60,223 nt of DNA from Candidatus Methanomethylicaceae archaeon (GTDB lineage Archaea > Thermoproteota > Methanomethylicia > Methanomethylicales > Methanomethylicaceae). Location of the stretch: positions 1 to 60,223 of the forward strand of contig JACTUC010000011.1 of assembly GCA_015660995.1 (NCBI GenBank), given 5' to 3'. A program made the position numbers and the translations under genes. Of this stretch, positions 1 through 60,223 are shown one piece after another; position 1 is the stretch's first letter, and every line of letters begins with the position of its first letter. The notes under the pieces are model-generated. The model saw nothing but the letters and a program-made list of their open reading frames with translations, was not told the DNA's origin and searched no databases.

Positions 1-338
1 CAGAACCTAGCGGCGGCGCATAGGGCGGTCGCATCCTTCAGCTTCAGCGTGGAGCCGTCGTTGAGCTGTGCCTTGGCGTCGTAGGGCTTCCTACTCGCCT
101 TCTCGGTGCCCTTGAACCCGACCTTTGCGTGAGTCCCGTCGCAGAATGGCTTGCTCTTCGACTGACCGCAGCGACAGAGTGCGCAGGTCTCGCCGGACGG
201 CACCCTCTTGCCCTTGATCCACTTTTCAGGCTCGTTCTCCTTCCCGATCCCGATTATCCGTTTGTCAATGGGCAACCCTCCAGAAACAAGGTAGGGACCG
301 TCCTTGGCAACCATTATCTTAACATTTTCTTTTGCCAT
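1..338 (-). CDS. CDGSH-type iron-sulfur protein, C-terminus cut by window edge
   Basis: The minus-strand frame begins at ATG (338-336) and runs off the left edge without a stop, giving 112 residues. A CDGSH signature is readable: C-x-C-x2-S-x3-P-x-C-D-G-T-H (CRCGQSKSKPFCDGTH), which in this family binds a 2Fe-2S cluster through three Cys and one His. The N-terminal stretch (MAKENVKIMVAKDGPYLVSG) resembles the two-domain prokaryotic CDGSH proteins, so a second motif may lie beyond the edge. The substrate or partner is unknown; redox or Fe-S transfer is the usual proposal. It is divergent from the downstream phosphoesterase gene. Confidence 0.85.
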   Translation of the reverse strand, partial: MAKENVKIMVAKDGPYLVSGGLPIDKRIIGIGKENEPEKWIKGKRVPSGETCALCRCGQSKSKPFCDGTHAKVGFKGTEKASRKPYDAKAQLNDGSTLKLKDATALCAAARF

Positions 339-398
339 GAATCGGAGTATTGTTTCTTGGGTATTTATGTTTGCTATGCCAACAATCAAAGGGAAAGA

Positions 399-413
399 GA
401 GATTAAATATATA
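399..413 (+). promoter_or_regulatory. TATA box upstream of the metallophosphoesterase gene
   Basis: The AT-rich stretch attaaatatataaga lies about 60 bases before the ATG at 466, which predicts transcription starting about 26 bases downstream and a leader of some 30 bases. An AAGGT element at 450-454 could act as a ribosome site. The same AT-rich stretch may also serve the divergent CDGSH gene. Confidence 0.45.
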
Positions 414-465
414 AGAAAAAGTAATTGGAGTTTGGAGTTAACTGAAAAAAGGTAATATTTCTCAG

Positions 466-1302
466 ATGAGGAATAAGCACGATGTGAGCGATATGTCTGA
501 TTTGGGAGAGGATCACTCTGCAATTATTGCGGTTTCGGACCTGCACCTAGGATTCGAAGATTCCGACAAGGACGCGTTTATCCGCTTCCTCGATAAACTT
601 CAATCCGACGCCAGCGTCACGGACCTGGTCCTTCTCGGTGACATCGTGGACATGTGGAGGAGGGATGCGTCGGGCATTTTCCTCGAGAACAAGGACGTCC
701 TTGACCTTATCCTCCTCTTACAGAAGAAGATGCGCATCTACTACATTGCGGGAAACCATGAATACCATGTCCTTAAATTGCAGGGCCGAGGATACCCGAT
801 CAAATTCCTTAAAGATCTCACGCTGCAGCAAGACGGTCTGAATTGCAAGTTTGTTCATGGCTGGGAGTTCGACGAGATGCAGATGCCGCACTTCATGGAA
901 TCGCTCTGTCATGCTATGTCTGACCATAAGGGTGACCGCGACACAAACATCTGGGCTGCCCTCAATCGCGATGAGGGTGATCTGAATCGCTTCTTCTCCG
1001 CGATAATACACGGGGGTAGACTACGTCAAACCGCCGAGATGCTGCAGCTCGACCCACAGGAGAGACTGAAGGAAACCCTGAAGGGTGTGGAAAGGAAGGC
1101 TCGTTCTACGGTTCAGCCAGGGGAAGTTCTTATCTTTGGGCATACGCACAGACCATTCATAAACAAAGCAGAGAACCTCGTAAATACTGGTTCGTGGATT
1201 AAAACTGAACCCATCCACAATACCTTTGTGCGACTGGAAGGTGGCAAACCCAGGCTATTCGTGTTCGAAGGATCCGAGATTACGGAAAGAGCAGACTTCT
1301 AA
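466..1302 (+). CDS. Calcineurin-like metallophosphoesterase
   Basis: The 278-residue protein has the full set of metallophosphoesterase motifs: D25-x-H27 (SDLHLG), G58-D59-x2-D62, G-N97-H98-E, H131-G and G225-H226-T-H228-R-P. These residues bind two metal ions and hydrolyse phosphate esters. The D-x-H / GD / GNHE / GHTH spacing, with a long helical insert at about residues 135-210, resembles the UDP-2,3-diacylglucosamine hydrolase-like branch, but archaea lack lipid A, so the substrate is unknown. No signal peptide or membrane segment is visible, so it is probably cytosolic. It is transcribed alone from the TATA box near 405. Confidence 0.85.
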   Translation: MRNKHDVSDMSDLGEDHSAIIAVSDLHLGFEDSDKDAFIRFLDKLQSDASVTDLVLLGDIVDMWRRDASGIFLENKDVLDLILLLQKKMRIYYIAGNHEYHVLKLQGRGYPIKFLKDLTLQQDGLNCKFVHGWEFDEMQMPHFMESLCHAMSDHKGDRDTNIWAALNRDEGDLNRFFSAIIHGGRLRQTAEMLQLDPQERLKETLKGVERKARSTVQPGEVLIFGHTHRPFINKAENLVNTGSWIKTEPIHNTFVRLEGGKPRLFVFEGSEITERADF

Positions 1303-1409
1303 CTAGCGTCCAATCGATATTTTCCTCATCTTCAACAATCGATGCTTTCTTATAGAGGAGAGTCTATCGAGAACTGGCTAATTTAGACTATAATATGAGG
1401 TGATTCATA

Positions 1410-1757
1410 ATGGTGAATAAAATTGACAAGGCGAGAGCAACTCAAATACTCTCAGAGGTTAAACCGGAAAATGCCTTCCTCTTCTATCTAAGCGAAGGCA
1501 TATCCACTGGAAATAGTGCGCAGAATCTATCCCAGCTATTTGAAATGATAAAAACCGTTGAGATCAAGTCTATAGAATTCCATCTTCAAAGGGGCGACTT
1601 CGAAAAGTGGATTAGATACCTTGGGGACAACATTCTTGCTATGCAAATAGCAAAAGTCAGAAAAATGCCCTTGGAGGGTGAAAAAGTAAGAGAGAAGGTT
1701 GTTGATGTGATTGGTAAAAGGATAATTAAATTAAAGTTTTTAGAATCATCCCCCTAA
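1410..1757 (+). CDS. DUF5752-like small protein
   Basis: The 115-residue protein has a pattern recalled from the DUF5752 family: F-x-F-Y near residue 24, a helix with AQNLSQLFEMIK, then H-x-x-R-G-D-F-x-x-W-I-x-x-L-G-D near residues 58-73. Family members are all-helical and uncharacterised, and often sit beside sugar-related genes. ATG 1410 is preceded by a GAGGTGATT ribosome site at 1394-1402. SfsA follows about 100 bases downstream, but with its own leader. The function is unknown. Confidence 0.6.
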   Translation: MVNKIDKARATQILSEVKPENAFLFYLSEGISTGNSAQNLSQLFEMIKTVEIKSIEFHLQRGDFEKWIRYLGDNILAMQIAKVRKMPLEGEKVREKVVDVIGKRIIKLKFLESSP

Positions 1758-1857
1758 TCATCAACATTTTTTTGAATAAACAAAAAGGAGATGGCGTGTG
1801 TTATCTCCACTGGTCGCAGAGTTGACAGAACTCATGGACGGAAAGTGACTAATCCCT

Positions 1858-2619
1858 ATGCATACTGCTTTTGGTTCTGGCTATAAATTTGCAAAGGCGC
1901 TCGAAGAAGCGATCATAAAATCAAGACCAAATCGGTTCTTAATGAATGTGGATATTGGTGGTTCCATAGTCCAATGCCATTGCCCAACCACTGGTAGGAT
2001 AGGCGACATAGTCTTCGAGGATGTACCCTGTCTGCTTTCCAAGGCAGATACCCCAAAAAGGAAGACCAAGTACACGGTCGAGGCCATATCGCTGGACCCG
2101 ATCCAGAAGGAAGCAAAATCTTGGATTGGCATTAACCAAGCTAAGACCAACAGCTATCTAGAGCATTTTCTGAGAACGGGGCAGTTTAATGGGATGCTTG
2201 GCAATGTAACCGAGGTTAACAGGGAGGTCAAGCTTGGCAAATCAAGGATTGATTTTAGCTTGGGTTTCAAGGTCGGAAATGCCTTCCTAGAGGCTAAGAG
2301 CCCACTTACTGAGTTGCCCTTTTCCACCAATGTAAGACACCAAAAGCGACCATCGATGGCATCCTTTGACCGCCTCATAAAGCACTTTCACGATCTGGCA
2401 GAGACCATTGACCAAGGATCACGGGCCATTGTGCTCCTATGCTACCAATACAATGCGCCGCCCTTCCGCCCACCGCCCATGGAAAAGTCCAACGAGCGCA
2501 TAGAGAAGGCAGCCATGTTCGCAGAGAAGAGGGGTCTTGAGACATGGCAGGCAAATATGGAAATAGACAAATATGCCGTGAGCCTAATTAGGTATTTCCG
2601 ACTTAAATTGTTCGAGTGA
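1858..2619 (+). CDS. sfsA: SfsA family protein (predicted sugar/DNA-binding nuclease fold)
   Basis: The 253-residue protein matches SfsA throughout: an N-terminal OB-like region with H-C-P-x-T-G-R (residues 41-47), the RKTKYTVEAI stretch, the W-I-G-I-N-x-x-x-T-N motif, and a C-terminal restriction-endonuclease-like core with R-I-D-F and E-A-K-S-P-x-T-E. Length is normal for the family. The E. coli protein was named for sugar-fermentation effects and binds DNA nonspecifically; the physiological role is unresolved. The stop overlaps the start of the glutaredoxin-like gene (GTGA at 2616-2619), implying translational coupling. Confidence 0.85.
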   Translation: MHTAFGSGYKFAKALEEAIIKSRPNRFLMNVDIGGSIVQCHCPTTGRIGDIVFEDVPCLLSKADTPKRKTKYTVEAISLDPIQKEAKSWIGINQAKTNSYLEHFLRTGQFNGMLGNVTEVNREVKLGKSRIDFSLGFKVGNAFLEAKSPLTELPFSTNVRHQKRPSMASFDRLIKHFHDLAETIDQGSRAIVLLCYQYNAPPFRPPPMEKSNERIEKAAMFAEKRGLETWQANMEIDKYAVSLIRYFRLKLFE

Positions 2620-2915
2620 TAGAAATGCCACAAGACAAAATTACACTCTTCAAAACAACGACGTGCGAAAAGTGCAAGATCGCCAGCTTTATCCTAGGGA
2701 GGACGCTTGAGTCAATGGGCATCCCCTATGACAGCCAGGTGAAAGAGAGGTTCGTGGACACCGACACCAATGCCATGGTCGACATGATGATGCTGAACTC
2801 TATAGATGCTCCGGTGCTCGTGATAGGCGAGACAGTGCTGCGGGTGGACGAGGCAACAAATGCAAAACTAATCAAAGAAGCGTTGATAAAAAACGGTCAA
2901 GGACAACAACAATAA
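2616..2915 (+). CDS. Glutaredoxin-like small redox protein
   Basis: The protein is up to 99 residues with a thioredoxin-fold start: beta strand (ITLFKTT), C-x2-C (CEKC, about residues 17-20), then a helix. The centre has D-T-D-x-N-A-M-V-D-M-M-M-L-N and a cis-Pro candidate in DAPVLVIG. It is a paralogue of the protein at 22237-22506, which shares the C-x2-C, the D-x-M-M-L-N helix and a following T/A-P. Relatives resemble the NrdH/glutaredoxin-like proteins of anaerobic archaea. The GTG start overlaps the SfsA stop; ATG 2625 is an alternative. The partner is unknown. Confidence 0.7.
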   Translation: MIEMPQDKITLFKTTTCEKCKIASFILGRTLESMGIPYDSQVKERFVDTDTNAMVDMMMLNSIDAPVLVIGETVLRVDEATNAKLIKEALIKNGQGQQQ

Positions 2916-2993
2916 TATATAAAGTTGCGAGGCCGATTGATATTAGCCTCTGATTTACCGTTTTTTCCATTCGTCATGGAACGTCTAATCAGT

Positions 2994-3015
2994 ACTAGCT
3001 TAAAATGCAGCTAGT
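2994..3015. promoter_or_regulatory. Palindromic operator candidate over a TATA-like box
   Basis: A perfect inverted repeat, ACTAGCT (2994-3000) and AGCTAGT (3009-3015), is separated by 8 bases (taaaatgc). A third, imperfect copy ACTAGaAGCT lies at 3026-3035. The spacer contains CTTAAAATG, a plausible TATA box that would place transcription start about 17 bases before ATG 3046. A dimeric regulator bound here would cover the promoter of the zinc-ribbon/ligase pair. Direct observation: the repeat; inference: its regulatory role. Confidence 0.5.
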
Positions 3016-3045
3016 TTTAATTATCACTAGAAGCTATGAAAGATC

Positions 3046-3879
3046 ATGCCCTTTTGTCCCAACTGCGGAAAGGAGTTTATAATCGGCACAAATTTTTGCC
3101 TTTACTGTGGGAGAGATTTGAGACCCTTCAGTTCACAGTTTGCAAAGGCTGATGCCCCACCTAATGATCAGCAACCTGCAACTCCGCCACAGACTGCTGC
3201 GCCGTCGCAGTCTTTGGTCCAGCCCATTTCCTCCCAGTCACCTCAATTTGTACCCCAGGCGCAGACAATGCCCCAGGCGCAGACAATGCCCCAGGCGCAG
3301 ACAATGCCCCAGGCGCAGAAAGTGTCCCAGCCACAAATTACACCCGCAACGAAAAGCGAATCAGTTATCGGTGTAATACCCAGCGTCAGGAAAATGAAGT
3401 CTCTAGGAAGATATGATGAGTTTAATCTCGTTCTCACAACTGGGAGGGTTCTTGCTTTGCAGATTACCGCTTCCATATTGAAAAACGCAGCCATGAGCGC
3501 AAAGGAACAGGCCAAAGCTGAAGGTAAAGGCTTCTTTGGCCAATGGGGTGCTCAGCTTAATGCAGCATCTGCCTACGTGACAAGGTATATCTCAATGGCA
3601 CCAGACGACATGCTGTCAGAAACCCCGGGCAATTATGCTGTTGACAATAATACCATCAGCAAAGTGAATGCTAGAATCAAGCCAACCAGCAAAGGTGGCG
3701 CCTCCCATGAGGATACTGATCTGGAGATTGAGTTTGAATCTTCCATGGGTAAGCAGAGCTTCCGGATGGACGATTACAGCGAGAGTATTGACCTTCTGAA
3801 GCAGGTTTTTGGAGATCGGCTTAAAATGCCATTTGGCTACTTTGCGAGGCGCTCATACGGAATTCGAATAAAGATCTAG
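3046..3879 (+). CDS. Zinc-ribbon protein with QAQTMP repeats and an uncharacterised C-terminal domain
   Basis: The 277-residue protein starts with a rubredoxin-type zinc ribbon (C4-x2-C7 and C18-x2-C21). A Pro/Gln-rich linker (about residues 40-105) follows, containing three identical QAQTMP units and a fourth diverged one. The C-terminal domain (about residues 110-277) begins with a G-R-Y-D-E-F-N-L-V-L-T-T-G-R-V-L pattern that recalls PH-like proteins, but the fold is not assured. No membrane segment or signal is visible. The gene ends 4 bases before the AsnB-like gene, so the two are surely one operon. The function is unknown; a regulatory or scaffold partner of the ligase is inference. Confidence 0.7.
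   Translation: MPFCPNCGKEFIIGTNFCLYCGRDLRPFSSQFAKADAPPNDQQPATPPQTAAPSQSLVQPISSQSPQFVPQAQTMPQAQTMPQAQTMPQAQKVSQPQITPATKSESVIGVIPSVRKMKSLGRYDEFNLVLTTGRVLALQITASILKNAAMSAKEQAKAEGKGFFGQWGAQLNAASAYVTRYISMAPDDMLSETPGNYAVDNNTISKVNARIKPTSKGGASHEDTDLEIEFESSMGKQSFRMDDYSESIDLLKQVFGDRLKMPFGYFARRSYGIRIKI
3253..3319 (+). repeat. 18-bp in-frame tandem repeat, three perfect copies plus a partial copy
   Basis: The unit ccccaggcgcagacaatg occurs at 3253-3270, 3271-3288 and 3289-3306, followed by a partial copy from 3307. Each unit encodes PQAQTM in frame. Perfect identity at the DNA level indicates recent expansion or slippage, so the copy number may vary between strains. Confidence 0.9.
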
Positions 3880-3883
3880 CGTT

Positions 3884-4927
3884 ATGGAGCAGTCGATTGC
3901 CTTATCGAGAAGCATAAAACTAAAGCTCTTTGATCAGGAATTGAGCCCTTTGTGTAAAGATAATGAAATAGAAGAGATCTGCTCAGATATACGCCGTCTG
4001 CTTGACCAGGCAGTGCACAGAAGCCTGACAAGCAACAAGATCGGAATATTGCTTTCTGGCGGACTTGACACTAGTATCATAGCCACTATCTCCAGTAAGT
4101 ACACCCGTCTCCGCACATACACGGTGGCACTCGAGGGCGCGCCTGCTCCGGACGTTGAGTATTCCTCTCTCATTGCGCGTAAACTTGGTTTCGACCACAA
4201 GGTCCATTACCTTGATGAGGCCGAGGTGAATGAACTGATTACGCCAGTGGTAAAGGCTCTGGGTACCTTCGATCCTATGGAGATCCGCAACAGCCTAACC
4301 ATTTTCGCCAGTATGCGCGTGGCCAAGGAGGATGGCATTGAAATCATATTGACAGGCGATGGTTCGGATGAATTGATGGCAGGCTACAGCTTTTTCTTCA
4401 ACTTGAAGAAAGGCGAGCTTGACCTTGAATTGCAAAAGCTTTGGGGGTCAATGTCATTCTCTGCAATACCGCTCGCAAAGTCACTGGGCCTAGTGGCGAA
4501 GATACCCTTCTTAGATCCAGACTTCAAATCTTACGCAATGTCCCTCGACTCAAAATATAAAATATGGGTCAAAGATGGCGAAGTCTATGGCAAGTGGATA
4601 CTGCATAAGGCTTACGAAGGCATTCTGCCGCAGGAGATCACCTGGCGCACGAAAACTCCTATCGAGTATGGCTCAGGAACGACAACTCTATCGCAGCTCT
4701 TCGCCTCACGGATTTCGGATGAAGCGTTTAACGAAAAGAAGGGTTACTACATGGAAAAAGATAAGGTGACATTACGAGACAAGGAGCATCTAGCGTACTA
4801 TGAGATCTTTAGGTCTGTCATAGGCACACCTCACCGTGCTAGACACGGAAAGGCTTGCCCACAATGCAACTCTGACATCCCAGAGCGATCAACTTTCTGC
4901 CGTATTTGTGGTGCCTATCCAATTTAA
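3884..4927 (+). CDS. AsnB-like ATP-dependent amide ligase without glutaminase domain, with C-terminal zinc ribbon
   Basis: The 347-residue protein is the synthetase half of asparagine synthetase: the PP-loop S58-G-G-L-D62-T-S binds and cleaves ATP to AMP, and the acidic motif T-G-D159-G-S-D162-E163 is intact. The Ntn glutaminase domain of AsnB is absent. Instead there is a short N-terminal helix, and the protein ends in a zinc ribbon (C325-x2-C328, C339-x2-C342). Family precedents for stand-alone synthetase domains include beta-lactam synthetase and lasso cyclase, which activate carboxylates by adenylation. The acceptor is unknown; free ammonia or a protein or peptide amine are options. It is cotranscribed with the zinc-ribbon protein 4 bases upstream. 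Confidence 0.8.
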   Translation: MEQSIALSRSIKLKLFDQELSPLCKDNEIEEICSDIRRLLDQAVHRSLTSNKIGILLSGGLDTSIIATISSKYTRLRTYTVALEGAPAPDVEYSSLIARKLGFDHKVHYLDEAEVNELITPVVKALGTFDPMEIRNSLTIFASMRVAKEDGIEIILTGDGSDELMAGYSFFFNLKKGELDLELQKLWGSMSFSAIPLAKSLGLVAKIPFLDPDFKSYAMSLDSKYKIWVKDGEVYGKWILHKAYEGILPQEITWRTKTPIEYGSGTTTLSQLFASRISDEAFNEKKGYYMEKDKVTLRDKEHLAYYEIFRSVIGTPHRARHGKACPQCNSDIPERSTFCRICGAYPI

Positions 4928-4990
4928 TAAAAAATTCTTTAGATCAGTGGCTTAGGGTTGTCCGGTCCACTAATTAGATGATCATTTTAG

Positions 4991-5137
4991 CTATTTCCAG
5001 AACTGCCACCATTTCTTCTTGGGTGCCTCAACCTTTGGAGCTTCCGCCTTTGCTTCCAACGGCGGTACTAATGTTTTCTTTCCGTCCTGGTCGTAGAACC
5101 ACGTTTTCAGATAAGAGTCATAAACCTTATTTGCCAT
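4991..5137 (-). CDS. Small Trp/Lys-tailed protein, 48 aa
   Basis: ATG at 5137-5135 is preceded by a strong ribosome site (AAAGAGGTGG, 5144-5153), and the frame ends at TAG 4993-4991. The product begins MANKVYDSYLKTWFYDQDGK, has a short Ala/Glu/Pro-rich linker and ends KKKWWQFWK. Such a basic aromatic tail could bind membrane or nucleic acid, but no family is recognised. It is the last of three tiny same-strand genes with two others at 5195-5335 and 5362-5466. Confidence 0.6.
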   Translation of the reverse strand: MANKVYDSYLKTWFYDQDGKKTLVPPLEAKAEAPKVEAPKKKWWQFWK

Positions 5138-5194
5138 ATTTTTCCACCTCTTTAATCAGTTTTTTTGGTTTAATTTACGCTATTACAAAACCTA

Positions 5195-5335
5195 TTATTT
5201 TTTGGCAATCCAAATTCTTACTGCCTCTTCAAGAGCTCGGGATAGGTCCCCCTTTTTGCCGCCAAACCTCTCAACGGTCTTGAATCTAAGTTGCTTCTCC
5301 ATTTCATCCGGGAGCTCCACACTAATACGGCCCAA
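5195..5335 (-). CDS. Ribbon-helix-helix (CopG/Arc-type) DNA-binding protein, 46 aa
   Basis: The frame starts at TTG 5335-5333, 6 bases after a GGTGA ribosome site, and stops at TAA 5197-5195. The product fits a ribbon-helix-helix protein: one beta strand (RISVELPDEMEKQL), a helix, a G-G-K-K-G-D-L-S turn, then helix RALEEAVRIWIAKK. Such proteins dimerise and bind operators, often as antitoxins or plasmid/virus regulators. No toxin gene is adjacent: the upstream neighbour is a 34-residue ORF and the downstream one a 48-residue ORF. Confidence 0.65.
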   Translation of the reverse strand: MGRISVELPDEMEKQLRFKTVERFGGKKGDLSRALEEAVRIWIAKK

Positions 5336-5361
5336 TTTAGCTCACCGACACTCCCACAGGA

Positions 5362-5466
5362 CTAGTTAACCCTCGCATAACAGTCAGACTCGTTGGCCTT
5401 CATTATTCGAATGGCTGCTTCCCTGTCTCGCGTGCTCGGAACGAACATCTTTGTTTTTGTCGTCAT
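5362..5466 (-). CDS. Tiny ORF upstream of the ribbon-helix-helix gene, 34 aa
   Basis: ATG 5466-5464 is preceded by AGAAGGAATTAAG, a good ribosome site, and the frame ends at TAG 5364-5362. The product (begins MTTKTKMFVPSTRDREAAIR, contains one Cys near the end) has no recognised family. An AT-rich promoter region with TATATT/TTATAAG elements lies at 5490-5530. It probably shares a transcript with the two tiny genes downstream on the minus strand. Coding status rests only on the ribosome site and its position. Confidence 0.45.
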   Translation of the reverse strand: MTTKTKMFVPSTRDREAAIRIMKANESDCYARVN

Positions 5467-5583
5467 TCTTAATTCCTTCTAGTTACTTATCCGTATAATA
5501 TAATAAAAGTATATCCTCTTATAAGCTTATTAGTTTAAATACTTAAGGCTCTATTAAGTCGTATCGCCCTTCAGATCTACTAT

Positions 5584-6015
5584 ATGGAGGGCACACTATC
5601 AATCATAGCATCCCATAAGAAGCAGATAGAGACTTGTTTTCCCGATAGACTAAAAAAAGAGGATGCCCAGATCACTTCAGGTAGTAAAAAAATGGCTTTA
5701 CTAGATAGTCTCTTTCAATTTATTATGCAAGGATTTGTAGCTGGCTTGCCAGCGATCGTGGTCATGGCCATCCCGTTCGTGCTTGGGCTCATCATTGGGT
5801 TTCTCCTCAGAAAGATTCTGAAGATAGCCATTATTGCCGCCATAATATTATTCATTATCACCTACTTCGGGCTTTTCAATCTGAGCTTTGACAGCCTAAA
5901 GGATCTCGTCGCTCAGTACGGACCAATCGCAGCGCAATACGCCGTCCTCATTCTGGGCATCCTGCCTCTCAGCGTTGGACTAATCATCGGTGTGATAATA
6001 GGTTTCCTTGTTTAG
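5584..6015 (+). CDS. Small integral membrane protein, FUN14-like features
   Basis: The 143-residue reading has three to four hydrophobic segments in its last 100 residues, with a G-x-x-x-G-F-L-L-R-K-I-L-K-I-A turn between the first two that recalls FUN14-like membrane proteins; the match is tentative. A TATA-like tttaaatactta at 5533-5544 fits the ATG at 5584. However, the internal ATG 5692, preceded by AGGTAG, would remove a polar, unconvincing N-terminus of 36 residues and leave a 107-residue membrane protein. Function unknown. Confidence 0.55.
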   Translation: MEGTLSIIASHKKQIETCFPDRLKKEDAQITSGSKKMALLDSLFQFIMQGFVAGLPAIVVMAIPFVLGLIIGFLLRKILKIAIIAAIILFIITYFGLFNLSFDSLKDLVAQYGPIAAQYAVLILGILPLSVGLIIGVIIGFLV

Positions 6016-6126
6016 TGAGTCCTGCATGCAGCCGGGGAAGTAATTGATCATAGGTGATCCATAGGCAAAGACTCTGCAACTACAATCATGGGTAGTCATA
6101 TATCTCACCCTAGGGACATTTGACTC

Positions 6127-6696
6127 ATGGACGCTAGGAAGATTATCGGGGCATCGCTCTTAATCGGAACAATCCAATTCATTGTAATGTTGACCATTGC
6201 TGAAACCAAATACCCGGGTTACAGCGTCTCGCTCAACTATATAAGCGACCTAGGCGTCTGGAGCCAGACCTCGGCTTACATCTTCAACCCTTCGGTGATC
6301 CTTTCAGGAATCACGACGCTAGTGGCAGGTTATCTCATCTTCTCAAGGCTGGGATGGCGCAGCCAGGGAGCGCTACTTTGCATATCGGGGTTGGGTGCGG
6401 TCGGCGTGGGCTTCTTCAATGAGCTGACGGGTGCACCCCACATAATCTTTGCATTCATGACCTTTGTCGGAGGTGCGTTCGCAGGGATTATGCTCAAGAG
6501 GAGGCTGAAGGGGCTCATGGGTTATTTTGGTTTAGTATTTGGCATAGTATCACTACTGGCACTGATCCTCCTTGGAACTGGAATTTGGCTGGGTTTGGGG
6601 CCAGGGGGGATGGAGAGGATGATAACGTACCCTCAGCTAGCATTCAGCATGGCGCTAGGCGGCTACTTCTTGGCTAGCCCGACTGATAATAAATAG
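6127..6696 (+). CDS. DUF998 family membrane protein
   Basis: The 189-residue protein has six predicted transmembrane segments and the Y-I-S-D-L-G motif (about residues 38-43) near the first loop, followed by FNPSVILSGITTLVAGYLIF, as in DUF998 proteins. The family is widespread in archaea and uncharacterised; some members are proposed to act in lipid-related chemistry. No close partner gene: about 110 bases separate it from the upstream membrane protein, and a minus-strand gene follows convergently. Confidence 0.75.
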   Translation: MDARKIIGASLLIGTIQFIVMLTIAETKYPGYSVSLNYISDLGVWSQTSAYIFNPSVILSGITTLVAGYLIFSRLGWRSQGALLCISGLGAVGVGFFNELTGAPHIIFAFMTFVGGAFAGIMLKRRLKGLMGYFGLVFGIVSLLALILLGTGIWLGLGPGGMERMITYPQLAFSMALGGYFLASPTDNK

Positions 6697-6863
6697 AATA
6701 TGCTGAAACATCATAAGCATATCACAAAAAATTTGTGCCCAGCCTGTTCTTGTCTGGATGCATACGAGTCAACCATCAATTCAAATAATGAATAAATGGA
6801 GATAATGAGTACCCATTCTGAAAAAAGGGATTACGCATATAATCGATTATCAATAATCGCAGT

Positions 6864-7181
6864 TTACAGCGATAGTTCCTTTATGAGGGATTTGACCAAC
6901 TCATTTCCTCTTTTCTTTTCAGGACCAAGGAACAGCCCTCCAGGGAGATCTGGTTTTCCGTATAAGGTTAGAATTTCCTTGACGCAGACCCTCAGAACGG
7001 ATTCGTCGATATTGTACATATCGATTGAGAGCTGCGGCATGTTATCATGAGTTTTGTCCTTGAACTTCACACTGACATCACTCTTGGCGCATATCTCATT
7101 TATCTTGTCCTTGCTAAGGTCTATTCCCTTTATGCGTTTCACGTCATTCGTAAAGTACAGCAATTCTACCTCAGTTTCCAT
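6864..7181 (-). CDS. Hypothetical protein, about 105 aa
   Basis: The frame can start at TTG 7205 or ATGs 7196, 7181 and 7178; the last two give the more natural N-terminus (M-E-T-E-V-E-L-L-Y-F). No good ribosome site is visible, so a leaderless transcript is possible. The product is mixed charged, without Cys pairs or membrane segments, and ends with a G-G-L-F-L-G-P-E-K-K-R-G loop and a basic helix. The family was not recognised. It is isolated between a convergent DUF998 gene and a divergent hemerythrin gene. Confidence 0.5.
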   Translation of the reverse strand: METEVELLYFTNDVKRIKGIDLSKDKINEICAKSDVSVKFKDKTHDNMPQLSIDMYNIDESVLRVCVKEILTLYGKPDLPGGLFLGPEKKRGNELVKSLIKELSL

Positions 7182-7421
7182 CATATAGTAACACATCCGA
7201 TACAACGGCTTTGTTACCTCTAAGGAGAATCATTAATGAACCATCCTCCCTCGATTGATATGCTGCTCTCCAGAGGCAACCTAATTGGTCTTTACGTTAT
7301 AAAATATAAAAATATTGTGGGAATGCAAAAAGCTGCTTTTAGCCAGTAGCATCTTCAAATCCACTGTGTCACACTGACCAGAGCAAAAACAATAATACCG
7401 ATTCTGCATAAACTCACCACC

Positions 7422-7973
7422 ATGAGCCTTTCTATCAACCTCCTCTCTTACGAGCATGGGATTCTGCGACAGGTGATCGACGTACTGAAGGAAGTTGGGG
7501 AGAAGCAGACTGTAGATAAGCATAGGCATTATGTTATGGAGATCGTACAGTTCCTCGACGTATACTTGGACCAATTCCACCACGCAAAAGAAGAGCAATT
7601 CCTCTTTCCTCCCGTTATAGGAGCCTCTGCATTATTGAGTGTTGAGATTCCTAAGCTTATCCGCGACCATCAGCATGCAAAAGATCTCTTGAATGTAATG
7701 AAAATAGAAATCAAAAGGAAGCCTGCAGAAGCATTTTGCAAAGCATCCCTTGAGCTTGTGGAGCATATGACCTCACACATTGACAAGGAGGAACTCTTGA
7801 TCTTCCCCAAGATAGAGGGATACCTAACGCCTGAAGTGAACAAGAGAATAAATAGGGAGTATTCGGACTTCAACAGGCACTTCGGACCTGACTTCTATAG
7901 AACCTCTGAACACTTCGCAAAAAAGATACAGAACGATATACTTGGACCTGGAGCCTTCAGAACTACAGGCTGA
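7422..7973 (+). CDS. Hemerythrin HHE domain protein
   Basis: The 183-residue four-helix protein has the hemerythrin di-iron ligand pattern: H12 (Y-E-H-G), H53/H54 with E57/E58 (H-H-A-K-E-E-Q-F-L-F-P), H83 (D-H-Q-H), then H115/H119 and E123 (H-x3-H-I-D-K-E-E-L-L-I-F-P). In this family the two irons bind O2, NO or H2O2, and stand-alone members often act in oxygen or nitrosative stress or iron handling. No membrane segment; probably cytosolic. No operon partner is evident. Confidence 0.85.
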   Translation: MSLSINLLSYEHGILRQVIDVLKEVGEKQTVDKHRHYVMEIVQFLDVYLDQFHHAKEEQFLFPPVIGASALLSVEIPKLIRDHQHAKDLLNVMKIEIKRKPAEAFCKASLELVEHMTSHIDKEELLIFPKIEGYLTPEVNKRINREYSDFNRHFGPDFYRTSEHFAKKIQNDILGPGAFRTTG

Positions 7974-8083
7974 GGTTTACAGGATCAAGCCTGCTGGCAT
8001 TTAGCATTTTCAAAGCCTCGATGGCTATCCGCTTACTTGCCTCATTACTGCACTGATGCTTCTTTCCGATTGGAGCGCCTTCC

Positions 8084-8713
8084 TCAAGACAAGCCCGAGC
8101 GATCAACCCTTCTGGCCAAGAACTTCAGAAGTCCCAACGAAGGCTTTCTGTTATTTTCTCTCAAAGCTTCAGGCATTATGTAAAGGTATATCTTGTGCCC
8201 ACCGAAGCACTCAACCTTAGCCGGCTTCCATCCGTCCACGCCAAAATCGTGGCTAACAATCCGTGTTCCGGGCTTTACCTCCTCCTCGAATTTTGATCTC
8301 AGTTTGTCGTTGCCAGTACCTGTCAAGTAAATGGCAATTACCGACGCCTCGGAGAGATCTGCGCTCAGAAGGTCTCCTTTGATAAGCTTCACCCTATCGA
8401 TGAGGTTTTTTGACTCGAACATGGCCAGGGCTTCCTTGATCAGATCCCCGCGTATTTCATAACCGACTGCCATCCTAGCTCCAAAGTCAGACAGCGCTGA
8501 AAGCAGGATACGGCCATCGCCACAACCGAGATCCATTACTATGTCTGATGGGCTGACTTTTGCCAGCTTGAGCATTCTATGGACTACTTCTGGAGGAGTC
8601 GCCACGAAGGGGAGGCAGCCCCAAAAAAAATCTTGTGGATTGCCTCCCGATGACAGGTTCAAAGAGCTGAATGGTAGGATCATCTGTGCCCGCATCCGAA
8701 GCTTATTTACCAT
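8084..8713 (-). CDS. KdmB/DOT1-like SAM-dependent methyltransferase
   Basis: From ATG 8713 the protein has 209 residues; an upstream in-frame extension to 8818 lacks family similarity and was left out. Key motifs are A-T-P-P-E-V-V-H-R-M-L, D-L-G-C-G-D-G-R-I (SAM binding), G-Y-E-I-R (acidic motif II), and a terminal H-D-F-G. This order matches small archaeal KdmB/aKMT-like methyltransferases with P-T-P-x-x-V-V near the N-terminus. Homologues modify protein lysines in Sulfolobus (aKMT4); the exact substrate here is inferred only. Note Y-L-T-G-T-G where the family usually has Y-L-x-P. Confidence 0.75.
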   Translation of the reverse strand: MVNKLRMRAQMILPFSSLNLSSGGNPQDFFWGCLPFVATPPEVVHRMLKLAKVSPSDIVMDLGCGDGRILLSALSDFGARMAVGYEIRGDLIKEALAMFESKNLIDRVKLIKGDLLSADLSEASVIAIYLTGTGNDKLRSKFEEEVKPGTRIVSHDFGVDGWKPAKVECFGGHKIYLYIMPEALRENNRKPSLGLLKFLARRVDRSGLS

Positions 8714-8918
8714 TATCGAATTATCATAATAAGGATTCTTGGCTTTTATGCAGCATCGCTTTGCACACTCTTGCGCAAATACTGCTTGATCTGGCCATGA
8801 TCTGTGCGCAAAACCCAAAAGTCAGCAATGAAGAGTCGCTAATACCGCTTCATAAGCCCTCCATCACCATAAGTCTTTTAAAGATCATCGACTCGATGAT
8901 ATAACAGAGGAATAAAAA

Positions 8919-9062
8919 TTGGTAAAATGTCCAAAGTGCGGAAAAGATGTAGCCAAGCCAACTAAGACATGGAAACTCGCCCCGAAGGGGAAAAAGGCAA
9001 TCAACATAGGCCTGTATAAGTGCCCAAGCTGTGGAGCTTTCTTCAGAGCTGCAATCAAGTAG
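8919..9062 (+). CDS. Small two-knuckle zinc-ribbon protein, 47 aa
   Basis: The frame starts at TTG 8919 after a GAGGAAT ribosome site (8907-8913) and stops at TAG 9060-9062. The product carries C-P-K-C-G-K and C-P-S-C-G-A-F-F about 30 residues apart, with a basic middle (KPTKTWKLAPKGKK). This is a compact zinc ribbon likely to bind nucleic acid. A TATA-like CTTTTAAAG at 8875-8883 predicts a short leader. A conserved archaeal small-protein family is likely, but it is not named here. Confidence 0.7.
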   Translation: MVKCPKCGKDVAKPTKTWKLAPKGKKAINIGLYKCPSCGAFFRAAIK

Positions 9063-9129
9063 ATAATTTTTTTCCTTTTTTTATTTTTTCTATATTCTCC
9101 GTATGTAATTTCTGTTTCCTGTTATCGCA

Positions 9130-10257
9130 CTATTTGCCAAAAAAATCAGCTACTTCCTTGAGCTTGTCGGGAACAGCGATGTGTTGAGGGCAGACCTTGA
9201 CGCAAGCCCCGCATTCTTTGCAGGATGATGCGTAGCCCTCCTTGCTCAAGAACATAGTGTAAACGCGCTTAGCACCATCTGCAGCGTCGAATACAAACGC
9301 ATTATTATATTGGTTGAAACATTCCGGGATATCTACACCGTTAGGGCATGGCATGCAATATCCGCATCTAGAGCAGTCGATCTTCATTCTTTTGCGGTAG
9401 AAAGACCTGACCTTGAAGAAAAGTTCGAGATCTTCTTTGGAAAGCGACTCAGGCAATCCCTCTTCTGCAGCCCCCAGATTTTCCTTCACCTGTTGCATGG
9501 CATTCATACCACTGAGTACAACTGTGATTTCAGGATGGTTCCAGACCCAGCGCAGTCCCCACTCCGCGGGTGTCCTGGTGGCATATGCCTTTGACCATAT
9601 CTCCATCAACCCAGGGAGATCTCTTGAGAGGAGGCCGCCACGCAAAGGCTCCATTGCGATGACCCCAAGTCCTCTTGAGGCAGCATAGTGAAGCCCCGCG
9701 GTTCCTGCTTGGAAACCCTCGTCCAAGAAGTTGTACTGGATCTGACAGAATGTCCAATCATAAGAGTCTACAATCCTCTTGAAAGTTTTGATGTCATCAT
9801 GGAATGAGAATCCTGCATGTTTGATCCTGCCGTCTCGGATCGTCTCATCGAGGAACTCACTGACGCCCAACTCCTCAAGCTTGCCCCAGAAGGTCTTGTT
9901 CAAGCCGTGCACCAGATAAAAATCAATATGATCCGTCTGAAGCCTCTCAAGCTGCTCGCCAAGGTACTTGTCCATGTCCTCTCTCGTGCTAATCAGCCAG
10001 CTCGGCAGCTTCGTTGCCAGATTAACCCTCTCGCGGTACCCATCCTTCAAGACTCTCCCGACAAATGGTTCGCTCTGACCACGGTGATACCCATATGCAG
10101 TATCGATGTAATTGACACCACAGTCAATTGCATAGCGAATAATCTTCTTTGCAAGAGTCTCATTGATGGTGCTATCATCATTTGTTGGAAGCCTCATGCA
10201 CCCAAACCCAAGTATAGAAAGCTCCCTCTTGCATCCTTTCATCTGTCGGTAGAGCAT
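9130..10257 (-). CDS. Aldo/keto reductase fused to a 2[4Fe-4S] ferredoxin-like domain
   Basis: From ATG 10257 the protein has 375 residues. The N-terminal TIM-barrel has aldo/keto reductase signatures: G-F-G-C-M-R-L-P, D-T-A-Y-G-Y (catalytic Tyr), A-T-K-L-P (catalytic Lys) and Y-L-V-H-G (His). The C-terminus carries two 4Fe-4S motifs: C-x2-C-x2-C-x3-C-P-like (CSRCGYCMPC) and C-x2-C-x2-C-x3-C-P (CKECGACVKVCP). Such fusions are common in anaerobes and are presumed to couple NAD(P)H oxidoreduction to ferredoxin-type electron transfer. Substrate unknown. The 33 residues that could be added upstream do not fit the family. Confidence 0.9.
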   Translation of the reverse strand: MLYRQMKGCKRELSILGFGCMRLPTNDDSTINETLAKKIIRYAIDCGVNYIDTAYGYHRGQSEPFVGRVLKDGYRERVNLATKLPSWLISTREDMDKYLGEQLERLQTDHIDFYLVHGLNKTFWGKLEELGVSEFLDETIRDGRIKHAGFSFHDDIKTFKRIVDSYDWTFCQIQYNFLDEGFQAGTAGLHYAASRGLGVIAMEPLRGGLLSRDLPGLMEIWSKAYATRTPAEWGLRWVWNHPEITVVLSGMNAMQQVKENLGAAEEGLPESLSKEDLELFFKVRSFYRKRMKIDCSRCGYCMPCPNGVDIPECFNQYNNAFVFDAADGAKRVYTMFLSKEGYASSCKECGACVKVCPQHIAVPDKLKEVADFFGK

Positions 10258-10382
10258 GACTCCCACCTTGCGCAAAGCTCCCTCACAGTTAACAGATCCT
10301 TCTATGGGAAATGCTAATTTATCACTGCCTGTATTCTTACTCGTTAAATGACGCAATATGCATTCTGGGGGCAGGGGAGCAG

Positions 10383-10937
10383 ATGAATGATTTAGGCTAT
10401 GTTCTAGGCGTCCTTTTGGGGGATGGAAATCTTAACCAATTTGGTTCACATTACACCATTAGACTTAAAACAACTGATGAATCATTTGCTCTTCATTTCA
10501 AGAGTTCCTTGGAAAACATTACTAAGAAGAGGGTTTTTTTCTACCACAAGGAAAGAAGGCGCATCTGGAATCAAGGAAGCAAAACATATGATTGGAATTA
10601 TAGGGAATTTACTGTTGACACTCATTGTAAGCCTTGGTATTTGATCCTTAAAGCGATGAAAGAAAAGGTTCTGAATGGGCTAATAATCAATGAAGATTTG
10701 GTGTTCATTAAGGCATTAATCAAAGGGTTTTACGATTCCGAAGGATGTTCTAACAGTAAGTCCATCAGACTTTGCAACAAAAATAGGGCATTATTGGAAC
10801 TAATGCAAGAATGCCTTAGACGACTTAACATTAATTGTTCCGGAATTTACCAACAGAGGACCGAACATGTCCTCTATATAGGTAGTAACTCCGAGAAAAT
10901 GAAGTTCCACAATATTGTGGGGTGTAAGGGGAAATGA
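10383..10937 (+). CDS. Free-standing LAGLIDADG homing endonuclease-like protein
   Basis: ATG 10383 follows an AGGGGAG ribosome site (10372-10378); the protein is 184 residues. It carries two LAGLIDADG-type motifs: L-G-Y-V-L-G-V-L-L-G-D-G-N near the N-terminus and F-I-K-A-L-I-K-G-F-Y-D-S-E-G at about residues 106-119, each with the acidic residue needed for cleavage. It is not inside an intein, rRNA or tRNA intron here, and its AT-rich codon use differs from its neighbours. It lies between the reductase and PepF genes and was probably acquired as a mobile gene; activity is untested. Confidence 0.75.
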   Translation: MNDLGYVLGVLLGDGNLNQFGSHYTIRLKTTDESFALHFKSSLENITKKRVFFYHKERRRIWNQGSKTYDWNYREFTVDTHCKPWYLILKAMKEKVLNGLIINEDLVFIKALIKGFYDSEGCSNSKSIRLCNKNRALLELMQECLRRLNINCSGIYQQRTEHVLYIGSNSEKMKFHNIVGCKGK

Positions 10938-10996
10938 GCGAAATCAGCCCCTATGTTACTATGGCTGAGAGATTGACATATTGAGACGGTGTTGCT

Positions 10997-12820
10997 ATGG
11001 AAAATGGGAACGGCTCACATGCAGAACGCGAGGAAATTCAGGAGGCTTATAAATGGAATCTGAAAGACCTATTCTCTTCCGATCAGGAATGGAAGAGTCG
11101 CAAAGACGAACTGTCCGACAGGCTCCTCTTATTGTCTGATTTCAAAGGCACGCTGAACCACTCTGCTTCGGAACTCAAAAGCTCTTTAGACTTCTACTTC
11201 GAGCTCAAGAAGGAGATTGCTCGCCTCTTTGCCTACGCGTCCATGTATTCCGACCAAGACACACGGCAGTCTGTACCCTTATCCATGAAACAAGAAATTT
11301 CCCAGTTGGAGACAAGGCTGAGCAGCCTTACGGCTTTCATAGAACCCGAGATTCTGCAGATCCCCGAAGGTACCATGCAAGCCTTCTGCGCAGATGAGCC
11401 TCCTTTGAGGCTCTATAACCACTACTTGGCCGATGTCTTCCGCAGAAGAGAGCACACGTTAAACGAAAAAGAGGAGAAGATAGTCGCGGAAGCTGGATTG
11501 ATGTCCGATACCCCTCAAGAAGTCAATTCAATTCTGACGAATGCTGATCTTCCTTACAAAACCATAATGCTCTCCGATGGCAAGCAAGTGAGAGTCGACC
11601 CGACCAACTACGTCTTTTACAGGGCGAGCCCAGGCCAGAATGACCGCATCAAGGTATTCGAATCCTTCTTTTCCTCTTTGAAAAGCTTCGAGCGGACTCT
11701 TGGCACCCAGCTTTATGGTCAGATAAAGAGGGATACATTCTATAAAAACGTGCGGAACTATGATAGCTGCTTGGAAAGTGCTTTACACAGGGACAACATT
11801 CCCATAGGGGTATATCATAATCTGATAAAGAACATAAACGACAACCTCCCTAACCTTCACCGATACTTGGTACTTAGAAAGAAGATGCTCGAGCTCGATG
11901 AACTGCATTATTATGATTCTTACCCGTCAATGGTAAAAGAGATCGACCTCAGATATGACTACTCCGAAGCAAAAGAAGTAATCCAGAAGTCCCTTTCCTG
12001 CTTGGGGAAGACTTACAGCGACACTCTGGAAAAAGCATTTTCCCAGCGCTGGATTGACCTATACCCCAATTCAGGCAAACGCTCAGGAGCTTATTCCGAG
12101 GGGGACACATATGATGTGCATCCATACATCCTCACCAACTTCAAAGGCAGATTCGACGATGTGGAAACGCTTGCGCATGAGCTAGGGCACGCTGCCCACA
12201 GCTACTTCTCGAACAAGACCCAGCCCTTCGTCAATTCCCGATATCCGATCTTCCTTGCTGAGGTTGCTTCAACGGTCAACGAGGCATTATTGGTGGACTA
12301 CGAGTTGAACCGCGTCACGAACGAGGCACAGAGGCTCTCCCTTCTAGGGAACTACCTGGAAGGATTTCGCACGACGCTCTTTCGGCAAGCGCAGTTCGCA
12401 GAATTCGAGCTGCAAATCCATCTGGAGGTTGAAAAGGGAGAATCTTTGACTGGAGACAAATTTACGGAGCTTTATCAAAATATATTGAAAAAACACTTTG
12501 GGCACGCGGAAGGCATATGCACCATAGATGATCTCTACGGGATCGAATGGGCTTACATACCTCACTTCTACTACAATTTCTATGTCTTCCAATATAGCAC
12601 CTCCTTCACCGCAGCTCAGGCTATCGCTTCCAGGATTCTGAAGGGGGACGAAAATGTGGTGGCTGCCTATATTGATTTTCTGAAGAGCGGCGGTTCTGAT
12701 TATGGGATACCGACATTAAAGAAGCTTGGAATCGACATGCTCAGTAGCATCCCATTCGAACTGACAATGCAGAGGATGAATCACGTAATGGACAGCATCG
12801 AAAAACTGGCTTCAGTCTGA
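10997..12820 (+). CDS. pepF: Oligoendopeptidase F
   Basis: The 607-residue protein matches M3 family PepF in length and motifs. The zinc motif is H394-E395-x2-H398 (A-H-E-L-G-H-A-A-H-S-Y), followed by P-F-V-N-S-R and the downstream E-V-A-S-T-V-N-E that supplies the third ligand Glu. The N-terminal helical lobe begins Y-K-W-N-L-K-D-L-F, as in PepF. The enzyme degrades short peptides released by the proteasome or taken up from the medium, in the cytosol. It stands alone between the LAGLIDADG gene and an ABC exporter. No secretion signal is seen. Confidence 0.95.
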   Translation: MENGNGSHAEREEIQEAYKWNLKDLFSSDQEWKSRKDELSDRLLLLSDFKGTLNHSASELKSSLDFYFELKKEIARLFAYASMYSDQDTRQSVPLSMKQEISQLETRLSSLTAFIEPEILQIPEGTMQAFCADEPPLRLYNHYLADVFRRREHTLNEKEEKIVAEAGLMSDTPQEVNSILTNADLPYKTIMLSDGKQVRVDPTNYVFYRASPGQNDRIKVFESFFSSLKSFERTLGTQLYGQIKRDTFYKNVRNYDSCLESALHRDNIPIGVYHNLIKNINDNLPNLHRYLVLRKKMLELDELHYYDSYPSMVKEIDLRYDYSEAKEVIQKSLSCLGKTYSDTLEKAFSQRWIDLYPNSGKRSGAYSEGDTYDVHPYILTNFKGRFDDVETLAHELGHAAHSYFSNKTQPFVNSRYPIFLAEVASTVNEALLVDYELNRVTNEAQRLSLLGNYLEGFRTTLFRQAQFAEFELQIHLEVEKGESLTGDKFTELYQNILKKHFGHAEGICTIDDLYGIEWAYIPHFYYNFYVFQYSTSFTAAQAIASRILKGDENVVAAYIDFLKSGGSDYGIPTLKKLGIDMLSSIPFELTMQRMNHVMDSIEKLASV

Positions 12821-12938
12821 TAATCTGAAACAATAATTGCATATGATAAGAGCTATAAGCGTGAATTTCTTAATGCTGAAAAAGCATGTGGATCCCTGTC
12901 AAAACATCAGCCCGGATTATGATGCAGGTTGAACAATC

Positions 12939-13931
12939 ATGTACGCCATTAAGGTTGACGATCTGACAAAAAACTTCAACGGGAATGCTGCAGTGGATCA
13001 TATCTCGTTCACCGTTGATACAGGTGAGCTTTTCGGGCTGTTGGGTCCGAACGGTGCTGGCAAGACGACCACAATTAATATGCTCACCACCCTCCTCCAA
13101 CCAACGTCGGGCTACGCAGAGGTTGCGGGGCACGACGTCGTGCAGGAGAGGGATGCCGTTAGGAACAGCATCGGTATTGTCTTCCAGGAGACCGCGCTTG
13201 ATAACAGGCTGACTGGTAAGGAGAACCTAGAGTTCCATTCGGTGATGTATGGAATGAGCAAGCGGGACAGGATTGACCAGATAAATCAAGTTCTTGACCT
13301 CGTTGAGCTCAGAGACAAAGCCGATACGCTCGTGATTAAGTACTCGGGTGGAATGAAGCGCCGGCTGGAGATTGCCAGGGGGTTAATCCACCATCCCAAG
13401 GTTCTTTTCTTGGACGAACCCTCTCTGGGGCTTGATACCCAGACGCGCCGGCATATCTGGGATTATATCAAGAAGCTTAACAAGGAGGATGTCACCATCA
13501 TCATGACGACCCACTATATGGAGGAGGCGGATTACCTCTGCGACAGGGTCGCCATTATGGATCACGGGAAGATCGTCGCCATGGACGCCCCAAGCAATCT
13601 TAAGGACTCGCTTGGCGGAGATATTATTTCCTTGGAGATCAAGGACCAGGGGAGCGACGACTTAATTGCCGACCTGAAGGGCAATCAGTGGTTTAAGGGG
13701 TTCGACAGGCATGATGGAACACTAGATCTCAAGGTATCTAATGCAGACAAGCATGTCCCCGAGATATTCCTGGCCGCTGAAAAGAGGGGGCTCTCAATAG
13801 ACTCTGTAAACCTTCGGAAACCCAGCCTTGAAGATGTCTTCCTCGGCTTCACTGGCAAGACCTTGAGGGAGAGGGAGGCGACGCAAGCTGACCGGAGGAG
13901 GGAGAGATCGATACAGAGGGCGCGCCAATGA
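12939..13931 (+). CDS. ABC exporter ATPase, DrrA-like
   Basis: The 330-residue ATPase has Walker A G-P-N-G-A-G-K-T-T, Q-loop V-F-Q-E, signature Y-S-G-G-M-K-R-R-L-E, Walker B V-L-F-L-D-E-P and the switch His in T-T-H-Y-M. The Y-S-G-G-M-K-R-R-L and DrrA-type C-terminal domain place it with drug/lipid ABC-2 exporters. ATG 12939 overlaps no upstream gene; AGGTTGA lies at 12922-12928. It overlaps the permease gene by 4 bases (ATGA), so the two form one exporter operon. A second DrrAB pair is at 41122-43163. Confidence 0.92.
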   Translation: MYAIKVDDLTKNFNGNAAVDHISFTVDTGELFGLLGPNGAGKTTTINMLTTLLQPTSGYAEVAGHDVVQERDAVRNSIGIVFQETALDNRLTGKENLEFHSVMYGMSKRDRIDQINQVLDLVELRDKADTLVIKYSGGMKRRLEIARGLIHHPKVLFLDEPSLGLDTQTRRHIWDYIKKLNKEDVTIIMTTHYMEEADYLCDRVAIMDHGKIVAMDAPSNLKDSLGGDIISLEIKDQGSDDLIADLKGNQWFKGFDRHDGTLDLKVSNADKHVPEIFLAAEKRGLSIDSVNLRKPSLEDVFLGFTGKTLREREATQADRRRERSIQRARQ

Positions 13932-14698
13932 GAATCCTAAATCTGAAAGCCATTTACATCCTATGGCTCAGGGAGATGAAGATTTTCACAAGGGCTAAGT
14001 CGAGGATCTTGGCGAACATATTAACCCCATTGATCATCCTCGGCGCCCTTGGCTTTGGTCTGAGAGGCGCAACGATACCCGGCATACCTGCGAGTATTGG
14101 CTATCTGCAATTCCTGATTCCTGGCATGGTGGGAACAACGATGATCTTCTCCTCGACCTTTGCAGGAATGTCCGTCCTCTGGGACAGGCAGTTCGGCTTC
14201 CTGAAGGAGATTATGGTGACCCCCGTGAGTAGGGTATCAATTGTCCTCGGTAGGATGATGGGAGGAACTACTACATCCGTAATCCAGGGTATCACGATTC
14301 TGCTAATTTCCATAATTGTGGGCTTCAGAGTTCTCAGCGTCGTATCTGTGCTTGAATCTATAGTCCTCATGATCATGATGTCAGCCGCGTTTATCGGTCT
14401 TGGCTTGGCCATAGCATCTAGGCTTAGGGACATGCAGGGTTTTGGTATGATAATGAATATCATTATGTTGCCTGTGCTTTTCCTGTCCGGCGCATACTAT
14501 CCACTCACTAATATGCCTTCTTTCATAATCTACGCAAGCTACCTGAACCCGCTGACCTATGGTGTTGACGGCATGAGGGGCGTCCTGATCGGATTATCCG
14601 CCCTCCCAGTGACTTTGGACTTCGGCGTACTGCTTGCCTTCTGCATATTTATGGTCTTACTTGGCACCTTTCTCTTCGAAAAGAGCGAAGCTGTTTGA
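13928..14698 (+). CDS. ABC-2 type permease, DrrB-like
   Basis: The 256-residue protein has six transmembrane segments and the ABC-2 features of DrrB: V-L-W-D-R-Q-F-G-F-L-K-E-I-M-V-T-P and the closing S-Y-L-N-P-L-T-Y-G-V-D-G-M-R motif near residues 198-218. It pairs with the ATPase that overlaps its start. Substrate unknown: drugs, lipids or glycans are typical. The stop at 14698 is followed by an intergenic hairpin at 14799-14813 before the convergent helicase. Confidence 0.92.
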   Translation: MRILNLKAIYILWLREMKIFTRAKSRILANILTPLIILGALGFGLRGATIPGIPASIGYLQFLIPGMVGTTMIFSSTFAGMSVLWDRQFGFLKEIMVTPVSRVSIVLGRMMGGTTTSVIQGITILLISIIVGFRVLSVVSVLESIVLMIMMSAAFIGLGLAIASRLRDMQGFGMIMNIIMLPVLFLSGAYYPLTNMPSFIIYASYLNPLTYGVDGMRGVLIGLSALPVTLDFGVLLAFCIFMVLLGTFLFEKSEAV

Positions 14699-14798
14699 CC
14701 CAAATATGGTCTGTTAGCCTAAGATAACTCTTACTTAAATTCAAGAAGTTGGGTGACCCTCTAGTCCGTAACGATCTAAAATTCAGAAAAAAGGAAAA

Positions 14799-14813
14799 GT
14801 GGGACGATCCCAC
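14799..14813. terminator. Perfect hairpin between convergent genes
   Basis: GTGGGA (14799-14804) and TCCCAC (14808-14813) form a perfect 6-bp stem with loop CGA, lying between the DrrB stop (14698) and the helicase stop (14870). The position suggests a transcript end or processing signal for either strand. Archaeal terminators are usually T-runs rather than hairpins, so the call is tentative. Confidence 0.35.
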
Positions 14814-14869
14814 ACGCCTCATTCAGATTATCTGACTCAACAAACCGGCGTTCTGCATGAGTTTACGCT

Positions 14870-16240
14870 TCAGTTATACCGCTTACCGTAGGAGGATGAA
14901 CCATACTGGTTTCTCCTCGGGGAGTATCCGCGGCTAAGTAGCGCTGGGTCGTTGCTCCTGCTCTCGGATCCCTGACGATCCCCTCTACCAGAATGGTCTC
15001 CATAATAGCCGCGATCCCGACGCCCATATGAGTTCGAGCCGTTTCCTTCCGATCGCCTTCCGTAGCCGCTACCTCTGAATTGACGCCCACCATTCCCTCC
15101 ATCTCTGTAATTGTTCCTCTTGAATGGCAGTACCTCGACATTAGTCGCCTCAATCTCTTGGAGGTTGAAATCGAAGGTGTTCACGACACGGGACAGCAAA
15201 TCGAAGTCCTCCCTGCTGAGGAGTACGATCGCCTTCCCCCTCTTGCCCGCCCTCGCGGTCCTTCCGATCCTGTTAACATAATCCTCCGGGTCCCTCGGAA
15301 CGCTGTAGTTGAAGATGTGCGTTATGTCCTTGAAGTCCAGCCCCCTTGCCGCGACATCCGTCGCAACGAGGACATCAATGCCGCCGTTGTGGAACCTCTC
15401 GATGACATGCTCCCTCCTGTTCTGGGCGAGGCCACCGTGGATCGCCTCTGCGTTTATTCCGTTATTCCTGAGGTTCTGGGTGACCAGATCGACGTCCCTC
15501 CTGGAATTACAAAATATCAACCCGAGTTCTGGGTCCTCCTTGCGAAGGAGGTGAACAAGCAGCGAGAATTTCATGTTATGATCGCACTCGCAGTAGTACT
15601 GCTTAAGATCCTCCTCCTTGACCTGTGTGGCAGTTTTCACCTTCTTGGCGTCCTTGGTAATCCTGTCCCGGACGCTCGCTAGGGCACTCGACATTGTCGC
15701 ACTGAACATTAGGGTCTGTCTGTCCTCCGGGATGTCGCGCTCGATCGTCTGGATGTCGTCGATGAAGCCCATATCGATCATCTTGTCTGCCTCGTCAAGC
15801 ACGAACGTCCTGACATTCCTCACGTCGAGGGTGCCGCGCCTCATGTGGTCCATGACTCTCCCGGGAGTCCCAACGACTATTTCAGCGCTTCTTATCCCGC
15901 TCACCTGTGGCCCCATCGGTGCGCCTCCATAGACACACTGAATGCGGAGCCCTTTCCTGCGGGAAAACTTCACAAGTTCGCTGGTTATCTGCAACGCCAG
16001 TTCCCTTGTAGGTACAAGTATGAGCGCCTGGGTCTTAACCCCACGCTGCACCTTCTCCACAAGCGGAATCCCAAAAGCCCCTGTTTTTCCGGAGCCTGTT
16101 TCAGACTGACCGATGACGTCGTGACCTTCCTTTATCAACGGTATCGTCTCGCACTGGATCCTGGTAGGCTCCTTAAAGCCTATCTCATCCAGCGACTGTA
16201 GTATACTATCTTCTATATTCAGATCTTCGAAATTCGTAAT
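14870..16240 (-). CDS. DEAD-box RNA helicase with RGG-like tail; apparent ATT start
   Basis: The DEAD motifs are complete: Q-motif-like F-K-E-P-T-R-I-Q, G-S-G-K-T, P-T-R-E-L-A-L-Q, V-L-D-E-A-D-K, F-S-A-T-M, A-T-D-V-A-A-R-G-L-D and R-I-G-R-T-A-R. The last 90 residues are Gly/Arg/Tyr/Ser-rich, as in RNA-binding RGG tails. The Q-motif region lies upstream of the first ATG (16138): the frame reads back through NFEDLNIEDSILQ to ATT 16240-16238, then hits TAA. A GAGGT element (16250-16246) sits 5 bases before this ATT, so the protein most likely starts at ATT, giving 456 residues. Role: RNA unwinding in decay or ribosome assembly. Confidence 0.88.
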   Translation of the reverse strand: MTNFEDLNIEDSILQSLDEIGFKEPTRIQCETIPLIKEGHDVIGQSETGSGKTGAFGIPLVEKVQRGVKTQALILVPTRELALQITSELVKFSRRKGLRIQCVYGGAPMGPQVSGIRSAEIVVGTPGRVMDHMRRGTLDVRNVRTFVLDEADKMIDMGFIDDIQTIERDIPEDRQTLMFSATMSSALASVRDRITKDAKKVKTATQVKEEDLKQYYCECDHNMKFSLLVHLLRKEDPELGLIFCNSRRDVDLVTQNLRNNGINAEAIHGGLAQNRREHVIERFHNGGIDVLVATDVAARGLDFKDITHIFNYSVPRDPEDYVNRIGRTARAGKRGKAIVLLSREDFDLLSRVVNTFDFNLQEIEATNVEVLPFKRNNYRDGGNGGRQFRGSGYGRRSEGNGSNSYGRRDRGYYGDHSGRGDRQGSESRSNDPALLSRGYSPRRNQYGSSSYGKRYN

Positions 16241-16439
16241 CCATTACCTCATTTTTTTGATTGTTGCTGTGTAAAGCCACAAAAGCAATAGAATTAGCAT
16301 GATTGGCTAACGCTATTTGTCAAGGCCTTCGTACTTTAGACCCGTTCAAGTCGGAGTCATTGTATTTAAACTTATGCCCATCCGTTGACTAGGACTTATT
16401 CCTAGACCGAGACACCGATGATCTTCTCTCAACCAATCA

Positions 16440-17024
16440 TCAATATCTCTCAAGCAATTCCTTCTTCTTGGCATCAAATTCGGATTGGTTTATTATCCCC
16501 AGATCGAGCAGCTCTTTTAGCTTCTTGAGCTCATCATATGGTGTGGTAGATCTCGCGGACGCGCCATAGCCTCCCCTCACCCTCTCTATCCCGTCGTTAA
16601 TGATGTTGACAAGTTTTGTAGCCTCCTCCTTTGGTATTGCGGGAATTCCAGGAAGTCCATTCGCATTGAGGTGGAAGAGATCTCCAAGGTCCTCGGTGAC
16701 GCCAGGTCCGGTTATCACAACCTCGCTCGAGAGCATTCCGTTCTCAATGTTCACAGAAGTGATAGCGCTGTACCATATCTCGTGAAGGTTTGACCTCAAC
16801 CCCAAATTCCTCGGATTCCTTATCAGCAACCTCCGGTCCGTGGCGAATATTGTGTTCGGATTGATCATGGTGCCACCCGGAAGCACCCTACTCTGCCGCG
16901 CTATCAGCAAAACCTGCTCGCCAGGCTTCAGATACTTCTTGATCTTAGCGATTTCGTCAGCATGACTGATCTTTTCCTCGCCTGCGTCCACGTCGTCTCC
17001 ATTCAACGAACTCATTTCTACCAT
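16440..17024 (-). CDS. PH-like and SHOCT domain protein
   Basis: The 194-residue protein has a PH-like core (about residues 30-145) with L-K-P-G-E-Q-V-L-L-I-A-R-Q-S-R and I-F-A-T-D-R-R-L-L-I-R-N, typical of bacterial-type PH domains. The C-terminal SHOCT motif reads Y-D-E-L-K-K-L-K-E-L-L-D-L-G-I-I-N-Q-S-E-F-D-A-K-K-K-E-L-L in part. SHOCT helices often mediate oligomerisation. No transmembrane segment. Function unknown; the domain pair is common at membranes in prokaryotes. Confidence 0.75.
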   Translation of the reverse strand: MVEMSSLNGDDVDAGEEKISHADEIAKIKKYLKPGEQVLLIARQSRVLPGGTMINPNTIFATDRRLLIRNPRNLGLRSNLHEIWYSAITSVNIENGMLSSEVVITGPGVTEDLGDLFHLNANGLPGIPAIPKEEATKLVNIINDGIERVRGGYGASARSTTPYDELKKLKELLDLGIINQSEFDAKKKELLERY

Positions 17025-17106
17025 TTACTCCTTCGAAAACCTAAGCTATAAACTTTAAAAAAAGGGAAAACTTTCAAGAATAAAACAGATTCTAGGGCCG
17101 CACCCT

Positions 17107-17580
17107 TCAAACGTGACAGCTGCCGCCATGTTTCTCAAAGTATCGCTGGTGATACTCTTCCGCTCTATAGAACGTCGAAGCAGGGACGATCTGGGTCACT
17201 ATTGGCTTCTTGTACTTCCCAGATTTCTCCAGCTCCTCCTTGGACTTCAAAGCCAGCATCTTCTGTTCCTCGCTGTGGTAGAAGATTACCGAGCTGTACT
17301 GTGTCCCGTAATCCGGGCCCTGCCTATTGATTGATGTGGGATCGATGTAATCCCAAAATACTTCTAGGACCTCCTCGTAGGAAATCTTCTCAGTATCGTA
17401 CTCCAGTTGTACTGTTTCGGCGTGCCCGGTCTTCCCAGTGCAGACCTGCTCATAGGTCGGGTTCTCTAGGTTCCCCCCCATATAGCCCACGGCCGTAGAG
17501 ACCACGCCGTCAACCTTGCTGAATGCCTCCTCAGCCCCCCAGAAGCAGCCCATCCCAAACGAAGCTTTTTGGATTCCCAT
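17107..17580 (-). CDS. msrA: Peptide methionine sulfoxide reductase A
   Basis: The 157-residue protein has the catalytic G-C-F-W-G motif (Cys12), Y-E-Q-V-C-T-G-K-T-G-H-A-E, D-P-T-S-I-N-R-Q-G-x-D-x-G-x-Q-Y-S-S and E-x-Y-H-Q-R-Y-F, all diagnostic of MsrA, which reduces methionine-S-sulfoxide in oxidised proteins. It ends with a resolving-type Cys (G-G-S-C-H-V). It lies on the same strand as the beta-lactamase-fold gene downstream and the PH-SHOCT gene, but with gaps of about 70-80 bases. Confidence 0.95.
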   Translation of the reverse strand: MGIQKASFGMGCFWGAEEAFSKVDGVVSTAVGYMGGNLENPTYEQVCTGKTGHAETVQLEYDTEKISYEEVLEVFWDYIDPTSINRQGPDYGTQYSSVIFYHSEEQKMLALKSKEELEKSGKYKKPIVTQIVPASTFYRAEEYHQRYFEKHGGSCHV

Positions 17581-17655
17581 GAGCTACAGATAAACGATCC
17601 GCAATAATTACTTTACTTGCCTGCGAGAGGCTTTGGTACCAGAACCTCGCTCGGG

Positions 17656-18267
17656 CTAGGGCTCTTTCATGAATTTGACGAACTCCTCGAGGGACCTCTC
17701 CTTCAGCGTATAGTTCGTCCGCTTCTCCTCGCCGATCGTGGAGTGGCTCTTCTGACCATAGTCATGACCTGGATAAACTAGGGTGGCATCATCCAGCATC
17801 ATCAGCTTATTGAAAAGGCTGTCAAACATCTCCTCCGGGCTGCCATCAGGCAGGTCTGTTCTGCCGCATTCGCCGATGAACAGCGTATCTCCAGTTATGA
17901 CCGCACCTCCGACAAGTAGGCATATGCCATCGTGGGTATGCCCAGGCGTATGCATTATCCTGATATTCAAACTCCCTATCAACAACTCGTCTCCGTCAGT
18001 CACTCCAATGTCCTTGTTGATCCTTGAAAGCCTGTGAGCAACAATCTTTGAACCAAGCGCAGCTTTCACTTCGTTGTTGCCTGCCGTATGATCGCTGTGG
18101 TAGTGTGTCGAGATTATGTATCTCGCTCTGAGCCCTCGATCTTTCACGAACGCGATTATCTCGTCTGCATTGTAGCTGGTGTCCACTATTGCAGCCTCCC
18201 CCGTTCCTTCATCTGCGATCACGTATGAAAAATTGTCACCATTCCGCTTGATCTGTTCGAGAATCAA
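17656..18267 (-). CDS. Metallo-beta-lactamase fold hydrolase (glyoxalase II / persulfide dioxygenase-like)
   Basis: The 203-residue protein has T-H-Y-H-S-D-H-T (metal motif), H-T-P-G-H-T-H-D-G, G-D-T-L-F (bridging Asp), G-R-T-D-L-P and P-G-H-D-Y-G. G-R-T-D near the second-metal Asp is shared by ETHE1-like persulfide dioxygenases and glyoxalase II relatives. The substrate is therefore a thioester or a persulfide; the sequence alone does not decide. The start is TTG 18267 with no strong ribosome site. It is divergent from the membrane AAA+ gene. Confidence 0.85.
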   Translation of the reverse strand: MILEQIKRNGDNFSYVIADEGTGEAAIVDTSYNADEIIAFVKDRGLRARYIISTHYHSDHTAGNNEVKAALGSKIVAHRLSRINKDIGVTDGDELLIGSLNIRIMHTPGHTHDGICLLVGGAVITGDTLFIGECGRTDLPDGSPEEMFDSLFNKLMMLDDATLVYPGHDYGQKSHSTIGEEKRTNYTLKERSLEEFVKFMKEP

Positions 18268-18365
18268 CCGGATCGCCTACAAAAAAATAGGCACTAGCTA
18301 TTAAAAAAGGTTAGGCGACCGTCCGTAGCGTATCCAAGAGGACCGTCAATCCTGCCTATCGGCAC

Positions 18366-18376
18366 TTTTATAATGC
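18366..18376 (+). promoter_or_regulatory. TATA box of the membrane AAA+ gene
   Basis: cttttataatg at 18366-18376 is a good archaeal TATA box. It predicts transcription starting near 18397 and a leader of about 27 bases before ATG 18424. Confidence 0.5.
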
Positions 18377-18423
18377 GTGCGTGCTATTTTATCAGTTAAG
18401 GCTTCTTGCCACGGTGCAACTAA

Positions 18424-21057
18424 ATGGAAGGCAGCAGCGCTAAGCGTTCTCCCGTAGGCGCATTCCTGGCAGGGTTGATTACTGGAATCATCCTATTCTT
18501 CTTCAACTACTTCGCGATAGGCATGGTCATACTGGCCGCTGTGGCTGTCGGAGCCGTCTTCTACCTGAGACCGCGCTTCGCTTCATCGGTGCTTCTAGCA
18601 TTCTTGCTTATACCGCTCTTCTCCATCTTCCCCTCTGTTCAGCCGTTAAGCGCTCCTGTACCTATCATGGTTGTCGCATTGGCTTTCCTCGCCGTTCTGA
18701 CGCTCAACATGATCGACTGGTTCGGTTCCCTTATAGGGATCTGGCTTGGCCTTGCTTTGTATTCCCCTTACGTAATATTCCTCGTCATACCCATAATAGT
18801 GGCCCTCTCTGCCTACAGTGGCATGAAGAAGGCAGGTGTTGCAGCTGTAATCTTTTCGATCTTTGGAGCTATCTTCATGAACGCTGGCCTGATCGGCATC
18901 GCGCTGCCGCCTGAATTCCTCTTCTACACCACCTTCTTTCCGACGATCGGCACCATCTCAGGAGTCCCATTTGCCTCGGGCCTTCTGTTTTACCTCTTCG
19001 GATCCAATTGGCAGCAGTCGCTGAACGTCGGGTCTTCGGCCTTTGTTCTGAACAACACGCCGATCTATTTCCTTGCTGTGGCAGCCGTCATCATTCCAAC
19101 CTCATTCTACCTGGCAACATTCATAAGGAGGTCTCTGAACCCTGCTTTGTCGAAACTGACTGCTGCTGTCATAGGATCTGCGCTTGGTGCCCTGCTTTAC
19201 GGGACCTTCTATCCCCTCCTGATCTCCGTCGGCATCGTATTCCTCTTGGGCTTTTCCTTCACCGCCCTCAACCCGCTGTTGGGTTCCAAGCCGAAGCTTT
19301 CGGCAAGGGGGGTCTCTCAGCTGCTTAACAAGCCCGCAATTATGGAAGCTGGTAGAGCCAAAAACGGCGCAGTAATGGTCGAGCGGAACCCCTCCAAGGC
19401 CTTCAGCACCATGAGCTACTGGGATAGGGCGAAGGGTCTTGACGACGTCAAGGAAGACCTCTTCAAATCTGTTATTCTGCCCATGAACAAGCGAACAGAG
19501 GCAGAGAAGTATGGCGTAAAGCCCGTCAAGGGCATACTCCTCTACGGCCCACCGGGCACAGGCAAGACCATCTTGCTGAGAGGGCTTGCCTCAAAGCTGC
19601 CGATGACCTACGTGGAGGTGAATCCCGGCTCCCTTCTCTCAAAATGGTATGGGGAGAGCGAGCACAGAATGAAGGAGGTTGCCGAGACCGCGATACAGGA
19701 TGCCCCCTCCATATTGGCCATAGACGAGCTTGACAGCATTGGAAAGGAGAGGACTGCCTACTCCCACGACGATGTGACGCCTAGGGTTCTCAATGTCCTG
19801 CTCATGGCCATGGACAAGATCTTCCAGGGCAATGCAGATGTCATAGTGATGGCCACTACCAACAAGCCCCAGCTGCTGGACAAGGCGCTGCTGAGATCCG
19901 GGCGTTTCGATAAGATCATCTACGTCGGCCCTCCGGATGCAGAAGCTCGTGAGGAGATCTTCAGGCTCTATTTGGGGGGAAAGGGGAAGATCCTCGATGA
20001 GAGCATCGACTATCGCAGGCTCGCAGAAATGTCCGAAAGGTTCACGGGAGCGGACATAGAGAACCTTGTGAACTTGGTAATGTCCAGCGCTTTCTACAAC
20101 AAGGTGCTCGAGAACAAGGAGCAGAGGGTCGACCAGCAGGTCCTGGAGAATGCAATCAAAGCCACAAGGCCCTCGATCGATCTCTCGATGCTCGAGGAGT
20201 ACGATCTCTTCCGACTCGAGTTCCAGAGGGACAAAAGGATAGTGAAGGGTTGGGAAGCGGGCATCCCTAGCATTACCTTCAATGACATAGGTGGCCTTGA
20301 AGATGTGAAGAGCGCACTGAAGGAGGCCTACGAGCTGCCGCTGGTGAAGGGCGACCTGCTGCAGAAGCTGAACGTCCAGCCGATCAAGGGCATACTTCTC
20401 TATGGCCCGCCGGGCAACGGCAAGACTCTTCTCGCCAAAGCTGTTGCCAACGAAGTCTCCGCGAACTTCTTCACCCTTAGCGGAGCAGATATCGCCAAGA
20501 ACGGCGCCACCCAAGCAGCATCTACCGTCAAGGAGATGTTCAACCTAGCAAAGGACAACGCCCCCTCGATAATCTTCCTTGATGAGTTAGACCAATTGGC
20601 ACCTGACAGGTCGAACCCACAGGGTTCCGACTTTGTCTCAGTGACAACTGAACTTCTTGGCGAGTTGGATGGCATAAAGGACTTGAGAGGTGTTATGGTC
20701 CTTGCAGCAACCAACAGACCAGATAGCGTGGACCAAGCTCTGCTCAGGTCAAACCGGATTGAGAAGCACCTTCTCGTGCCAGCACCCAACGAATCCGCCC
20801 GAAAGCAGATCCTTGACATCTGCCTGAAGGGCGTGAATTCGAAAGATCTCTCCGTGGACGACCTTGTCAAAATGACCGATGGCTACAGCGGAGCGGAGAT
20901 AAACGAACTCGTCAATTCTGCCAAGAAAGCACTGATTGCGGAGTCCGTGGGCGGCTCAACTAGGGACTGGCTTACCATGGATGACTTCAAGACGGCCATC
21001 GATAAAAAAGAGAAGGAGACGCTACCGACCAATGGCAGCTCTCCGCGTGGCTTCTAG
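18424..21057 (+). CDS. Polytopic membrane protein fused to tandem Cdc48-like AAA+ ATPase
   Basis: The 877-residue protein has about nine to ten hydrophobic segments in residues 10-300, then a short soluble linker and two AAA+ modules. D1: Walker A G-P-P-G-T-G-K381-T, Walker B I-D434-E-L-D, sensor/SRH with L-L-R-S-G-R-F-D. D2: Walker A G-P-P-G-N-G-K667-T, Walker B L-D720-E-L-D, and a modified SRH, L-L-R-S-N-R-I-E-K. The N-domain of p97/Cdc48 is replaced by the membrane region. Hexameric unfolding or membrane-protein extraction at the cytoplasmic face is inferred from the family. Divergent from the hydrolase upstream and convergent with a double zinc-ribbon gene 15 bases downstream. Confidence 0.88.
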   Translation: MEGSSAKRSPVGAFLAGLITGIILFFFNYFAIGMVILAAVAVGAVFYLRPRFASSVLLAFLLIPLFSIFPSVQPLSAPVPIMVVALAFLAVLTLNMIDWFGSLIGIWLGLALYSPYVIFLVIPIIVALSAYSGMKKAGVAAVIFSIFGAIFMNAGLIGIALPPEFLFYTTFFPTIGTISGVPFASGLLFYLFGSNWQQSLNVGSSAFVLNNTPIYFLAVAAVIIPTSFYLATFIRRSLNPALSKLTAAVIGSALGALLYGTFYPLLISVGIVFLLGFSFTALNPLLGSKPKLSARGVSQLLNKPAIMEAGRAKNGAVMVERNPSKAFSTMSYWDRAKGLDDVKEDLFKSVILPMNKRTEAEKYGVKPVKGILLYGPPGTGKTILLRGLASKLPMTYVEVNPGSLLSKWYGESEHRMKEVAETAIQDAPSILAIDELDSIGKERTAYSHDDVTPRVLNVLLMAMDKIFQGNADVIVMATTNKPQLLDKALLRSGRFDKIIYVGPPDAEAREEIFRLYLGGKGKILDESIDYRRLAEMSERFTGADIENLVNLVMSSAFYNKVLENKEQRVDQQVLENAIKATRPSIDLSMLEEYDLFRLEFQRDKRIVKGWEAGIPSITFNDIGGLEDVKSALKEAYELPLVKGDLLQKLNVQPIKGILLYGPPGNGKTLLAKAVANEVSANFFTLSGADIAKNGATQAASTVKEMFNLAKDNAPSIIFLDELDQLAPDRSNPQGSDFVSVTTELLGELDGIKDLRGVMVLAATNRPDSVDQALLRSNRIEKHLLVPAPNESARKQILDICLKGVNSKDLSVDDLVKMTDGYSGAEINELVNSAKKALIAESVGGSTRDWLTMDDFKTAIDKKEKETLPTNGSSPRGF

Positions 21058-21071
21058 AAAGACAGGCAGAG

Positions 21072-21392
21072 TTAGAGCTTCTTGCCGCACTTCCTACAGT
21101 AGCTAGCGTCCCTTGTGTTCTTATCGCCGCATTGGGGGCAGGTTATAGGTTCCCCGTAGTAGGCTTCCTTCACGTTTTGACTCGTGGTCTTGAATGCTTC
21201 CCTTAGTTCCGATCCTACCGTCGAGAATGCTTTCTCCATCTCCTCGCCAACTCTGTTGAAAGTCTGCCTAAGGTCCTCTACTCCTGGATAATTGACCCCA
21301 GCTCGTACACCGCCCTCTGTCCTTACGCCGCAGTTGGGACAGAAGTAAGCCTCAGGAGCCAATTCTTTACCACATCGAGAACAGTATGTCAA
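21072..21392 (-). CDS. Double zinc-ribbon protein with central amphipathic helix
   Basis: From TTG 21392, with GGAG six bases upstream, the protein has 106 residues; a longer version from ATG 21434 would begin near the predicted TATA box (TTTAAATC at about 21425-21432) and is less likely. It has a zinc ribbon at each end: C-x2-C plus C-x2-C near residues 4-22 (C-S-R-C and C-P-N-C), and again at the C-terminus (C-P-Q-C and C-R-K-C). Between them lies a long helix rich in E/K/F. Function unknown; proximity to the AAA+ gene (convergent) is a coincidence unless shown otherwise. Confidence 0.75.
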   Translation of the reverse strand: MTYCSRCGKELAPEAYFCPNCGVRTEGGVRAGVNYPGVEDLRQTFNRVGEEMEKAFSTVGSELREAFKTTSQNVKEAYYGEPITCPQCGDKNTRDASYCRKCGKKL

Positions 21393-21515
21393 ATATATCT
21401 CCAAGCTATATACCGCGATTCTGGATTTAAACAAGCTGGCGCCAACTCCCTGTCTAAGCTTATTTGGAACCTTCCACCATAGAACAACTGCGGCCCAATC
21501 CGAGGAGTGGTGTCT

Positions 21516-22124
21516 GTGTTTGAGTTTGGGAATATCAGATTCAGGTCGGTAGAGAGGGAGGATCTAAAGTTGCTCCACGAATGGGAGAACGACTCCGAGC
21601 TCATGATGTTCTCTAGGAGCAAGCCAATGAACTTCGCCAGCATGGCGCAGTTGGAGAAGCAGTACGAGGAATGGATAAAGGACGAGAAAACCCACCGGTT
21701 CATCGTCGAACTCATGCCCCAGAGAGAGCCAATTGGAATAGCCCGCATAGAGCTTCAGGAATGGGGAAATATCAGGGCAGCAGACTTGGGGACCTACATA
21801 GGGAATAAGGAGATGTGGGGGAGGGGCCTCGGGCGCACGATCACGGTTGCACTATTGGAGATATCCTTCAACCAGCTGAATATGGAGAGGTGCGATGCTT
21901 GGAGCGTTGAATTCAACGAACGCGCCCACAAGGTGTTGGAGTTATGTGGCTTCAGGAAGGGCGGTGCCATAAGGCAGACTGTCTTAGTAAACGGAAGGAA
22001 GTGGGACAGCTTCCACTTCGACATCCTGAGGGATGAATACCTAAGCAGAAGGGATGATCTTCTAAAGGAGACTTTGGGACCAAAATATACTCAGTATCTT
22101 GAGCAGCTTCAGGTAGTTCAGTGA
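21516..22124 (+). CDS. GNAT family N-acetyltransferase (RimJ/RimL-like)
   Basis: Starting at GTG 21516, 8 bases after GAGGAG (21502-21507), the protein has about 202 residues; GTGs at 21507 and 21510 are alternatives. It has the RimJ-like start F-G-N-I-R-F-R-S-V-E-R-E-D, the acetyl-CoA loop W-G-R-G-L-G (R/Q-x-x-G-x-G/A type) and a C-terminal N-E-R-A-H-K-V-L-E-L-C-G-F-R. Such enzymes acetylate protein N-termini, peptides or small amines. The substrate is unknown. Not obviously in an operon. Confidence 0.85.
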   Translation: MFEFGNIRFRSVEREDLKLLHEWENDSELMMFSRSKPMNFASMAQLEKQYEEWIKDEKTHRFIVELMPQREPIGIARIELQEWGNIRAADLGTYIGNKEMWGRGLGRTITVALLEISFNQLNMERCDAWSVEFNERAHKVLELCGFRKGGAIRQTVLVNGRKWDSFHFDILRDEYLSRRDDLLKETLGPKYTQYLEQLQVVQ

Positions 22125-22236
22125 ACCTCCAATATCCGAGGAGAGATCCAAAGGTCGTTTTATTATTAAGCAAGCTATAAATTCAAGAGGCAATATCACA
22201 AAAATACTTATCACCAAAACGTGATGGACATTGAAG

Positions 22237-22506
22237 ATGAAGCTTTACACCCACAAAGGATGCGCAAACTGTAAAAAAGTTAAGGCCGTCCTGCTGAAGT
22301 TGCTCCCTGAGATGGGGCTGAACTACGAGTCAAGCGTCGTTGAGCGAGACATAGATGACACTGATGTGTTGGCAGACCTCATGATGCTGAACATCGAATA
22401 TACACCAACAATAAATATCGGAAATGCTACCATCACCGGCGACGAGATCCTCGACGAGGTTAACCTGCGCCGATTCATTGAATCGAACATAAAGATATCA
22501 CCCTAA
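22237..22506 (+). CDS. Glutaredoxin-like small redox protein (paralogue of 2616-2915)
   Basis: The 89-residue protein (ATG 22237; TTG 22231 possible) has the start K-L-Y-T-H-K-G-C-A-N-C-K with a C-x2-C active site, a helix with D-D-T-D-V-L-A-D-L-M-M-L-N, and the candidate cis-Pro in Y-T-P-T-I-N-I-G. It resembles NrdH/glutaredoxin-like proteins. The shared D-x-M-M-L-N-x-x-x-x-x-P block with the protein at 2616-2915 indicates a small paralogous family. The electron donor and target are unknown. Confidence 0.75.
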   Translation: MKLYTHKGCANCKKVKAVLLKLLPEMGLNYESSVVERDIDDTDVLADLMMLNIEYTPTINIGNATITGDEILDEVNLRRFIESNIKISP

Positions 22507-22557
22507 GCCAAGTCGAAAGATAATTTAATAACCTTCCTTTTATTTTACTCAGGCATT

Positions 22558-22635
22558 GGGCCGGTCGTCTAGTTTGGTTAGGATACTGCCCTGACACGGC
22601 AGTGGTCACCGGTTCGAGTCCGGTCCGGCCCACCA
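22558..22635 (+). tRNA. tRNA-Val(GAC), CCA encoded
   Basis: A complete cloverleaf folds: acceptor GGGCCGG/CCGGCCC, a D arm, anticodon stem CTGCC/GGCAG with loop CTGACAC (anticodon GAC), T arm ACCGG-TTCGAGT-CCGGT, discriminator A at 22632 and an encoded CCA at 22633-22635. No intron. Anticodon GAC reads GUC/GUU valine codons. Confidence 0.95.
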
Positions 22636-22732
22636 CTGCTACCGATTCTCACAATTAACCCCAAGTTCCTTTGCGGGGTAGTTCAAATATACCCAATCCG
22701 CACAGTATAACTGTATCTGGAGGGAGGAATTA

Positions 22733-23470
22733 TTGTCCTCGCAGTATGACGAATGGGCAAAAGTATACGATATGATCTATGGAAATTACAAGGACGATCT
22801 TGCGTTCTACCTTGAGGAGGCGAAGAAGACCAATGGTAAGATCCTTGAGGTCGCCTGCGGAACGGGTAGGATTTACATTGAGCTGCTTAAACAGGGGATG
22901 AGCGCAGTAGGGATCGATATTTCCGAAGAAATGATCACGACTCTGAAGAAGAAAGCACGGGAGAATAACCTTAATCCAGAAGTCTATGTCGCCGATATGC
23001 GCAATTTCCGCCTGAATGAGAAGTTCTCAATTATCATAGTTCCTTTCAGGTCTTTCCTCTACAATCTTACTACCGACGATCAGCTCAAGACCCTCCTCAA
23101 TTTCAAAACGCACCTACTTCCGGGAGGAAGACTAATCCTAAACTTCTTTTATCCGGACATAGAACGGATGATGAGCTTCGGTAAGGAGTCTGAAGACTTA
23201 ATTGTCATGGACAATGGCAGGTATGTTCTCAGGGAGAAGTCATTCTTCGTCGATGAAGTCAACCAGACCATAGAGACAGTCGCTGCACTCTTCAAGGACA
23301 AAGAACTCTTTTGGAGGGGAGCCTACCGCCTCGCGCTGATATATAAGAGAGAGTTCGAGCTTCTTCTGAGGCTAACTGGCTTCGGCAAGTGGCTTGTTTA
23401 TGGTGGCTTTGACAAGCGCCCTTTGACATCGTACAAGCAGGAAATGGTTTGGATAGTCGAGAACCCTTAA
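22733..23470 (+). CDS. Class I SAM-dependent methyltransferase
   Basis: The 245-residue protein starts at TTG 22733, preceded by a strong GGAGGGAGG ribosome site (22719-22727). It shows E-V-A-C-G-T-G-R-I (SAM motif I), G-I-D-I-S-E-E-M, V-A-D-M-R and an I-I-V-P-F-R-S post-motif II, typical of ubiE/methyltransferase-25-like enzymes that often act on small molecules. The N-terminal Y-D-E-W-A-K-V-Y-D-M-I-Y-G is characteristic. Substrate unknown; it stands alone between tRNA-Val and convergent glyA. Confidence 0.85.
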   Translation: MSSQYDEWAKVYDMIYGNYKDDLAFYLEEAKKTNGKILEVACGTGRIYIELLKQGMSAVGIDISEEMITTLKKKARENNLNPEVYVADMRNFRLNEKFSIIIVPFRSFLYNLTTDDQLKTLLNFKTHLLPGGRLILNFFYPDIERMMSFGKESEDLIVMDNGRYVLREKSFFVDEVNQTIETVAALFKDKELFWRGAYRLALIYKREFELLLRLTGFGKWLVYGGFDKRPLTSYKQEMVWIVENP

Positions 23471-23503
23471 CTCCAAAACAATATTGAAAAAAACAAAAAA
23501 GGG

Positions 23504-24760
23504 TTAAAGATTGACATATTTATAGGCCTGGTCGCCACTTTCGAAGGAGAACTTCACTTCCCTGTAGCCATTGGTCAGCTCCTTCACGTATTCCCTCACC
23601 ATAGATGGATCCTCCCTATCAATGACTACCCTCTTGATCAGCTCAGCGATCCTGATCATATCCTCCTCGACCATTCCCACTCTGGTTATCTCCTGCGTCC
23701 CAAGCCTTACCCCCGAGCATTCCTCTTCGGTCTTATCGTAAGCGAGTGGAGTTTTTGTTGTGATTATGTTTGCGTCTTCAAGTCTTTTTGCTGTCGCGTC
23801 ACCATTATTGTTTGTTCCTTTGAATAGCACCTGGTGCGACTTCGTAAATCCCATGTCTGAGCCGAGAACATCCAGACCCCTGCTGTAAAGCTCCTCTGCT
23901 AACCTCTGAGCATTCTTGACTACTTGATCCGCATAATTACTTCCAAACGCCTCGAATTCTGCCAAGGCAATCGAGAGCCCTGCAACGCGGTGCACGTGAT
24001 GGTTGTTGACCAGCTGCCACGCTGCGTTGTCTATATCCTTGGCATACCTATTTTTGCAAAGTATTATCCCCCCTTGAGGACCAAAGAATGTCTTGTGCGT
24101 ACTGCCAGTCACAACTTCTGCTCCCTCCCTGAGCGGATCCTGGAACTTCCCGCCGGCTATCAGTCCCAGCACATGTGCAGAGTCGTAAGCAACGATGGCG
24201 CCTACCTCGTCTGCAATGGTTCTTATCTCTCTCACTGGATGGGGAAAAAGGATCTCGCTCGCGCCCAGCAATATCAGCTTCGGCTTAACCCTGACGATCA
24301 CCTTCTCCGCCTCATCAATATCAATATTCATATTCTCCATGGAAAAGGGCAACGGGACTAAGCTCACACCATGTATCTTGGAGCATTCCCTGAAGCTAGC
24401 ATGCCCTCCGTCTATGACACTTAATGCAGTTACAACGTCCCCTGGTGCGGTGAGCGCATTGAAGAGAACCAAGTTAGCCATGGTCCCAGAAATCGGGACA
24501 TAGTTCACGTGCTCTGCCTGAAAAACCCTCTTCGCCAAGTCCGTCGTGACTCCCTCAAGCTCATCCACGTACCTTGTGCCGGAGTAGAACCTATTGTGCA
24601 GGAAGCCTATTGCATAGCGGTTTCCCAGATCGGAGATCAGCATCTCCCTCACGGCGTTGCTAACAACATTCTCGCTGGCGATGAGGTTAATGCACGAGCC
24701 TCTCCATTCAGTATGCTCCCTCACTATGTTTTTTATAATATTGACAGACTTGGAGCTCAA
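23504..24760 (-). CDS. glyA: Serine hydroxymethyltransferase
   Basis: The 418-residue PLP enzyme has L-I-A-S-E-N-V-V-S, Y-A-I-G-F-L-H-N-R, G-T-M-A-N-L, D-S-A-H-V-L-G-L-I-A-G-G and the PLP-lysine motif T-G-S-T-H-K-T-F-F-G-P-Q-G. It interconverts serine and glycine, carrying one carbon on a folate or pterin carrier. The start is TTG 24760 after AGGTGG. Length and motifs match archaeal GlyA. It lies upstream on the same strand as no other gene within 80 bases and is convergent with the methyltransferase. Confidence 0.95.
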   Translation of the reverse strand: MSSKSVNIIKNIVREHTEWRGSCINLIASENVVSNAVREMLISDLGNRYAIGFLHNRFYSGTRYVDELEGVTTDLAKRVFQAEHVNYVPISGTMANLVLFNALTAPGDVVTALSVIDGGHASFRECSKIHGVSLVPLPFSMENMNIDIDEAEKVIVRVKPKLILLGASEILFPHPVREIRTIADEVGAIVAYDSAHVLGLIAGGKFQDPLREGAEVVTGSTHKTFFGPQGGIILCKNRYAKDIDNAAWQLVNNHHVHRVAGLSIALAEFEAFGSNYADQVVKNAQRLAEELYSRGLDVLGSDMGFTKSHQVLFKGTNNNGDATAKRLEDANIITTKTPLAYDKTEEECSGVRLGTQEITRVGMVEEDMIRIAELIKRVVIDREDPSMVREYVKELTNGYREVKFSFESGDQAYKYVNL

Positions 24761-24867
24761 ATCATTCCACCTTGGACTTTATATTTGAGTTTTATAGGAC
24801 TTATTTAACCTTGTTCTGTTTTTCTTGTTAAGATGCTTCGCCATGAACAAAGAAAGGAAAGAAAAAG

Positions 24868-26127
24868 TCAGAGCCTAACTGATTCGCCTATGCAGGGGGC
24901 AAGTGCCTCGTGGCCTGTCTCGCGTTTAATGTTCTCGGCAAGTGCTATGCACGAAGCTGCCTCGCCGTGGACGCAGAGGATCTTGGGGTTACCTTTCAGG
25001 GATTTCGCAATGCCCATCAGGCTCTTGCTCCCGCAGTGTGACGAGAAGTTTATCCACTCTGTCCTGCACTTGACGTCCCTCAGTTCTCCGGGTGGACCAT
25101 ACTTCCCTTGGTCCAGAAGTATCCTTCCTGGCGTGCCTGGAACTTGGTAGGAGACAAGGATGACACAGTCCCTCGTTCTGTTCTTGATCTTGTCCATGTA
25201 GCGCGTCGAGGCTCCGCCCGTGAGCATCCCTGACGAGCTTATTATTACTCCCGGTCTGTTCATGACCTTCTTCCTGTCCTTTTCGCCGGAGACCCATCTT
25301 GCCCTGGACATGGCGTCCTTAAGCAGCTTGGGATCCCTGAGCTCACCGGGTCTGGTCAAAATCACCCTTGAGGCAGTCCTGCTCATCCCATCCAGCGCAA
25401 CGTCGTACTTGAACCCGTGCTTCTGCAGGACGCAGAGCATCTCTTGGGACCTGCCCACTGAGAATGCTGGGATGAGTGCAAGTCCCCCTCCCTCAACGAC
25501 ATCATTGACGACCTCCATGAGCTTCTTCTCCTGCTCCTCCCTCGGAGGGTGGTCGACAGTAGCATAAGTGCTCTCCATGATTGCAAGGTCAAGCTCCGGT
25601 AAGTCGATCTTTGCCCCCTTCAGTAGAGCCGTGTCAATGGTGTTGATGTCGCCAGAATACCATATGCTCTTTCCATCCAGCCTGATTAAGGCATTCACGC
25701 TTCCTGGTATGTGCCCAGAGCTGCTGAACTCTACCTCAGCTTCCCCCATCCTCTCGGGCTTGCCATCTATCTCCGTGTAGCCGTCTATCATGGTCTTGAG
25801 TTCGAGCGCCTCAAAGGGAATGTAATATGCTGAGAGGTGGAGCAGGTCGCGTATCAGGATATCCGTTAATTGCATCGTCATGTTTGTCATGTACGCGGGT
25901 GGTGTCCCCGACGTGTAGAAGAATGGCGCTGCGCCTGAATGATCCAAGTGCGCGTGCGTTATGATCAGTCCGTTCATATCCTTTGACGAGGAAGAAAGGG
26001 GAAGCACAGGCCGGTCCTCCCTCACCAAGACCCCATAATCAAGGAGTAGCTTGGTGTTGGGTCCCTTGACCTCAAAGCAGGATCTTCCGACCTCCCTGCC
26101 TGCGCCAAAAACTGTGACGTTTACCAA
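24868..26127 (-). CDS. Beta-CASP ribonuclease, aCPSF2-like
   Basis: The 419-residue protein has the metallo-beta-lactamase motif H58-x-H60-x-D62-H63, S-G-H-I-P-G-S, Y-S-G-D-I-N and M-E-S-T-Y, followed by beta-CASP motifs in R-P-G-V-I-I-S-S-S-G-M, with the terminal V-H-G-E His. It lacks the N-terminal KH domains of aCPSF1 and so is the aCPSF2 type, an RNA endo/5'-exonuclease family. The start is TTG 26127. It is divergent from the PAC2 gene. Confidence 0.9.
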   Translation of the reverse strand: MVNVTVFGAGREVGRSCFEVKGPNTKLLLDYGVLVREDRPVLPLSSSSKDMNGLIITHAHLDHSGAAPFFYTSGTPPAYMTNMTMQLTDILIRDLLHLSAYYIPFEALELKTMIDGYTEIDGKPERMGEAEVEFSSSGHIPGSVNALIRLDGKSIWYSGDINTIDTALLKGAKIDLPELDLAIMESTYATVDHPPREEQEKKLMEVVNDVVEGGGLALIPAFSVGRSQEMLCVLQKHGFKYDVALDGMSRTASRVILTRPGELRDPKLLKDAMSRARWVSGEKDRKKVMNRPGVIISSSGMLTGGASTRYMDKIKNRTRDCVILVSYQVPGTPGRILLDQGKYGPPGELRDVKCRTEWINFSSHCGSKSLMGIAKSLKGNPKILCVHGEAASCIALAENIKRETGHEALAPCIGESVRL

Positions 26128-26187
26128 TTTTAACTTAACCTCCGTAATGAACTTTTTTAAAACCTTTAATCTCCCTTAAAAGCCCTC

Positions 26188-26197
26188 CTATAAATTA
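26188..26197 (+). promoter_or_regulatory. TATA box of the PAC2 gene
   Basis: ctataaatta at 26188-26197 predicts transcription starting near 26219. This lies downstream of the TTG at 26202, which could otherwise extend the reading frame, and so favours the later ATG 26256. Confidence 0.45.
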
Positions 26198-26255
26198 GTT
26201 CTTGGAAATTCCAACGGCCCTATCTAGTCAATATATTTACCCGTCCTGTTTTATT

Positions 26256-27002
26256 ATGCAGAAGCGAATAGCAAATTTGGAGTTGCTTAAGGTGTCAATA
26301 ACATTCCATGTTAAAGCCCCGCTCAAAGACTGCGTACTGGTGACAGGCTTTCACGGCCTGGGCGCAACCGGCTATATAGCAGTAAAGCATGCCGTGACTT
26401 CCTTGAATGCTGAGCTCATCGGTTATATAGAGACCGAGAAGATCCCACCGTTCGTCTCGATGGACGAGGGTCGCCTATCGCTGCCCTTCGAGGTCTATAA
26501 AAAGGACAAGTTTGTCTTTGTGATCACCAATGTACCGCCACACCCGCGGGAGCGCCAGGCCTTCTCAAAGGAACTGACAGCCTGGGTGATTAAGGAGGGC
26601 TTCAGCGCAGCATACCTAATAGGTGGTCTGGACAACAGGCTCAAACCTACAGAGGGCGACAAGCTGAGGTGCACAATGACAAAGACCTACAAAGGTCCGC
26701 CTGAACTCGACATCCCACAGCTTGAAAAGGGTCTATTCGTTGTCGGCCCGCTCGCCGTGATGCTTGCATGCTTCGAGATCAACAACTTCCCCGCAATTGC
26801 TCTCTTGCCCTACGCGAACCCTACGAGGCCGGATCCGATGGCAGCCTCGGTTGCTATCGAGTACCTAAACAAGCTCGCGAACCTGAATATCGATGTTTCG
26901 CCGCTCCTAACAGATGCCCAGAAGATCGAAGCTGAGATACAGGAGCTCATGAAGCAGAGACAGGACAGGACCAAGACCGACCACAGGACGCTATACATTT
27001 AG
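26256..27002 (+). CDS. PAC2 family proteasome-assembly chaperone-like protein
   Basis: From ATG 26256 the protein has 248 residues. It has the PAC2 pattern: V-L-V-T-G-F-H-G-L-G-A-T-G-Y-I-A near residue 30, N-V-P-P-H-P-R-E-R then helix W-V-I-K-E-G-F, G-G-L-D-N-R, and P-T-R-P-D-P near the C-terminus, where related proteins read P-D-P-x-A. Archaeal PbaA/PbaB-like homologues act in proteasome assembly or as ATP-independent chaperones. The gene is divergent from aCPSF2, and no proteasome gene is in the window. Confidence 0.8.
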   Translation: MQKRIANLELLKVSITFHVKAPLKDCVLVTGFHGLGATGYIAVKHAVTSLNAELIGYIETEKIPPFVSMDEGRLSLPFEVYKKDKFVFVITNVPPHPRERQAFSKELTAWVIKEGFSAAYLIGGLDNRLKPTEGDKLRCTMTKTYKGPPELDIPQLEKGLFVVGPLAVMLACFEINNFPAIALLPYANPTRPDPMAASVAIEYLNKLANLNIDVSPLLTDAQKIEAEIQELMKQRQDRTKTDHRTLYI

Positions 27003-27023
27003 GCAAGAGCCTTCTGCGCATGG

Positions 27024-27626
27024 CTAGACTGCAGTGCTTCTCTGCTTCACTACTATCTTTACCCCTTTCTTGAGGGCTTCAAGCACAGAATTCACGGACC
27101 GTTCGCATTCGAGCACATTCACGACAGTCCCGATCTGCCTTCTCTCGTGAGCATCGCTACCGCCTATGCCCGGCAATCCTAGGACCGATGCGAACTCCTT
27201 CGCCTGCCTATTGGAGCCGCTGTTGCACTTACCGTTATAGGTTTCAATGAGGTCGACCTTGAGCATCCCACACCTTTCCCCAAGGGATGACCTGCTGCCG
27301 TTGAACGGGTGAGGCGCTAGGACGAGTCCGCCCCGCATATGAGCCATCTCTATTACCTGATTTGGGTCTTTCCCGATCAGCGGATCATCCAGCCCTAGGA
27401 CGATCAGATCTCCCATGTCGGTCGTCACCTCTACCCCTGGGACGATCAAGAATTCCTTAAACGCGCTGCTCGTCTTTAGCCTCCTGTAGCCCTCCATCGT
27501 GTCGTGGTCGGTCACGGCTATTGCATTGATGCTGGATGCCAACATGCCGTCCCTCAGCTGAGTGACGGTTATCGAACTGTCCGGGGAACTGTTGGTGTGG
27601 ATGTGGGGATCAAATACTATGCGCAT
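27024..27626 (-). CDS. PHP domain phosphoesterase
   Basis: From ATG 27626, with GAGGT eight bases upstream, the protein has 200 residues; an in-frame start at 27650 lacks similarity. PHP motifs are D-P-H-I-H-T-N-S-S-P-D (His-x-His), T-D-H-D-T, G-V-E-V-T (Glu), P-H-P-F and G-S-D-A-H, which build a trinuclear metal site for phosphate-ester hydrolysis. Substrate not determined; histidinol-phosphate-, DNA- or nucleotide-directed enzymes share the fold. It overlaps the end of the TGT gene by 17 bases, so it is probably cotranscribed with TGT and the SmAP3 gene. Confidence 0.85.
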   Translation of the reverse strand: MRIVFDPHIHTNSSPDSSITVTQLRDGMLASSINAIAVTDHDTMEGYRRLKTSSAFKEFLIVPGVEVTTDMGDLIVLGLDDPLIGKDPNQVIEMAHMRGGLVLAPHPFNGSRSSLGERCGMLKVDLIETYNGKCNSGSNRQAKEFASVLGLPGIGGSDAHERRQIGTVVNVLECERSVNSVLEALKKGVKIVVKQRSTAV

Positions 27627-29151
27627 CTTGCCTGACCTCTTCAGCAGCATCCTCGATTGAATCTACTCTCACTAACCCCTTCAGTTCGTTCTTTATTGCG
27701 CCGCCGACAATTATCGCCTTTGTATAATGGTTCCTCTTGATGAATCCCTTCAGGAAATCTTGGCTCATCGTCGTCACGCCACCGCAGCCTTCGAACTGCG
27801 AAAGCGGAAACGTTTCTGCCAGCTCAACTGGGACTATTTCAAAGGGTTGCCCGTAGAAACAAAAGTGCACTCTCTCCACCTTCATTGCCCTACGCGCTTC
27901 CCAGTAAGAGCTTGACCGGCTGAATGGCTTGTCAGAGGGCATGGGAAGAAGGACGAGAATATCTTTTCCATCGGGGCGCTTGTACCTCTCAGAGATCCTC
28001 CTTTTGTACCTCAAGACCTCAGGTCTTGCACCAGACAGCTCGTCGAAGATGAATAGCCCCCTAACGCTCTTTCCCATCACGGGATCATTGATCTCTAGGT
28101 AATCTGAGTAGTGGGCCAGCCTCTTGAAGCCCTCGAAGAGCTTTGGATGGGACCTACACCGCATCTCGATCAGCTCCCACAAAGCCCCCTCCCTGATTGC
28201 CTGCTTAATCGTCCGGATCTCAGCCATCGTAACATAGAGGTTGTGCCTCGCAAGCTGATTCTCCCTCTCAGCTTTGCGGAGTGCCAGCAGCTCCTCAAGG
28301 CCATGCGACGTGCAGACTGGGCAGCTGCAGGGTAGCTCGGTGAGATCCTCCACCCTTATGGTTCTAGTAGTAGTCATGTAGCGGCCATCCTTCGCAAACA
28401 GGGCATAGGCTGCTGAATCGAAGAGATCGCAGCCCAGCGCAGTAGCAAGGGAGAGCATCATCGGATGCCCCGCCCCGAAGAGGTGCAGGGGTCTTTCGGG
28501 TGGGAGGTTGACCTTCGCTGTGACTATCATGTCGACCAGCGCGGCGTAGTCATACTCTTCCATGATCTGGGTGGGGCTCCCCAGCGCATGCGTATGGAAA
28601 TCCAGCTTCCCCATGCTCCGGGCGCTCTCTGCCACAAGGTCGAGGTACCTTCCACCTTGCACGGGGCCAGCCCAAAGAATAGCTGGGTCGCTCCTCAAAC
28701 CTATGCTCTGCTTCGCCCTCTTTATGGTCTCTTTGACCGTGAACTCCGCTTCTTCCCTGGCAGCTCGCCCGCCAGTGGGTATGTCGAGTATAACCGCGAT
28801 GTCGCTCCCTATGGCTTCCTGGAAGCTTATTATCTCCTCGGGGCTGGTGTCCACTCCGCCATAGACGAGGATTTGGTAGGCACCAGAGTCCGTCATTACT
28901 GGGCCGTCGAAGCCGGTGAGTTTGTGCACCTCGGGTCTCTCCATGCCGAAGTGTTTGAGGATAAGATACGAGTTGGTGATGATCATCCCGAAGCCAAAAT
29001 TCTCTTTGAGCTCTCTGGGAGGGATGGTGTTCTTGACAGGGTTTACCACTGGCATGAGGTATGGGGTCTCGATCGTTCCCCGCCGTGTGTGCAATTCCCC
29101 AATCCGGCCAGCTAGATCTCTTTCCTTTACCTCAAAACTCATCAAATTCAT
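27610..29151 (-). CDS. tgtA: Archaeosine tRNA-guanine(15) transglycosylase, apparently lacking PUA
   Basis: The 513-residue protein has the TGT catalytic features: T-D-S-G-A-Y-Q (Asp), D-I-P-T-G (nucleophilic Asp), G-A-G-H-P, and the zinc motif C-S-C-P-V-C with H-N-L-Y. It swaps guanine 15 for preQ0 in tRNA. A C1/C2-like region follows (about residues 360-513), then the protein stops; recalled full-length archaeal TGTs (about 580 residues) carry a further PUA domain. The gene overlaps PHP by 17 bases and sits 33 bases after the SmAP3 gene. It belongs to a tRNA/RNA-maturation operon. Confidence 0.9.
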   Translation of the reverse strand: MNLMSFEVKERDLAGRIGELHTRRGTIETPYLMPVVNPVKNTIPPRELKENFGFGMIITNSYLILKHFGMERPEVHKLTGFDGPVMTDSGAYQILVYGGVDTSPEEIISFQEAIGSDIAVILDIPTGGRAAREEAEFTVKETIKRAKQSIGLRSDPAILWAGPVQGGRYLDLVAESARSMGKLDFHTHALGSPTQIMEEYDYAALVDMIVTAKVNLPPERPLHLFGAGHPMMLSLATALGCDLFDSAAYALFAKDGRYMTTTRTIRVEDLTELPCSCPVCTSHGLEELLALRKAERENQLARHNLYVTMAEIRTIKQAIREGALWELIEMRCRSHPKLFEGFKRLAHYSDYLEINDPVMGKSVRGLFIFDELSGARPEVLRYKRRISERYKRPDGKDILVLLPMPSDKPFSRSSSYWEARRAMKVERVHFCFYGQPFEIVPVELAETFPLSQFEGCGGVTTMSQDFLKGFIKRNHYTKAIIVGGAIKNELKGLVRVDSIEDAAEEVRQDAHSI

Positions 29152-29184
29152 CCCAAAAAATGAAAAAATGAAGGTCTTTACGAT

Positions 29185-29607
29185 CTATGCTCTCTGTTCC
29201 ATAACGTACTGATCGTAGACCTTCTTTACCCTGTCAACCATAGGCCCAGTTCCATCCACACCCTCGGGCGTGACCCTTATCCGGTCCATCACCGTAATGA
29301 ATCCAGCGTCTTCATAGTACTTTACCATGTTAGGGAACATTTTTGAAAGCCTCTCGGAAAGCCCCTTTATGTCGAATGGTTTCTCCTTGAGGAGAATCTC
29401 TGATACAGAGTCCCCTCGGATTATAACTCTGGGGTACCTCTCCTTGTCAAGAGCAACATCCTCTAGACATATGCTCAAAGTGGAGGGGTCAAAAGCAATA
29501 AGTTTGCCATCGTAAGCAGTGCCTCTAGTTGTCAAGATCCTTACATTTTTATCGACGAAGCCGTTCAGCTCGCCTAAGTAACGGCGTCCGCCAGTAGTTA
29601 CGCTCAT
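29185..29607 (-). CDS. Sm-like protein with C-terminal domain (SmAP3-like)
   Basis: The 140-residue protein has an Sm1/Sm2 fold at residues 10-75: F-V-D-K-N-V-R-I-L-T-T-R-G-T-A-Y-D-G, L-I-A-F-D-P-S-T-L-S-I-C-L-E-D-V and a V-I-I-R-G-D-S-V. A C-terminal alpha/beta extension follows (about residues 76-140), with F-D-I-K-G-L-S-E-R-L and M-V-K-Y-Y-E-D-A-G. This matches SmAP3, the extended Sm-like protein recalled from Crenarchaeota. It is expected to form rings and bind RNA or the oligo-U regions of transcripts. It heads the tgtA-PHP operon. Confidence 0.85.
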   Translation of the reverse strand: MSVTTGGRRYLGELNGFVDKNVRILTTRGTAYDGKLIAFDPSTLSICLEDVALDKERYPRVIIRGDSVSEILLKEKPFDIKGLSERLSKMFPNMVKYYEDAGFITVMDRIRVTPEGVDGTGPMVDRVKKVYDQYVMEQRA

Positions 29608-29728
29608 CCCCGAATCACCTACCCGTTCTTAGTAAATGTTTATATCTAATATTTCCTTTGGTGGCGAAATCACAATAGACCACCCACTGCGCGTTATTAT
29701 CGTAAGTACATCCTAAGAATTGTCGAGT

Positions 29729-30304
29729 TCAATGAATCAGATCTTGCAGCCTGCCTTCGATCTCCAGCACTGAAATCCAGTTGACGCTTCCAGCCAGCAG
29801 TCCTCCCTTGCCCCTGAGAACCCTCTCAGCCTCTTTGGCGACGTCTGAAACCTCCCTGCCGGTGGTGTCTATCTCCCTTACCCTGTCCCCGAAGCTCTTC
29901 ACGGCCGCAATAAGGCATGAGTCTAAGAGTTCCGCCTCCACATTTTCCTTTACCTTCGAGTCGGGATACCCCCTCCCGATGAGCCTTTCCTTGAGAACAA
30001 GGGGGTTGCACCTAAGAACAATAGTTGCTTTCACGAACGCACCGGGGACAATTTCTGCAAAATGACCCTCAATTATTACGTTCTGATTCCCCTTGAGAGC
30101 CTTCCTCAGCGCCCTCCTGACCGCCGCTACGTCCACTATGCTGGTCTCTCTTGCGATATCTCTGCCTTTGATCCCACCGGATTCTTTTGCCAATGCATTC
30201 AGTTCTATGAGCTTCCTTCCAGTTTCCCTGGAAAGCATTTTGGCTACCTCTGTCTTTCCAACACCAGGTGTACCCGTTATTACAATCGCTTCTCCGCCAG
30301 CCAT
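29729..30304 (-). CDS. Fap7/AK6-like NMP kinase family protein
   Basis: The 191-residue P-loop protein begins with I-T-G-T-P-G-V-G-K-T (Walker A), has V-I-I-E-G-H-F-A-E and L-R-C-N-P-x-x-L-K-E-R-L-x-x-R-G-Y, and Y-P-D-S-K-V-K-E-N. This is the Fap7 (AK6/hCINAP) pattern: archaeal and eukaryotic proteins that bind ribosomal protein S11/uS11 and act in small-subunit maturation. It is therefore more likely a ribosome factor than a bulk adenylate kinase. No overlapping partner; the thermosome gene follows about 150 bases away on the same strand. Confidence 0.8.
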   Translation of the reverse strand: MAGGEAIVITGTPGVGKTEVAKMLSRETGRKLIELNALAKESGGIKGRDIARETSIVDVAAVRRALRKALKGNQNVIIEGHFAEIVPGAFVKATIVLRCNPLVLKERLIGRGYPDSKVKENVEAELLDSCLIAAVKSFGDRVREIDTTGREVSDVAKEAERVLRGKGGLLAGSVNWISVLEIEGRLQDLIH

Positions 30305-30460
30305 ATCCTGCCAGTCCTGTTGATCAAGAAATGATGGGGTGGAAGTTGGTTTTAACCCTTGCCTGAATCAAGAAGGGCTGTCAAGAAATCCCAGAAACAA
30401 AGACAAGAATCAGATTATAATAAAATAAAATAAAAAAGAAGAAGGGAAAATGGGGTTCGC

Positions 30461-32107
30461 TTAATCGAACTCGCCAGCTCCGCCTTCGCCCGGTCTCGGG
30501 GGCATCTTGGGCGCTCCGCCACCCTTCGCAGAAGCTATTACGTCGTCGATCCTCAGGATCATCGACGTCGCTTCCATTGCTGACTTTATCGCTTGGAGCT
30601 TCACTGCTATCGGCTCGATTACGCCTGCAGTCAGCATGTTGCCTGTTTTGCCCTGGAGCACGTCGACTCCTGCCCAGATCTCGCCTTTATCGTGCATTGA
30701 CCTCAGTTCGACGAGTATGTCTATCGGGTCCAAGCCTCCGTTCTCAGCAAGGGTTCTCGGTATCGATTCGAGGGCGTCTGCAAACGCCTCGATTGCAAGC
30801 TGTTCCCTGCCACCCACGCTGGAGGCATAGTCCCTGAGGTTCTTTGCAGCCTCTAGCTCTGGGGCTCCGCCGCCTGCGACCACCCTGCCATCCTCCACAA
30901 CATCGGCGACGACACATAGTGCATCGTGCAGCGTCCTCTCTGCTTCATCAACGAGCCTCATCAGGCCTCCCCTGATAAGGATGCTTACCGCCTTAGGGTT
31001 CTTGCAGCCCTCTACGGAGGTCAACTTGTCCTCGCCGTATTTTTCCTCCTTGACGACCTTTGCGTCTCCGAGGTCGGTGTGGTTTAGGTCGTCGAGGTTA
31101 GTGATTATCTTTGCACCCGTAGCCCTCTGGAGCTTCTCCATATCAGACTTCTTGACCCTCCTGATGCCTACTATCCCTTCCTTTGCGAGGTAGTGCTGGG
31201 CTATGTCGTCCATGCCCTTCTGGCAGAAGACTACATTCGCGCCGGAATCCTTTATCTTTGTGACCATATCCCTGAGAAGTTTCTCCTCCTCATCGATGAA
31301 TGCCCTCATCTGAGTCGGGTCGTTTATCCTGATCTCCGCGTCGAACTCTGTCTTCTCTATCTCTAGTGGGGCGTCCAACAGGGCTATTCTTGCCTTATCC
31401 ACGGTCTTCGGCATGCCCGGATGAACGATCTCCTTGTCAACAATTACACCAAAGACAAGCTTGCTGTCCGTAAGACTGCCGCCCTGCTTCTTGACGATCT
31501 GTATGTAGTCGATGTCCGCCACATACCCTTCACCCCTCCTATCCGTGACCTGCTTCACCGCCTTAACTGCGATGTTACCGAAGAAGTCCTGGACACCAGC
31601 CGAAGCTTTGCTGTTCATTGCGGTGTACGCGATCTTCTGGAGCATCTTGTCGTCCTCAAAAAGAACTGGAATTGCTATCTTCGAGAGTACATCTATGGTC
31701 TTGTCCGTAGCTTTCTTGTAGCCTTGGACAATCAGAGTCGGGTGGATGTTCTTCTCCACCAGCTCCTCTGCTCTCTTAAGAAGCTCCCCAGCCAAGACTA
31801 CAGATGTGGTTGTTCCATCGCCCACTTCCTCGTCCTGTGTCTTAGCGACCTCGACCATCATCTTCGCAGCGGGGTGCTGTAACTCGATCTCTCCGAGTAT
31901 AGTGGCTCCGTCGTTGGTTATGGTGACATCGCCGAGGGTGTCCACGAGCATCTTGTCCATGCCCTTGGGACCCAATGTAGTTCTCACAGCCTCTGAAACC
32001 GCCCTGGCTGCCATCATATTGACCCTTTGGGCATCTTTACCCTGCGTCCGCTGGGTTCCTTCCTTCAAAATTAAAACTGGAACTCCGCCAAGATTTGCAT
32101 TAGCCAT
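30461..32107 (-). CDS. thsA: Thermosome (group II chaperonin) subunit
   Basis: From ATG 32107 the protein has 548 residues. AGGTGAT lies upstream with a 7-base spacer, so this ATG is preferred over 32119. Chaperonin signatures are [30 protein letters not shown] and [11 protein letters not shown]-driven 16-mer protein-folding cages are expected in the cytosol. The C-terminus is short and Gly/Pro-rich ([10 protein letters not shown]) and lacks the Gly-Gly-Met tail common elsewhere. Whether a second subunit exists outside the window is unknown. Confidence 0.95.
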
Positions 32108-32215
32108 AGAATCCATCACCTAAATGTTCACAGAGAAAACTTTTACACTTCTATATATTCATTTCTATGGGGATGGCTCAGAAAGGAGGAGTGGAGCTTT
32201 TTCGCCATCGCAGGA

Positions 32216-32446
32216 TCAAACGCCGAGCTTCGTGAGCGAAATCAGCTTCCGGCTCGCCATCTTGACGTCTTCAGAGTTAACCGTCTTTCTGCCCGCATGC
32301 TTCGCGAGGGCTATAGACTCTCTAGAGACCTCTAGCGCTAGGGTCTCGATTACCTCCCTCAGCGCTTCCGCCGCCTCCTCGCTCACCCTCTCAGCGCCAG
32401 CTTTCCTCATAATCCTATCAATCGGCGAGATTGCTATATCCGTCAT
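32216..32446 (-). CDS. Archaeal histone
   Basis: From ATG 32446 the protein has 76 residues and a canonical histone fold: I-S-P-I-D-R-I-M-R-K-A-G-A-E-R-V, A-L-R-E-V-I-E-T-L-A-L-E-V, H-A-G-R-K-T-V-N and D-V-K-M-A-S-R-K-L. The short loop and helix-strand-helix spacing fit DNA-wrapping histones such as HMf. The reading frame continues upstream, but only this ATG gives a normal N-terminus; the TATA-like ACTATAAAAT (32478-32487) lies about 37 bases upstream, predicting an almost leaderless mRNA. The last 10 residues (K-L-I-S-L-T-K-L-G-V) extend slightly past the typical end. Confidence 0.9.
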   Translation of the reverse strand: MTDIAISPIDRIMRKAGAERVSEEAAEALREVIETLALEVSRESIALAKHAGRKTVNSEDVKMASRKLISLTKLGV

Positions 32447-32477
32447 GGTAATCGCCGTTAGAGACTTGTTGAATACA

Positions 32478-32487
32478 CTATAAAATC
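32478..32487 (-). promoter_or_regulatory. TATA box of the histone gene
   Basis: On the minus strand this reads ATTTTATAGT. Its centre lies about 37 bases upstream of ATG 32446, so the transcript would begin about 11 bases before the start codon, supporting the short reading of the histone. Confidence 0.45.
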
Positions 32488-32573
32488 TTTCCCCATCAAT
32501 GGTGGCACCCATCATGCTGACAATTACATCACAAATTATAAATTGCTGTGTTTGCATCGGGTGAGTGGTATCG

Positions 32574-33062
32574 GTGAACGATTTGGGAAAAGTACGTATC
32601 GGCAAGGTAAAAAGTGTCTCAGGCGAGCTCGTACGCAAGTATCCGGCCGCATTTTCAACCGACTTTGACGTTAACAAGAAGCTCATCTACCAGTATACTG
32701 ACATTCGCAGCAAGCACCTCAACAACAGGGTCGCAGGCTATGTCACAAGGCTCATCGTGTCGCAGAAGACGAGGGAAGAAGCCCTGAAGCTTGAAGAGGC
32801 AGAGCTGGCTTCACAACAGTCCGCGGAGGCTCCCGTCATGGAGGGCGCACAGGAAGAGAGTCCGCCTTCAGAAGCAGCGGCAGAAACTGCTGCCGAAGCT
32901 ACTGCAGCGGGCAAAGCAGAAGCTGAGTCTGAATCAAAGGAAGCAGCTGAAGTCGAGGCCGATGAAGAAGCCGAAGATGAGGAATCAACAGAAGGCGCTG
33001 TCGAAGAGAAGGCTGAAGAGAAAACGGAAGAAAAAAGTGAAGAGCCCGCTAAGAAGGCCTAA
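32574..33062 (+). CDS. rps17e: Ribosomal protein eS17 with a long acidic C-terminal tail
   Basis: The first 60 residues match eS17: L-G-K-V-R-I-G-K-V-K-S-V-S-G-E-L-V, K-Y-P-A-A-F-S-T-D-F-D-V-N-K-K and N-N-R-V-A-G-Y-V-T-R-L. The archaeal protein normally stops at about 65 residues. Here a tail of about 95 residues follows, dominated by E/A/S/K with runs of E-E-K-T-E-E-K. GTG 32574 lies 8 bases after GGTGAG; GTG 32565 is possible. The ORF is divergent from the histone. The tail is probably disordered; its role is unknown. Confidence 0.9.
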   Translation: MNDLGKVRIGKVKSVSGELVRKYPAAFSTDFDVNKKLIYQYTDIRSKHLNNRVAGYVTRLIVSQKTREEALKLEEAELASQQSAEAPVMEGAQEESPPSEAAAETAAEATAAGKAEAESESKEAAEVEADEEAEDEESTEGAVEEKAEEKTEEKSEEPAKKA

Positions 33063-33144
33063 TTTCAAACAATCTCTTTAGGAGTATTTTTAGCTTATTG
33101 TGGGTAGTATTTTTTATACCGCCTTAATTAAAGGAGAGTTTGGA

Positions 33145-33198
33145 ATGAAGTGGTTGACCTGCACTGAGGGAACGATGAAGAACCGGCACCTCCACTGA
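33145..33198 (+). other. Candidate 17-aa leader ORF upstream of the SerK-like gene
   Basis: ATG 33145 is preceded by AAGGAGAG (33131-33138) and reads 17 codons (begins MKWLTCTEGT) to TGA 33198. A TATA-like TTTTTTATA at 33109-33117 would start transcription near 33140, so the ORF could also be leaderless. Its size gives no coding proof. Possible leader peptide, or chance. Confidence 0.25.
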
Positions 33199-33227
33199 CC
33201 ACCAAAGGTAATTATGGAGAGCGGATT

Positions 33228-34094
33228 ATGCCTTTGCCAAACCCTTCATCAATTATAACCATGCTGCCGCTGGAGGAGATTCATCCGCATGAGGAGTACG
33301 ATCCTCAGATCCTTCTCAAGATAACAAATTCACTACTGACTGAGGAAGCTGTTCACGATCCTCTCCTCGTCAGCTCTGACAACTTTGTAATCTTGGATGG
33401 GACCCACCGCTACTGGGCGCTGGCACGCTTGGGGTGCAAATCGGTGCCCGTCGCCATATATGACTACAACACCAACCAGGTTGACATCGGTTGCTGGTAC
33501 AGGTGCCTGGACAAGGCGCCAGACCTCAACTTACCCAGCTTTGTCCGCGGTGGGAAGATCTCAAAGCGGGAGGGGCTCAGGGCTGTACGGGAGAGGAAGG
33601 CGCTCTTTGCAATGGTATACGAAGACTCCTCCTACGCAGCCATCTCGGAAAGTTTTGACATATTCGAGGCCTATAGCCTGCTCTCATTCTTTGAGCAGGG
33701 GTTAAGGGGCAGAGGCCACAAGCTTACCTATGCCACCGAGAATGATGCAATGGCGAAGCTGGAAGCCGGCGAGATCGGTGCGATACTGGCCTCGCCCCCC
33801 ATTAGGAAAGAAGAGGTGGTTCTGGCTGGGACAACCGGCAGACTCTTCCCGCTTAAGTCTTCGAGGCATATTATTAACTCCCGCCCAATCGGGCTCAACG
33901 TTCCCCTGGAATGGCTTTGCCAAGGCGCGAAAAGCTCGGAGAAGAGATTGAAAAGCCTAATCTCTCGAGGAACGTTTAGGCACCTTCCATCTGGATCCGT
34001 CGTCAACGAGAGGCGGTATGAGGAGGAGGTTTATATCTTTGAACTAGGAAGCTTTGGAGGGGGTCATGACTCTGGGGATCGCGATAAAGGTTAG
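33228..34094 (+). CDS. SerK-like (ParB/Srx-fold) free serine kinase
   Basis: The 288-residue protein has a ParB/Srx-fold N-terminus. E22 in H-P-H-E22 corresponds, by recollection, to catalytic Glu30 of Thermococcus SerK, and D57-G-T-H60-R61 corresponds to its D-G-H-H-R. The C-terminal K-S-S-R-H-I-I-N and L-N-V-P-L-E-W-L match the SerK end. SerK makes O-phosphoserine from serine and ADP or ATP for cysteine synthesis; the substrate here is inferred. GGAGAG lies six bases before ATG 33228. The tail overlaps the MoaD-like gene by 29 bases, so it heads a plus-strand operon. Confidence 0.65.
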   Translation: MPLPNPSSIITMLPLEEIHPHEEYDPQILLKITNSLLTEEAVHDPLLVSSDNFVILDGTHRYWALARLGCKSVPVAIYDYNTNQVDIGCWYRCLDKAPDLNLPSFVRGGKISKREGLRAVRERKALFAMVYEDSSYAAISESFDIFEAYSLLSFFEQGLRGRGHKLTYATENDAMAKLEAGEIGAILASPPIRKEEVVLAGTTGRLFPLKSSRHIINSRPIGLNVPLEWLCQGAKSSEKRLKSLISRGTFRHLPSGSVVNERRYEEEVYIFELGSFGGGHDSGDRDKG

Positions 34095-34356
34095 GTACCT
34101 TGCAGTCCTAAAGGGGCTATCCGATGCTCCAGAGAAGAAAGTGGACCTGAAGGGCAAGACCCTGGCAGACCTCATGGCCCGCCTGAATCGTTCTGAGAGC
34201 GACAAGCTCAAGTCGAGGCTCTTTGCCAATGGCGTGATCCGGCCCGACGTAATCACATTTATTAACGATGTCGAATCCTCACTTATAGGTGGGATGAGAG
34301 CCGAACTCAAAGAAGGGGACGAGGTCACGTTCCTGCCGTCGGTACATGGCGGTTAG
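34066..34356 (+). CDS. MoaD/ThiS/SAMP-like ubiquitin-fold protein ending in Gly-Gly
   Basis: From ATG 34066, after GGAGGGGG (34056-34063), the protein has 96 residues. It begins with a beta-hairpin I-K-V-R-Y-L-A-V-L-K-G-L, has E-G-D-E-V-T-F-L-P-S-V-H-G-G at the end, and the stop follows the Gly-Gly directly. This is the form of a sulfur carrier (MoaD-like, molybdopterin synthase small subunit) or a SAMP protein modifier in archaea. No E1-like or MoaE gene is in the window, so the pathway is open. The context (SerK-like, PRTase, Cgi121) hints at tRNA thiolation or modification, but this is inference. Confidence 0.8.
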   Translation: MTLGIAIKVRYLAVLKGLSDAPEKKVDLKGKTLADLMARLNRSESDKLKSRLFANGVIRPDVITFINDVESSLIGGMRAELKEGDEVTFLPSVHGG

Positions 34357-34368
34357 GTGGGCACGAAC

Positions 34369-34959
34369 ATGAAGATCCTTGCAGTTACTTGGGACGACAT
34401 ACAGAGCTCCTTGCTCACGCTTGCGGACAAGATCAACGAGAGCGACTATTCCCCCGAGATGATCGTCGGCATAGCTAGGGGCGGCTGGGTGGTTGGGCGG
34501 ATCCTATCCGACCTGCTCAACGTCAAGGATCTTGCCTCTATTAAGATCGAATTCTACAAAGGTGTAGACGACAAGGGCAGGACCCCGAAGATAACCCAAC
34601 CCATATCAGAGTCTCCAAAGGGGAAGTTGGTGCTTGTAGCTGACGACGTTGCTGATACTGGTGAGAGCCTTATGCTTGCGAAGCGGCACATTATGGATCA
34701 GGGTGCACGATCCTTAAGGATCGCGACTATCCACCTCAAGCCGTGGTCCAAGATAATCCCCGATTACTACGTGAGCACCACCGACAATTGGGTGGTTTAC
34801 CCTTGGGAGATAAGAGAAACTCTTGAACACCTCATAGCTATTTGGAAGGCCGAGACAACAGACCCCTCTGACCTGAAGCAGAGACTGGTTTCAACAGGCA
34901 TATCAGCAGACCTTGTCGAAAGGTACCTGAACGGGAAAAACTCGGAGAGAAGGGTGTAA
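34369..34959 (+). CDS. Phosphoribosyltransferase
   Basis: From ATG 34369 the protein has 196 residues (GTG 34357 possible). It has the PRPP-binding motif V-L-V-A-D-D-V-A-D-T-G-E-S and V-G-I-A-R-G-G-W-V-V-G-R, typical of xanthine-guanine/hypoxanthine-type phosphoribosyltransferases, which attach bases to PRPP. The C-terminal W-V-V-Y-P-W-E resembles the XPRT/Gpt-like group. The base is not determined. It overlaps Cgi121 by one base (TAATG), so translation is probably coupled, in the SerK-MoaD-PRT-Cgi121 operon. Confidence 0.85.
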   Translation: MKILAVTWDDIQSSLLTLADKINESDYSPEMIVGIARGGWVVGRILSDLLNVKDLASIKIEFYKGVDDKGRTPKITQPISESPKGKLVLVADDVADTGESLMLAKRHIMDQGARSLRIATIHLKPWSKIIPDYYVSTTDNWVVYPWEIRETLEHLIAIWKAETTDPSDLKQRLVSTGISADLVERYLNGKNSERRV

Positions 34960-35525
34960 TGCCTGTCCTCGATCTGGGAGAAGGCTTCGAGCTCAGGCAC
35001 CTGTTCGTAGCAGGGATCAGACCCAAAAACCCTGGTGCATTTCAGGAAGCGATCAAGATGATCTCATCTTTTCCAGGTGTGAGTGCCCAGCTGCTTGACG
35101 CAAGATCAGTTGCAGGGCAAGAGCACATTGCCACAGCAGCTCTACTTGCTGCAAGGGCTTGGTCAGAGAAGAGAAACACTTCCCACACTCCCGCAACGGA
35201 GGTGCTGCTCTATGCATCAGGGAAGAGGCAGATCAAGGAAGCCATAGCAGGCTTCGGGGTAACAGCTCGCTCGAAGGGCTGGATAGTAATCGCTCTCTCC
35301 GGCTCAACGTCAAGGCTCGCCTCATTCTCCAATAAGCTCGGACAGATCGGAATAACGGATAACACGTTGCTCGAGCTAACAGGCGACAAGGTCGCAACCA
35401 TAATTAAGAAATTTGGGATATCCAAAGAAGAGATATCTCTTGTTGAACCCCTCTTCCGCTCGACTATCAAAGCTCTGCAGTCACTGGTCATGGAGAGAGT
35501 GGCGATCTCAGAGGTCTACCGCTAG
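34959..35525 (+). CDS. cgi121: KEOPS complex subunit Cgi121
   Basis: The 188-residue protein matches Cgi121: A-R-S-V-A-G-Q-E-H-I-A-T-A-A-L-L-A-A-R-A-W and the signature E-V-L-L-Y-A-S-G-K-R-Q-I-K-E-A-I-A-G-F-G-V. Cgi121 activates Bud32 in the KEOPS complex, which places threonylcarbamoyl on A37 of ANN-reading tRNAs (t6A). The TsaC/Sua5 gene that makes its substrate sits nearby on the opposite strand (36048-36707); Kae1, Bud32 and Pcc1 are not in the window. It is translated from ATG 34959, overlapping the PRTase stop. Confidence 0.85.
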   Translation: MPVLDLGEGFELRHLFVAGIRPKNPGAFQEAIKMISSFPGVSAQLLDARSVAGQEHIATAALLAARAWSEKRNTSHTPATEVLLYASGKRQIKEAIAGFGVTARSKGWIVIALSGSTSRLASFSNKLGQIGITDNTLLELTGDKVATIIKKFGISKEEISLVEPLFRSTIKALQSLVMERVAISEVYR

Positions 35526-36055
35526 ACATCCATCGCTTTCTCCTGCAGCTTCGTCACTGACAGTATCTCGTCCTCGTGCAAAACCGAGACGCCCGCTACG
35601 TCATCGATGATTTCGATCTGCACTATCCAGTCAGGTTTCTCCAAGTCAACCTTCCTGACAACCACAGACGCAGCCTCCTTGATTATCTCCGCCGTCCTTA
35701 GGTCCGATCCCCTCTTGCTAACAGAAATCTTGAAACTGGATCCAGCTGGTATCGCTCCAGAGAGCTCCCCCACAGCCTCCTTTATCTTCACGACGTCAGC
35801 TTGCACGATCTTCTGGACAGGGACGAGCTTGAGCATGAACCTCAAGTCCCATGGGTCCTCCTCCACCAGAGGCCTGATCTTCCTTACCAGCTCGACTGGG
35901 TCGCCCTCCGCCGTGCCTGCAATAAGGCCCGGATACCAGGTCTTCCTCAACCTGACATCGGGCCCCCCTGCTTCGTCAACGAGCATGACGAGCTCCCTGA
36001 TGCAGGCCCTCTCGTTACCCCTCTGCGTTGTGACCACAAGATTGAAATTATGCAA
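35522..36055 (-). CDS. THUMP domain protein (TAN1-like)
   Basis: The 177-residue protein has a THUMP pattern: N-L-V-V-T-T-Q-R-G-N-E-R-A-C-I-R-E-L near the start, F-M-L-K-L-V-P-V-Q-K-I-V-Q-A, S-F-K-I-S-V-S-K-R-G-S-D-L, and V-D-L-E-K-P-D-W-I-V-Q-I-E-I-I. The arrangement recalls the tRNA acetyltransferase partner Tan1, which binds tRNA for N4-acetylcytidine formation. No catalytic domain is present. It overlaps TsaC by 8 bases (35522-36055, 36048-36707), so they are cotranscribed. Function inferred: tRNA binding. Confidence 0.8.
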   Translation of the reverse strand: MHNFNLVVTTQRGNERACIRELVMLVDEAGGPDVRLRKTWYPGLIAGTAEGDPVELVRKIRPLVEEDPWDLRFMLKLVPVQKIVQADVVKIKEAVGELSGAIPAGSSFKISVSKRGSDLRTAEIIKEAASVVVRKVDLEKPDWIVQIEIIDDVAGVSVLHEDEILSVTKLQEKAMDV

Positions 36056-36707
36056 CTGTTACTTCCCCCCTAATGCCTGCCTTGAGAAGGCTCTCCCTAA
36101 TAACTTCGGTCCTGACCGCTCCCTCCCTCAAGATCCTCACCGATGGGCTAGCGCGCTTTGTAACTACCTCGACAACCGTTGAGGAGACCCCCAATGTCGA
36201 ACCTCCCCCGTCCACAATTACGTCGGCTCCGCGTACCAGCCGCGGATCAAGCTCCCCCACATTCTTGGCTGGCTGCCCTCCCGCGACGTTTGCGCTGGTC
36301 CCTATCAGCGCCCCCCCGGATGCCACGATTATCCTCAGCGCCAGTTCGTGGTTGGGCATCCTCACGCCGAGCTTACCACTCCCAGCAGTGAGTTGTGGCG
36401 GGAGACCTTCCTTCACCCTCAAAACCACCGTGAGGGCGCCGGGCCAGAATATCTCCATCAATGTAACTCCAAGCCTATCCACATCAACGAGCCTTCTGGC
36501 AGCTTCCAGATCAGAGACGAGAACCGGCATTGGTTTCTCATCTCTCATCTTAATCTCGAATATCCTTTTCACAACCACCGCGTTGAATGGGTCGCCGCCG
36601 ATGCCGTAAACGGTGTCTGTTGGGTAGATGATCACGCCCCCCTCCCTCACAGCCTCCCCCACCCGCTGTATCCTCGCGACATCGCACGGAGCCATCTTGA
36701 TCCTCAT
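36048..36707 (-). CDS. L-threonylcarbamoyladenylate synthase (TsaC/Sua5, YrdC type)
   Basis: The 219-residue protein is a YrdC domain: G-G-V-I-I-Y-P-T-D-T-V-Y-G-I-G, K-R-I-F-E-I-K-M-R-D-E-K-P-M-P-V-L, W-P-G-A-L-T-V-V-L, S-G-K-L-G-V-R-M-P and G-T-S-A-N-V-A-G-G. It condenses threonine, bicarbonate and ATP to the intermediate used by KEOPS for t6A. Its length means it lacks the C-terminal Sua5 domain. The frame starts at ATG 36707. The partner THUMP gene overlaps its end. Confidence 0.9.
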   Translation of the reverse strand: MRIKMAPCDVARIQRVGEAVREGGVIIYPTDTVYGIGGDPFNAVVVKRIFEIKMRDEKPMPVLVSDLEAARRLVDVDRLGVTLMEIFWPGALTVVLRVKEGLPPQLTAGSGKLGVRMPNHELALRIIVASGGALIGTSANVAGGQPAKNVGELDPRLVRGADVIVDGGGSTLGVSSTVVEVVTKRASPSVRILREGAVRTEVIRESLLKAGIRGEVTVA

Positions 36708-36806
36708 CGCACTGACCAGCCCTGCCTATAATACCATACTCATCGGTAGCCTTAAATATCCCAATCATACCGTTATCCGATCGCTCTTCTGGAGGAAAAT
36801 GCCATT

Positions 36807-36932
36807 ATGTTCTATCTTGCGCAAGAAGAAGACGAAGACTGGACAGATGAGGAAGAGGAATGGCCAGAGGACGAGGAAGAGGAAGAGTGGCCAGAGGACG
36901 AAGACGATTTCGAGGAAGAAGAAGAATGGTAA
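36807..36932 (+). CDS. Tiny ultra-acidic ORF (41 aa) upstream of the TFS-like gene
   Basis: ATG 36807 to TAA 36930-36932 gives a 41-residue product with about two-thirds Asp/Glu plus Trp-Pro-Glu repeats (E-E-E-W-P-E-D-E twice). GGAGG at 36791-36795 lies 11 bases upstream. TATA-like CTTAAATAT is at 36750-36758. A competing reading from ATG 36799 is Lys/Arg-rich and would run into the TFS-like gene, so the coding frame is not settled. If translated it would resemble acidic tails or DNA/RNA mimics; no family recognised. Confidence 0.4.
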   Translation: MFYLAQEEDEDWTDEEEEWPEDEEEEEWPEDEDDFEEEEEW

Positions 36933-36963
36933 TAGCTCCTCTATGCATGTCGGGGGTAAACTA

Positions 36964-37275
36964 GTGGAATTTTGTCCCAAGTGCGGCAAGCTTCTCATAC
37001 CTACAAAGAAGGAAGGAAAGATATTCCTGCTTTGCAGGAACTGCAGCTATGAAAAGCCTGCCAGCGAGTCCAAGGGCTACAAGATCGTCCAACCCGTGGA
37101 CGAGGGGAAGAGGAGGAAGACGCTGGTGGTGGAGGAGCCGCAGATTAAGAAGGGAAAGAAAAAGACAGAAGAGGAACGCGAGCTCATGGCCGATTACTAC
37201 GAGGTCTTCCTTGAGAACTTCCAGGAAGAGGGTGGGGAAGAGGAAGGCTCATCAGAAGAGAACGAGATGGAATAA
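36964..37275 (+). CDS. TFS/RPB9-like protein lacking the C-terminal zinc ribbon
   Basis: From GTG 36964, 7 bases after GGGGGT, the product has 103 residues and starts (M)E-F-C-P-K-C-G-K-L-L, as in transcription factor S. The N-terminal zinc ribbon (C-x2-C, C-x2-C within residues 4-34) and a linker with L-V-V-E-E are present. The C-terminal TFIIS-type ribbon, with its acidic transcript-cleavage hairpin, is missing; instead the protein ends in a K-rich then E-rich tail. It could bind RNA polymerase without cleavage activity. A longer reading from ATG 36799 is Lys-rich. It lies 24 bases before the ABCE1 start. Confidence 0.7.
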   Translation: MEFCPKCGKLLIPTKKEGKIFLLCRNCSYEKPASESKGYKIVQPVDEGKRRKTLVVEEPQIKKGKKKTEEERELMADYYEVFLENFQEEGGEEEGSSEENEME

Positions 37276-37299
37276 GTCCCCCTCTGCCGGGTGATGCAC

Positions 37300-39102
37300 G
37301 TGGTTAGGATAGTAGTGTTGGATGCGGATTTTTGCAAACCCGGTGACTGTAGCAAGGAGTGCATACGCTTCTGCCCCATCGTAAGAACAGGCACCGAGGC
37401 AATCAAGTACGATCCATCCATGACTGTTCCAATAATTGCTGAAACCCTGTGCACTGGCTGCGCCATATGTGTAAAGAAGTGCCCCTACCGCGCTCTGAAG
37501 GTGGTAAACCTTCCAGATGAGCTTGAAGAGCTCTGCGTCCACAGATACGGTCCTAATACCTTCAAACTCTATCGCCTCCCAGTTCCAAGGGAAGGAATGG
37601 TAGTCGGCCTGCTCGGACCAAACGGAGCCGGCAAGTCCACCTCGCTGAAGATTCTGAGCGGGGAGATCATGCCCAACCTGGGCCTTTACGACGCCCCTCC
37701 CGACTGGAAATCGATCCTCAAGTTCTACAGGGGGTCGGAGCTCCATGAGTACTTCAGGAAGCTCTCTGAGAACAAGCTGCACGTAGTCACGAAGCCACAG
37801 TACATTGACGAAGCGCCAAAGAGGATAACCGGTACCGTCCGCGAGATCCTCTCGAAGATTGACGAGAGGAGGGCAATCGGCGAAGTCTCGGACATGCTCT
37901 CGCTGGGTGCCATATGGGACAAAGACATTCACGCGCTCAGTGGCGGTGAGCTCCAGAGGATGGCTATCGCCGCAGTCGCACTGAGGGAGGCTGACGTCTA
38001 CATCTTTGACGAGCCATCCAGCTACCTCGATGTGTACCAGAGAATGCGGATGGCAGCCCTGGTCCAGAGCCTAGCAAAGGCTTCGAAATACGTCATGGTG
38101 GCGGAGCATGATCTGGCGGTGCTTGACTACATATCCGACCAGATAGCACTCTTCTATGGCAACCCCGGTGTCTACGGCATAGTGTCCAAGCCCCATGGTG
38201 TCCGCGTAGGCATCAATATTTACATCAACGGCTACATTCCGGACGAGAACGTTCGCTTCAGGCCATACGCCATAAAGTTCCACCTTTCACCTGCCCCCAC
38301 CGAGTGGAGATCCGAGGATGTTCTGCTCAAGTGGCCTAACTTCACGAAGGTGCTTGGCGACTTCACACTCAAGGCGAAAACAGGTGAGATCCACAGAGGG
38401 GAGGTCGTTGGGATAGTTGGCGCCAATGGAACCGGCAAGACGACCTTCATAAAGGTAATAGCTGGTATCACCAAGCCCACTACCGGCAAGATCGCTGAGG
38501 GTGGGATCAAAGTGAGCTACAAGCCACAGTACATTGTGCCAAACACAGACAGATCTCTTCGAGAGATACTGAACTCCATAAGCCCCGCCCTCCTTGCAGA
38601 CCCCTGGCACAATGAAGAAATATACACCCCCCTCGATGTGGCACCCCTGCTGGACAGGGCAGCCAACTCGCTCAGTGGCGGTGAGCTCCAGAGGATAGCT
38701 GTAGCCACATGCCTTTCCCGCGAAGCAAAGATCTACCTGCTGGACGAGCCCACTGCACACCTCGACGTTGAGCATAGGCTTGCAGTCTCGAAGTCCGTGC
38801 GCAAGGTGGCTGAGAAGATTGGCTCCGCAGCCTTCGTGGTCGAGCACGACATCGTCGCCAACGACCTGCTTGCCGATAGCGTGATGGTCTTCTCTGGCGA
38901 GCCCGGTAGGTCAGGTGTTGCCCATCCGCCACAGGGCCTGAGAAAGGGCATGAACCAGTTCCTCAAGGGGCTCGGCATAACCTTCAGGCGTGACCCTGAC
39001 ACCAGCAGGCCAAGGGTAAACAAGAAGGACTCATGGCTGGACAGGTACCAGAAAGAGATCAACGAGTACTACTACGCCGAGGTCGGCGGCGAAGAAGACT
39101 AA
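37300..39102 (+). CDS. ABCE1/RLI ribosome-recycling ATPase
   Basis: From GTG 37300 the product has 600 residues and starts M-V-R-I-V-V-L-D, matching archaeal ABCE1; ATG 37294 is an alternative. It has the N-terminal 2x[4Fe-4S] domain with C-x4-C-x3-C-x3-C-P and C-x2-C-x2-C-x3-C-P; NBD1 Walker A G-P-N-G-A-G-K-S and signature L-S-G-G-E-L-Q-R-M; NBD2 Walker A G-A-N-G-T-G-K-T and signature L-S-G-G-E-L-Q-R-I. ABCE1 splits the ribosome after termination with aRF1/Pelota. It follows the TFS-like gene closely. Confidence 0.97.
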   Translation: MVRIVVLDADFCKPGDCSKECIRFCPIVRTGTEAIKYDPSMTVPIIAETLCTGCAICVKKCPYRALKVVNLPDELEELCVHRYGPNTFKLYRLPVPREGMVVGLLGPNGAGKSTSLKILSGEIMPNLGLYDAPPDWKSILKFYRGSELHEYFRKLSENKLHVVTKPQYIDEAPKRITGTVREILSKIDERRAIGEVSDMLSLGAIWDKDIHALSGGELQRMAIAAVALREADVYIFDEPSSYLDVYQRMRMAALVQSLAKASKYVMVAEHDLAVLDYISDQIALFYGNPGVYGIVSKPHGVRVGINIYINGYIPDENVRFRPYAIKFHLSPAPTEWRSEDVLLKWPNFTKVLGDFTLKAKTGEIHRGEVVGIVGANGTGKTTFIKVIAGITKPTTGKIAEGGIKVSYKPQYIVPNTDRSLREILNSISPALLADPWHNEEIYTPLDVAPLLDRAANSLSGGELQRIAVATCLSREAKIYLLDEPTAHLDVEHRLAVSKSVRKVAEKIGSAAFVVEHDIVANDLLADSVMVFSGEPGRSGVAHPPQGLRKGMNQFLKGLGITFRRDPDTSRPRVNKKDSWLDRYQKEINEYYYAEVGGEED

Positions 39103-39157
39103 ATTAGTGCGATATTTTTATAAGCGAAATTCTGCATGTCCTTCGTGAGGTTTGTAA

Positions 39158-40018
39158 ATGATCCGGCTTGTTCTGATGATGACAGTCCTATCCGCACTGT
39201 TCGTGGGGGTAGGCTATGTCATCGGCTTGTTCTTCGGGGACCCTGAGCTTTGGGCCTTGGGGGCGCTGGTCATTGCATTGCTCCTAAATGCCTTCTCGTA
39301 TCTCTTCAGCGACAAGATAGCGCTCTCCATGTCCCACGCAAAGATAGTCAGCGAGAGCGAGCAGCCTACGCTCTATCGCATAGTCTCTTCGCTTGCAGCC
39401 AGCGCTGGGCTACCTACGCCAAAGGTTGCAATAATCAATTCACCCGCACCTAACGCCTTCGCCACTGGCAGAGGACCAAACAATTCAGTGGTTGCAGTAA
39501 CGACAGGATTGATGGGAATTGTTAATGAAAACGAGCTCGAGGCAGTCCTCAGCCATGAAATATCCCACGTAAAGCACAAGGACGTACTGATAGCATCAGT
39601 CGCCGCCACCATAGCTGCCGCAATAAGCTACTTGGCACTGGCGGGCAGATTCGGCGCTTTCTTCGGTAACAGCAAGAATAACAATGCAGGCATCCTTGCG
39701 CTGGTTGTCAGCTTCTTGGCGCCCTTAGCAGCTATGCTCGTTCAGACAGCAATATCGAGGGACAGGGAGTATGGCGCGGATAGGGAAGGGGCGATGCTCA
39801 GCAGGAAGCCTTTGGCTCTTGCGAGTGCCCTCGGTAAGATAGAGCGTGCTGCAAAGAGTGGCGTCAAGATGAAAGTCAATCCCACGACGAGCCCGCTATG
39901 GATTGTCAACCCCTTCCGTGGGGATGCCTTATTGGAGCTCTTCTCCACTCATCCCTTAACCTCGAAGAGAATAGACCGGCTTAAGGAAATGGCTCAGACC
40001 ACAGCAGGCATGAGTTGA
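39158..40018 (+). CDS. htpX: M48 membrane metalloprotease HtpX
   Basis: The 286-residue protein has two N-terminal transmembrane segments (about residues 5-50), the zinc motif H133-E134-x2-H137 (L-S-H-E-I-S-H-V-K-H-K-D-V), a further hydrophobic pair (about residues 145-205) and the third-ligand region S-R-D-R-E-Y-G-A-D. HtpX degrades damaged membrane proteins. The protein is typical in length. It follows ABCE1 by 55 bases and may share a transcript with the DUF2116 gene 19 bases downstream. Confidence 0.95.
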   Translation: MIRLVLMMTVLSALFVGVGYVIGLFFGDPELWALGALVIALLLNAFSYLFSDKIALSMSHAKIVSESEQPTLYRIVSSLAASAGLPTPKVAIINSPAPNAFATGRGPNNSVVAVTTGLMGIVNENELEAVLSHEISHVKHKDVLIASVAATIAAAISYLALAGRFGAFFGNSKNNNAGILALVVSFLAPLAAMLVQTAISRDREYGADREGAMLSRKPLALASALGKIERAAKSGVKMKVNPTTSPLWIVNPFRGDALLELFSTHPLTSKRIDRLKEMAQTTAGMS

Positions 40019-40036
40019 TACTGGAGCTGAAACTAG

Positions 40037-40267
40037 GTGTCGGGAACAGAGAAGGCAAGGAGACCGTACATATTCCCCCACAGGCACTGCCTGTACTGCG
40101 GAAGGATGATAGAGGTACAGGGAAGGAGTTACTGCCTCAAGTGCAAACCAGAGTACCAGAAGGAGCAGTCTAAAATAGGCCGGTCCAACAAGATGCTGAA
40201 GCTTCTGATTGCCTATGCGATCGGAGTAATCGTCATTTTCGCCGTGCTCTTGATATACATACGTTAA
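40037..40267 (+). CDS. DUF2116-like zinc-ribbon protein with one transmembrane segment
   Basis: The 76-residue protein starts at GTG 40037. Its N-terminal part holds a zinc ribbon (H-C-L-Y-C-G-R-M-I-E and Y-C-L-K-C-K) and its C-terminal part one transmembrane segment (L-L-I-A-Y-A-I-G-V-I-V-I-F-A-V-L-L-I-Y-I). This is the layout of DUF2116 proteins, tail-anchored zinc ribbons of unknown function. It is 19 bases downstream of htpX; a membrane-quality-control link is speculation. Confidence 0.75.
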   Translation: MSGTEKARRPYIFPHRHCLYCGRMIEVQGRSYCLKCKPEYQKEQSKIGRSNKMLKLLIAYAIGVIVIFAVLLIYIR

Positions 40268-40300
40268 TCTTTCATAGAGCTTTTTACTAATAGTGCAAAG

Positions 40301-40389
40301 GGGTCCGTGGCCCAGTCTGGATCAGGGCGCCGGCCTCCGGAGGCGACGGAGAAAGCCGGTGGTCGAGGGTTCAAATCCCTCCGGACCCG
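40301..40389 (+). tRNA. tRNA-Arg(CCG) with short canonical-position intron
   Basis: Acceptor GGGTCCG/CGGACCC, D stem GCCC/GGGC, T arm GAGGG-TTCAAAT-CCCTC, anticodon stem CCGGC/GCCGG and discriminator G (40389) fold well. Between the anticodon stem halves there are 20 bases rather than 7. Removing 13 bases (40341-40353) restores loop CTCCGGA with anticodon CCG, so the intron follows position 37. CTCCG/CGGAG pairing (40335-40339 with 40347-40351) provides the splice-recognition helix. The CCA is not encoded. Confidence 0.9.
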
Positions 40390-40427
40390 CTTTTAATCCT
40401 GAAATCTTTTTTATTATATAAAAAACT

Positions 40428-40443
40428 ATATCGTATCCGATAT
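40428..40443. promoter_or_regulatory. Palindrome at the PadR promoter (candidate operator)
   Basis: ATATCG (40428-40433) and CGATAT (40438-40443) form a perfect inverted repeat around TATC. It lies directly upstream of a TATA-like TTTATAT (40445-40451), some 30 bases before the TTG start of the padR gene at 40482. PadR proteins usually repress their own operon with an exporter, so autoregulation is likely. The repeat is seen; the role is inferred. Confidence 0.5.
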
Positions 40444-40481
40444 GTTTATATCCCAATACTGTAATCTATGGTCGACCAAAA

Positions 40482-41105
40482 TTGTCCAAGAAAAAGGTGG
40501 CTGCGCAAAAGAGAAAACAAGTGCGCATTGATTCGATGTCTCGCCCTCAGGGCGCTCCTAGAGGGTTGCTCATGTTCTACATGCTACACCGTATCGCAAA
40601 GAAGCCAACTCATGGTTACGAGATCCTTCAAGACATCACGAACAAAACTGATGGGACTTGGCGGCCTGGAGCTGGCTCAATATATCCCGTATTAAAAAAG
40701 CTGGAAGATCATGGATATATTGAAACAGATGACTGTGCTAAAGGAGAAACATCCCAATGCGTATACAGGATTACGCCGAAGGGCAGCGCTTTTTTGCATA
40801 AGACCAAAGATTTCTTTAAGGATGCAGGGCGACGTTGGAGTTCAATGCGCCGGATCTTCATAGAATTCATAGAACCAGAGAATGTTTCCAATTTCTTAAT
40901 CAACGGAACACAGATGTATTTTACCATAAACCAAGAAATCGTGAAATCTATGGAAAGCACGCTCTCTTATAACGATCTTCAATATGTCTTGAGAGAATAT
41001 GCCCTGATCCTCGAAAGACAGCTCAACTGGTCCATGAGTAATTTGGAAGAAGTTAAAAAGAAATCGGAATGCAAATTGAATGATAATTCGTTGGCCAAAA
41101 AATGA
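40482..41105 (+). CDS. PadR family transcriptional regulator
   Basis: The 207-residue protein has a winged helix (about residues 25-105): L-M-F-Y-M-L-H-R-I-A-K-K-P-T-H-G-Y-E-I-L, then G-A-G-S-I-Y-P-V-L-K-K-L-E-D-H-G-Y-I in part, and R-I-T-P-K-G. Start is TTG 40482. The C-terminal helices serve dimerisation. It precedes the ATPase and permease genes of an ABC-2 exporter by 16 bases, the usual PadR partner arrangement, so it is likely their repressor. A palindrome occurs at 40428-40443. Confidence 0.88.
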   Translation: MSKKKVAAQKRKQVRIDSMSRPQGAPRGLLMFYMLHRIAKKPTHGYEILQDITNKTDGTWRPGAGSIYPVLKKLEDHGYIETDDCAKGETSQCVYRITPKGSAFLHKTKDFFKDAGRRWSSMRRIFIEFIEPENVSNFLINGTQMYFTINQEIVKSMESTLSYNDLQYVLREYALILERQLNWSMSNLEEVKKKSECKLNDNSLAKK

Positions 41106-41121
41106 ATGGAGTTGATGATAA

Positions 41122-42171
41122 ATGACAATAGCTCAAGAAATTGACATGACAAAGAAAGATAGTGGCACGCAAATTATTGTCGACGTGCATAATCTCTCCA
41201 AATCTTTCGATGGAAAGATCAAAGCAGTGGACGACGTCTCTTTCAACGTCAAAGATGGAGAGATCTTCGCATTTCTTGGGCCAAACGGTGCCGGGAAGAC
41301 CACAACAATCAACATGCTCACAACGCTATTAAAGCCAACCTCTGGCACGGCTACTGTATGCGGCTATGACATCCTTAAGGATTCCAACGAAGTCAGGCGA
41401 AACATTGGCGTCGTGCCGCAGGAGTACACAGCTGACGAGGAGCTGACAGGATATGAAAATATTATGCTCTGTGCAGACCTCTACGGAATTCCACGGAGCG
41501 TATCGAAGGAGAGAGCTGAAGAACTGCTGAAACTCGTGGAGCTTGAAGCCGCCAAGAAGCGCAAGGTGGACACCTATTCAGGAGGAATGCGCAGGAGGCT
41601 GGAACTCGCCTGTGGGCTGATTAACCACCCAAGGTTGCTTTTTCTTGATGAGCCAACACTGGGGCTTGACGTCCAGACCCGCACAGCGGTATGGGAGTAC
41701 ATCCGCAAACTGAAGGATGAATTTGGTATGACCCTTTTCATGACAACACACTATCTTGAGGAGGCAGACAGCCTTTGCGATACAATAGCCATCATCGATA
41801 ACGGCAAGATAATCACGATAGGCACCCCTAAGGGGCTTAAGGACAACCTAGGCGGTGACATCATAGAATTGGGAATCGTGGAGACCGATCAAGATCTCTC
41901 AGAATCAATATCAAAGGTTAGCAAAGTCAAAGAAGTGAAGCAGGTCACCCCAGGCGAATATCGCATTAAAGCCGAGTGCGGCGAAGAGGTGGCGCCGCTG
42001 ATAATCGATGAGATAAGAACAAAGGGCTATCACGTCAATAGGATATCCCTCACGAAGCCAACGTTGGATCAGGTCTACCTCGAATTGACTGGTAAATCGT
42101 TGCGGGAAGAGAATGTTGACAAGATGCAAGTAAGGATGCAGAGTAGAACCATGAGGACGGCGAGATCATGA
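41122..42171 (+). CDS. ABC exporter ATPase, DrrA-like (PadR-linked)
   Basis: The 349-residue ATPase has Walker A G-P-N-G-A-G-K-T-T, signature Y-S-G-G-M-R-R-R-L-E, Walker B L-F-L-D-E-P and switch T-T-H-Y-L-E-E-A. A DrrA-like C-terminal domain follows. It overlaps the permease start by 4 bases (ATGA). The pair is paralogous to 12939-14698 but here carries a PadR gene in front. Substrates of such exporters are drugs, glycolipids or lipids. Confidence 0.92.
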   Translation: MTIAQEIDMTKKDSGTQIIVDVHNLSKSFDGKIKAVDDVSFNVKDGEIFAFLGPNGAGKTTTINMLTTLLKPTSGTATVCGYDILKDSNEVRRNIGVVPQEYTADEELTGYENIMLCADLYGIPRSVSKERAEELLKLVELEAAKKRKVDTYSGGMRRRLELACGLINHPRLLFLDEPTLGLDVQTRTAVWEYIRKLKDEFGMTLFMTTHYLEEADSLCDTIAIIDNGKIITIGTPKGLKDNLGGDIIELGIVETDQDLSESISKVSKVKEVKQVTPGEYRIKAECGEEVAPLIIDEIRTKGYHVNRISLTKPTLDQVYLELTGKSLREENVDKMQVRMQSRTMRTARS

Positions 42172-43163
42172 CCTGGAAGACGGATTTAGAGAAAAATAAC
42201 ACTCAGAAAAATGGTTTCAAAGAGACTACAGCTCCCGGAACTGGACAGGCAGAAAGCTCAAATAAGGCGGCTGCTGGGCTCCCCAAAATGGAACCAACTA
42301 ATGGCTTGAACAAGAGCGTGTTCCACGGCCTTTGGGCTCTTACAAACAAGGAGCTCAAGAAATGGTACAAGACGCCAGTGTTGGTGCTTATGACATTAGT
42401 CCAGCCAGTACTCTGGCTAGGCCTATTTGGAAAAGCATTTAACATTGGATCCATCTTCAGCGGTAGCAGTTTCAACATACCTGGCTTAAACATTCCGAAG
42501 GCAGTGCTGGACCAGATCTCCAATACAATCATGCTAAATACATTTGGTACTACCGATTACTTCTCCTTCCTAGCAGTTGGAATGCTGTCTTTTATTGTGC
42601 TCTTCACCGCCATGTTCAGCGGCATGTCAATTGTGTGGGACCGCAGGCTTGGGATCTTGAACAAGGTGCTCAGCACGCCAGTCGCACGGGGAAACGTTGT
42701 CGTTTCAAAGGTATTCTCTAGCGTGATCCGGTCATTGATACAGGCTGGGATAGTGCTCGTGATTGCAGTATTATTTGGAATGGACGTGTCGCATCTCAGC
42801 GTTTTGGGCATCTTGGGATCATTCACAGCCCTCTTCCTGCTATGCTTCGGATTCTCATCCATATTCATTATGCTTGCGCTACGATCTAGCAACCAGAACA
42901 CCCAAATGGCGATCATCAACCTGGTCAACCTGCCCCTGCTCTTCGGAAGCAACGCCCTATTCCCATCGAAATTCATGCCTAGCTGGCTTCAAGCTTTTGT
43001 GAACATTAATCCGATCAGCTACGCAACTGACGCCGGCAGGCAGTTGCTGCTCGGTGCGACAGGCATGGCCACCCTGACATTCGATTTCATGTACCTAGTG
43101 GCTTTTGCAGGGATCTTTGCAGTGATAGGCATTGTGCTCTCTTGGAGATACCTTACGAGATAA
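42168..43163 (+). CDS. ABC-2 type permease, DrrB-like
   Basis: The 331-residue protein has an unusual polar N-terminal extension of about 50 residues rich in Asn, Lys and Thr, then six hydrophobic segments. It has I-V-W-D-R-R-L-G-I-L-N-K-V-L-S-T-P and N-I-N-P-I-S-Y-A-T-D-A-G-R, the ABC-2 hallmarks. It forms a transporter with the ATPase that overlaps its start. The extension is absent from the DrrB at 13928-14698. Confidence 0.9.
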   Translation: MTWKTDLEKNNTQKNGFKETTAPGTGQAESSNKAAAGLPKMEPTNGLNKSVFHGLWALTNKELKKWYKTPVLVLMTLVQPVLWLGLFGKAFNIGSIFSGSSFNIPGLNIPKAVLDQISNTIMLNTFGTTDYFSFLAVGMLSFIVLFTAMFSGMSIVWDRRLGILNKVLSTPVARGNVVVSKVFSSVIRSLIQAGIVLVIAVLFGMDVSHLSVLGILGSFTALFLLCFGFSSIFIMLALRSSNQNTQMAIINLVNLPLLFGSNALFPSKFMPSWLQAFVNINPISYATDAGRQLLLGATGMATLTFDFMYLVAFAGIFAVIGIVLSWRYLTR

Positions 43164-43215
43164 GCTTGGTGAGATCAATAAACAGAGCCAAAACAAAGCT
43201 GAGTGATAAAAATTG

Positions 43216-43389
43216 ATGATCGATGGCGGAATAGGTTTTGGTTACCTGCTAGGCAGGAAATGGTGCAAACTGTGCCACCTATGGTATCCGGACGAGGCAG
43301 GGAAATACTGCCCCGTCCACCACAAGAGGTTTAGACTTAGGCCTAGAGCAACAAAGGATCGCAAAAAAATGGTAGTGCCTAGAGATTGA
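43216..43389 (+). CDS. Small Cys/His protein, 57 aa
   Basis: ATG 43216 (TTG 43213 possible) to TGA 43387-43389 gives 57 residues. A zinc site is likely in W-C-K-L-C-H ... Y-C-P-V-H-H, followed by a strongly basic tail (K-R-F-R-L-R-P-R-A). It follows the exporter permease on the same strand. Such small basic zinc proteins often bind nucleic acid; no family is recognised. The start has no strong ribosome site, so coding is moderately supported. Confidence 0.5.
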   Translation: MIDGGIGFGYLLGRKWCKLCHLWYPDEAGKYCPVHHKRFRLRPRATKDRKKMVVPRD

Positions 43390-43512
43390 AAAATTCGAGC
43401 GATCCTCCCTTTTCTATTTTTTTTGGGATCTGAATTAGCCTAAAGTCCGTTATTTCTGTGGAAAAACGGCCCAAACTTGGCCCTTTGGGTTCAAGCAACT
43501 TACTATATAATT

Positions 43513-44082
43513 TCATTTTAGCCTAGCTACAATAAGATAATGGTATTTGCCTGAATCCTTGACCGACTGCACCTCAAAACCAGCCTCCTTAATTAGCCCG
43601 ACGGCCTTCTCTTCGCTGAACCTTATATGAAAGGGCGGGCCCTTGCCCATAAGTTTCCTCTTCCAGTCCAAATCAACAAGCTTCCCCTTGGGTTTCAGCA
43701 TCCTCCTGGCATTCGCCAGAACCTTGGGAGCATTATCAAAATCATGTAGGTCTATTCCGAAGAACACCACGTCTGCGCAACCTTCGCAAAAGATGGCATC
43801 CTCCGCCCTTCCAACTTTAGCCACAGTATTGTTTAAACCCTCAGCCTGCACCCTCTGCTTCACCTTCTCGACTGACTCGCCATGAACATCGACGCAGAAG
43901 ACCTTCCCACTCCCCCCAACGATCTTGGCAACTGGGATGGCAAAGAATCCCTCACCGCAGCCTACATCTACAAATGTGTCACCTTCTTTCAGCCCGATCT
44001 CGGCAAGGATCTGCTCCGGATTCTGCCACATCCTCCTCTCTTCCTCATCGTGGTGGAACATGTCATAGCTCAATTGCCCCAT
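43513..44082 (-). CDS. Class I SAM-dependent methyltransferase
   Basis: The 189-residue protein has D-V-G-C-G-E-G-F-F-A-I-P (SAM motif I), V-D-V-H-G-E-S-V (acidic motif II), D-V-V-F-F-G-I-D-L-H-D and M-L-K-P-K-G-K-L-V, typical of methyltransferase-11-like enzymes. The end reads G-F-E-V-Q-S-V-K-D-S-G-K-Y-H-Y-L. It begins 2 bases after the ArgRS stop on the same strand, so it is cotranscribed with argS. The substrate is unknown. Confidence 0.85.
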   Translation of the reverse strand: MGQLSYDMFHHDEEERRMWQNPEQILAEIGLKEGDTFVDVGCGEGFFAIPVAKIVGGSGKVFCVDVHGESVEKVKQRVQAEGLNNTVAKVGRAEDAIFCEGCADVVFFGIDLHDFDNAPKVLANARRMLKPKGKLVDLDWKRKLMGKGPPFHIRFSEEKAVGLIKEAGFEVQSVKDSGKYHYLIVARLK

Positions 44083-44084
44083 CC

Positions 44085-46022
44085 CTACATTCTTGACGGC
44101 GCTTCTATCCCGATTAGCGAGAGTGCATTGGCAATGACAAGCTTGGTGGCTTCGACAAGATTGAGCCTTGCAGCCTTGATTCCGCCTTCAGCCTTGAGCA
44201 CAGGGATATTATCGTAGAAGAGATTGAACTTCGATGCAAGATTGTTCGCAAACTCAGCCAGCATCTCAGGCTTTAGGGTCCTTGCGGCATCCGAGACAAC
44301 TTCGGGGAAGATGCTCAGCATCACTATGAGGTCTTTCTCATAATTAGATTGGACCCCTGAATAGTCTGGCGGACCGCATTTTGCCGGATCACTCCCCGCC
44401 TTTGCCAGTATGTTGCTCGCCCTGGCGTGCGCGTACTGTATGAAGGGGGCGCTGTTCTGCTCGAAGTTTAGAACCCTGTCCCAAGTGAATGTTATAGGTT
44501 TGTTAGAGGCGACAGCGATCATCGCGTACCTCACCGAGCCTATGCCCACGACTTCCGCTATCCTCCTCCTCTCCTCCTCGCTGAGGTGTGGTGACCTCTC
44601 GGTGACTTCCCTGAACGCCCTATCAACGCCTTCGCTAAGCACATCATCGAAGGCTATGAACCTCCCCCTCCTGCCTGACATCTTGTACCCTGGGAGGTGG
44701 ACCAGCTCGTAGCTGAAGTGGACGAGCCTGTCTGCTAGCTTGCCTTCCCCAAGGGCGTAGAGCGCCAGCTTGAGCTGGAGCTGTGGCAACTTCTGCTCGA
44801 TGGATATGACATTTATGATCTCCTCCGCCCTCTCGAACTTCCATAGCGTGTAGGCGATATCCCTTGTCGTATAGAGCGTAGTTCCGTCCGATCGCTTGAG
44901 CGTCAGGGGCGGGACCTCGGTCCTTATCCCGTACTTCTCCTTTAGCTTCAGCTTGGTAGCCACAAGCTCTGAGTCCAGTACGTAGGTGCCCTTCTCGACC
45001 TCCACATACTCAGTCTTGGCAAGCCTATCGACCACCTTCTCGGCACTGCCGCTCCATGATGTAATCTCGCTCTCCCAGTCCCAGCTGTCGAACCCGATCC
45101 CTACCCTGTCCAGCGTCTCCCTGAAACCCGCAAGGGCAAGCTCAGAAAGCCCCCTGATCAGCTTGACCGCTCCGCTATCCTTTTCCTCGTACCTCTTGAG
45201 GAGCTTATTCACCTCTGAATCCGGATCCTGAACGGCACAGATGCCGTCGGATATCCTGTCAAAGAGTTCCTCATCCTTCGCTCTCAGGTCTGCCGCTGCC
45301 CCTATCCAGTCATCGAGCTCCCCAATCTTCCCCCGTGCTTCCTCGTCTTTGCAGCCGACTTTCAGCTCCTCTATCTCCATGCGCAGCCTCTTAATGCTCA
45401 TGGCGCAGCTGGTAACAGCATAGATGAAACCGATGAAATGGTCACTCTTCTCCTTCGCCCGAGCGGAGCCAGCCATCCCCAAACCGTAGCTTGCCTGAGC
45501 CACTTGAAGGCCAACGTCATCGATGTAGAAGTGCGCCTTCACTTCCCTCCCTGCTGCCCTGAGGATCCTAGAAAGGCAGTCTCCAATTACGGCGTTCCTC
45601 GCCCCGCCCACATGTATGGGGTGTATAGGGTTCACACTCGTGTGCTCCACGATCACACTACCCCTCTTGGTCGTGGACAAGCCATAACTCCTTCCCTTCT
45701 CCCCGATGACCCCCAGGGTCAGTTCCGCGAAACGTGTCAAATCGATGAAGAAGTTGACGTAACCTCCCCCAGCAGACTCGACCTTGCCTACAAGCTCTCT
45801 ATGAGATGCTTCGATCCTCTTCACAGCCCCTTCAGCTATCAACCTTGGGTCATTTCCTGCACTTTTTCCAAGTGCGAATGTTGAAAAGCTGAGATCCCCA
45901 TATGCAGAGTCCGACGGCACCGTCAGCCTAATCTCCTTTTCTAGAAGCCCCTCTTGTCTAAGGGCGTCTGTAATTAAAGCGACGCACTCCTTCCTGAACA
46001 AACCGAAGGGGCTATCCTCCAT
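44085..46022 (-). CDS. argS: Arginyl-tRNA synthetase
   Basis: The 645-residue class I synthetase has N-P-I-H-P-I-H-V-G-G-A-R-N (HIGH region) and K-M-S-G-R-R-G (KMSKS region), with the N-terminal Add1 domain at residues 1-110 and the ArgRS anticodon-binding domain with T-F-T-W-D-R and A-R-A-S-N-I at the end. ATG 46022 lies seven bases after a strong GGAGGT ribosome site, with a TATA-like AGATATAATA (minus-strand) at about 46090-46100. It is followed 2 bases later by a methyltransferase gene, and its own substrate, tRNA-Arg(GCG), lies immediately upstream on the same strand. Confidence 0.95.
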   Translation of the reverse strand: MEDSPFGLFRKECVALITDALRQEGLLEKEIRLTVPSDSAYGDLSFSTFALGKSAGNDPRLIAEGAVKRIEASHRELVGKVESAGGGYVNFFIDLTRFAELTLGVIGEKGRSYGLSTTKRGSVIVEHTSVNPIHPIHVGGARNAVIGDCLSRILRAAGREVKAHFYIDDVGLQVAQASYGLGMAGSARAKEKSDHFIGFIYAVTSCAMSIKRLRMEIEELKVGCKDEEARGKIGELDDWIGAAADLRAKDEELFDRISDGICAVQDPDSEVNKLLKRYEEKDSGAVKLIRGLSELALAGFRETLDRVGIGFDSWDWESEITSWSGSAEKVVDRLAKTEYVEVEKGTYVLDSELVATKLKLKEKYGIRTEVPPLTLKRSDGTTLYTTRDIAYTLWKFERAEEIINVISIEQKLPQLQLKLALYALGEGKLADRLVHFSYELVHLPGYKMSGRRGRFIAFDDVLSEGVDRAFREVTERSPHLSEEERRRIAEVVGIGSVRYAMIAVASNKPITFTWDRVLNFEQNSAPFIQYAHARASNILAKAGSDPAKCGPPDYSGVQSNYEKDLIVMLSIFPEVVSDAARTLKPEMLAEFANNLASKFNLFYDNIPVLKAEGGIKAARLNLVEATKLVIANALSLIGIEAPSRM

Positions 46023-46180
46023 CTTGAAACCTCCACCTCATTTTTTCCTCATTTTCTCTTGACTCTATCGGACTTTGTTCACAACATTTATTATATCTTG
46101 CCACTCCATGGAGGCTCCAATTAAAAACCATAACAAGAATACTATATATCGACAGAGCCATCAGAATTGCCGCCTTTTGA

Positions 46181-46206
46181 TGAAACTTTTTCTGTAAAAA
46201 GTTTCA
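46181..46206 (-). repeat. Perfect 11-bp inverted repeat between tRNA-Arg(GCG) and argS
   Basis: TGAAACTTTTT (46181-46191) and AAAAAGTTTCA (46196-46206) are exact reverse complements around CTGT. On the minus strand the hairpin starts two bases after the encoded CCA of tRNA-Arg(GCG) and ends about 160 bases before the ArgRS start. It could be a processing or termination signal for the tRNA, or a control element in an argS leader. Confidence 0.8.
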
Positions 46207-46207
46207 A

Positions 46208-46313
46208 TGGCGGGCCCGCAGGGATTTGAACCCTGGATGTCAGGCTCCGCAGGCGTGCGCTCTCGCAGGAATCCGCGAGATCTGCGTCCTGATCCGGACT
46301 AGACGACGGGCCC
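46208..46313 (-). tRNA. tRNA-Arg(GCG) with intron at a non-canonical position, CCA encoded
   Basis: The minus strand starts at 46313: acceptor GGGCCCG/CGGGCCC, D arm with GTCT/GGAC, T arm CAGGG-TTCAAAT-CCCTG, discriminator G (46211) and encoded CCA (46210-46208). The anticodon arm is interrupted after position 29: CAG is followed by about 27 extra bases before GC. Joining the exons yields stem CAGGC/GCCTG and loop CTGCGGA, anticodon GCG. The intron contains CTCGC/GCGAG. The mature length is 76, plus CCA. A naive reading with anticodon CGC gives a mismatched stem and lacks the G3:U70 pair of tRNA-Ala. Confidence 0.85.
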
Positions 46314-46362
46314 CGCTGGTTTAATCTCCTAAAGGTAAATTAAAGCTTTAGGATATAATAAT

Positions 46363-46596
46363 ATGACTGGGGTTCAAACCGTGGGTAAAATCAAGAAAGG
46401 CGAAGGATGTTCTGTAAAGGGTTGCGAAAACGCTGCAGTAAGGTCCTTATCTCCTTCGTACGTGAGCACAATGAAGAAAGCTGGTCTGGAAATCAGCGAT
46501 TCGAGTAGGCTCTACCTGTGCGAGGAGCATTACAAAAAGTTCAAGAAAGCCCATTCAGGAGAGGAACGGCTCGAGCGCTGGAGGTTCTCGGGCTGA
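46363..46596 (+). CDS. Small zinc-binding protein upstream of PolB, 77 aa
   Basis: ATG 46363 follows an AT-rich region (ggatataataat), consistent with a leaderless mRNA. The product has C-S-V-K-G-C near residues 16-21 and L-C-E-E-H near the C-terminal third (C-x4-C, C-x2-H), so one zinc site is plausible. The middle helix is basic. It is on the same strand as polB, which starts 49 bases downstream. The family is not named here; a role with replication is only a positional guess. Confidence 0.6.
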   Translation: MTGVQTVGKIKKGEGCSVKGCENAAVRSLSPSYVSTMKKAGLEISDSSRLYLCEEHYKKFKKAHSGEERLERWRFSG

Positions 46597-46645
46597 AAAT
46601 TCCCATTTATTAGATCTCGATGCAATCAGGCAGGTAAGCAGTTTA

Positions 46646-49393
46646 ATGGCTGGACTGGATAGGTATCTTCCCGACCAGAAGAGGCAGAAAGGGGCTAAGC
46701 GGGAAGCAGGCTCGGAAGGGGTGTCTCAAAAGAAAAAGGACGCAGATCTATTGCCAGGAGAGGACGAACCTGCTGAGTCTCAAGATGAAGTCTCCGAGGA
46801 CGAAGAGCTTGGCGCGACAGAGGTTGAACGTGAGGGGGAAATACCCGAGCAGGACGAAATAGTCGAGAGGACCATATTCGAGGCTGAGACTCCGAAGGAC
46901 TCTGGGATCTGCACCCTTCTCTCAGTCACCTACAGTGGCGCAAAGGCCAAAGCCTTGGTGAAGCTATACGATCACCGGACTGGCAAGGTTATCTTCTGGT
47001 ACGACAACACGGGCCACCAGCCCTATTGCCTTACGGACCTCTCCGTTGGTGAAGTGCTTAATGACAGGAACATAACCGCCCACCCGGGCTTCGACAGAAA
47101 GGCTACCCGGGAGGTCGAGAAGCTTGACCTTCTCCACGACAAGAAGATCAAGATGACCAAGGTGGTGGCCAAGGATCCCCTCTCCATTGGAGGCGCCGGT
47201 AGGAACCTAAGGGACATTCTCGAGAACTCCTGGGAGGATAACATAAGGTACCACGACTGCTACATCTACGACAGGTGTCTGATCCCCGGGTACACCTACC
47301 AGATCGAGGATGGGGATCTCGTGAGGGTGGACTCTGGCGCCCCCCCTCGTTCTGTAAAGGAGATCTTCAAGAAATCATCACCAGAGTTCATAAAAGCCCT
47401 CGAGGGCTGGCTGCCCATGTTTCTGAACCCTGTGCCAGATTACCGGCGCGTCGCCCTGGACATTGAGGTCGCCACAGAGGCCTTAGACAGGATACCCGAT
47501 CCAAGAGTCGGCAGGAACCCTGTGATCTGTGCTTCCTTAGTCGGATCGGATGGGCTAAAAAAGGTACTAGTCCTTAAAAGGACTGGCGTGGAGCTTGGCG
47601 CAAAGAACCCGGAGCTTCCCAAAGATGCACAAGTCACTTTCTTCGAAGACGAGCTTCTGCTGATTAAAGAGATCTTTCGGTACATCGTGGACTACCCGAT
47701 CCTCCTTACCTTCAATGGCGACAACTTTGACCTCCACTACCTCTGGCGGCGCGCTCAGGTGCTTGGGATGCGCAAGGAGGAGGTCCCGATACTCATGGGG
47801 AGAGAGATCGCGCTCCTCCCTATAGGCGTCCACTTCGACCTCTACAAGTTCTTCCACAACCACGCGATCCAGATCTATGCATTCGGCAATGTCTACAGGG
47901 AGGTTGCGCTGGACGCCGTCTCGACCGCGATCTTGAACATCGGCAAGATCAAGATCGGGAAGACGGTGAACGAGCTGAACTACTCTGACCTCGCCGCTTA
48001 CTGCTTTAGGGACTCATTCATCACGTTGAAGTTGACCACAGAGAACTCCAGCATGATCATGAACTTGGTCACAATGATCATGAGGATCTCGAGGCAGTCC
48101 ATGGAGGACGTAACAAGGCAGGGGGTTTCGCGCTGGATCAGGAGCCTCTTCTTCTCCGAGCACAGAGCAAGGAACTGCCTCATACCGAAGCAGAAGGACA
48201 TCGAGGCCATGAAGGGGCAGGCTTTCACAACGGCTATAATCAAGGGGAAGAAGTACCAGGGCGCACTTGTGATCAAGCCCGAGTCCCGAGTCTACTTCGA
48301 CGTCGTCGTCTTGGACTTTGCAAGTCTGTATCCGAGCATAATTGCAAAGTGGAACCTCAGTTACGAAACGGTCAGGTGCCCTCACACTTCGTGCAAGTCT
48401 AATGTTGTCCCAGAGACAAACCATTGGGTCTGCACTAAGGTCATTGGGATGGAGGGGTTACTCATCGGGCTCCTCAGGGATATCAGGGTCAAGTGGTTCA
48501 AGGTGATGGCCAAGGATCCCTCGCTTACAAAGGAGCAGAGAGACTGGTACAAGGTCGTACAGCAGGCGCTAAAGGTGATTTTGAACGCGAGTTATGGCGT
48601 ATTCGGATCTGAAATATTTCCCCTGTACTGCCTTCCTCTTGCGGACAGCACAACTGCCATTGGCAGGCATATAATTACAGAGACTATTAACAAAGCAACT
48701 GATTCGGGTCTTAAGGTCGTTTATGGAGATACTGACAGCATTTTCCTCTACCAGCCGACCAAAGAACAGATCGGAGAACTGCTCAACTGGGCAGAGGCCA
48801 GCTTTGGCATAGACCTCGAAGTGGACAAGAGGTACACATTCGTCACCTTCTCTGGCAGGAAGAAGAACTACCTCGGCGTGATGGACAACGGGGTCGTCGA
48901 CATAAAGGGTCTCATGGGGAAGAAGCGTAACACCCCCGTCTTCATAAAGAATGCATTCAACGAGATGACTACAGTTCTCAAAGAAGTAAAGAACGAGCAG
49001 GGCTTCGAAAAAGCTAAAGCCAAGATCAAAGAGATCGTCCAGAACTGTTACACCGGCCTCAAGAACAGGCGCTTCTCTCTTGACGAGCTGACGTTCAAGG
49101 TGATGCTCTCAAGGTCGCTCTCGGGGTACCAGAAGACTACCCCCCAGCATGTCAAGGCGGCGAAGCAGCTCGCAGACAAGGGAAGGGACGTCAAGTCAGG
49201 CGACATAATCTCATACGTCAAGGTGCAGGGTGGTCTAGGAGTCAAGCCCGTCCAGCTTGCGAGGATTGACGAGGTGGACGTGGACAAGTATGTCGGGCAC
49301 ATAGAGTCTACCTTCGGCCAGGTTCTCGAAGCCTTGGGGATAGAGTTCGATGAGATCGTGGGCATAAAAAGGCTGGAATTCTTCTCTCGCTGA
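46646..49393 (+). CDS. polB: Family B DNA polymerase
   Basis: The 915-residue polymerase has the 3'-5' exonuclease site (D272-I-E274, T-F-N-G-D-N-F-D, Y-C-F-R-D-S) and the polymerase motifs D557-F-A-S-L-Y-P-S (A), K-V-I-L-N-A-S-Y-G (B) and Y-G-D695-T-D697-S (C). All catalytic residues are present, so a proofreading replicase is expected. The N-terminus (residues 1-75) is unusual: a basic start followed by a long Glu/Asp/Gln-rich acidic stretch before the conserved domain. It lies 49 bases after the small zinc protein gene. Confidence 0.95.
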   Translation: MAGLDRYLPDQKRQKGAKREAGSEGVSQKKKDADLLPGEDEPAESQDEVSEDEELGATEVEREGEIPEQDEIVERTIFEAETPKDSGICTLLSVTYSGAKAKALVKLYDHRTGKVIFWYDNTGHQPYCLTDLSVGEVLNDRNITAHPGFDRKATREVEKLDLLHDKKIKMTKVVAKDPLSIGGAGRNLRDILENSWEDNIRYHDCYIYDRCLIPGYTYQIEDGDLVRVDSGAPPRSVKEIFKKSSPEFIKALEGWLPMFLNPVPDYRRVALDIEVATEALDRIPDPRVGRNPVICASLVGSDGLKKVLVLKRTGVELGAKNPELPKDAQVTFFEDELLLIKEIFRYIVDYPILLTFNGDNFDLHYLWRRAQVLGMRKEEVPILMGREIALLPIGVHFDLYKFFHNHAIQIYAFGNVYREVALDAVSTAILNIGKIKIGKTVNELNYSDLAAYCFRDSFITLKLTTENSSMIMNLVTMIMRISRQSMEDVTRQGVSRWIRSLFFSEHRARNCLIPKQKDIEAMKGQAFTTAIIKGKKYQGALVIKPESRVYFDVVVLDFASLYPSIIAKWNLSYETVRCPHTSCKSNVVPETNHWVCTKVIGMEGLLIGLLRDIRVKWFKVMAKDPSLTKEQRDWYKVVQQALKVILNASYGVFGSEIFPLYCLPLADSTTAIGRHIITETINKATDSGLKVVYGDTDSIFLYQPTKEQIGELLNWAEASFGIDLEVDKRYTFVTFSGRKKNYLGVMDNGVVDIKGLMGKKRNTPVFIKNAFNEMTTVLKEVKNEQGFEKAKAKIKEIVQNCYTGLKNRRFSLDELTFKVMLSRSLSGYQKTTPQHVKAAKQLADKGRDVKSGDIISYVKVQGGLGVKPVQLARIDEVDVDKYVGHIESTFGQVLEALGIEFDEIVGIKRLEFFSR

Positions 49394-49394
49394 G

Positions 49395-49541
49395 CTAGCT
49401 TGCCATTCCCACATGCTTGTACTTCAGAAGTCCGAAGAGCCTGATCGCTTGGAGAGCATCCTTCTGCTCAGTCCTGAACTCGTACTTCATCTTGAGCATC
49501 TCCTCCCTGGTGTTGTTGTACTTCCCGCAGCAGCCCTCCAT
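49395..49541 (-). CDS. Small Cys-Cys protein, 48 aa
   Basis: ATG 49541-49539 to TAG 49397-49395 gives 48 residues starting MEGCCGKYNNTREEMLKMKY, a charged helix and K-Y-K-H-V. The TTTTTAAG stretch upstream (plus-strand cttaaaaac at 49572-49580) is TATA-like, predicting a short leader. It is convergent with polB (2 bases apart) and divergent from ThrRS. No family recognised. Two adjacent Cys at residues 4-5 are notable. Confidence 0.45.
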   Translation of the reverse strand: MEGCCGKYNNTREEMLKMKYEFRTEQKDALQAIRLFGLLKYKHVGMAS

Positions 49542-49681
49542 ATGGATCACAAAATTGACTTTGGATCAGGGCTTAAAAACTTATCCTATGCCATTTTCTG
49601 GCTTGCTCAGACTATCCTGAAAAATGCCAACCGGAAGATCATTTTATATAGAAAACAGTGGGTTAGTTATCGCAATCAGCG

Positions 49682-51559
49682 GTGAAGCATGTGCGCTTAT
49701 TGATGATCCACGCCGATTTTATTGAGTATTCCGCCCTCGAACCAGCAGTTAAGGAGCCGGAGAAGATCGAGGGGGTGGGAAAGGCTCACAGGATCGATGA
49801 GTGCCTGGCAACTTTCTGCACAGTGGAGAAATGCGATGAGCCCGCGCCAGAGCGGATCGCAAGGTACGCTGCCAAGGTGATCATGGAACAGGCGAATATG
49901 GTGAAGGCTGAGAGGATTGTCCTCTACCCCTATTCCCATCTCGCATCAGACTTGGCGTCGCCTGCAATCGCCCTCAAGACCCTCCAGCTGCTGGAGGAAT
50001 CTCTTAAGGGATCCATCGAGGTAGTAAGGGCACCCTTCGGCTGGTACAAGTCCTTCGATCTGAAGTGTAAGGGCCACCCGCTGGGCGAGCTCGCACGCTC
50101 TGTGACCCTTGAGATGGCAGAGGCCGAGGAGAATGAAGCGAAGGAGCGCGCCGAGCCGACAAAGCCAAGCCACTTCCTCGTGCTGACACCCGAGGGCAAG
50201 GAAATTTCCATAGATTTCACTGAACCGAAGTCCTTCTCAAACCTAAGGATTGATGCTCCCCTTCTGCAGCTCATCAAAAACGAAGCGGGCGTCAAGGGCG
50301 AGCGAGAGGCACCGGGTCACATCAAGATAATGAAGAAGCTCGAGCTCGTCGACTACGAGCCCGCATCCGACGTCGGCCACTTCCGGTTCTACCCCAAGGG
50401 AACGGTCGTGAAGGACAGCCTGGAGGAGCTTGCCTACGACATTGCAATCAAGGACCTGCACGCCTTCAAGATTGAGACACCTTACCTATACAGGATGGAC
50501 GAGCCAGACATCGCCGAGCAAGCCTCCAAGTTCCGTGAGAAGGACTACCGACTTATGGTGGACAATAAGGAGTTCACCCTCCGGTTCGCTGGGGACTTCG
50601 GGCTGTTCAGGATGATGAAGGGGGCAACCATGAGCTACAAGCAACTCCCGGTCAGGGTCTACGAGCTCTCCCCCTCCTTCAGACTTGAGCAGAGCGGCGA
50701 GTGCGTTGGGCTAAAGCGCCTGAGGAACTTCACCATGCCCGACCTTCACTGCTTCTGCCTGAACCTCGAGCAGGGAACCTCCGAGTACAAGACCCTGTTC
50801 GAGAAGTACACAAAGCTCACCAACTCGATGGAGATCGAGTACGCGGTGGCATTCAGGGTGGTCAAAGACTTCTACGAGCAGCATAAGGAGTGGTTCGTCT
50901 CGCTCCTACAGGTGGTGAAGAAGCCCGCCCTCATTGAGGTGCTGCCTGAGATGAAGCACTACTGGGTGCTGAAGCACGAGTACCAGGCGATAGACTCCGC
51001 AGGCGGCAATACCCAGCTCGTGACCGTCCAGCTCGACATAGAGGACGCTGCCCGCTACGGGATCTTCTACACGGACGAGAAGGGCCAGAAGAAGGGCTGT
51101 ATAATCCTGCACAGTTCGCTGGGTTCCATAGAGAGATGGATGGGCGCAATTCTCGAGCAGGCAGCCATAGACCAGAAGCGGGGCAAAGTGCCCAAACTGC
51201 CGGTCTGGCTCAGCCCGATACAGGCGAGACTGATGCCCGTGAACAGCACCTATCTGGGTTTAGCTAAGGGGATAGCGGACAGGCTCTCTGAAAAAGGCCT
51301 CAGGGCGGATGTCGACGACAGGGAGGAGAGCGTCTCCAAAAAGGTCAGGGACGCTGAGGTGGAGTGGATCCCCTTCATAATAGTTGTTGGAGAGAGGGAG
51401 GCAAAGTCCGGGGTCCTGTCGGTGAGGGTCCGCGGCGGGGATGCTGTGGAGGTCCCCTCTGACGGTCTTGCGACCTTCGTGGGCGACAGCTTGGGCGGGA
51501 AGCCATGCATACCGTCCTATTTGCCAACGCTTCTATCCATGAGGCCTAGGTTCGGCTGA
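49682..51559 (+). CDS. thrS: Threonyl-tRNA synthetase, archaeal type
   Basis: The 625-residue protein starts at GTG 49682. The first 140 residues form the archaeal DTD-like editing domain (L-L-M-I-H-A-D-F-I-E-Y), which hydrolyses Ser-tRNA(Thr). The class II catalytic core follows (Y-E-L-S-P-S-F-R-L-E-Q motif 2 region, S-L-G-S-I-E-R-W motif 3 region) and the C-terminal HGTP anticodon domain with P-V-N-S-T-Y. All are present, so one gene does both editing and charging. Two small genes follow closely at 51614 and 51933. Confidence 0.95.
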   Translation: MKHVRLLMIHADFIEYSALEPAVKEPEKIEGVGKAHRIDECLATFCTVEKCDEPAPERIARYAAKVIMEQANMVKAERIVLYPYSHLASDLASPAIALKTLQLLEESLKGSIEVVRAPFGWYKSFDLKCKGHPLGELARSVTLEMAEAEENEAKERAEPTKPSHFLVLTPEGKEISIDFTEPKSFSNLRIDAPLLQLIKNEAGVKGEREAPGHIKIMKKLELVDYEPASDVGHFRFYPKGTVVKDSLEELAYDIAIKDLHAFKIETPYLYRMDEPDIAEQASKFREKDYRLMVDNKEFTLRFAGDFGLFRMMKGATMSYKQLPVRVYELSPSFRLEQSGECVGLKRLRNFTMPDLHCFCLNLEQGTSEYKTLFEKYTKLTNSMEIEYAVAFRVVKDFYEQHKEWFVSLLQVVKKPALIEVLPEMKHYWVLKHEYQAIDSAGGNTQLVTVQLDIEDAARYGIFYTDEKGQKKGCIILHSSLGSIERWMGAILEQAAIDQKRGKVPKLPVWLSPIQARLMPVNSTYLGLAKGIADRLSEKGLRADVDDREESVSKKVRDAEVEWIPFIIVVGEREAKSGVLSVRVRGGDAVEVPSDGLATFVGDSLGGKPCIPSYLPTLLSMRPRFG

Positions 51560-51613
51560 TGACCGATGGGTATTTAATAGAGATGAATACTCAAAAAACG
51601 TAAGGTGGCACAT

Positions 51614-51922
51614 ATGAAGGTCGAAGGCATTGTCATTGTCACGGCGGACTGGGAGAGAGGAAGCCATTACGCCATACAGATTTGCGAAGCGGTTGCCAAG
51701 AGCAAGAACATACTGGTCGAGGTCAAGAAGGAGGACTATGATTTGCTGATTAACTATGGCGAGAAGGACGAATTCGGGGGCGTCGACATCCCCCAGGTCT
51801 TCCTAAAGCTCGAAGGTGGTACCATGAAGCACGTCATGACAAGGACACCCGTCAATGAGAAGGGCATGCCGGATATAGAGAAGGGCATAAAGATGCTTGC
51901 GGAAGCCATCTCGAGTGCATGA
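51614..51922 (+). CDS. Thioredoxin-fold-like protein without CxxC, 102 aa
   Basis: ATG 51614 follows AAGGTGG; GTG 51605 is possible. The protein reads V-E-G-I-V-I-V-T-A-D-W-E-R-G-S-H at the start, where thioredoxins have W-C-x-x-C, and F-G-G-V-D-I-P-Q-V-F-L later, where a cis-Pro loop is expected. The active-site cysteines are absent. It thus looks like a thioredoxin-like scaffold, presumed non-redox. It follows ThrRS by 54 bases and is followed 11 bases later by the next gene. Function unknown. Confidence 0.6.
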   Translation: MKVEGIVIVTADWERGSHYAIQICEAVAKSKNILVEVKKEDYDLLINYGEKDEFGGVDIPQVFLKLEGGTMKHVMTRTPVNEKGMPDIEKGIKMLAEAISSA

Positions 51923-51932
51923 GGTGCTGATC

Positions 51933-52388
51933 TTGTCATCCCAATTTATGGTAATCAGAGCCAAGGAAGGAAACTTAGTATCCAAAGCCAGAGCTGAGGG
52001 GGAGATGAAGGAAGTCGTGAAGAAGATCGTGATCGAGGCGCTAAACCTCTGGGCTGTGGACAACGCAGATTTCACGGTAATAAGGGACCCGCAGTACCCC
52101 GTCACAGCAAAGGCGCCGATAACCAAGGAGCAGTACGATCTTTATTCCAAGTACGACCTGCAGAGGACTACCAACGGCAGCGTCATGTTCTACGTGCCGG
52201 TCTACATAATCTCGTTCGACAACATGTATGTTGAGGACAACTACCTCGACAAGGAAGTCTTCGTCGTCGCACCCGTCGTGGACCAGATCGCGGAGGACGT
52301 CATTGCCGAGCTTGCCGTGGAATCCACGAAGCAGGACGTCACAAGCGAAGAGGATGAAGGCAAAGAAGAGGAAGATACAGCTAAATAG
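51933..52388 (+). CDS. Conserved-looking hypothetical protein, about 151 aa
   Basis: TTG 51933 lies 6 bases after GAGGTG (51921-51926); the longer reading from 51897 overlaps the previous gene. The protein has M-V-I-R-A-K-E-G-N-L-V-S-K-A-R-A and a helix K-K-I-V-I-E-A-L-N-L-W, a central Y-D-L-Y-S-K-Y-D-L-Q-R segment, and V-Y-I-I-S-F-D-N-M-Y. The C-terminus is an acidic tail (S-E-E-D-E-G-K-E-E-E-D). No family is recognised. Together with the thioredoxin-like gene it forms a small cluster downstream of thrS. Confidence 0.55.
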   Translation: MSSQFMVIRAKEGNLVSKARAEGEMKEVVKKIVIEALNLWAVDNADFTVIRDPQYPVTAKAPITKEQYDLYSKYDLQRTTNGSVMFYVPVYIISFDNMYVEDNYLDKEVFVVAPVVDQIAEDVIAELAVESTKQDVTSEEDEGKEEEDTAK

Positions 52389-52783
52389 CTGGTTCCTCAA
52401 CCCCATTCTTATTTTCTTAAGGGCTCACAACCGTAGCGGCTTCTTCACAGTTCCGCGCTTTGTCCCCGATCATCGCCCGCTGTAAGTGTGTATTTAGTAG
52501 CTATGTCTTTTTTTGAGAACGAAGGAAGACTGAGAAGAGGGGAGCTCGACTAGCCCGGCTCATCATCTCGAGATCTGAACCCGTGTTCTTCTTCATTGCC
52601 CCCTTTTAGGGGTCTTGCTCACCATAAAAATAAACCTATTGATTGCTTGGCTCTCCACGTTCAAGCTAATTCTTAGTTGAGAGTGTTTAACACTAATTAA
52701 AAGTACCAAATAATTTTAAATAACTGTTGCACCAAAAAGAGAAAGACTACCGATTTCCCTTGGGGTGCGTGGTGTAATACAGT
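52389..52783. other. 395-bp gap: T-run, GC-rich patch with small inverted repeats, AT-rich promoter region
   Basis: No convincing coding frame. A T-run at 52508-52514 may end the upstream plus-strand transcript. A GC-rich patch at about 52520-52620 holds GAGCTC, CTCGAG, GAAC-CCGT-GTTC and CCCCT-TTT-AGGGG short hairpins, unlike the AT-rich surroundings, so a small RNA is possible. The AT-rich stretch at 52690-52730 (TAATTTTAAATAA) is the likely promoter of the following gene. Confidence 0.35.
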
Positions 52784-53908
52784 TTGGCTAACGCTGAAGT
52801 GACTCCTGGTTCGTTCTACAGCTTGATTGCCAGCGATCCAAAGATAATTTCGGTCTTCGAATTCTTAATACGTCAAGATAAGACCGAACTTGTCCCTGTC
52901 TTCGAACCAGGCACTGGCTACTACTACCCGGACATCGTCAAGAACGTGGAGGTGACTCCCAAGGAATCCATGGATATGGTGGACAAGATAATCAACTTGG
53001 GCCTCGGCACGAAGGTCTACTACGACCAAGTGCTGAGGTGTGGTACCTGTGGCACAGACCACGTAACGGTCCGCTTCCACTGCCCCTTCTGCAACTCCAC
53101 CGAGATCGACAAGGAACTCCTGATAGAGCACAGCGCTGACGGCGTTATGGCGCTGCTTTCGAGCTTCAAGAAGAAGGAGGGGAAGCTGATATGCCCCGGC
53201 TGCGGGAAGGTGCTCGAGCAGGAGGGCAAGGATTACCGAAACGTGGGAATATGGTACGGCTGCCAGTCATGCAAGAAGCAATTCGACACGCCAAAGGCAA
53301 AGTACATCTGCCGCACCTGCAATAAGGTGATCGATATACAGGACGTCCTCATCGCTGGGATTTACCGGATCGTTCTCAAGAGAGAGGTCATCGAGGAGCT
53401 ATCCACAAGGATACTGATAGTTCAGCCCGTCTTCGAAGCCCTCACCGAGTTCAAGCTTTCGCCATCAATGCCCGGCCTACTAACAGGTAAGTCTGGGATC
53501 GAGCATACCTTCGGCATCATAGGCACCAAAGGCGACAAGAATGTCGCCATAGATCTTGCCATATCAAAAACGAAGATAAACGAAGGTCCGATCCTCGCGA
53601 TGTCTGCCAAGGTCATGGACACCATGCCGACCAAGTCCATAATCATATGCGTTCCAGGACTGCAGGATAACGCCAAAAAGGTAGCAGGCATTTACGGCAT
53701 CAGCGTGATCGAAGGCGAAACCGTAAACGAAGCGACTGAGCAGTTGAGGAGAGTGCTGGGCTCGGACTGGGAAGTGCCCGAGGAACCAAAGAAGGCAGCA
53801 GAGGAGAAGAAACCGCCTGAGGAGCCCAAGAAGAAGCCTGCAAAAGCAGAAGCTGAGGCTGAGAAAGAGGAAGAGGCGCACGCGAAGCCTGCAAAGAAAG
53901 GCAAGTAG
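52784..53908 (+). CDS. Multi-zinc-ribbon protein, TackOD1-like, with charged C-terminal tail
   Basis: The 374-residue protein starts at TTG 52784. It has at least three zinc sites: C-G-T-C ... C-P-F-C (about residues 86-106), C-P-G-C-G ... C-Q-S-C (about residues 137-166) and C-R-T-C (about 177-180). The first, followed by L-I-E-H-S-A-D-G-V, resembles the thaumarchaeal output domain TackOD1 described in Makarova and colleagues' dark-matter surveys; this is a memory-based match. Residues 180-325 form an alpha/beta region; the last 45 are E/K/A/P-rich. Function unknown; a signal-output role is inferred. Confidence 0.55.
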   Translation: MANAEVTPGSFYSLIASDPKIISVFEFLIRQDKTELVPVFEPGTGYYYPDIVKNVEVTPKESMDMVDKIINLGLGTKVYYDQVLRCGTCGTDHVTVRFHCPFCNSTEIDKELLIEHSADGVMALLSSFKKKEGKLICPGCGKVLEQEGKDYRNVGIWYGCQSCKKQFDTPKAKYICRTCNKVIDIQDVLIAGIYRIVLKREVIEELSTRILIVQPVFEALTEFKLSPSMPGLLTGKSGIEHTFGIIGTKGDKNVAIDLAISKTKINEGPILAMSAKVMDTMPTKSIIICVPGLQDNAKKVAGIYGISVIEGETVNEATEQLRRVLGSDWEVPEEPKKAAEEKKPPEEPKKKPAKAEAEAEKEEEAHAKPAKKGK

Positions 53909-53948
53909 TTTTTTTCAGCACCGCCACAACCGCGGCATTGGAACTTGA

Positions 53949-55745
53949 TCACAGTACCGTGACCGACTTCGCCAAGTTGCGAGGCTTGTCCGGGTCGAGC
54001 CCTTTTAAAATGGCAACATTGTAGGCAAATAGCTGGAGCGGAACCGTGCTTATGATGGGATAGAGGAAGTCCGCAACTTGGGGAATCTCAAAGTAGTCAT
54101 CCGAGACTTGGCCCATCTCGCTATCGCCACGTGTGATTATCGAGAAGATTTTAGCCCCCCTCGCCTTCATCTCCATGACGTTTCCGATTACCCTCCCCCT
54201 CGCACTGTCCGTCGGTGCCACGAAGATGCATAGGAACCCCGGCTCCACAAGGGATATGGGGCCGTGTTTTGACTCCCCAGCCGGGTATCCCTCTGCGTGT
54301 ATGTAACTTATCTCCTTCAGCTTGAGGGCACCCTCCATCGCAGTTGCAACGTTCGCCCCCCTGGCGAGGAAGAAAGCGTCCCTCCTGGTGAAGTACTTCA
54401 TGGCGAGGCTCTTGATCCTCTCAGAGCTGCCAAGGATCTCCTCCACGGTCTTGGGAAGGCCGTTGAGTTGCCTCCTCCCAGTTCTGTACTCCTCCTCGCT
54501 TAGCTTCCCCCTCCTGAGCCCAATCCTCAGCATGAGCATGTCCAATGCCGTCAGCTGGGTCAGGAACGTCTTCGTTGCCGCTACCCCTATCTCAGGTCCG
54601 CTCTGGGTACAGATGTAGGCGTTAGAGATGATGGTAATTGACGACCCCAGGGTGTTAGTTATCCCGAGGATCTTGGCGCCCTTGGACTTCGCATACTTGA
54701 TGGCGCTCAGCGTGTCCGCAGTCTCACCCGACTGGGAGACAGCGACAACGGTGGCCCCTTCCAGCTCCGAGACCGCGTCGGTGAACTCGGAGGAGTGGAT
54801 CGGACGGGCGTCGATACCCAGTCTCTTCGCCATCTGGTATGACGCTGACATGCAGGCGTGGTACGATGTCCCCGAGCCAGTCAAGTAGACCTTCCCCTCC
54901 ATGAGGCCTGCAGCCCTGTCAATGAAGTTGAGCGGGATCTTGAGCGTCTCCTTTATCGCCAGTGGCTGCTCGAAGATCTCCTTGATCATGAAGTGGGGGT
55001 ACCCACCCTTCTCAGCTACGCTCTGGCTCCAGTTTATTACTGTGAACACAGGCTTTATGGCGTGCCCGCAGAGGTCTTCAATCTCGATCTTGCCCCTCTT
55101 CAGGATTGCAATGGTGTCATCCTGCATTACCATGACCTTTCTAGTGAAAGGAAGAAGCGCTGGGATGTCCGACGCGCAGAAAGTGCCCTTCTTGCTGATT
55201 CCAATCACCAGAGGGCTCTCCCTCCTCAGGCAAATTATCCTGTCAGGTTCCCTGCTGCTTATCACAACGCAGCCCATGGAGCCCTTGATGGAATTTGCCG
55301 CGCCAACGACAGAGTCCTTTAGGGACATCCCCGAAGCGAGCCCCTCCTCAATCATATGGGGGATCACCTCAGAGTCCGTATTCGAGGAGAACTTGTGCCC
55401 CTTCTTCAGCAACTCCTCCCTGAGTTGCATGAAGTTCTCAAGCACCCCGTTGTGGACAACCGCCACGGTCCCAGTGCAGTCGGTGAACGGGTGGGCGTTC
55501 TCCTTACATGGCGCGCCGTGGGTAGCCCATCTAGTGTGACCTATCCCGACATCGCTCTCAATCTGGGCTGTGTCTATGCTGGTGATGAATTCGGCTATCC
55601 GACCCTTGTTCTTCTCGACAGTGACCTTCTTTCCCCTGATCACCGCGATGCCGACCGAGTCGTATCCACGATACTCAAGCCTTTTCAGCCCTTCAAAGAT
55701 GGCTTGCGGGGCCGTGTCGCTAAGGCACCCGAATATGCCGCACAC
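53949..55745 (-). CDS. glmS: Glutamine-fructose-6-phosphate aminotransferase
   Basis: From GTG 55745 the product has 598 residues, placing the nucleophilic Cys right after Met (C-G-I-F-G), as needed by Ntn amidotransferases; the GTG at 55754 would leave residues in front. Motifs: R-L-E-Y-R-G-Y-D-S-V-G, H-T-R-W-A-T-H-G, N-T-D-S-E glutaminase loop, then two SIS domains with S-G-T-S-Y-H-A and S-Q-S-G-E-T-A-D-T. It makes glucosamine-6-phosphate from fructose-6-phosphate and glutamine for glycan synthesis. It is convergent with the TackOD1-like gene and lies 45 bases beyond GatE. Confidence 0.95.
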   Translation of the reverse strand: MCGIFGCLSDTAPQAIFEGLKRLEYRGYDSVGIAVIRGKKVTVEKNKGRIAEFITSIDTAQIESDVGIGHTRWATHGAPCKENAHPFTDCTGTVAVVHNGVLENFMQLREELLKKGHKFSSNTDSEVIPHMIEEGLASGMSLKDSVVGAANSIKGSMGCVVISSREPDRIICLRRESPLVIGISKKGTFCASDIPALLPFTRKVMVMQDDTIAILKRGKIEIEDLCGHAIKPVFTVINWSQSVAEKGGYPHFMIKEIFEQPLAIKETLKIPLNFIDRAAGLMEGKVYLTGSGTSYHACMSASYQMAKRLGIDARPIHSSEFTDAVSELEGATVVAVSQSGETADTLSAIKYAKSKGAKILGITNTLGSSITIISNAYICTQSGPEIGVAATKTFLTQLTALDMLMLRIGLRRGKLSEEEYRTGRRQLNGLPKTVEEILGSSERIKSLAMKYFTRRDAFFLARGANVATAMEGALKLKEISYIHAEGYPAGESKHGPISLVEPGFLCIFVAPTDSARGRVIGNVMEMKARGAKIFSIITRGDSEMGQVSDDYFEIPQVADFLYPIISTVPLQLFAYNVAILKGLDPDKPRNLAKSVTVL

Positions 55746-55790
55746 AGTGGACACCAGACAAAATCCATATCAACAGCACAATTAAAAAAG

Positions 55791-57683
55791 TTATGGGGGC
55801 TGCGCTTCTGTCCTTTTCTTTACCTCCTCCCTGAGCATCTCGTGCAAGACCTTGCCATCCACCTTCCCCCTGAATTTCTTCATAATGTCCCCCATGAGGG
55901 GGCTCAGCGCCCTCTCACCCTCCTTCTTGACCAGCTCGAGGTTCTTCTGGACAAGCTCCGCCACCGCAGACCTGAGTGCGCTCCTGTCAATGGTTCCCAG
56001 CGAGAGCGCTTCGGCAGCATCCTCCACCGATCTCCCGCTGTTCGAGGAGAGCCATCGGAAGATGGCCGGTATCGCCTCCTTCGCCACCTCACCCCTGTGA
56101 GCCTTTAGGAGGACATCCCTGGTCTGCCTGGCGTTGAATGACTCGACGTCCACTCCCTCCCTCCGCAGCATCTTGAACGTATACTCAAAGGTGGATGCGA
56201 CGAACGATGGGTTTAGACCGTCGGACTTTACCAGATCCTCGAACGTGGCTGCATACGGCGAGTCAACGACGAGACATGCGAGGTCCATGCTAAGGCCATA
56301 CTCCTTTACGTAGCGGTCAGCCTTGGCGTCCAACAGCTCCGGGAGCTCCCTCTCGACGCCCTCGAGGAGCGACTTGTCAACCACGATTGCGGGGACATCG
56401 GTCTCGGGGTACATCCTGGCGGACCCTGGCATGGGCCTCATGAAGCGTGTGGTCCCGTCCTCATTTGCCGCCCTGACCTCAGCTGGCACACCCTTCATTG
56501 CTTGGATCGCCCTCTCCACGACGGCCCTAAGCGCTATCTCGCCAGCCGAGGCATCTGTCGCGACGAAGACAACGCAGTCGGGCTCCCCGCCTCCCATCTT
56601 CTTCTTCAGCGCCTTCACTTCATCCTCAGTTATGCCATAGGCGGGAAGCTCATCGGTATGGAAGATGCCGCCAACACCGCCGTACACCTTTGCCCTGTCC
56701 GAGAGCTCGGTTCCAAAGCGCCTACCAGGCTGGAGTTCAGTCTTAAGAAGCCCTGCATAGCCAGGCAGAAGCACCGCCTTCACCCTGCCTCCCGAGTCTA
56801 CCGCCTTCCTCACGACCTTGCTAACCGAGGTCGCGAATACGTCCGTTACATCAATTGTCTTCAACGACACCTTGCCTCCTCCTCTCCTGGCAAGCTCCTC
56901 CCTGATCTGGAGTAACGCTCTCTGCCTGGCTGCTTCGTACTCGACCACCTTGGAGATTATCCCCAGCTCCTGTACTCCCTTCACCTCGACCCTCGTACCC
57001 CCTTTTATCGAGATGTTCAGGTCCTGGCGAATGGTGCCCAGCCCCCTCTTTATCATCCCTGTCGCCTTGAGGATGCTCCCCATCCCACGGGCAACGCGCT
57101 CTGCCTGTTCCCCGCTATGGATGTCAGGGGCAGTCGCGACCTCGACCAGAGGGATGCCCAACCTGTCAAGCCTATAGGTGATCCCATCCTTACCCTCTGA
57201 GACCTTCCTCGCTGCGTCCTCCTCGACGCACAGGGACTGCATGCCTATCCTCTCGTCCCCATCGGCCAGCCACCCGCTGAATGCCACCTTTGAAGTCCTT
57301 TGGAATCCTGTGGTGTTGGAACCATCGATGACCAGCTTGCGCATGACATGTATCTCGTCGACTGGCGTCATGTTCAGAAGCCTGGCTACAGTGAGCGCGA
57401 CGCGGACTGCTTTACGGTTCAGGTCGTGCGGTGGCTCCTCGTCAAGCTCAACAAGACACGTGCTGTCCCTATACCCCTGGTAGATGAAGGACTTCTTCCT
57501 CTCAGACTCGAACATGGCAGCACTGTCCAGGTCGCCAAGCTCGCTCGAGGTTATTTTAAGCCCCCTGCACACTGAGTAATGCGGTTCCTCCTCCCTAAGG
57601 ACGGTGGGGCAGCCGCAGAAGAGCTTCTCCCTCGTGTCGAGCTGTTGGTGTATCTCGATCCCGACCTTGACCTGCCCATTCAT
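55791..57683 (-). CDS. gatE: Glu-tRNA(Gln) amidotransferase subunit E
   Basis: The 630-residue protein is GatB-like with the archaeal insertion: it starts V-G-I-E-I-H-Q-Q-L-D-T, contains the T-Y-R-L-D-R-L-G-I-P-L-V-E-V-A-T glutamyl-tRNA-binding region, the AspRS-like GAD insert near residues 280-400 and the C-terminal YqeY-like tail (A-L-S-P-L-M-G-D-I-M-K-K-F). It converts Glu-tRNA(Gln) to Gln-tRNA(Gln) together with GatD. It overlaps the gatD stop by 4 bases (ATGA), so the subunits are translationally coupled. Confidence 0.95.
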   Translation of the reverse strand: MNGQVKVGIEIHQQLDTREKLFCGCPTVLREEEPHYSVCRGLKITSSELGDLDSAAMFESERKKSFIYQGYRDSTCLVELDEEPPHDLNRKAVRVALTVARLLNMTPVDEIHVMRKLVIDGSNTTGFQRTSKVAFSGWLADGDERIGMQSLCVEEDAARKVSEGKDGITYRLDRLGIPLVEVATAPDIHSGEQAERVARGMGSILKATGMIKRGLGTIRQDLNISIKGGTRVEVKGVQELGIISKVVEYEAARQRALLQIREELARRGGGKVSLKTIDVTDVFATSVSKVVRKAVDSGGRVKAVLLPGYAGLLKTELQPGRRFGTELSDRAKVYGGVGGIFHTDELPAYGITEDEVKALKKKMGGGEPDCVVFVATDASAGEIALRAVVERAIQAMKGVPAEVRAANEDGTTRFMRPMPGSARMYPETDVPAIVVDKSLLEGVERELPELLDAKADRYVKEYGLSMDLACLVVDSPYAATFEDLVKSDGLNPSFVASTFEYTFKMLRREGVDVESFNARQTRDVLLKAHRGEVAKEAIPAIFRWLSSNSGRSVEDAAEALSLGTIDRSALRSAVAELVQKNLELVKKEGERALSPLMGDIMKKFRGKVDGKVLHEMLREEVKKRTEAQPP

Positions 57684-59008
57684 TCAGAACTTTCCTCCTC
57701 CTTCTCGATGTACTCGCTCCTGGTCGAGATCTCACCCGCCATGTTCTCAAGGAACATGCTCCGAATCTTTGCGGGATCATTAGTCTGGCCCAAGACCCAC
57801 ATGAGCTTGACCAGCGCCGTCTCGGGTAGCATGTCGCTGGCTGGGATCACGCCAAGCTTCAGCAGCTCCCTGCCGGTGCTATAGACATTCATGTTGACCC
57901 TCCCCCAGATACACTGCGACGCCATTACAACTGTCATCCCACCATCGATCGCCCTTTTAATCTGACCGAAGCTACTCGACGGGAAATGGCCGAGGCCTGT
58001 TCCCTCGAGGACTATGCCATGGAAATCCCTGTGTATTATGGGGTCAAAGAGGTCGGTCGGCACCCCTGGGAAAGATTTGATGAGAACAACGTCCTCGTCG
58101 AAGGTAGCCTTAGCCTCGAGGCTGCTTCCCATGCTCCTCTTCCTGTACTCCCCGAGGACCTCTATCTTTCCTCCCTCGACCTTCGCTAAAGGCTGCGCAT
58201 TAACAGACTCAAAGGCGTCACGCCTGCTCGTGTGCAGCTTCCTTACCCTCGTCCCCCTGTGGGCTACTAAGCAGCCGTCGCTGCTGCTGCAGTGCATCAG
58301 GACGCAGACCTCTGCAAACGGTGCGCTTGCTGCTGTGAGTACCGCACCCTTGAGGTTCAGATAGGCGTCCGATGACGGCCTATCCGAGGAGCGCTGGGAG
58401 CCGACGAGCACGACCGGGACGGGGAGCCCTTTCAGGGCGAAGCTGAGCGCAGCCGCGGTGTAACCCATGGTGTCGGTGCCATGGGTGATCACTATCCCCT
58501 GCGCCCCGTCGCGGACGTGGCCCACAACGGCACGCGCCATTGATGCCCAGTTCTTAGGTTCTATATTCTCCGAGAGCAGACTGAAGAGGATCTCAGTCCT
58601 TATGCTGGCTATCTTTCCCAGCTCGGGAACCAGCTGGTAGAGGTCCATCGCAGTCAGCGCTGGGCTGACCGCACCCGTCTTGTAATCGACCTTGCTGGCG
58701 ATAGTACCTCCGGTGCTTATTATAGAGACCTTCGGCAGGCTCGGGTCCGACCTCTCCTCGAAGGCAGGCTGTTCTGCTTTGATTTCTTCCTGCGGAAGCT
58801 TCTGCAAAGAGAGCGAGTCTATAGCTAAACCGAGGTTGTAGCCGTCATCCAGCTTCAGGATTATGTGCATTTCGTCATCGAGTTCGGATCGGGGCATCAG
58901 TATTCCTGTGAACGAAACCTTCTCGTTCTTTGCCAAGATCCTGTCCCCAACCTGCAGATTCTGAGCCTTGATGACATCAAGGACCTTGCCCTTGTAACCC
59001 GAGTCCAT
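57680..59008 (-). CDS. gatD: Glu-tRNA(Gln) amidotransferase subunit D
   Basis: The 442-residue protein has a short N-terminal Tudor-like region (residues 1-80), then an asparaginase-type domain: I-S-T-G-G-T-I-A-S (catalytic Thr loop), T-H-G-T-D-T-M-G-Y (second Thr-Asp) and G-S-Q-R-S-S-D-R-P. It releases ammonia from glutamine for GatE. Standard length. It is the promoter-proximal gene of the gatDE operon, and the divergent permease gene starts 141 bases away. Confidence 0.95.
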   Translation of the reverse strand: MDSGYKGKVLDVIKAQNLQVGDRILAKNEKVSFTGILMPRSELDDEMHIILKLDDGYNLGLAIDSLSLQKLPQEEIKAEQPAFEERSDPSLPKVSIISTGGTIASKVDYKTGAVSPALTAMDLYQLVPELGKIASIRTEILFSLLSENIEPKNWASMARAVVGHVRDGAQGIVITHGTDTMGYTAAALSFALKGLPVPVVLVGSQRSSDRPSSDAYLNLKGAVLTAASAPFAEVCVLMHCSSSDGCLVAHRGTRVRKLHTSRRDAFESVNAQPLAKVEGGKIEVLGEYRKRSMGSSLEAKATFDEDVVLIKSFPGVPTDLFDPIIHRDFHGIVLEGTGLGHFPSSSFGQIKRAIDGGMTVVMASQCIWGRVNMNVYSTGRELLKLGVIPASDMLPETALVKLMWVLGQTNDPAKIRSMFLENMAGEISTRSEYIEKEEESSE

Positions 59009-59149
59009 TGCAGATCCCTCAGATAATGACTCCCAAATTCATCTCATTACTTCTTTTAGCGACCTCATAACCTTTGCTCGGTGTCACCGCTTCACCTTTA
59101 TTTAATAGGGCTTCAGGAGATACTTTAACGCTAATTGCGGGGGAGAAGA

Positions 59150-60223
59150 GTGGCCACAACGGGACTGGTGCAGCTGGAAGTTCTGGCAATCTTTGTGACA
59201 GTCTTCGCACTGATTGTGCTGCGCCGGGTGGGCAGGTTCAAAATAGAGATCTGGCTTGCTATGCTCCTCGGAGCTATCCTCTTCCTCACACTCGGCATCG
59301 TTAGCCTTGGTGACGCCTTCCGCCTGATAAATATGAACATCCTCGCCTTCCTCTTCGGAACCTTCGCGATGGTGGAGGTCATGGCACAAACTGGTTTGCT
59401 CCAATACCTTGCGATCAGGTTCCTCCGCACAGCAAAAACCCCCGCCCGCCTTCTCCTCATTACGCTCATATTCGTGGGCTTTGCCTCTGCATTTCTCGTC
59501 AATGACGCCGTAGTCCTCGTAATGACGCCCATAGCGATCTCCGCGTGTGCGTTCAGCAAGGTGAGGACTGTGCCCTACCTCCTGGCAGTGGCTTTGGCAT
59601 CCAACATCGGCAGCGCGCTCACACCCATCGGGAACCCCCAGAATATACTCATCAAGATAGCGTCCAGCACAGACACGATCTATTGGTTCTCCCGGATGGC
59701 TTTGCCAACCGTCCTTGGAATCTGCTCGGCGTACTTCATCCTCAGATGGGTCTACCGCAAGGATGTAGGGGGGAGCTTTAGTGGGGAACTCCCGGAGCCT
59801 GGGACGATGCTTACCAATAGGACAGGTGCTATAGCCATCGGTGTAATAGCCGTCGCCACTGTGCTCGGATTCCTAACATCAGACCTAACAGGGGTTCCGA
59901 TAGCGATGGTCGCCCTTGCCGGTGGCTTCGCAGCGCTCCTGATAAGCTCTGAAAGGGGAAAGGCAGTGAAGGAGATCGACTGGGGCACACTGATCTTCTT
60001 TGCGGCGATGTTCATAGTCATGGGGACCGTCGCTAGCAGCGGCCTCCTCGACTACCTCTTCGCGCCATTCACCGGAACCCTCTTTGCCAGCGGCTCATCC
60101 TCTGTGCTTTCAATATTTGGGATGAGCCTCCTCGTCTCACAGGTGACCTCCAACGTCCCCTTTGTGGCTATAGCGCTCCCCATCTTCCTGAATGCCAAGG
60201 CAGGCAGCGCTAAATGGCTCTCA
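59150..60223 (+). CDS. ArsB/NhaD-type ion permease, right end cut
   Basis: GTG 59150 follows GGGGGAG (59139-59145); the frame runs to the window end (358 residues). It is polytopic: at least nine hydrophobic segments are seen. Ion-transporter superfamily marks are N-D-A-V-V-L-V-M-T-P, S-N-I-G-S-A-L-T-P-I-G-N-P-Q-N-I and T-S-N-V-P-F-V, typical of ArsB/NhaD/SLC13-like permeases. Substrate could be arsenite, Na+/H+ or a dicarboxylate. It is divergent from gatD. The C-terminus is missing. Confidence 0.8.
   Translation, partial: MATTGLVQLEVLAIFVTVFALIVLRRVGRFKIEIWLAMLLGAILFLTLGIVSLGDAFRLINMNILAFLFGTFAMVEVMAQTGLLQYLAIRFLRTAKTPARLLLITLIFVGFASAFLVNDAVVLVMTPIAISACAFSKVRTVPYLLAVALASNIGSALTPIGNPQNILIKIASSTDTIYWFSRMALPTVLGICSAYFILRWVYRKDVGGSFSGELPEPGTMLTNRTGAIAIGVIAVATVLGFLTSDLTGVPIAMVALAGGFAALLISSERGKAVKEIDWGTLIFFAAMFIVMGTVASSGLLDYLFAPFTGTLFASGSSSVLSIFGMSLLVSQVTSNVPFVAIALPIFLNAKAGSAKWLS

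Follow-up and report, generated by a model that had tools for sequence, protein, structure and literature searches.

A polytopic membrane domain joined to two AAA+ modules in one protein of Methanomethylicaceae and other archaea

A Candidatus Methanomethylicaceae archaeon encodes a membrane-integral protein in which a polytopic membrane domain is followed by two AAA+ modules, D1 and D2, in the same chain. Membrane-bound AAA+ unfoldases are known already; what is new here is a clade of polytopic tandem-AAA proteins with an unmatched membrane domain. We consider it somewhat probable (about 0.55) that the protein is a membrane-integral unfoldase or dislocase that draws proteins of the membrane or envelope into the cytosol. 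A survey of 2016 reported that, among the members of the Cdc48 family, archaea have only Cdc48/VAT, and the one transmembrane region that it mentions is C-terminal, in the plant Spaf-like proteins (PMC5070193). No description of a membrane tandem-AAA clade was found in the open-access literature searched, and one may exist elsewhere.

Results

The window, that is the whole stretch of DNA analysed (60,223 nucleotides of contig JACTUC010000011.1), belongs to an archaeal genome of 1.63 Mb and 98% completeness. Its close relatives by name are Ca. Methanomethylicus oleisabuli, which is placed in Ca. Methanomethylicaceae, Thermoproteota, and Ca. Methanosuratincola subterraneus. Positions 18424..21057 form one intact ORF on the + strand, the strand of all features given below for this protein, running from ATG to stop with no internal stop and encoding 877 aa; the single ORF described by a sequence-only reading is thus exact in coordinates and frame, and it has orthologues. 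Pfam AAA matches the protein twice (total E 9e-75), with P-loops at residues 375-382 and 661-668, which bears out the two complete AAA+ modules of that reading.

The membrane domain was delimited at residues 10-286 (18451..19281) from AF2 secondary structure and charge pattern. Indeed, the first ~290 residues are long hydrophobic helices, predicted at 10-26, 32-48, 50-67, 79-111, 117-132, 134-156, 204-235, 240-259 and 262-282. Since helix 79-111 is long enough for one or two spans, the number of transmembrane segments is 8-10; the polytopic character previously claimed (9-10 segments, residues 10-300) therefore stands, with a wider span count and a C-terminal limit near residue 286. Lysine and arginine occur between residues 1 and 291 in five clusters only (7/8, 49/51, 135/136, 235/236/244 and 289/291), and the stretches 52-134 and 137-234 have none. 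The orthologues share these clusters, with at most two additional K/R in the 157-206 loop; in the window protein, the loop at about residues 157-204 is free of K/R and predicted to be extracytoplasmic. Given that this spacing is of the positive-inside type with an even number of spans, both ends of the protein, and both AAA rings, are predicted to be cytosolic. Helix and charge patterns thus point to membrane insertion of the N-terminal segments.

In no branch of the family did Pfam match the membrane domain over cut-off (residues 1-315 of the window protein included), and the PDB gave no sequence match. Its AF2 model, built from a 6-row alignment, is poor (pLDDT 50, pTM 0.33) and gave no PDB structural match at E<=0.001. 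Residues D98-W99 (18715..18720) are invariant in 8/8 Methanomethylicaceae members, and DW is also found at the aligned position in Vulcanisaeta and Thermoplasmatota members. Profile comparisons of the domain reached 96.5% (E 1e-9) for Vulcanisaeta against Thermoplasmatota, 98.3% (E 2.6e-14) for the f52 group against Thermoplasmatota and 94.3% (E 1.1e-7) for Methanomethylicaceae against the pooled others. In the last of these comparisons, 22 control polytopic ORFs reached <=1.2%. By profile, the domain therefore looks homologous across all groups, with support weakest for Methanomethylicaceae.

The first AAA module, D1, covers residues 331-600 (19414..20223; Pfam, predicted structure and tree), with a Walker A motif GPPGTGKT (375-382; 19546..19569), a double-aromatic pore loop 1 KWYGESE (407-413; 19642..19662) and an intact Walker B D434-E435 (19723..19728). 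The second, D2, covers residues 612-860 (20257..21003; Pfam and predicted structure). Its Walker A GPPGNGKT (661-668; 20404..20427) and Walker B D720-E721 (20581..20586) are intact, and the pore-loop-1 position, KNGATQAA (692-699; 20497..20520), is without aromatics. Among the members tabulated, a double-aromatic pore loop (KWYG/KYYG) is present in D1 in 26/26 and in D2 in none, and Walker A/B of D2 are kept in most. The membrane-proximal D1 ring is therefore the probable gripper of substrate, judging from these motifs. In Msp1, both pore-loop aromatics are needed and their positions, W187/Y188, match the two aromatics of D1; the double-aromatic loop is common to Msp1 and Cdc48, both of which draw proteins out of membranes (PMC7018516). 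Soluble archaeal Cdc48 has such loops too, so that the loop does not single out membrane work. One ordinary Cdc48, a 1826-aa ORF of Aenigmatarchaeota (L082), apparently contains two inteins, one of them beside the D1 pore loop. The D1 Walker B, DE in the window protein, is ND in 7/7 full-length orthologues (L019, L020 and L021-L025), so that most of the family, the window protein excepted, may have a D1 with impaired hydrolysis.

The seven full-length orthologues (868-882 aa), together with one contig-end fragment, come from genera g2 and g3 of Methanomethylicaceae, the window being from g1; genera g4-g7 and the rest of the class yielded no orthologue. The order membrane domain-D1-D2 is kept in 7/7, hence in eight genomes of the family counting that of the window. 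The window protein and the orthologues are 60-62% identical over D1 and 53-60% over D2, against ~30-33% over the membrane domain. A scan for D1 relatives revealed two further membrane-tandem proteins. The family has a common D1 signature, K-aromatic-aromatic-GE.E, then 35 residues, then DDV.PR, the latter being DDVTPR in the window protein (449-454; 19768..19785; from D1 comparison). When it was searched as a DNA pattern, with reversed-pattern controls at 0 throughout, 50 genomes carried it: 25/398 sampled Thermoproteota genomes and 25/341 Thermoplasmatota genomes, with 0/247 in Halobacteriota and 0/228 in Asgard archaea.

Inspection of 17 Thermoproteota and 20 Thermoplasmatota signature loci showed a polytopic N-terminal region encoded at all of them, except where the ORF is cut by a frameshift or contig end; the missing parts of the frameshifted ORFs (L154, L157 and L158) are present in other frames. 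Some loci encode D1 without D2 (L146, L147 and L192-L198), and D2 is degenerate in L151. One carrier group, which includes the single-contig genome G114, is inferred to be Vulcanisaeta. The membrane-then-AAA layout is shared by homologues in Vulcanisaeta, other Thermoproteota and Thermoplasmatota, and the full membrane-D1-D2 order was found in Methanomethylicaceae, Vulcanisaeta and Thermoplasmatota.

In a maximum-likelihood tree of 58 AAA modules comprising the membrane family, Cdc48 D1/D2, PAN and CdvC, the D1 modules of the membrane family formed a single clade (bootstrap 100, SH-aLRT 98) apart from Cdc48 D1, Cdc48 D2, PAN and CdvC, and its D2 modules fell outside the Cdc48 D1 and D2 clades. 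The window D1 grouped with Vulcanisaeta D1 (99/97) and the window D2 with Vulcanisaeta D2 (99/98). By sequence, the nearest relative of D1 among solved Cdc48/VAT/p97 structures is their D2, not their D1. The curated CDC48 model (TIGR01243, cut-off 802.65 bits) gave 432 bits for the window protein and 518-541 for its tandem homologues, and no membrane-family protein tested reached the cut-off. A derived Cdc48 is rejected by the tree together with this cut-off. Thus, the resemblance to Cdc48/p97 noted in the sequence-only reading holds for the two tandem AAA modules and not for descent, with D1 in its own clade and 432 bits against a cut-off of 803; the idea of a membrane region put in place of the Cdc48 N-domain is not upheld, as D1 is separate from both Cdc48 D1 and D2 (100/98).

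Like Cdc48/p97/VAT, which match its AAA part best in sequence and in fold, the window protein has two classic AAA modules in tandem; unlike them, it has a polytopic membrane domain instead of a double-psi/alpha-beta N-domain and lacks an aromatic pore loop in D2. With FtsH it shares a membrane-anchored, cytosol-facing classic AAA, but it has two AAA modules, 8-10 helices against ~2 in FtsH, and no M41 domain. Its score against the FtsH model (TIGR01241, cut-off 600) was 357 bits, from the AAA part only, Peptidase_M41 was not found among the 25 of 34 Pfam matches listed, and D2 (to ~866) ends the chain. The distinction from FtsH, with its one ATPase and protease, was therefore well drawn in the sequence-only reading. 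In archaea, LonB is the known membrane-anchored AAA+ enzyme of quality control (PMC4343526), whereas the window protein lacks the Lon S16 protease domain of LonB (TIGR00764). The TIGR00764 matches in the host genome did not include it, and an FtsH or LonB variant is rejected, the protease domain being absent.

Msp1 has one transmembrane segment and one AAA module, whereas the window protein has 8-10 helices and two modules. Msp1/ATAD1 is a membrane-bound dislocase, and the likeness to it lies in the KWYG-type double-aromatic pore loop (PMC7018516). The plant Spaf-like proteins, too, are tandem AAA proteins of the Cdc48 family that have a transmembrane region, but theirs is C-terminal and a gain of a eukaryotic lineage (PMC5070193). 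As in MoxR-VWA pairs (NorQ/NorD, Bat operons), the AAA+ gene adjoins a VWA gene in some Thermoplasmatota members; however, the AAA of the membrane family is from another group, the VWA is predicted to be extracytoplasmic, and none lies near the window gene. No HbYX-like tail of the PAN type for 20S docking was seen in the window protein, which ends in SSPRGF, or in the homologue tails checked.

In addition, the host genome has genes for two ordinary Cdc48 proteins, one PAN-type ATPase and one MIT-AAA (CdvC-like) protein. Given these ordinary Cdc48 proteins, the membrane AAA protein is an addition to Cdc48 and not a substitute. FtsH over cut-off was not found in the host genome, and LonB over cut-off was found in 0/40 genomes of the class. 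A Lon-like soluble protein of 802 aa (LonC-like) is encoded at G000:C20:63571 (L220). The review literature credits archaea with the 20S proteasome and LonB as their only ATP-dependent proteases and describes LonB as standing in for FtsH (PMC4343526). Genera g4-g7, which are without the membrane AAA protein, have no LonB over cut-off either, so that a strict or obligatory replacement of LonB is not supported.

The window gene stands alone: the upstream neighbours, encoding an MBL-fold protein and MsrA, are on the other strand, and a downstream zinc-ribbon gene is convergent. No operon link was found for it, and the neighbours differ between genera. In g2 genomes, a gene for a membrane-anchored NosL/MerB-like CxxC protein lies directly 3' of the AAA gene on the same strand (L021:10637-11299 and its equivalents in L022-L025). 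In the Methanosuratincola-type context, a JAB/JAMM protein (Prok-JAB, E 5e-10) is encoded two genes upstream and divergently (L021:5853-6230, - strand), with ORFs of similar size in relatives. Two conserved genes follow the Vulcanisaeta AAA gene (L152:6052-7808), the first of which resembles, by eye, a nuclease of the Cas4/RecB type with four clustered Cys and has no Pfam match.

In Thermoplasmatota, the gene is part of tight operons with gaps of about -10 to 47 bp (L192, L193, L197, L200, L202, L205 and L208). The upstream gene encodes a single-pass surface protein, VWA by Pfam or Ig-like by eye, the latter without a Pfam match, and the downstream gene, where seen, a small multi-TM protein of 96-155 aa. 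On the cytosolic side, the surface proteins terminate in conserved motifs of the [KR]R[IV]T[LV] or QKV[AG]VG type, possibly hooks for the AAA motor. At L191-L195, L197 and L198, the AAA protein itself carries the Ig-like ectodomain as an N-terminal fusion. Proteins encoded separately upstream in other species match this ectodomain (E 2e-6 to 4e-22). Operon and fusion links are thus evidence of joint function in Thermoplasmatota. The ectodomain profile found nothing in the genome of the window and gave weak matches (E 2e-5 to 2e-4) in four relatives, so that the partner link should not be transferred to the window protein.

Discussion

A machine working at the membrane, as supposed in the sequence-only reading, is plausible from a polytopic region and two AAA modules in one chain. 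In the mechanism that we propose, six copies would form a ring, with the polytopic domain in the membrane and two AAA rings hanging in the cytosol. An exposed segment of a protein of the membrane or envelope would be offered to D1 by the membrane domain, helped in some lineages by an extracytoplasmic adaptor; the double-aromatic pore loop of D1 would grip the segment and drag the protein from the membrane into the cytosol. D2, whose ATPase motifs are intact but which has no such loop, would power the ring or stabilise it and would not hold the substrate. Released chains might then go to soluble proteases such as PAN-20S.

This unfoldase/dislocase reading is favoured by the D1 loop, double-aromatic throughout the members tabulated as in the extractors Msp1 and Cdc48 (PMC7018516), by the conserved order of a membrane domain that looks homologous across groups with D1 and D2, and by the absence of FtsH and LonB by cut-off, the presence of PAN and the cytosolic AAA rings predicted from the positive-inside pattern. 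Against it, the ND Walker B of D1 in the orthologues should weaken hydrolysis, the pore loop is shared by soluble Cdc48, the HbYX-like tail is lacking, and g4-g7 are without both this protein and LonB. A more far-reaching version, which we put forward tentatively, is that Thermoproteota and Thermoplasmatota might have a single-chain transmembrane unfoldase, a counterpart of the ERAD retrotranslocon plus Cdc48, in which the membrane domain would offer the exit path, the membrane-proximal ring would pull, VWA/Ig-like modules (linked or fused in Thermoplasmatota) would select clients, and the FtsH/LonB gap would be filled.

The main rival is a chaperone for assembly or remodelling of envelope complexes, which in the manner of MoxR-VWA or Bcs1 would insert, activate or dismantle a complex and would not feed proteolysis. 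We regard it as rather unlikely, but it draws on the tight Thermoplasmatota operons with secreted VWA/Ig-like single-pass proteins and a small TM protein, on the fusion of the Ig-like ectodomain to the AAA protein in other species (2e-6 to 4e-22), on the NosL-like protein downstream in Methanosuratincola-type genomes, and on the AAA-VWA pair as an established assembly theme (PMC9976466). However, the AAA domains belong to the classic Cdc48/PAN-like group and not to MoxR, and the window genome has no conserved operon of this kind and no hit to the ectodomain profile. Signalling or mechanosensing, with extracytoplasmic and membrane domains that sense the envelope and gate AAA rings acting on cytosolic clients, seems improbable: large ectodomains exist in several Thermoplasmatota members and D2 is variable and lost in some, but the window protein and the other tabulated Thermoproteota members have no large ectodomain, and the probable gripping ring is on the membrane side. 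Still less credit can be given to an ATP-driven transporter of small molecules or lipids with AAA rings replacing ABC domains: the 8-10 helices without recognised fold would suit it, but no transporter matched in Pfam or the PDB and a conserved peptide-gripping pore loop would serve no purpose. Finally, an error of assembly, or a membrane gene fused by chance to a Cdc48 gene, has next to no probability: nothing was found in its favour, and the same fused order recurs in the orthologues and, across two phyla, in distant homologues from many independent genomes, among them the complete single-contig one taken as Vulcanisaeta.

To conclude, the unfoldase/dislocase reading bears on how these archaea may handle proteins at their membrane. 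Archaea are described as having no FtsH and as depending there on LonB for quality control driven by ATP (PMC4343526), and the host of our protein has neither by curated cut-off; it nonetheless encodes a membrane-integral tandem AAA+ motor. A homologue of 882 aa appears to be encoded by Vulcanisaeta distributa, which is in culture, so that biochemical work is within reach. Should the membrane domain prove to conduct proteins, a single chain would be doing the work of several ERAD components.
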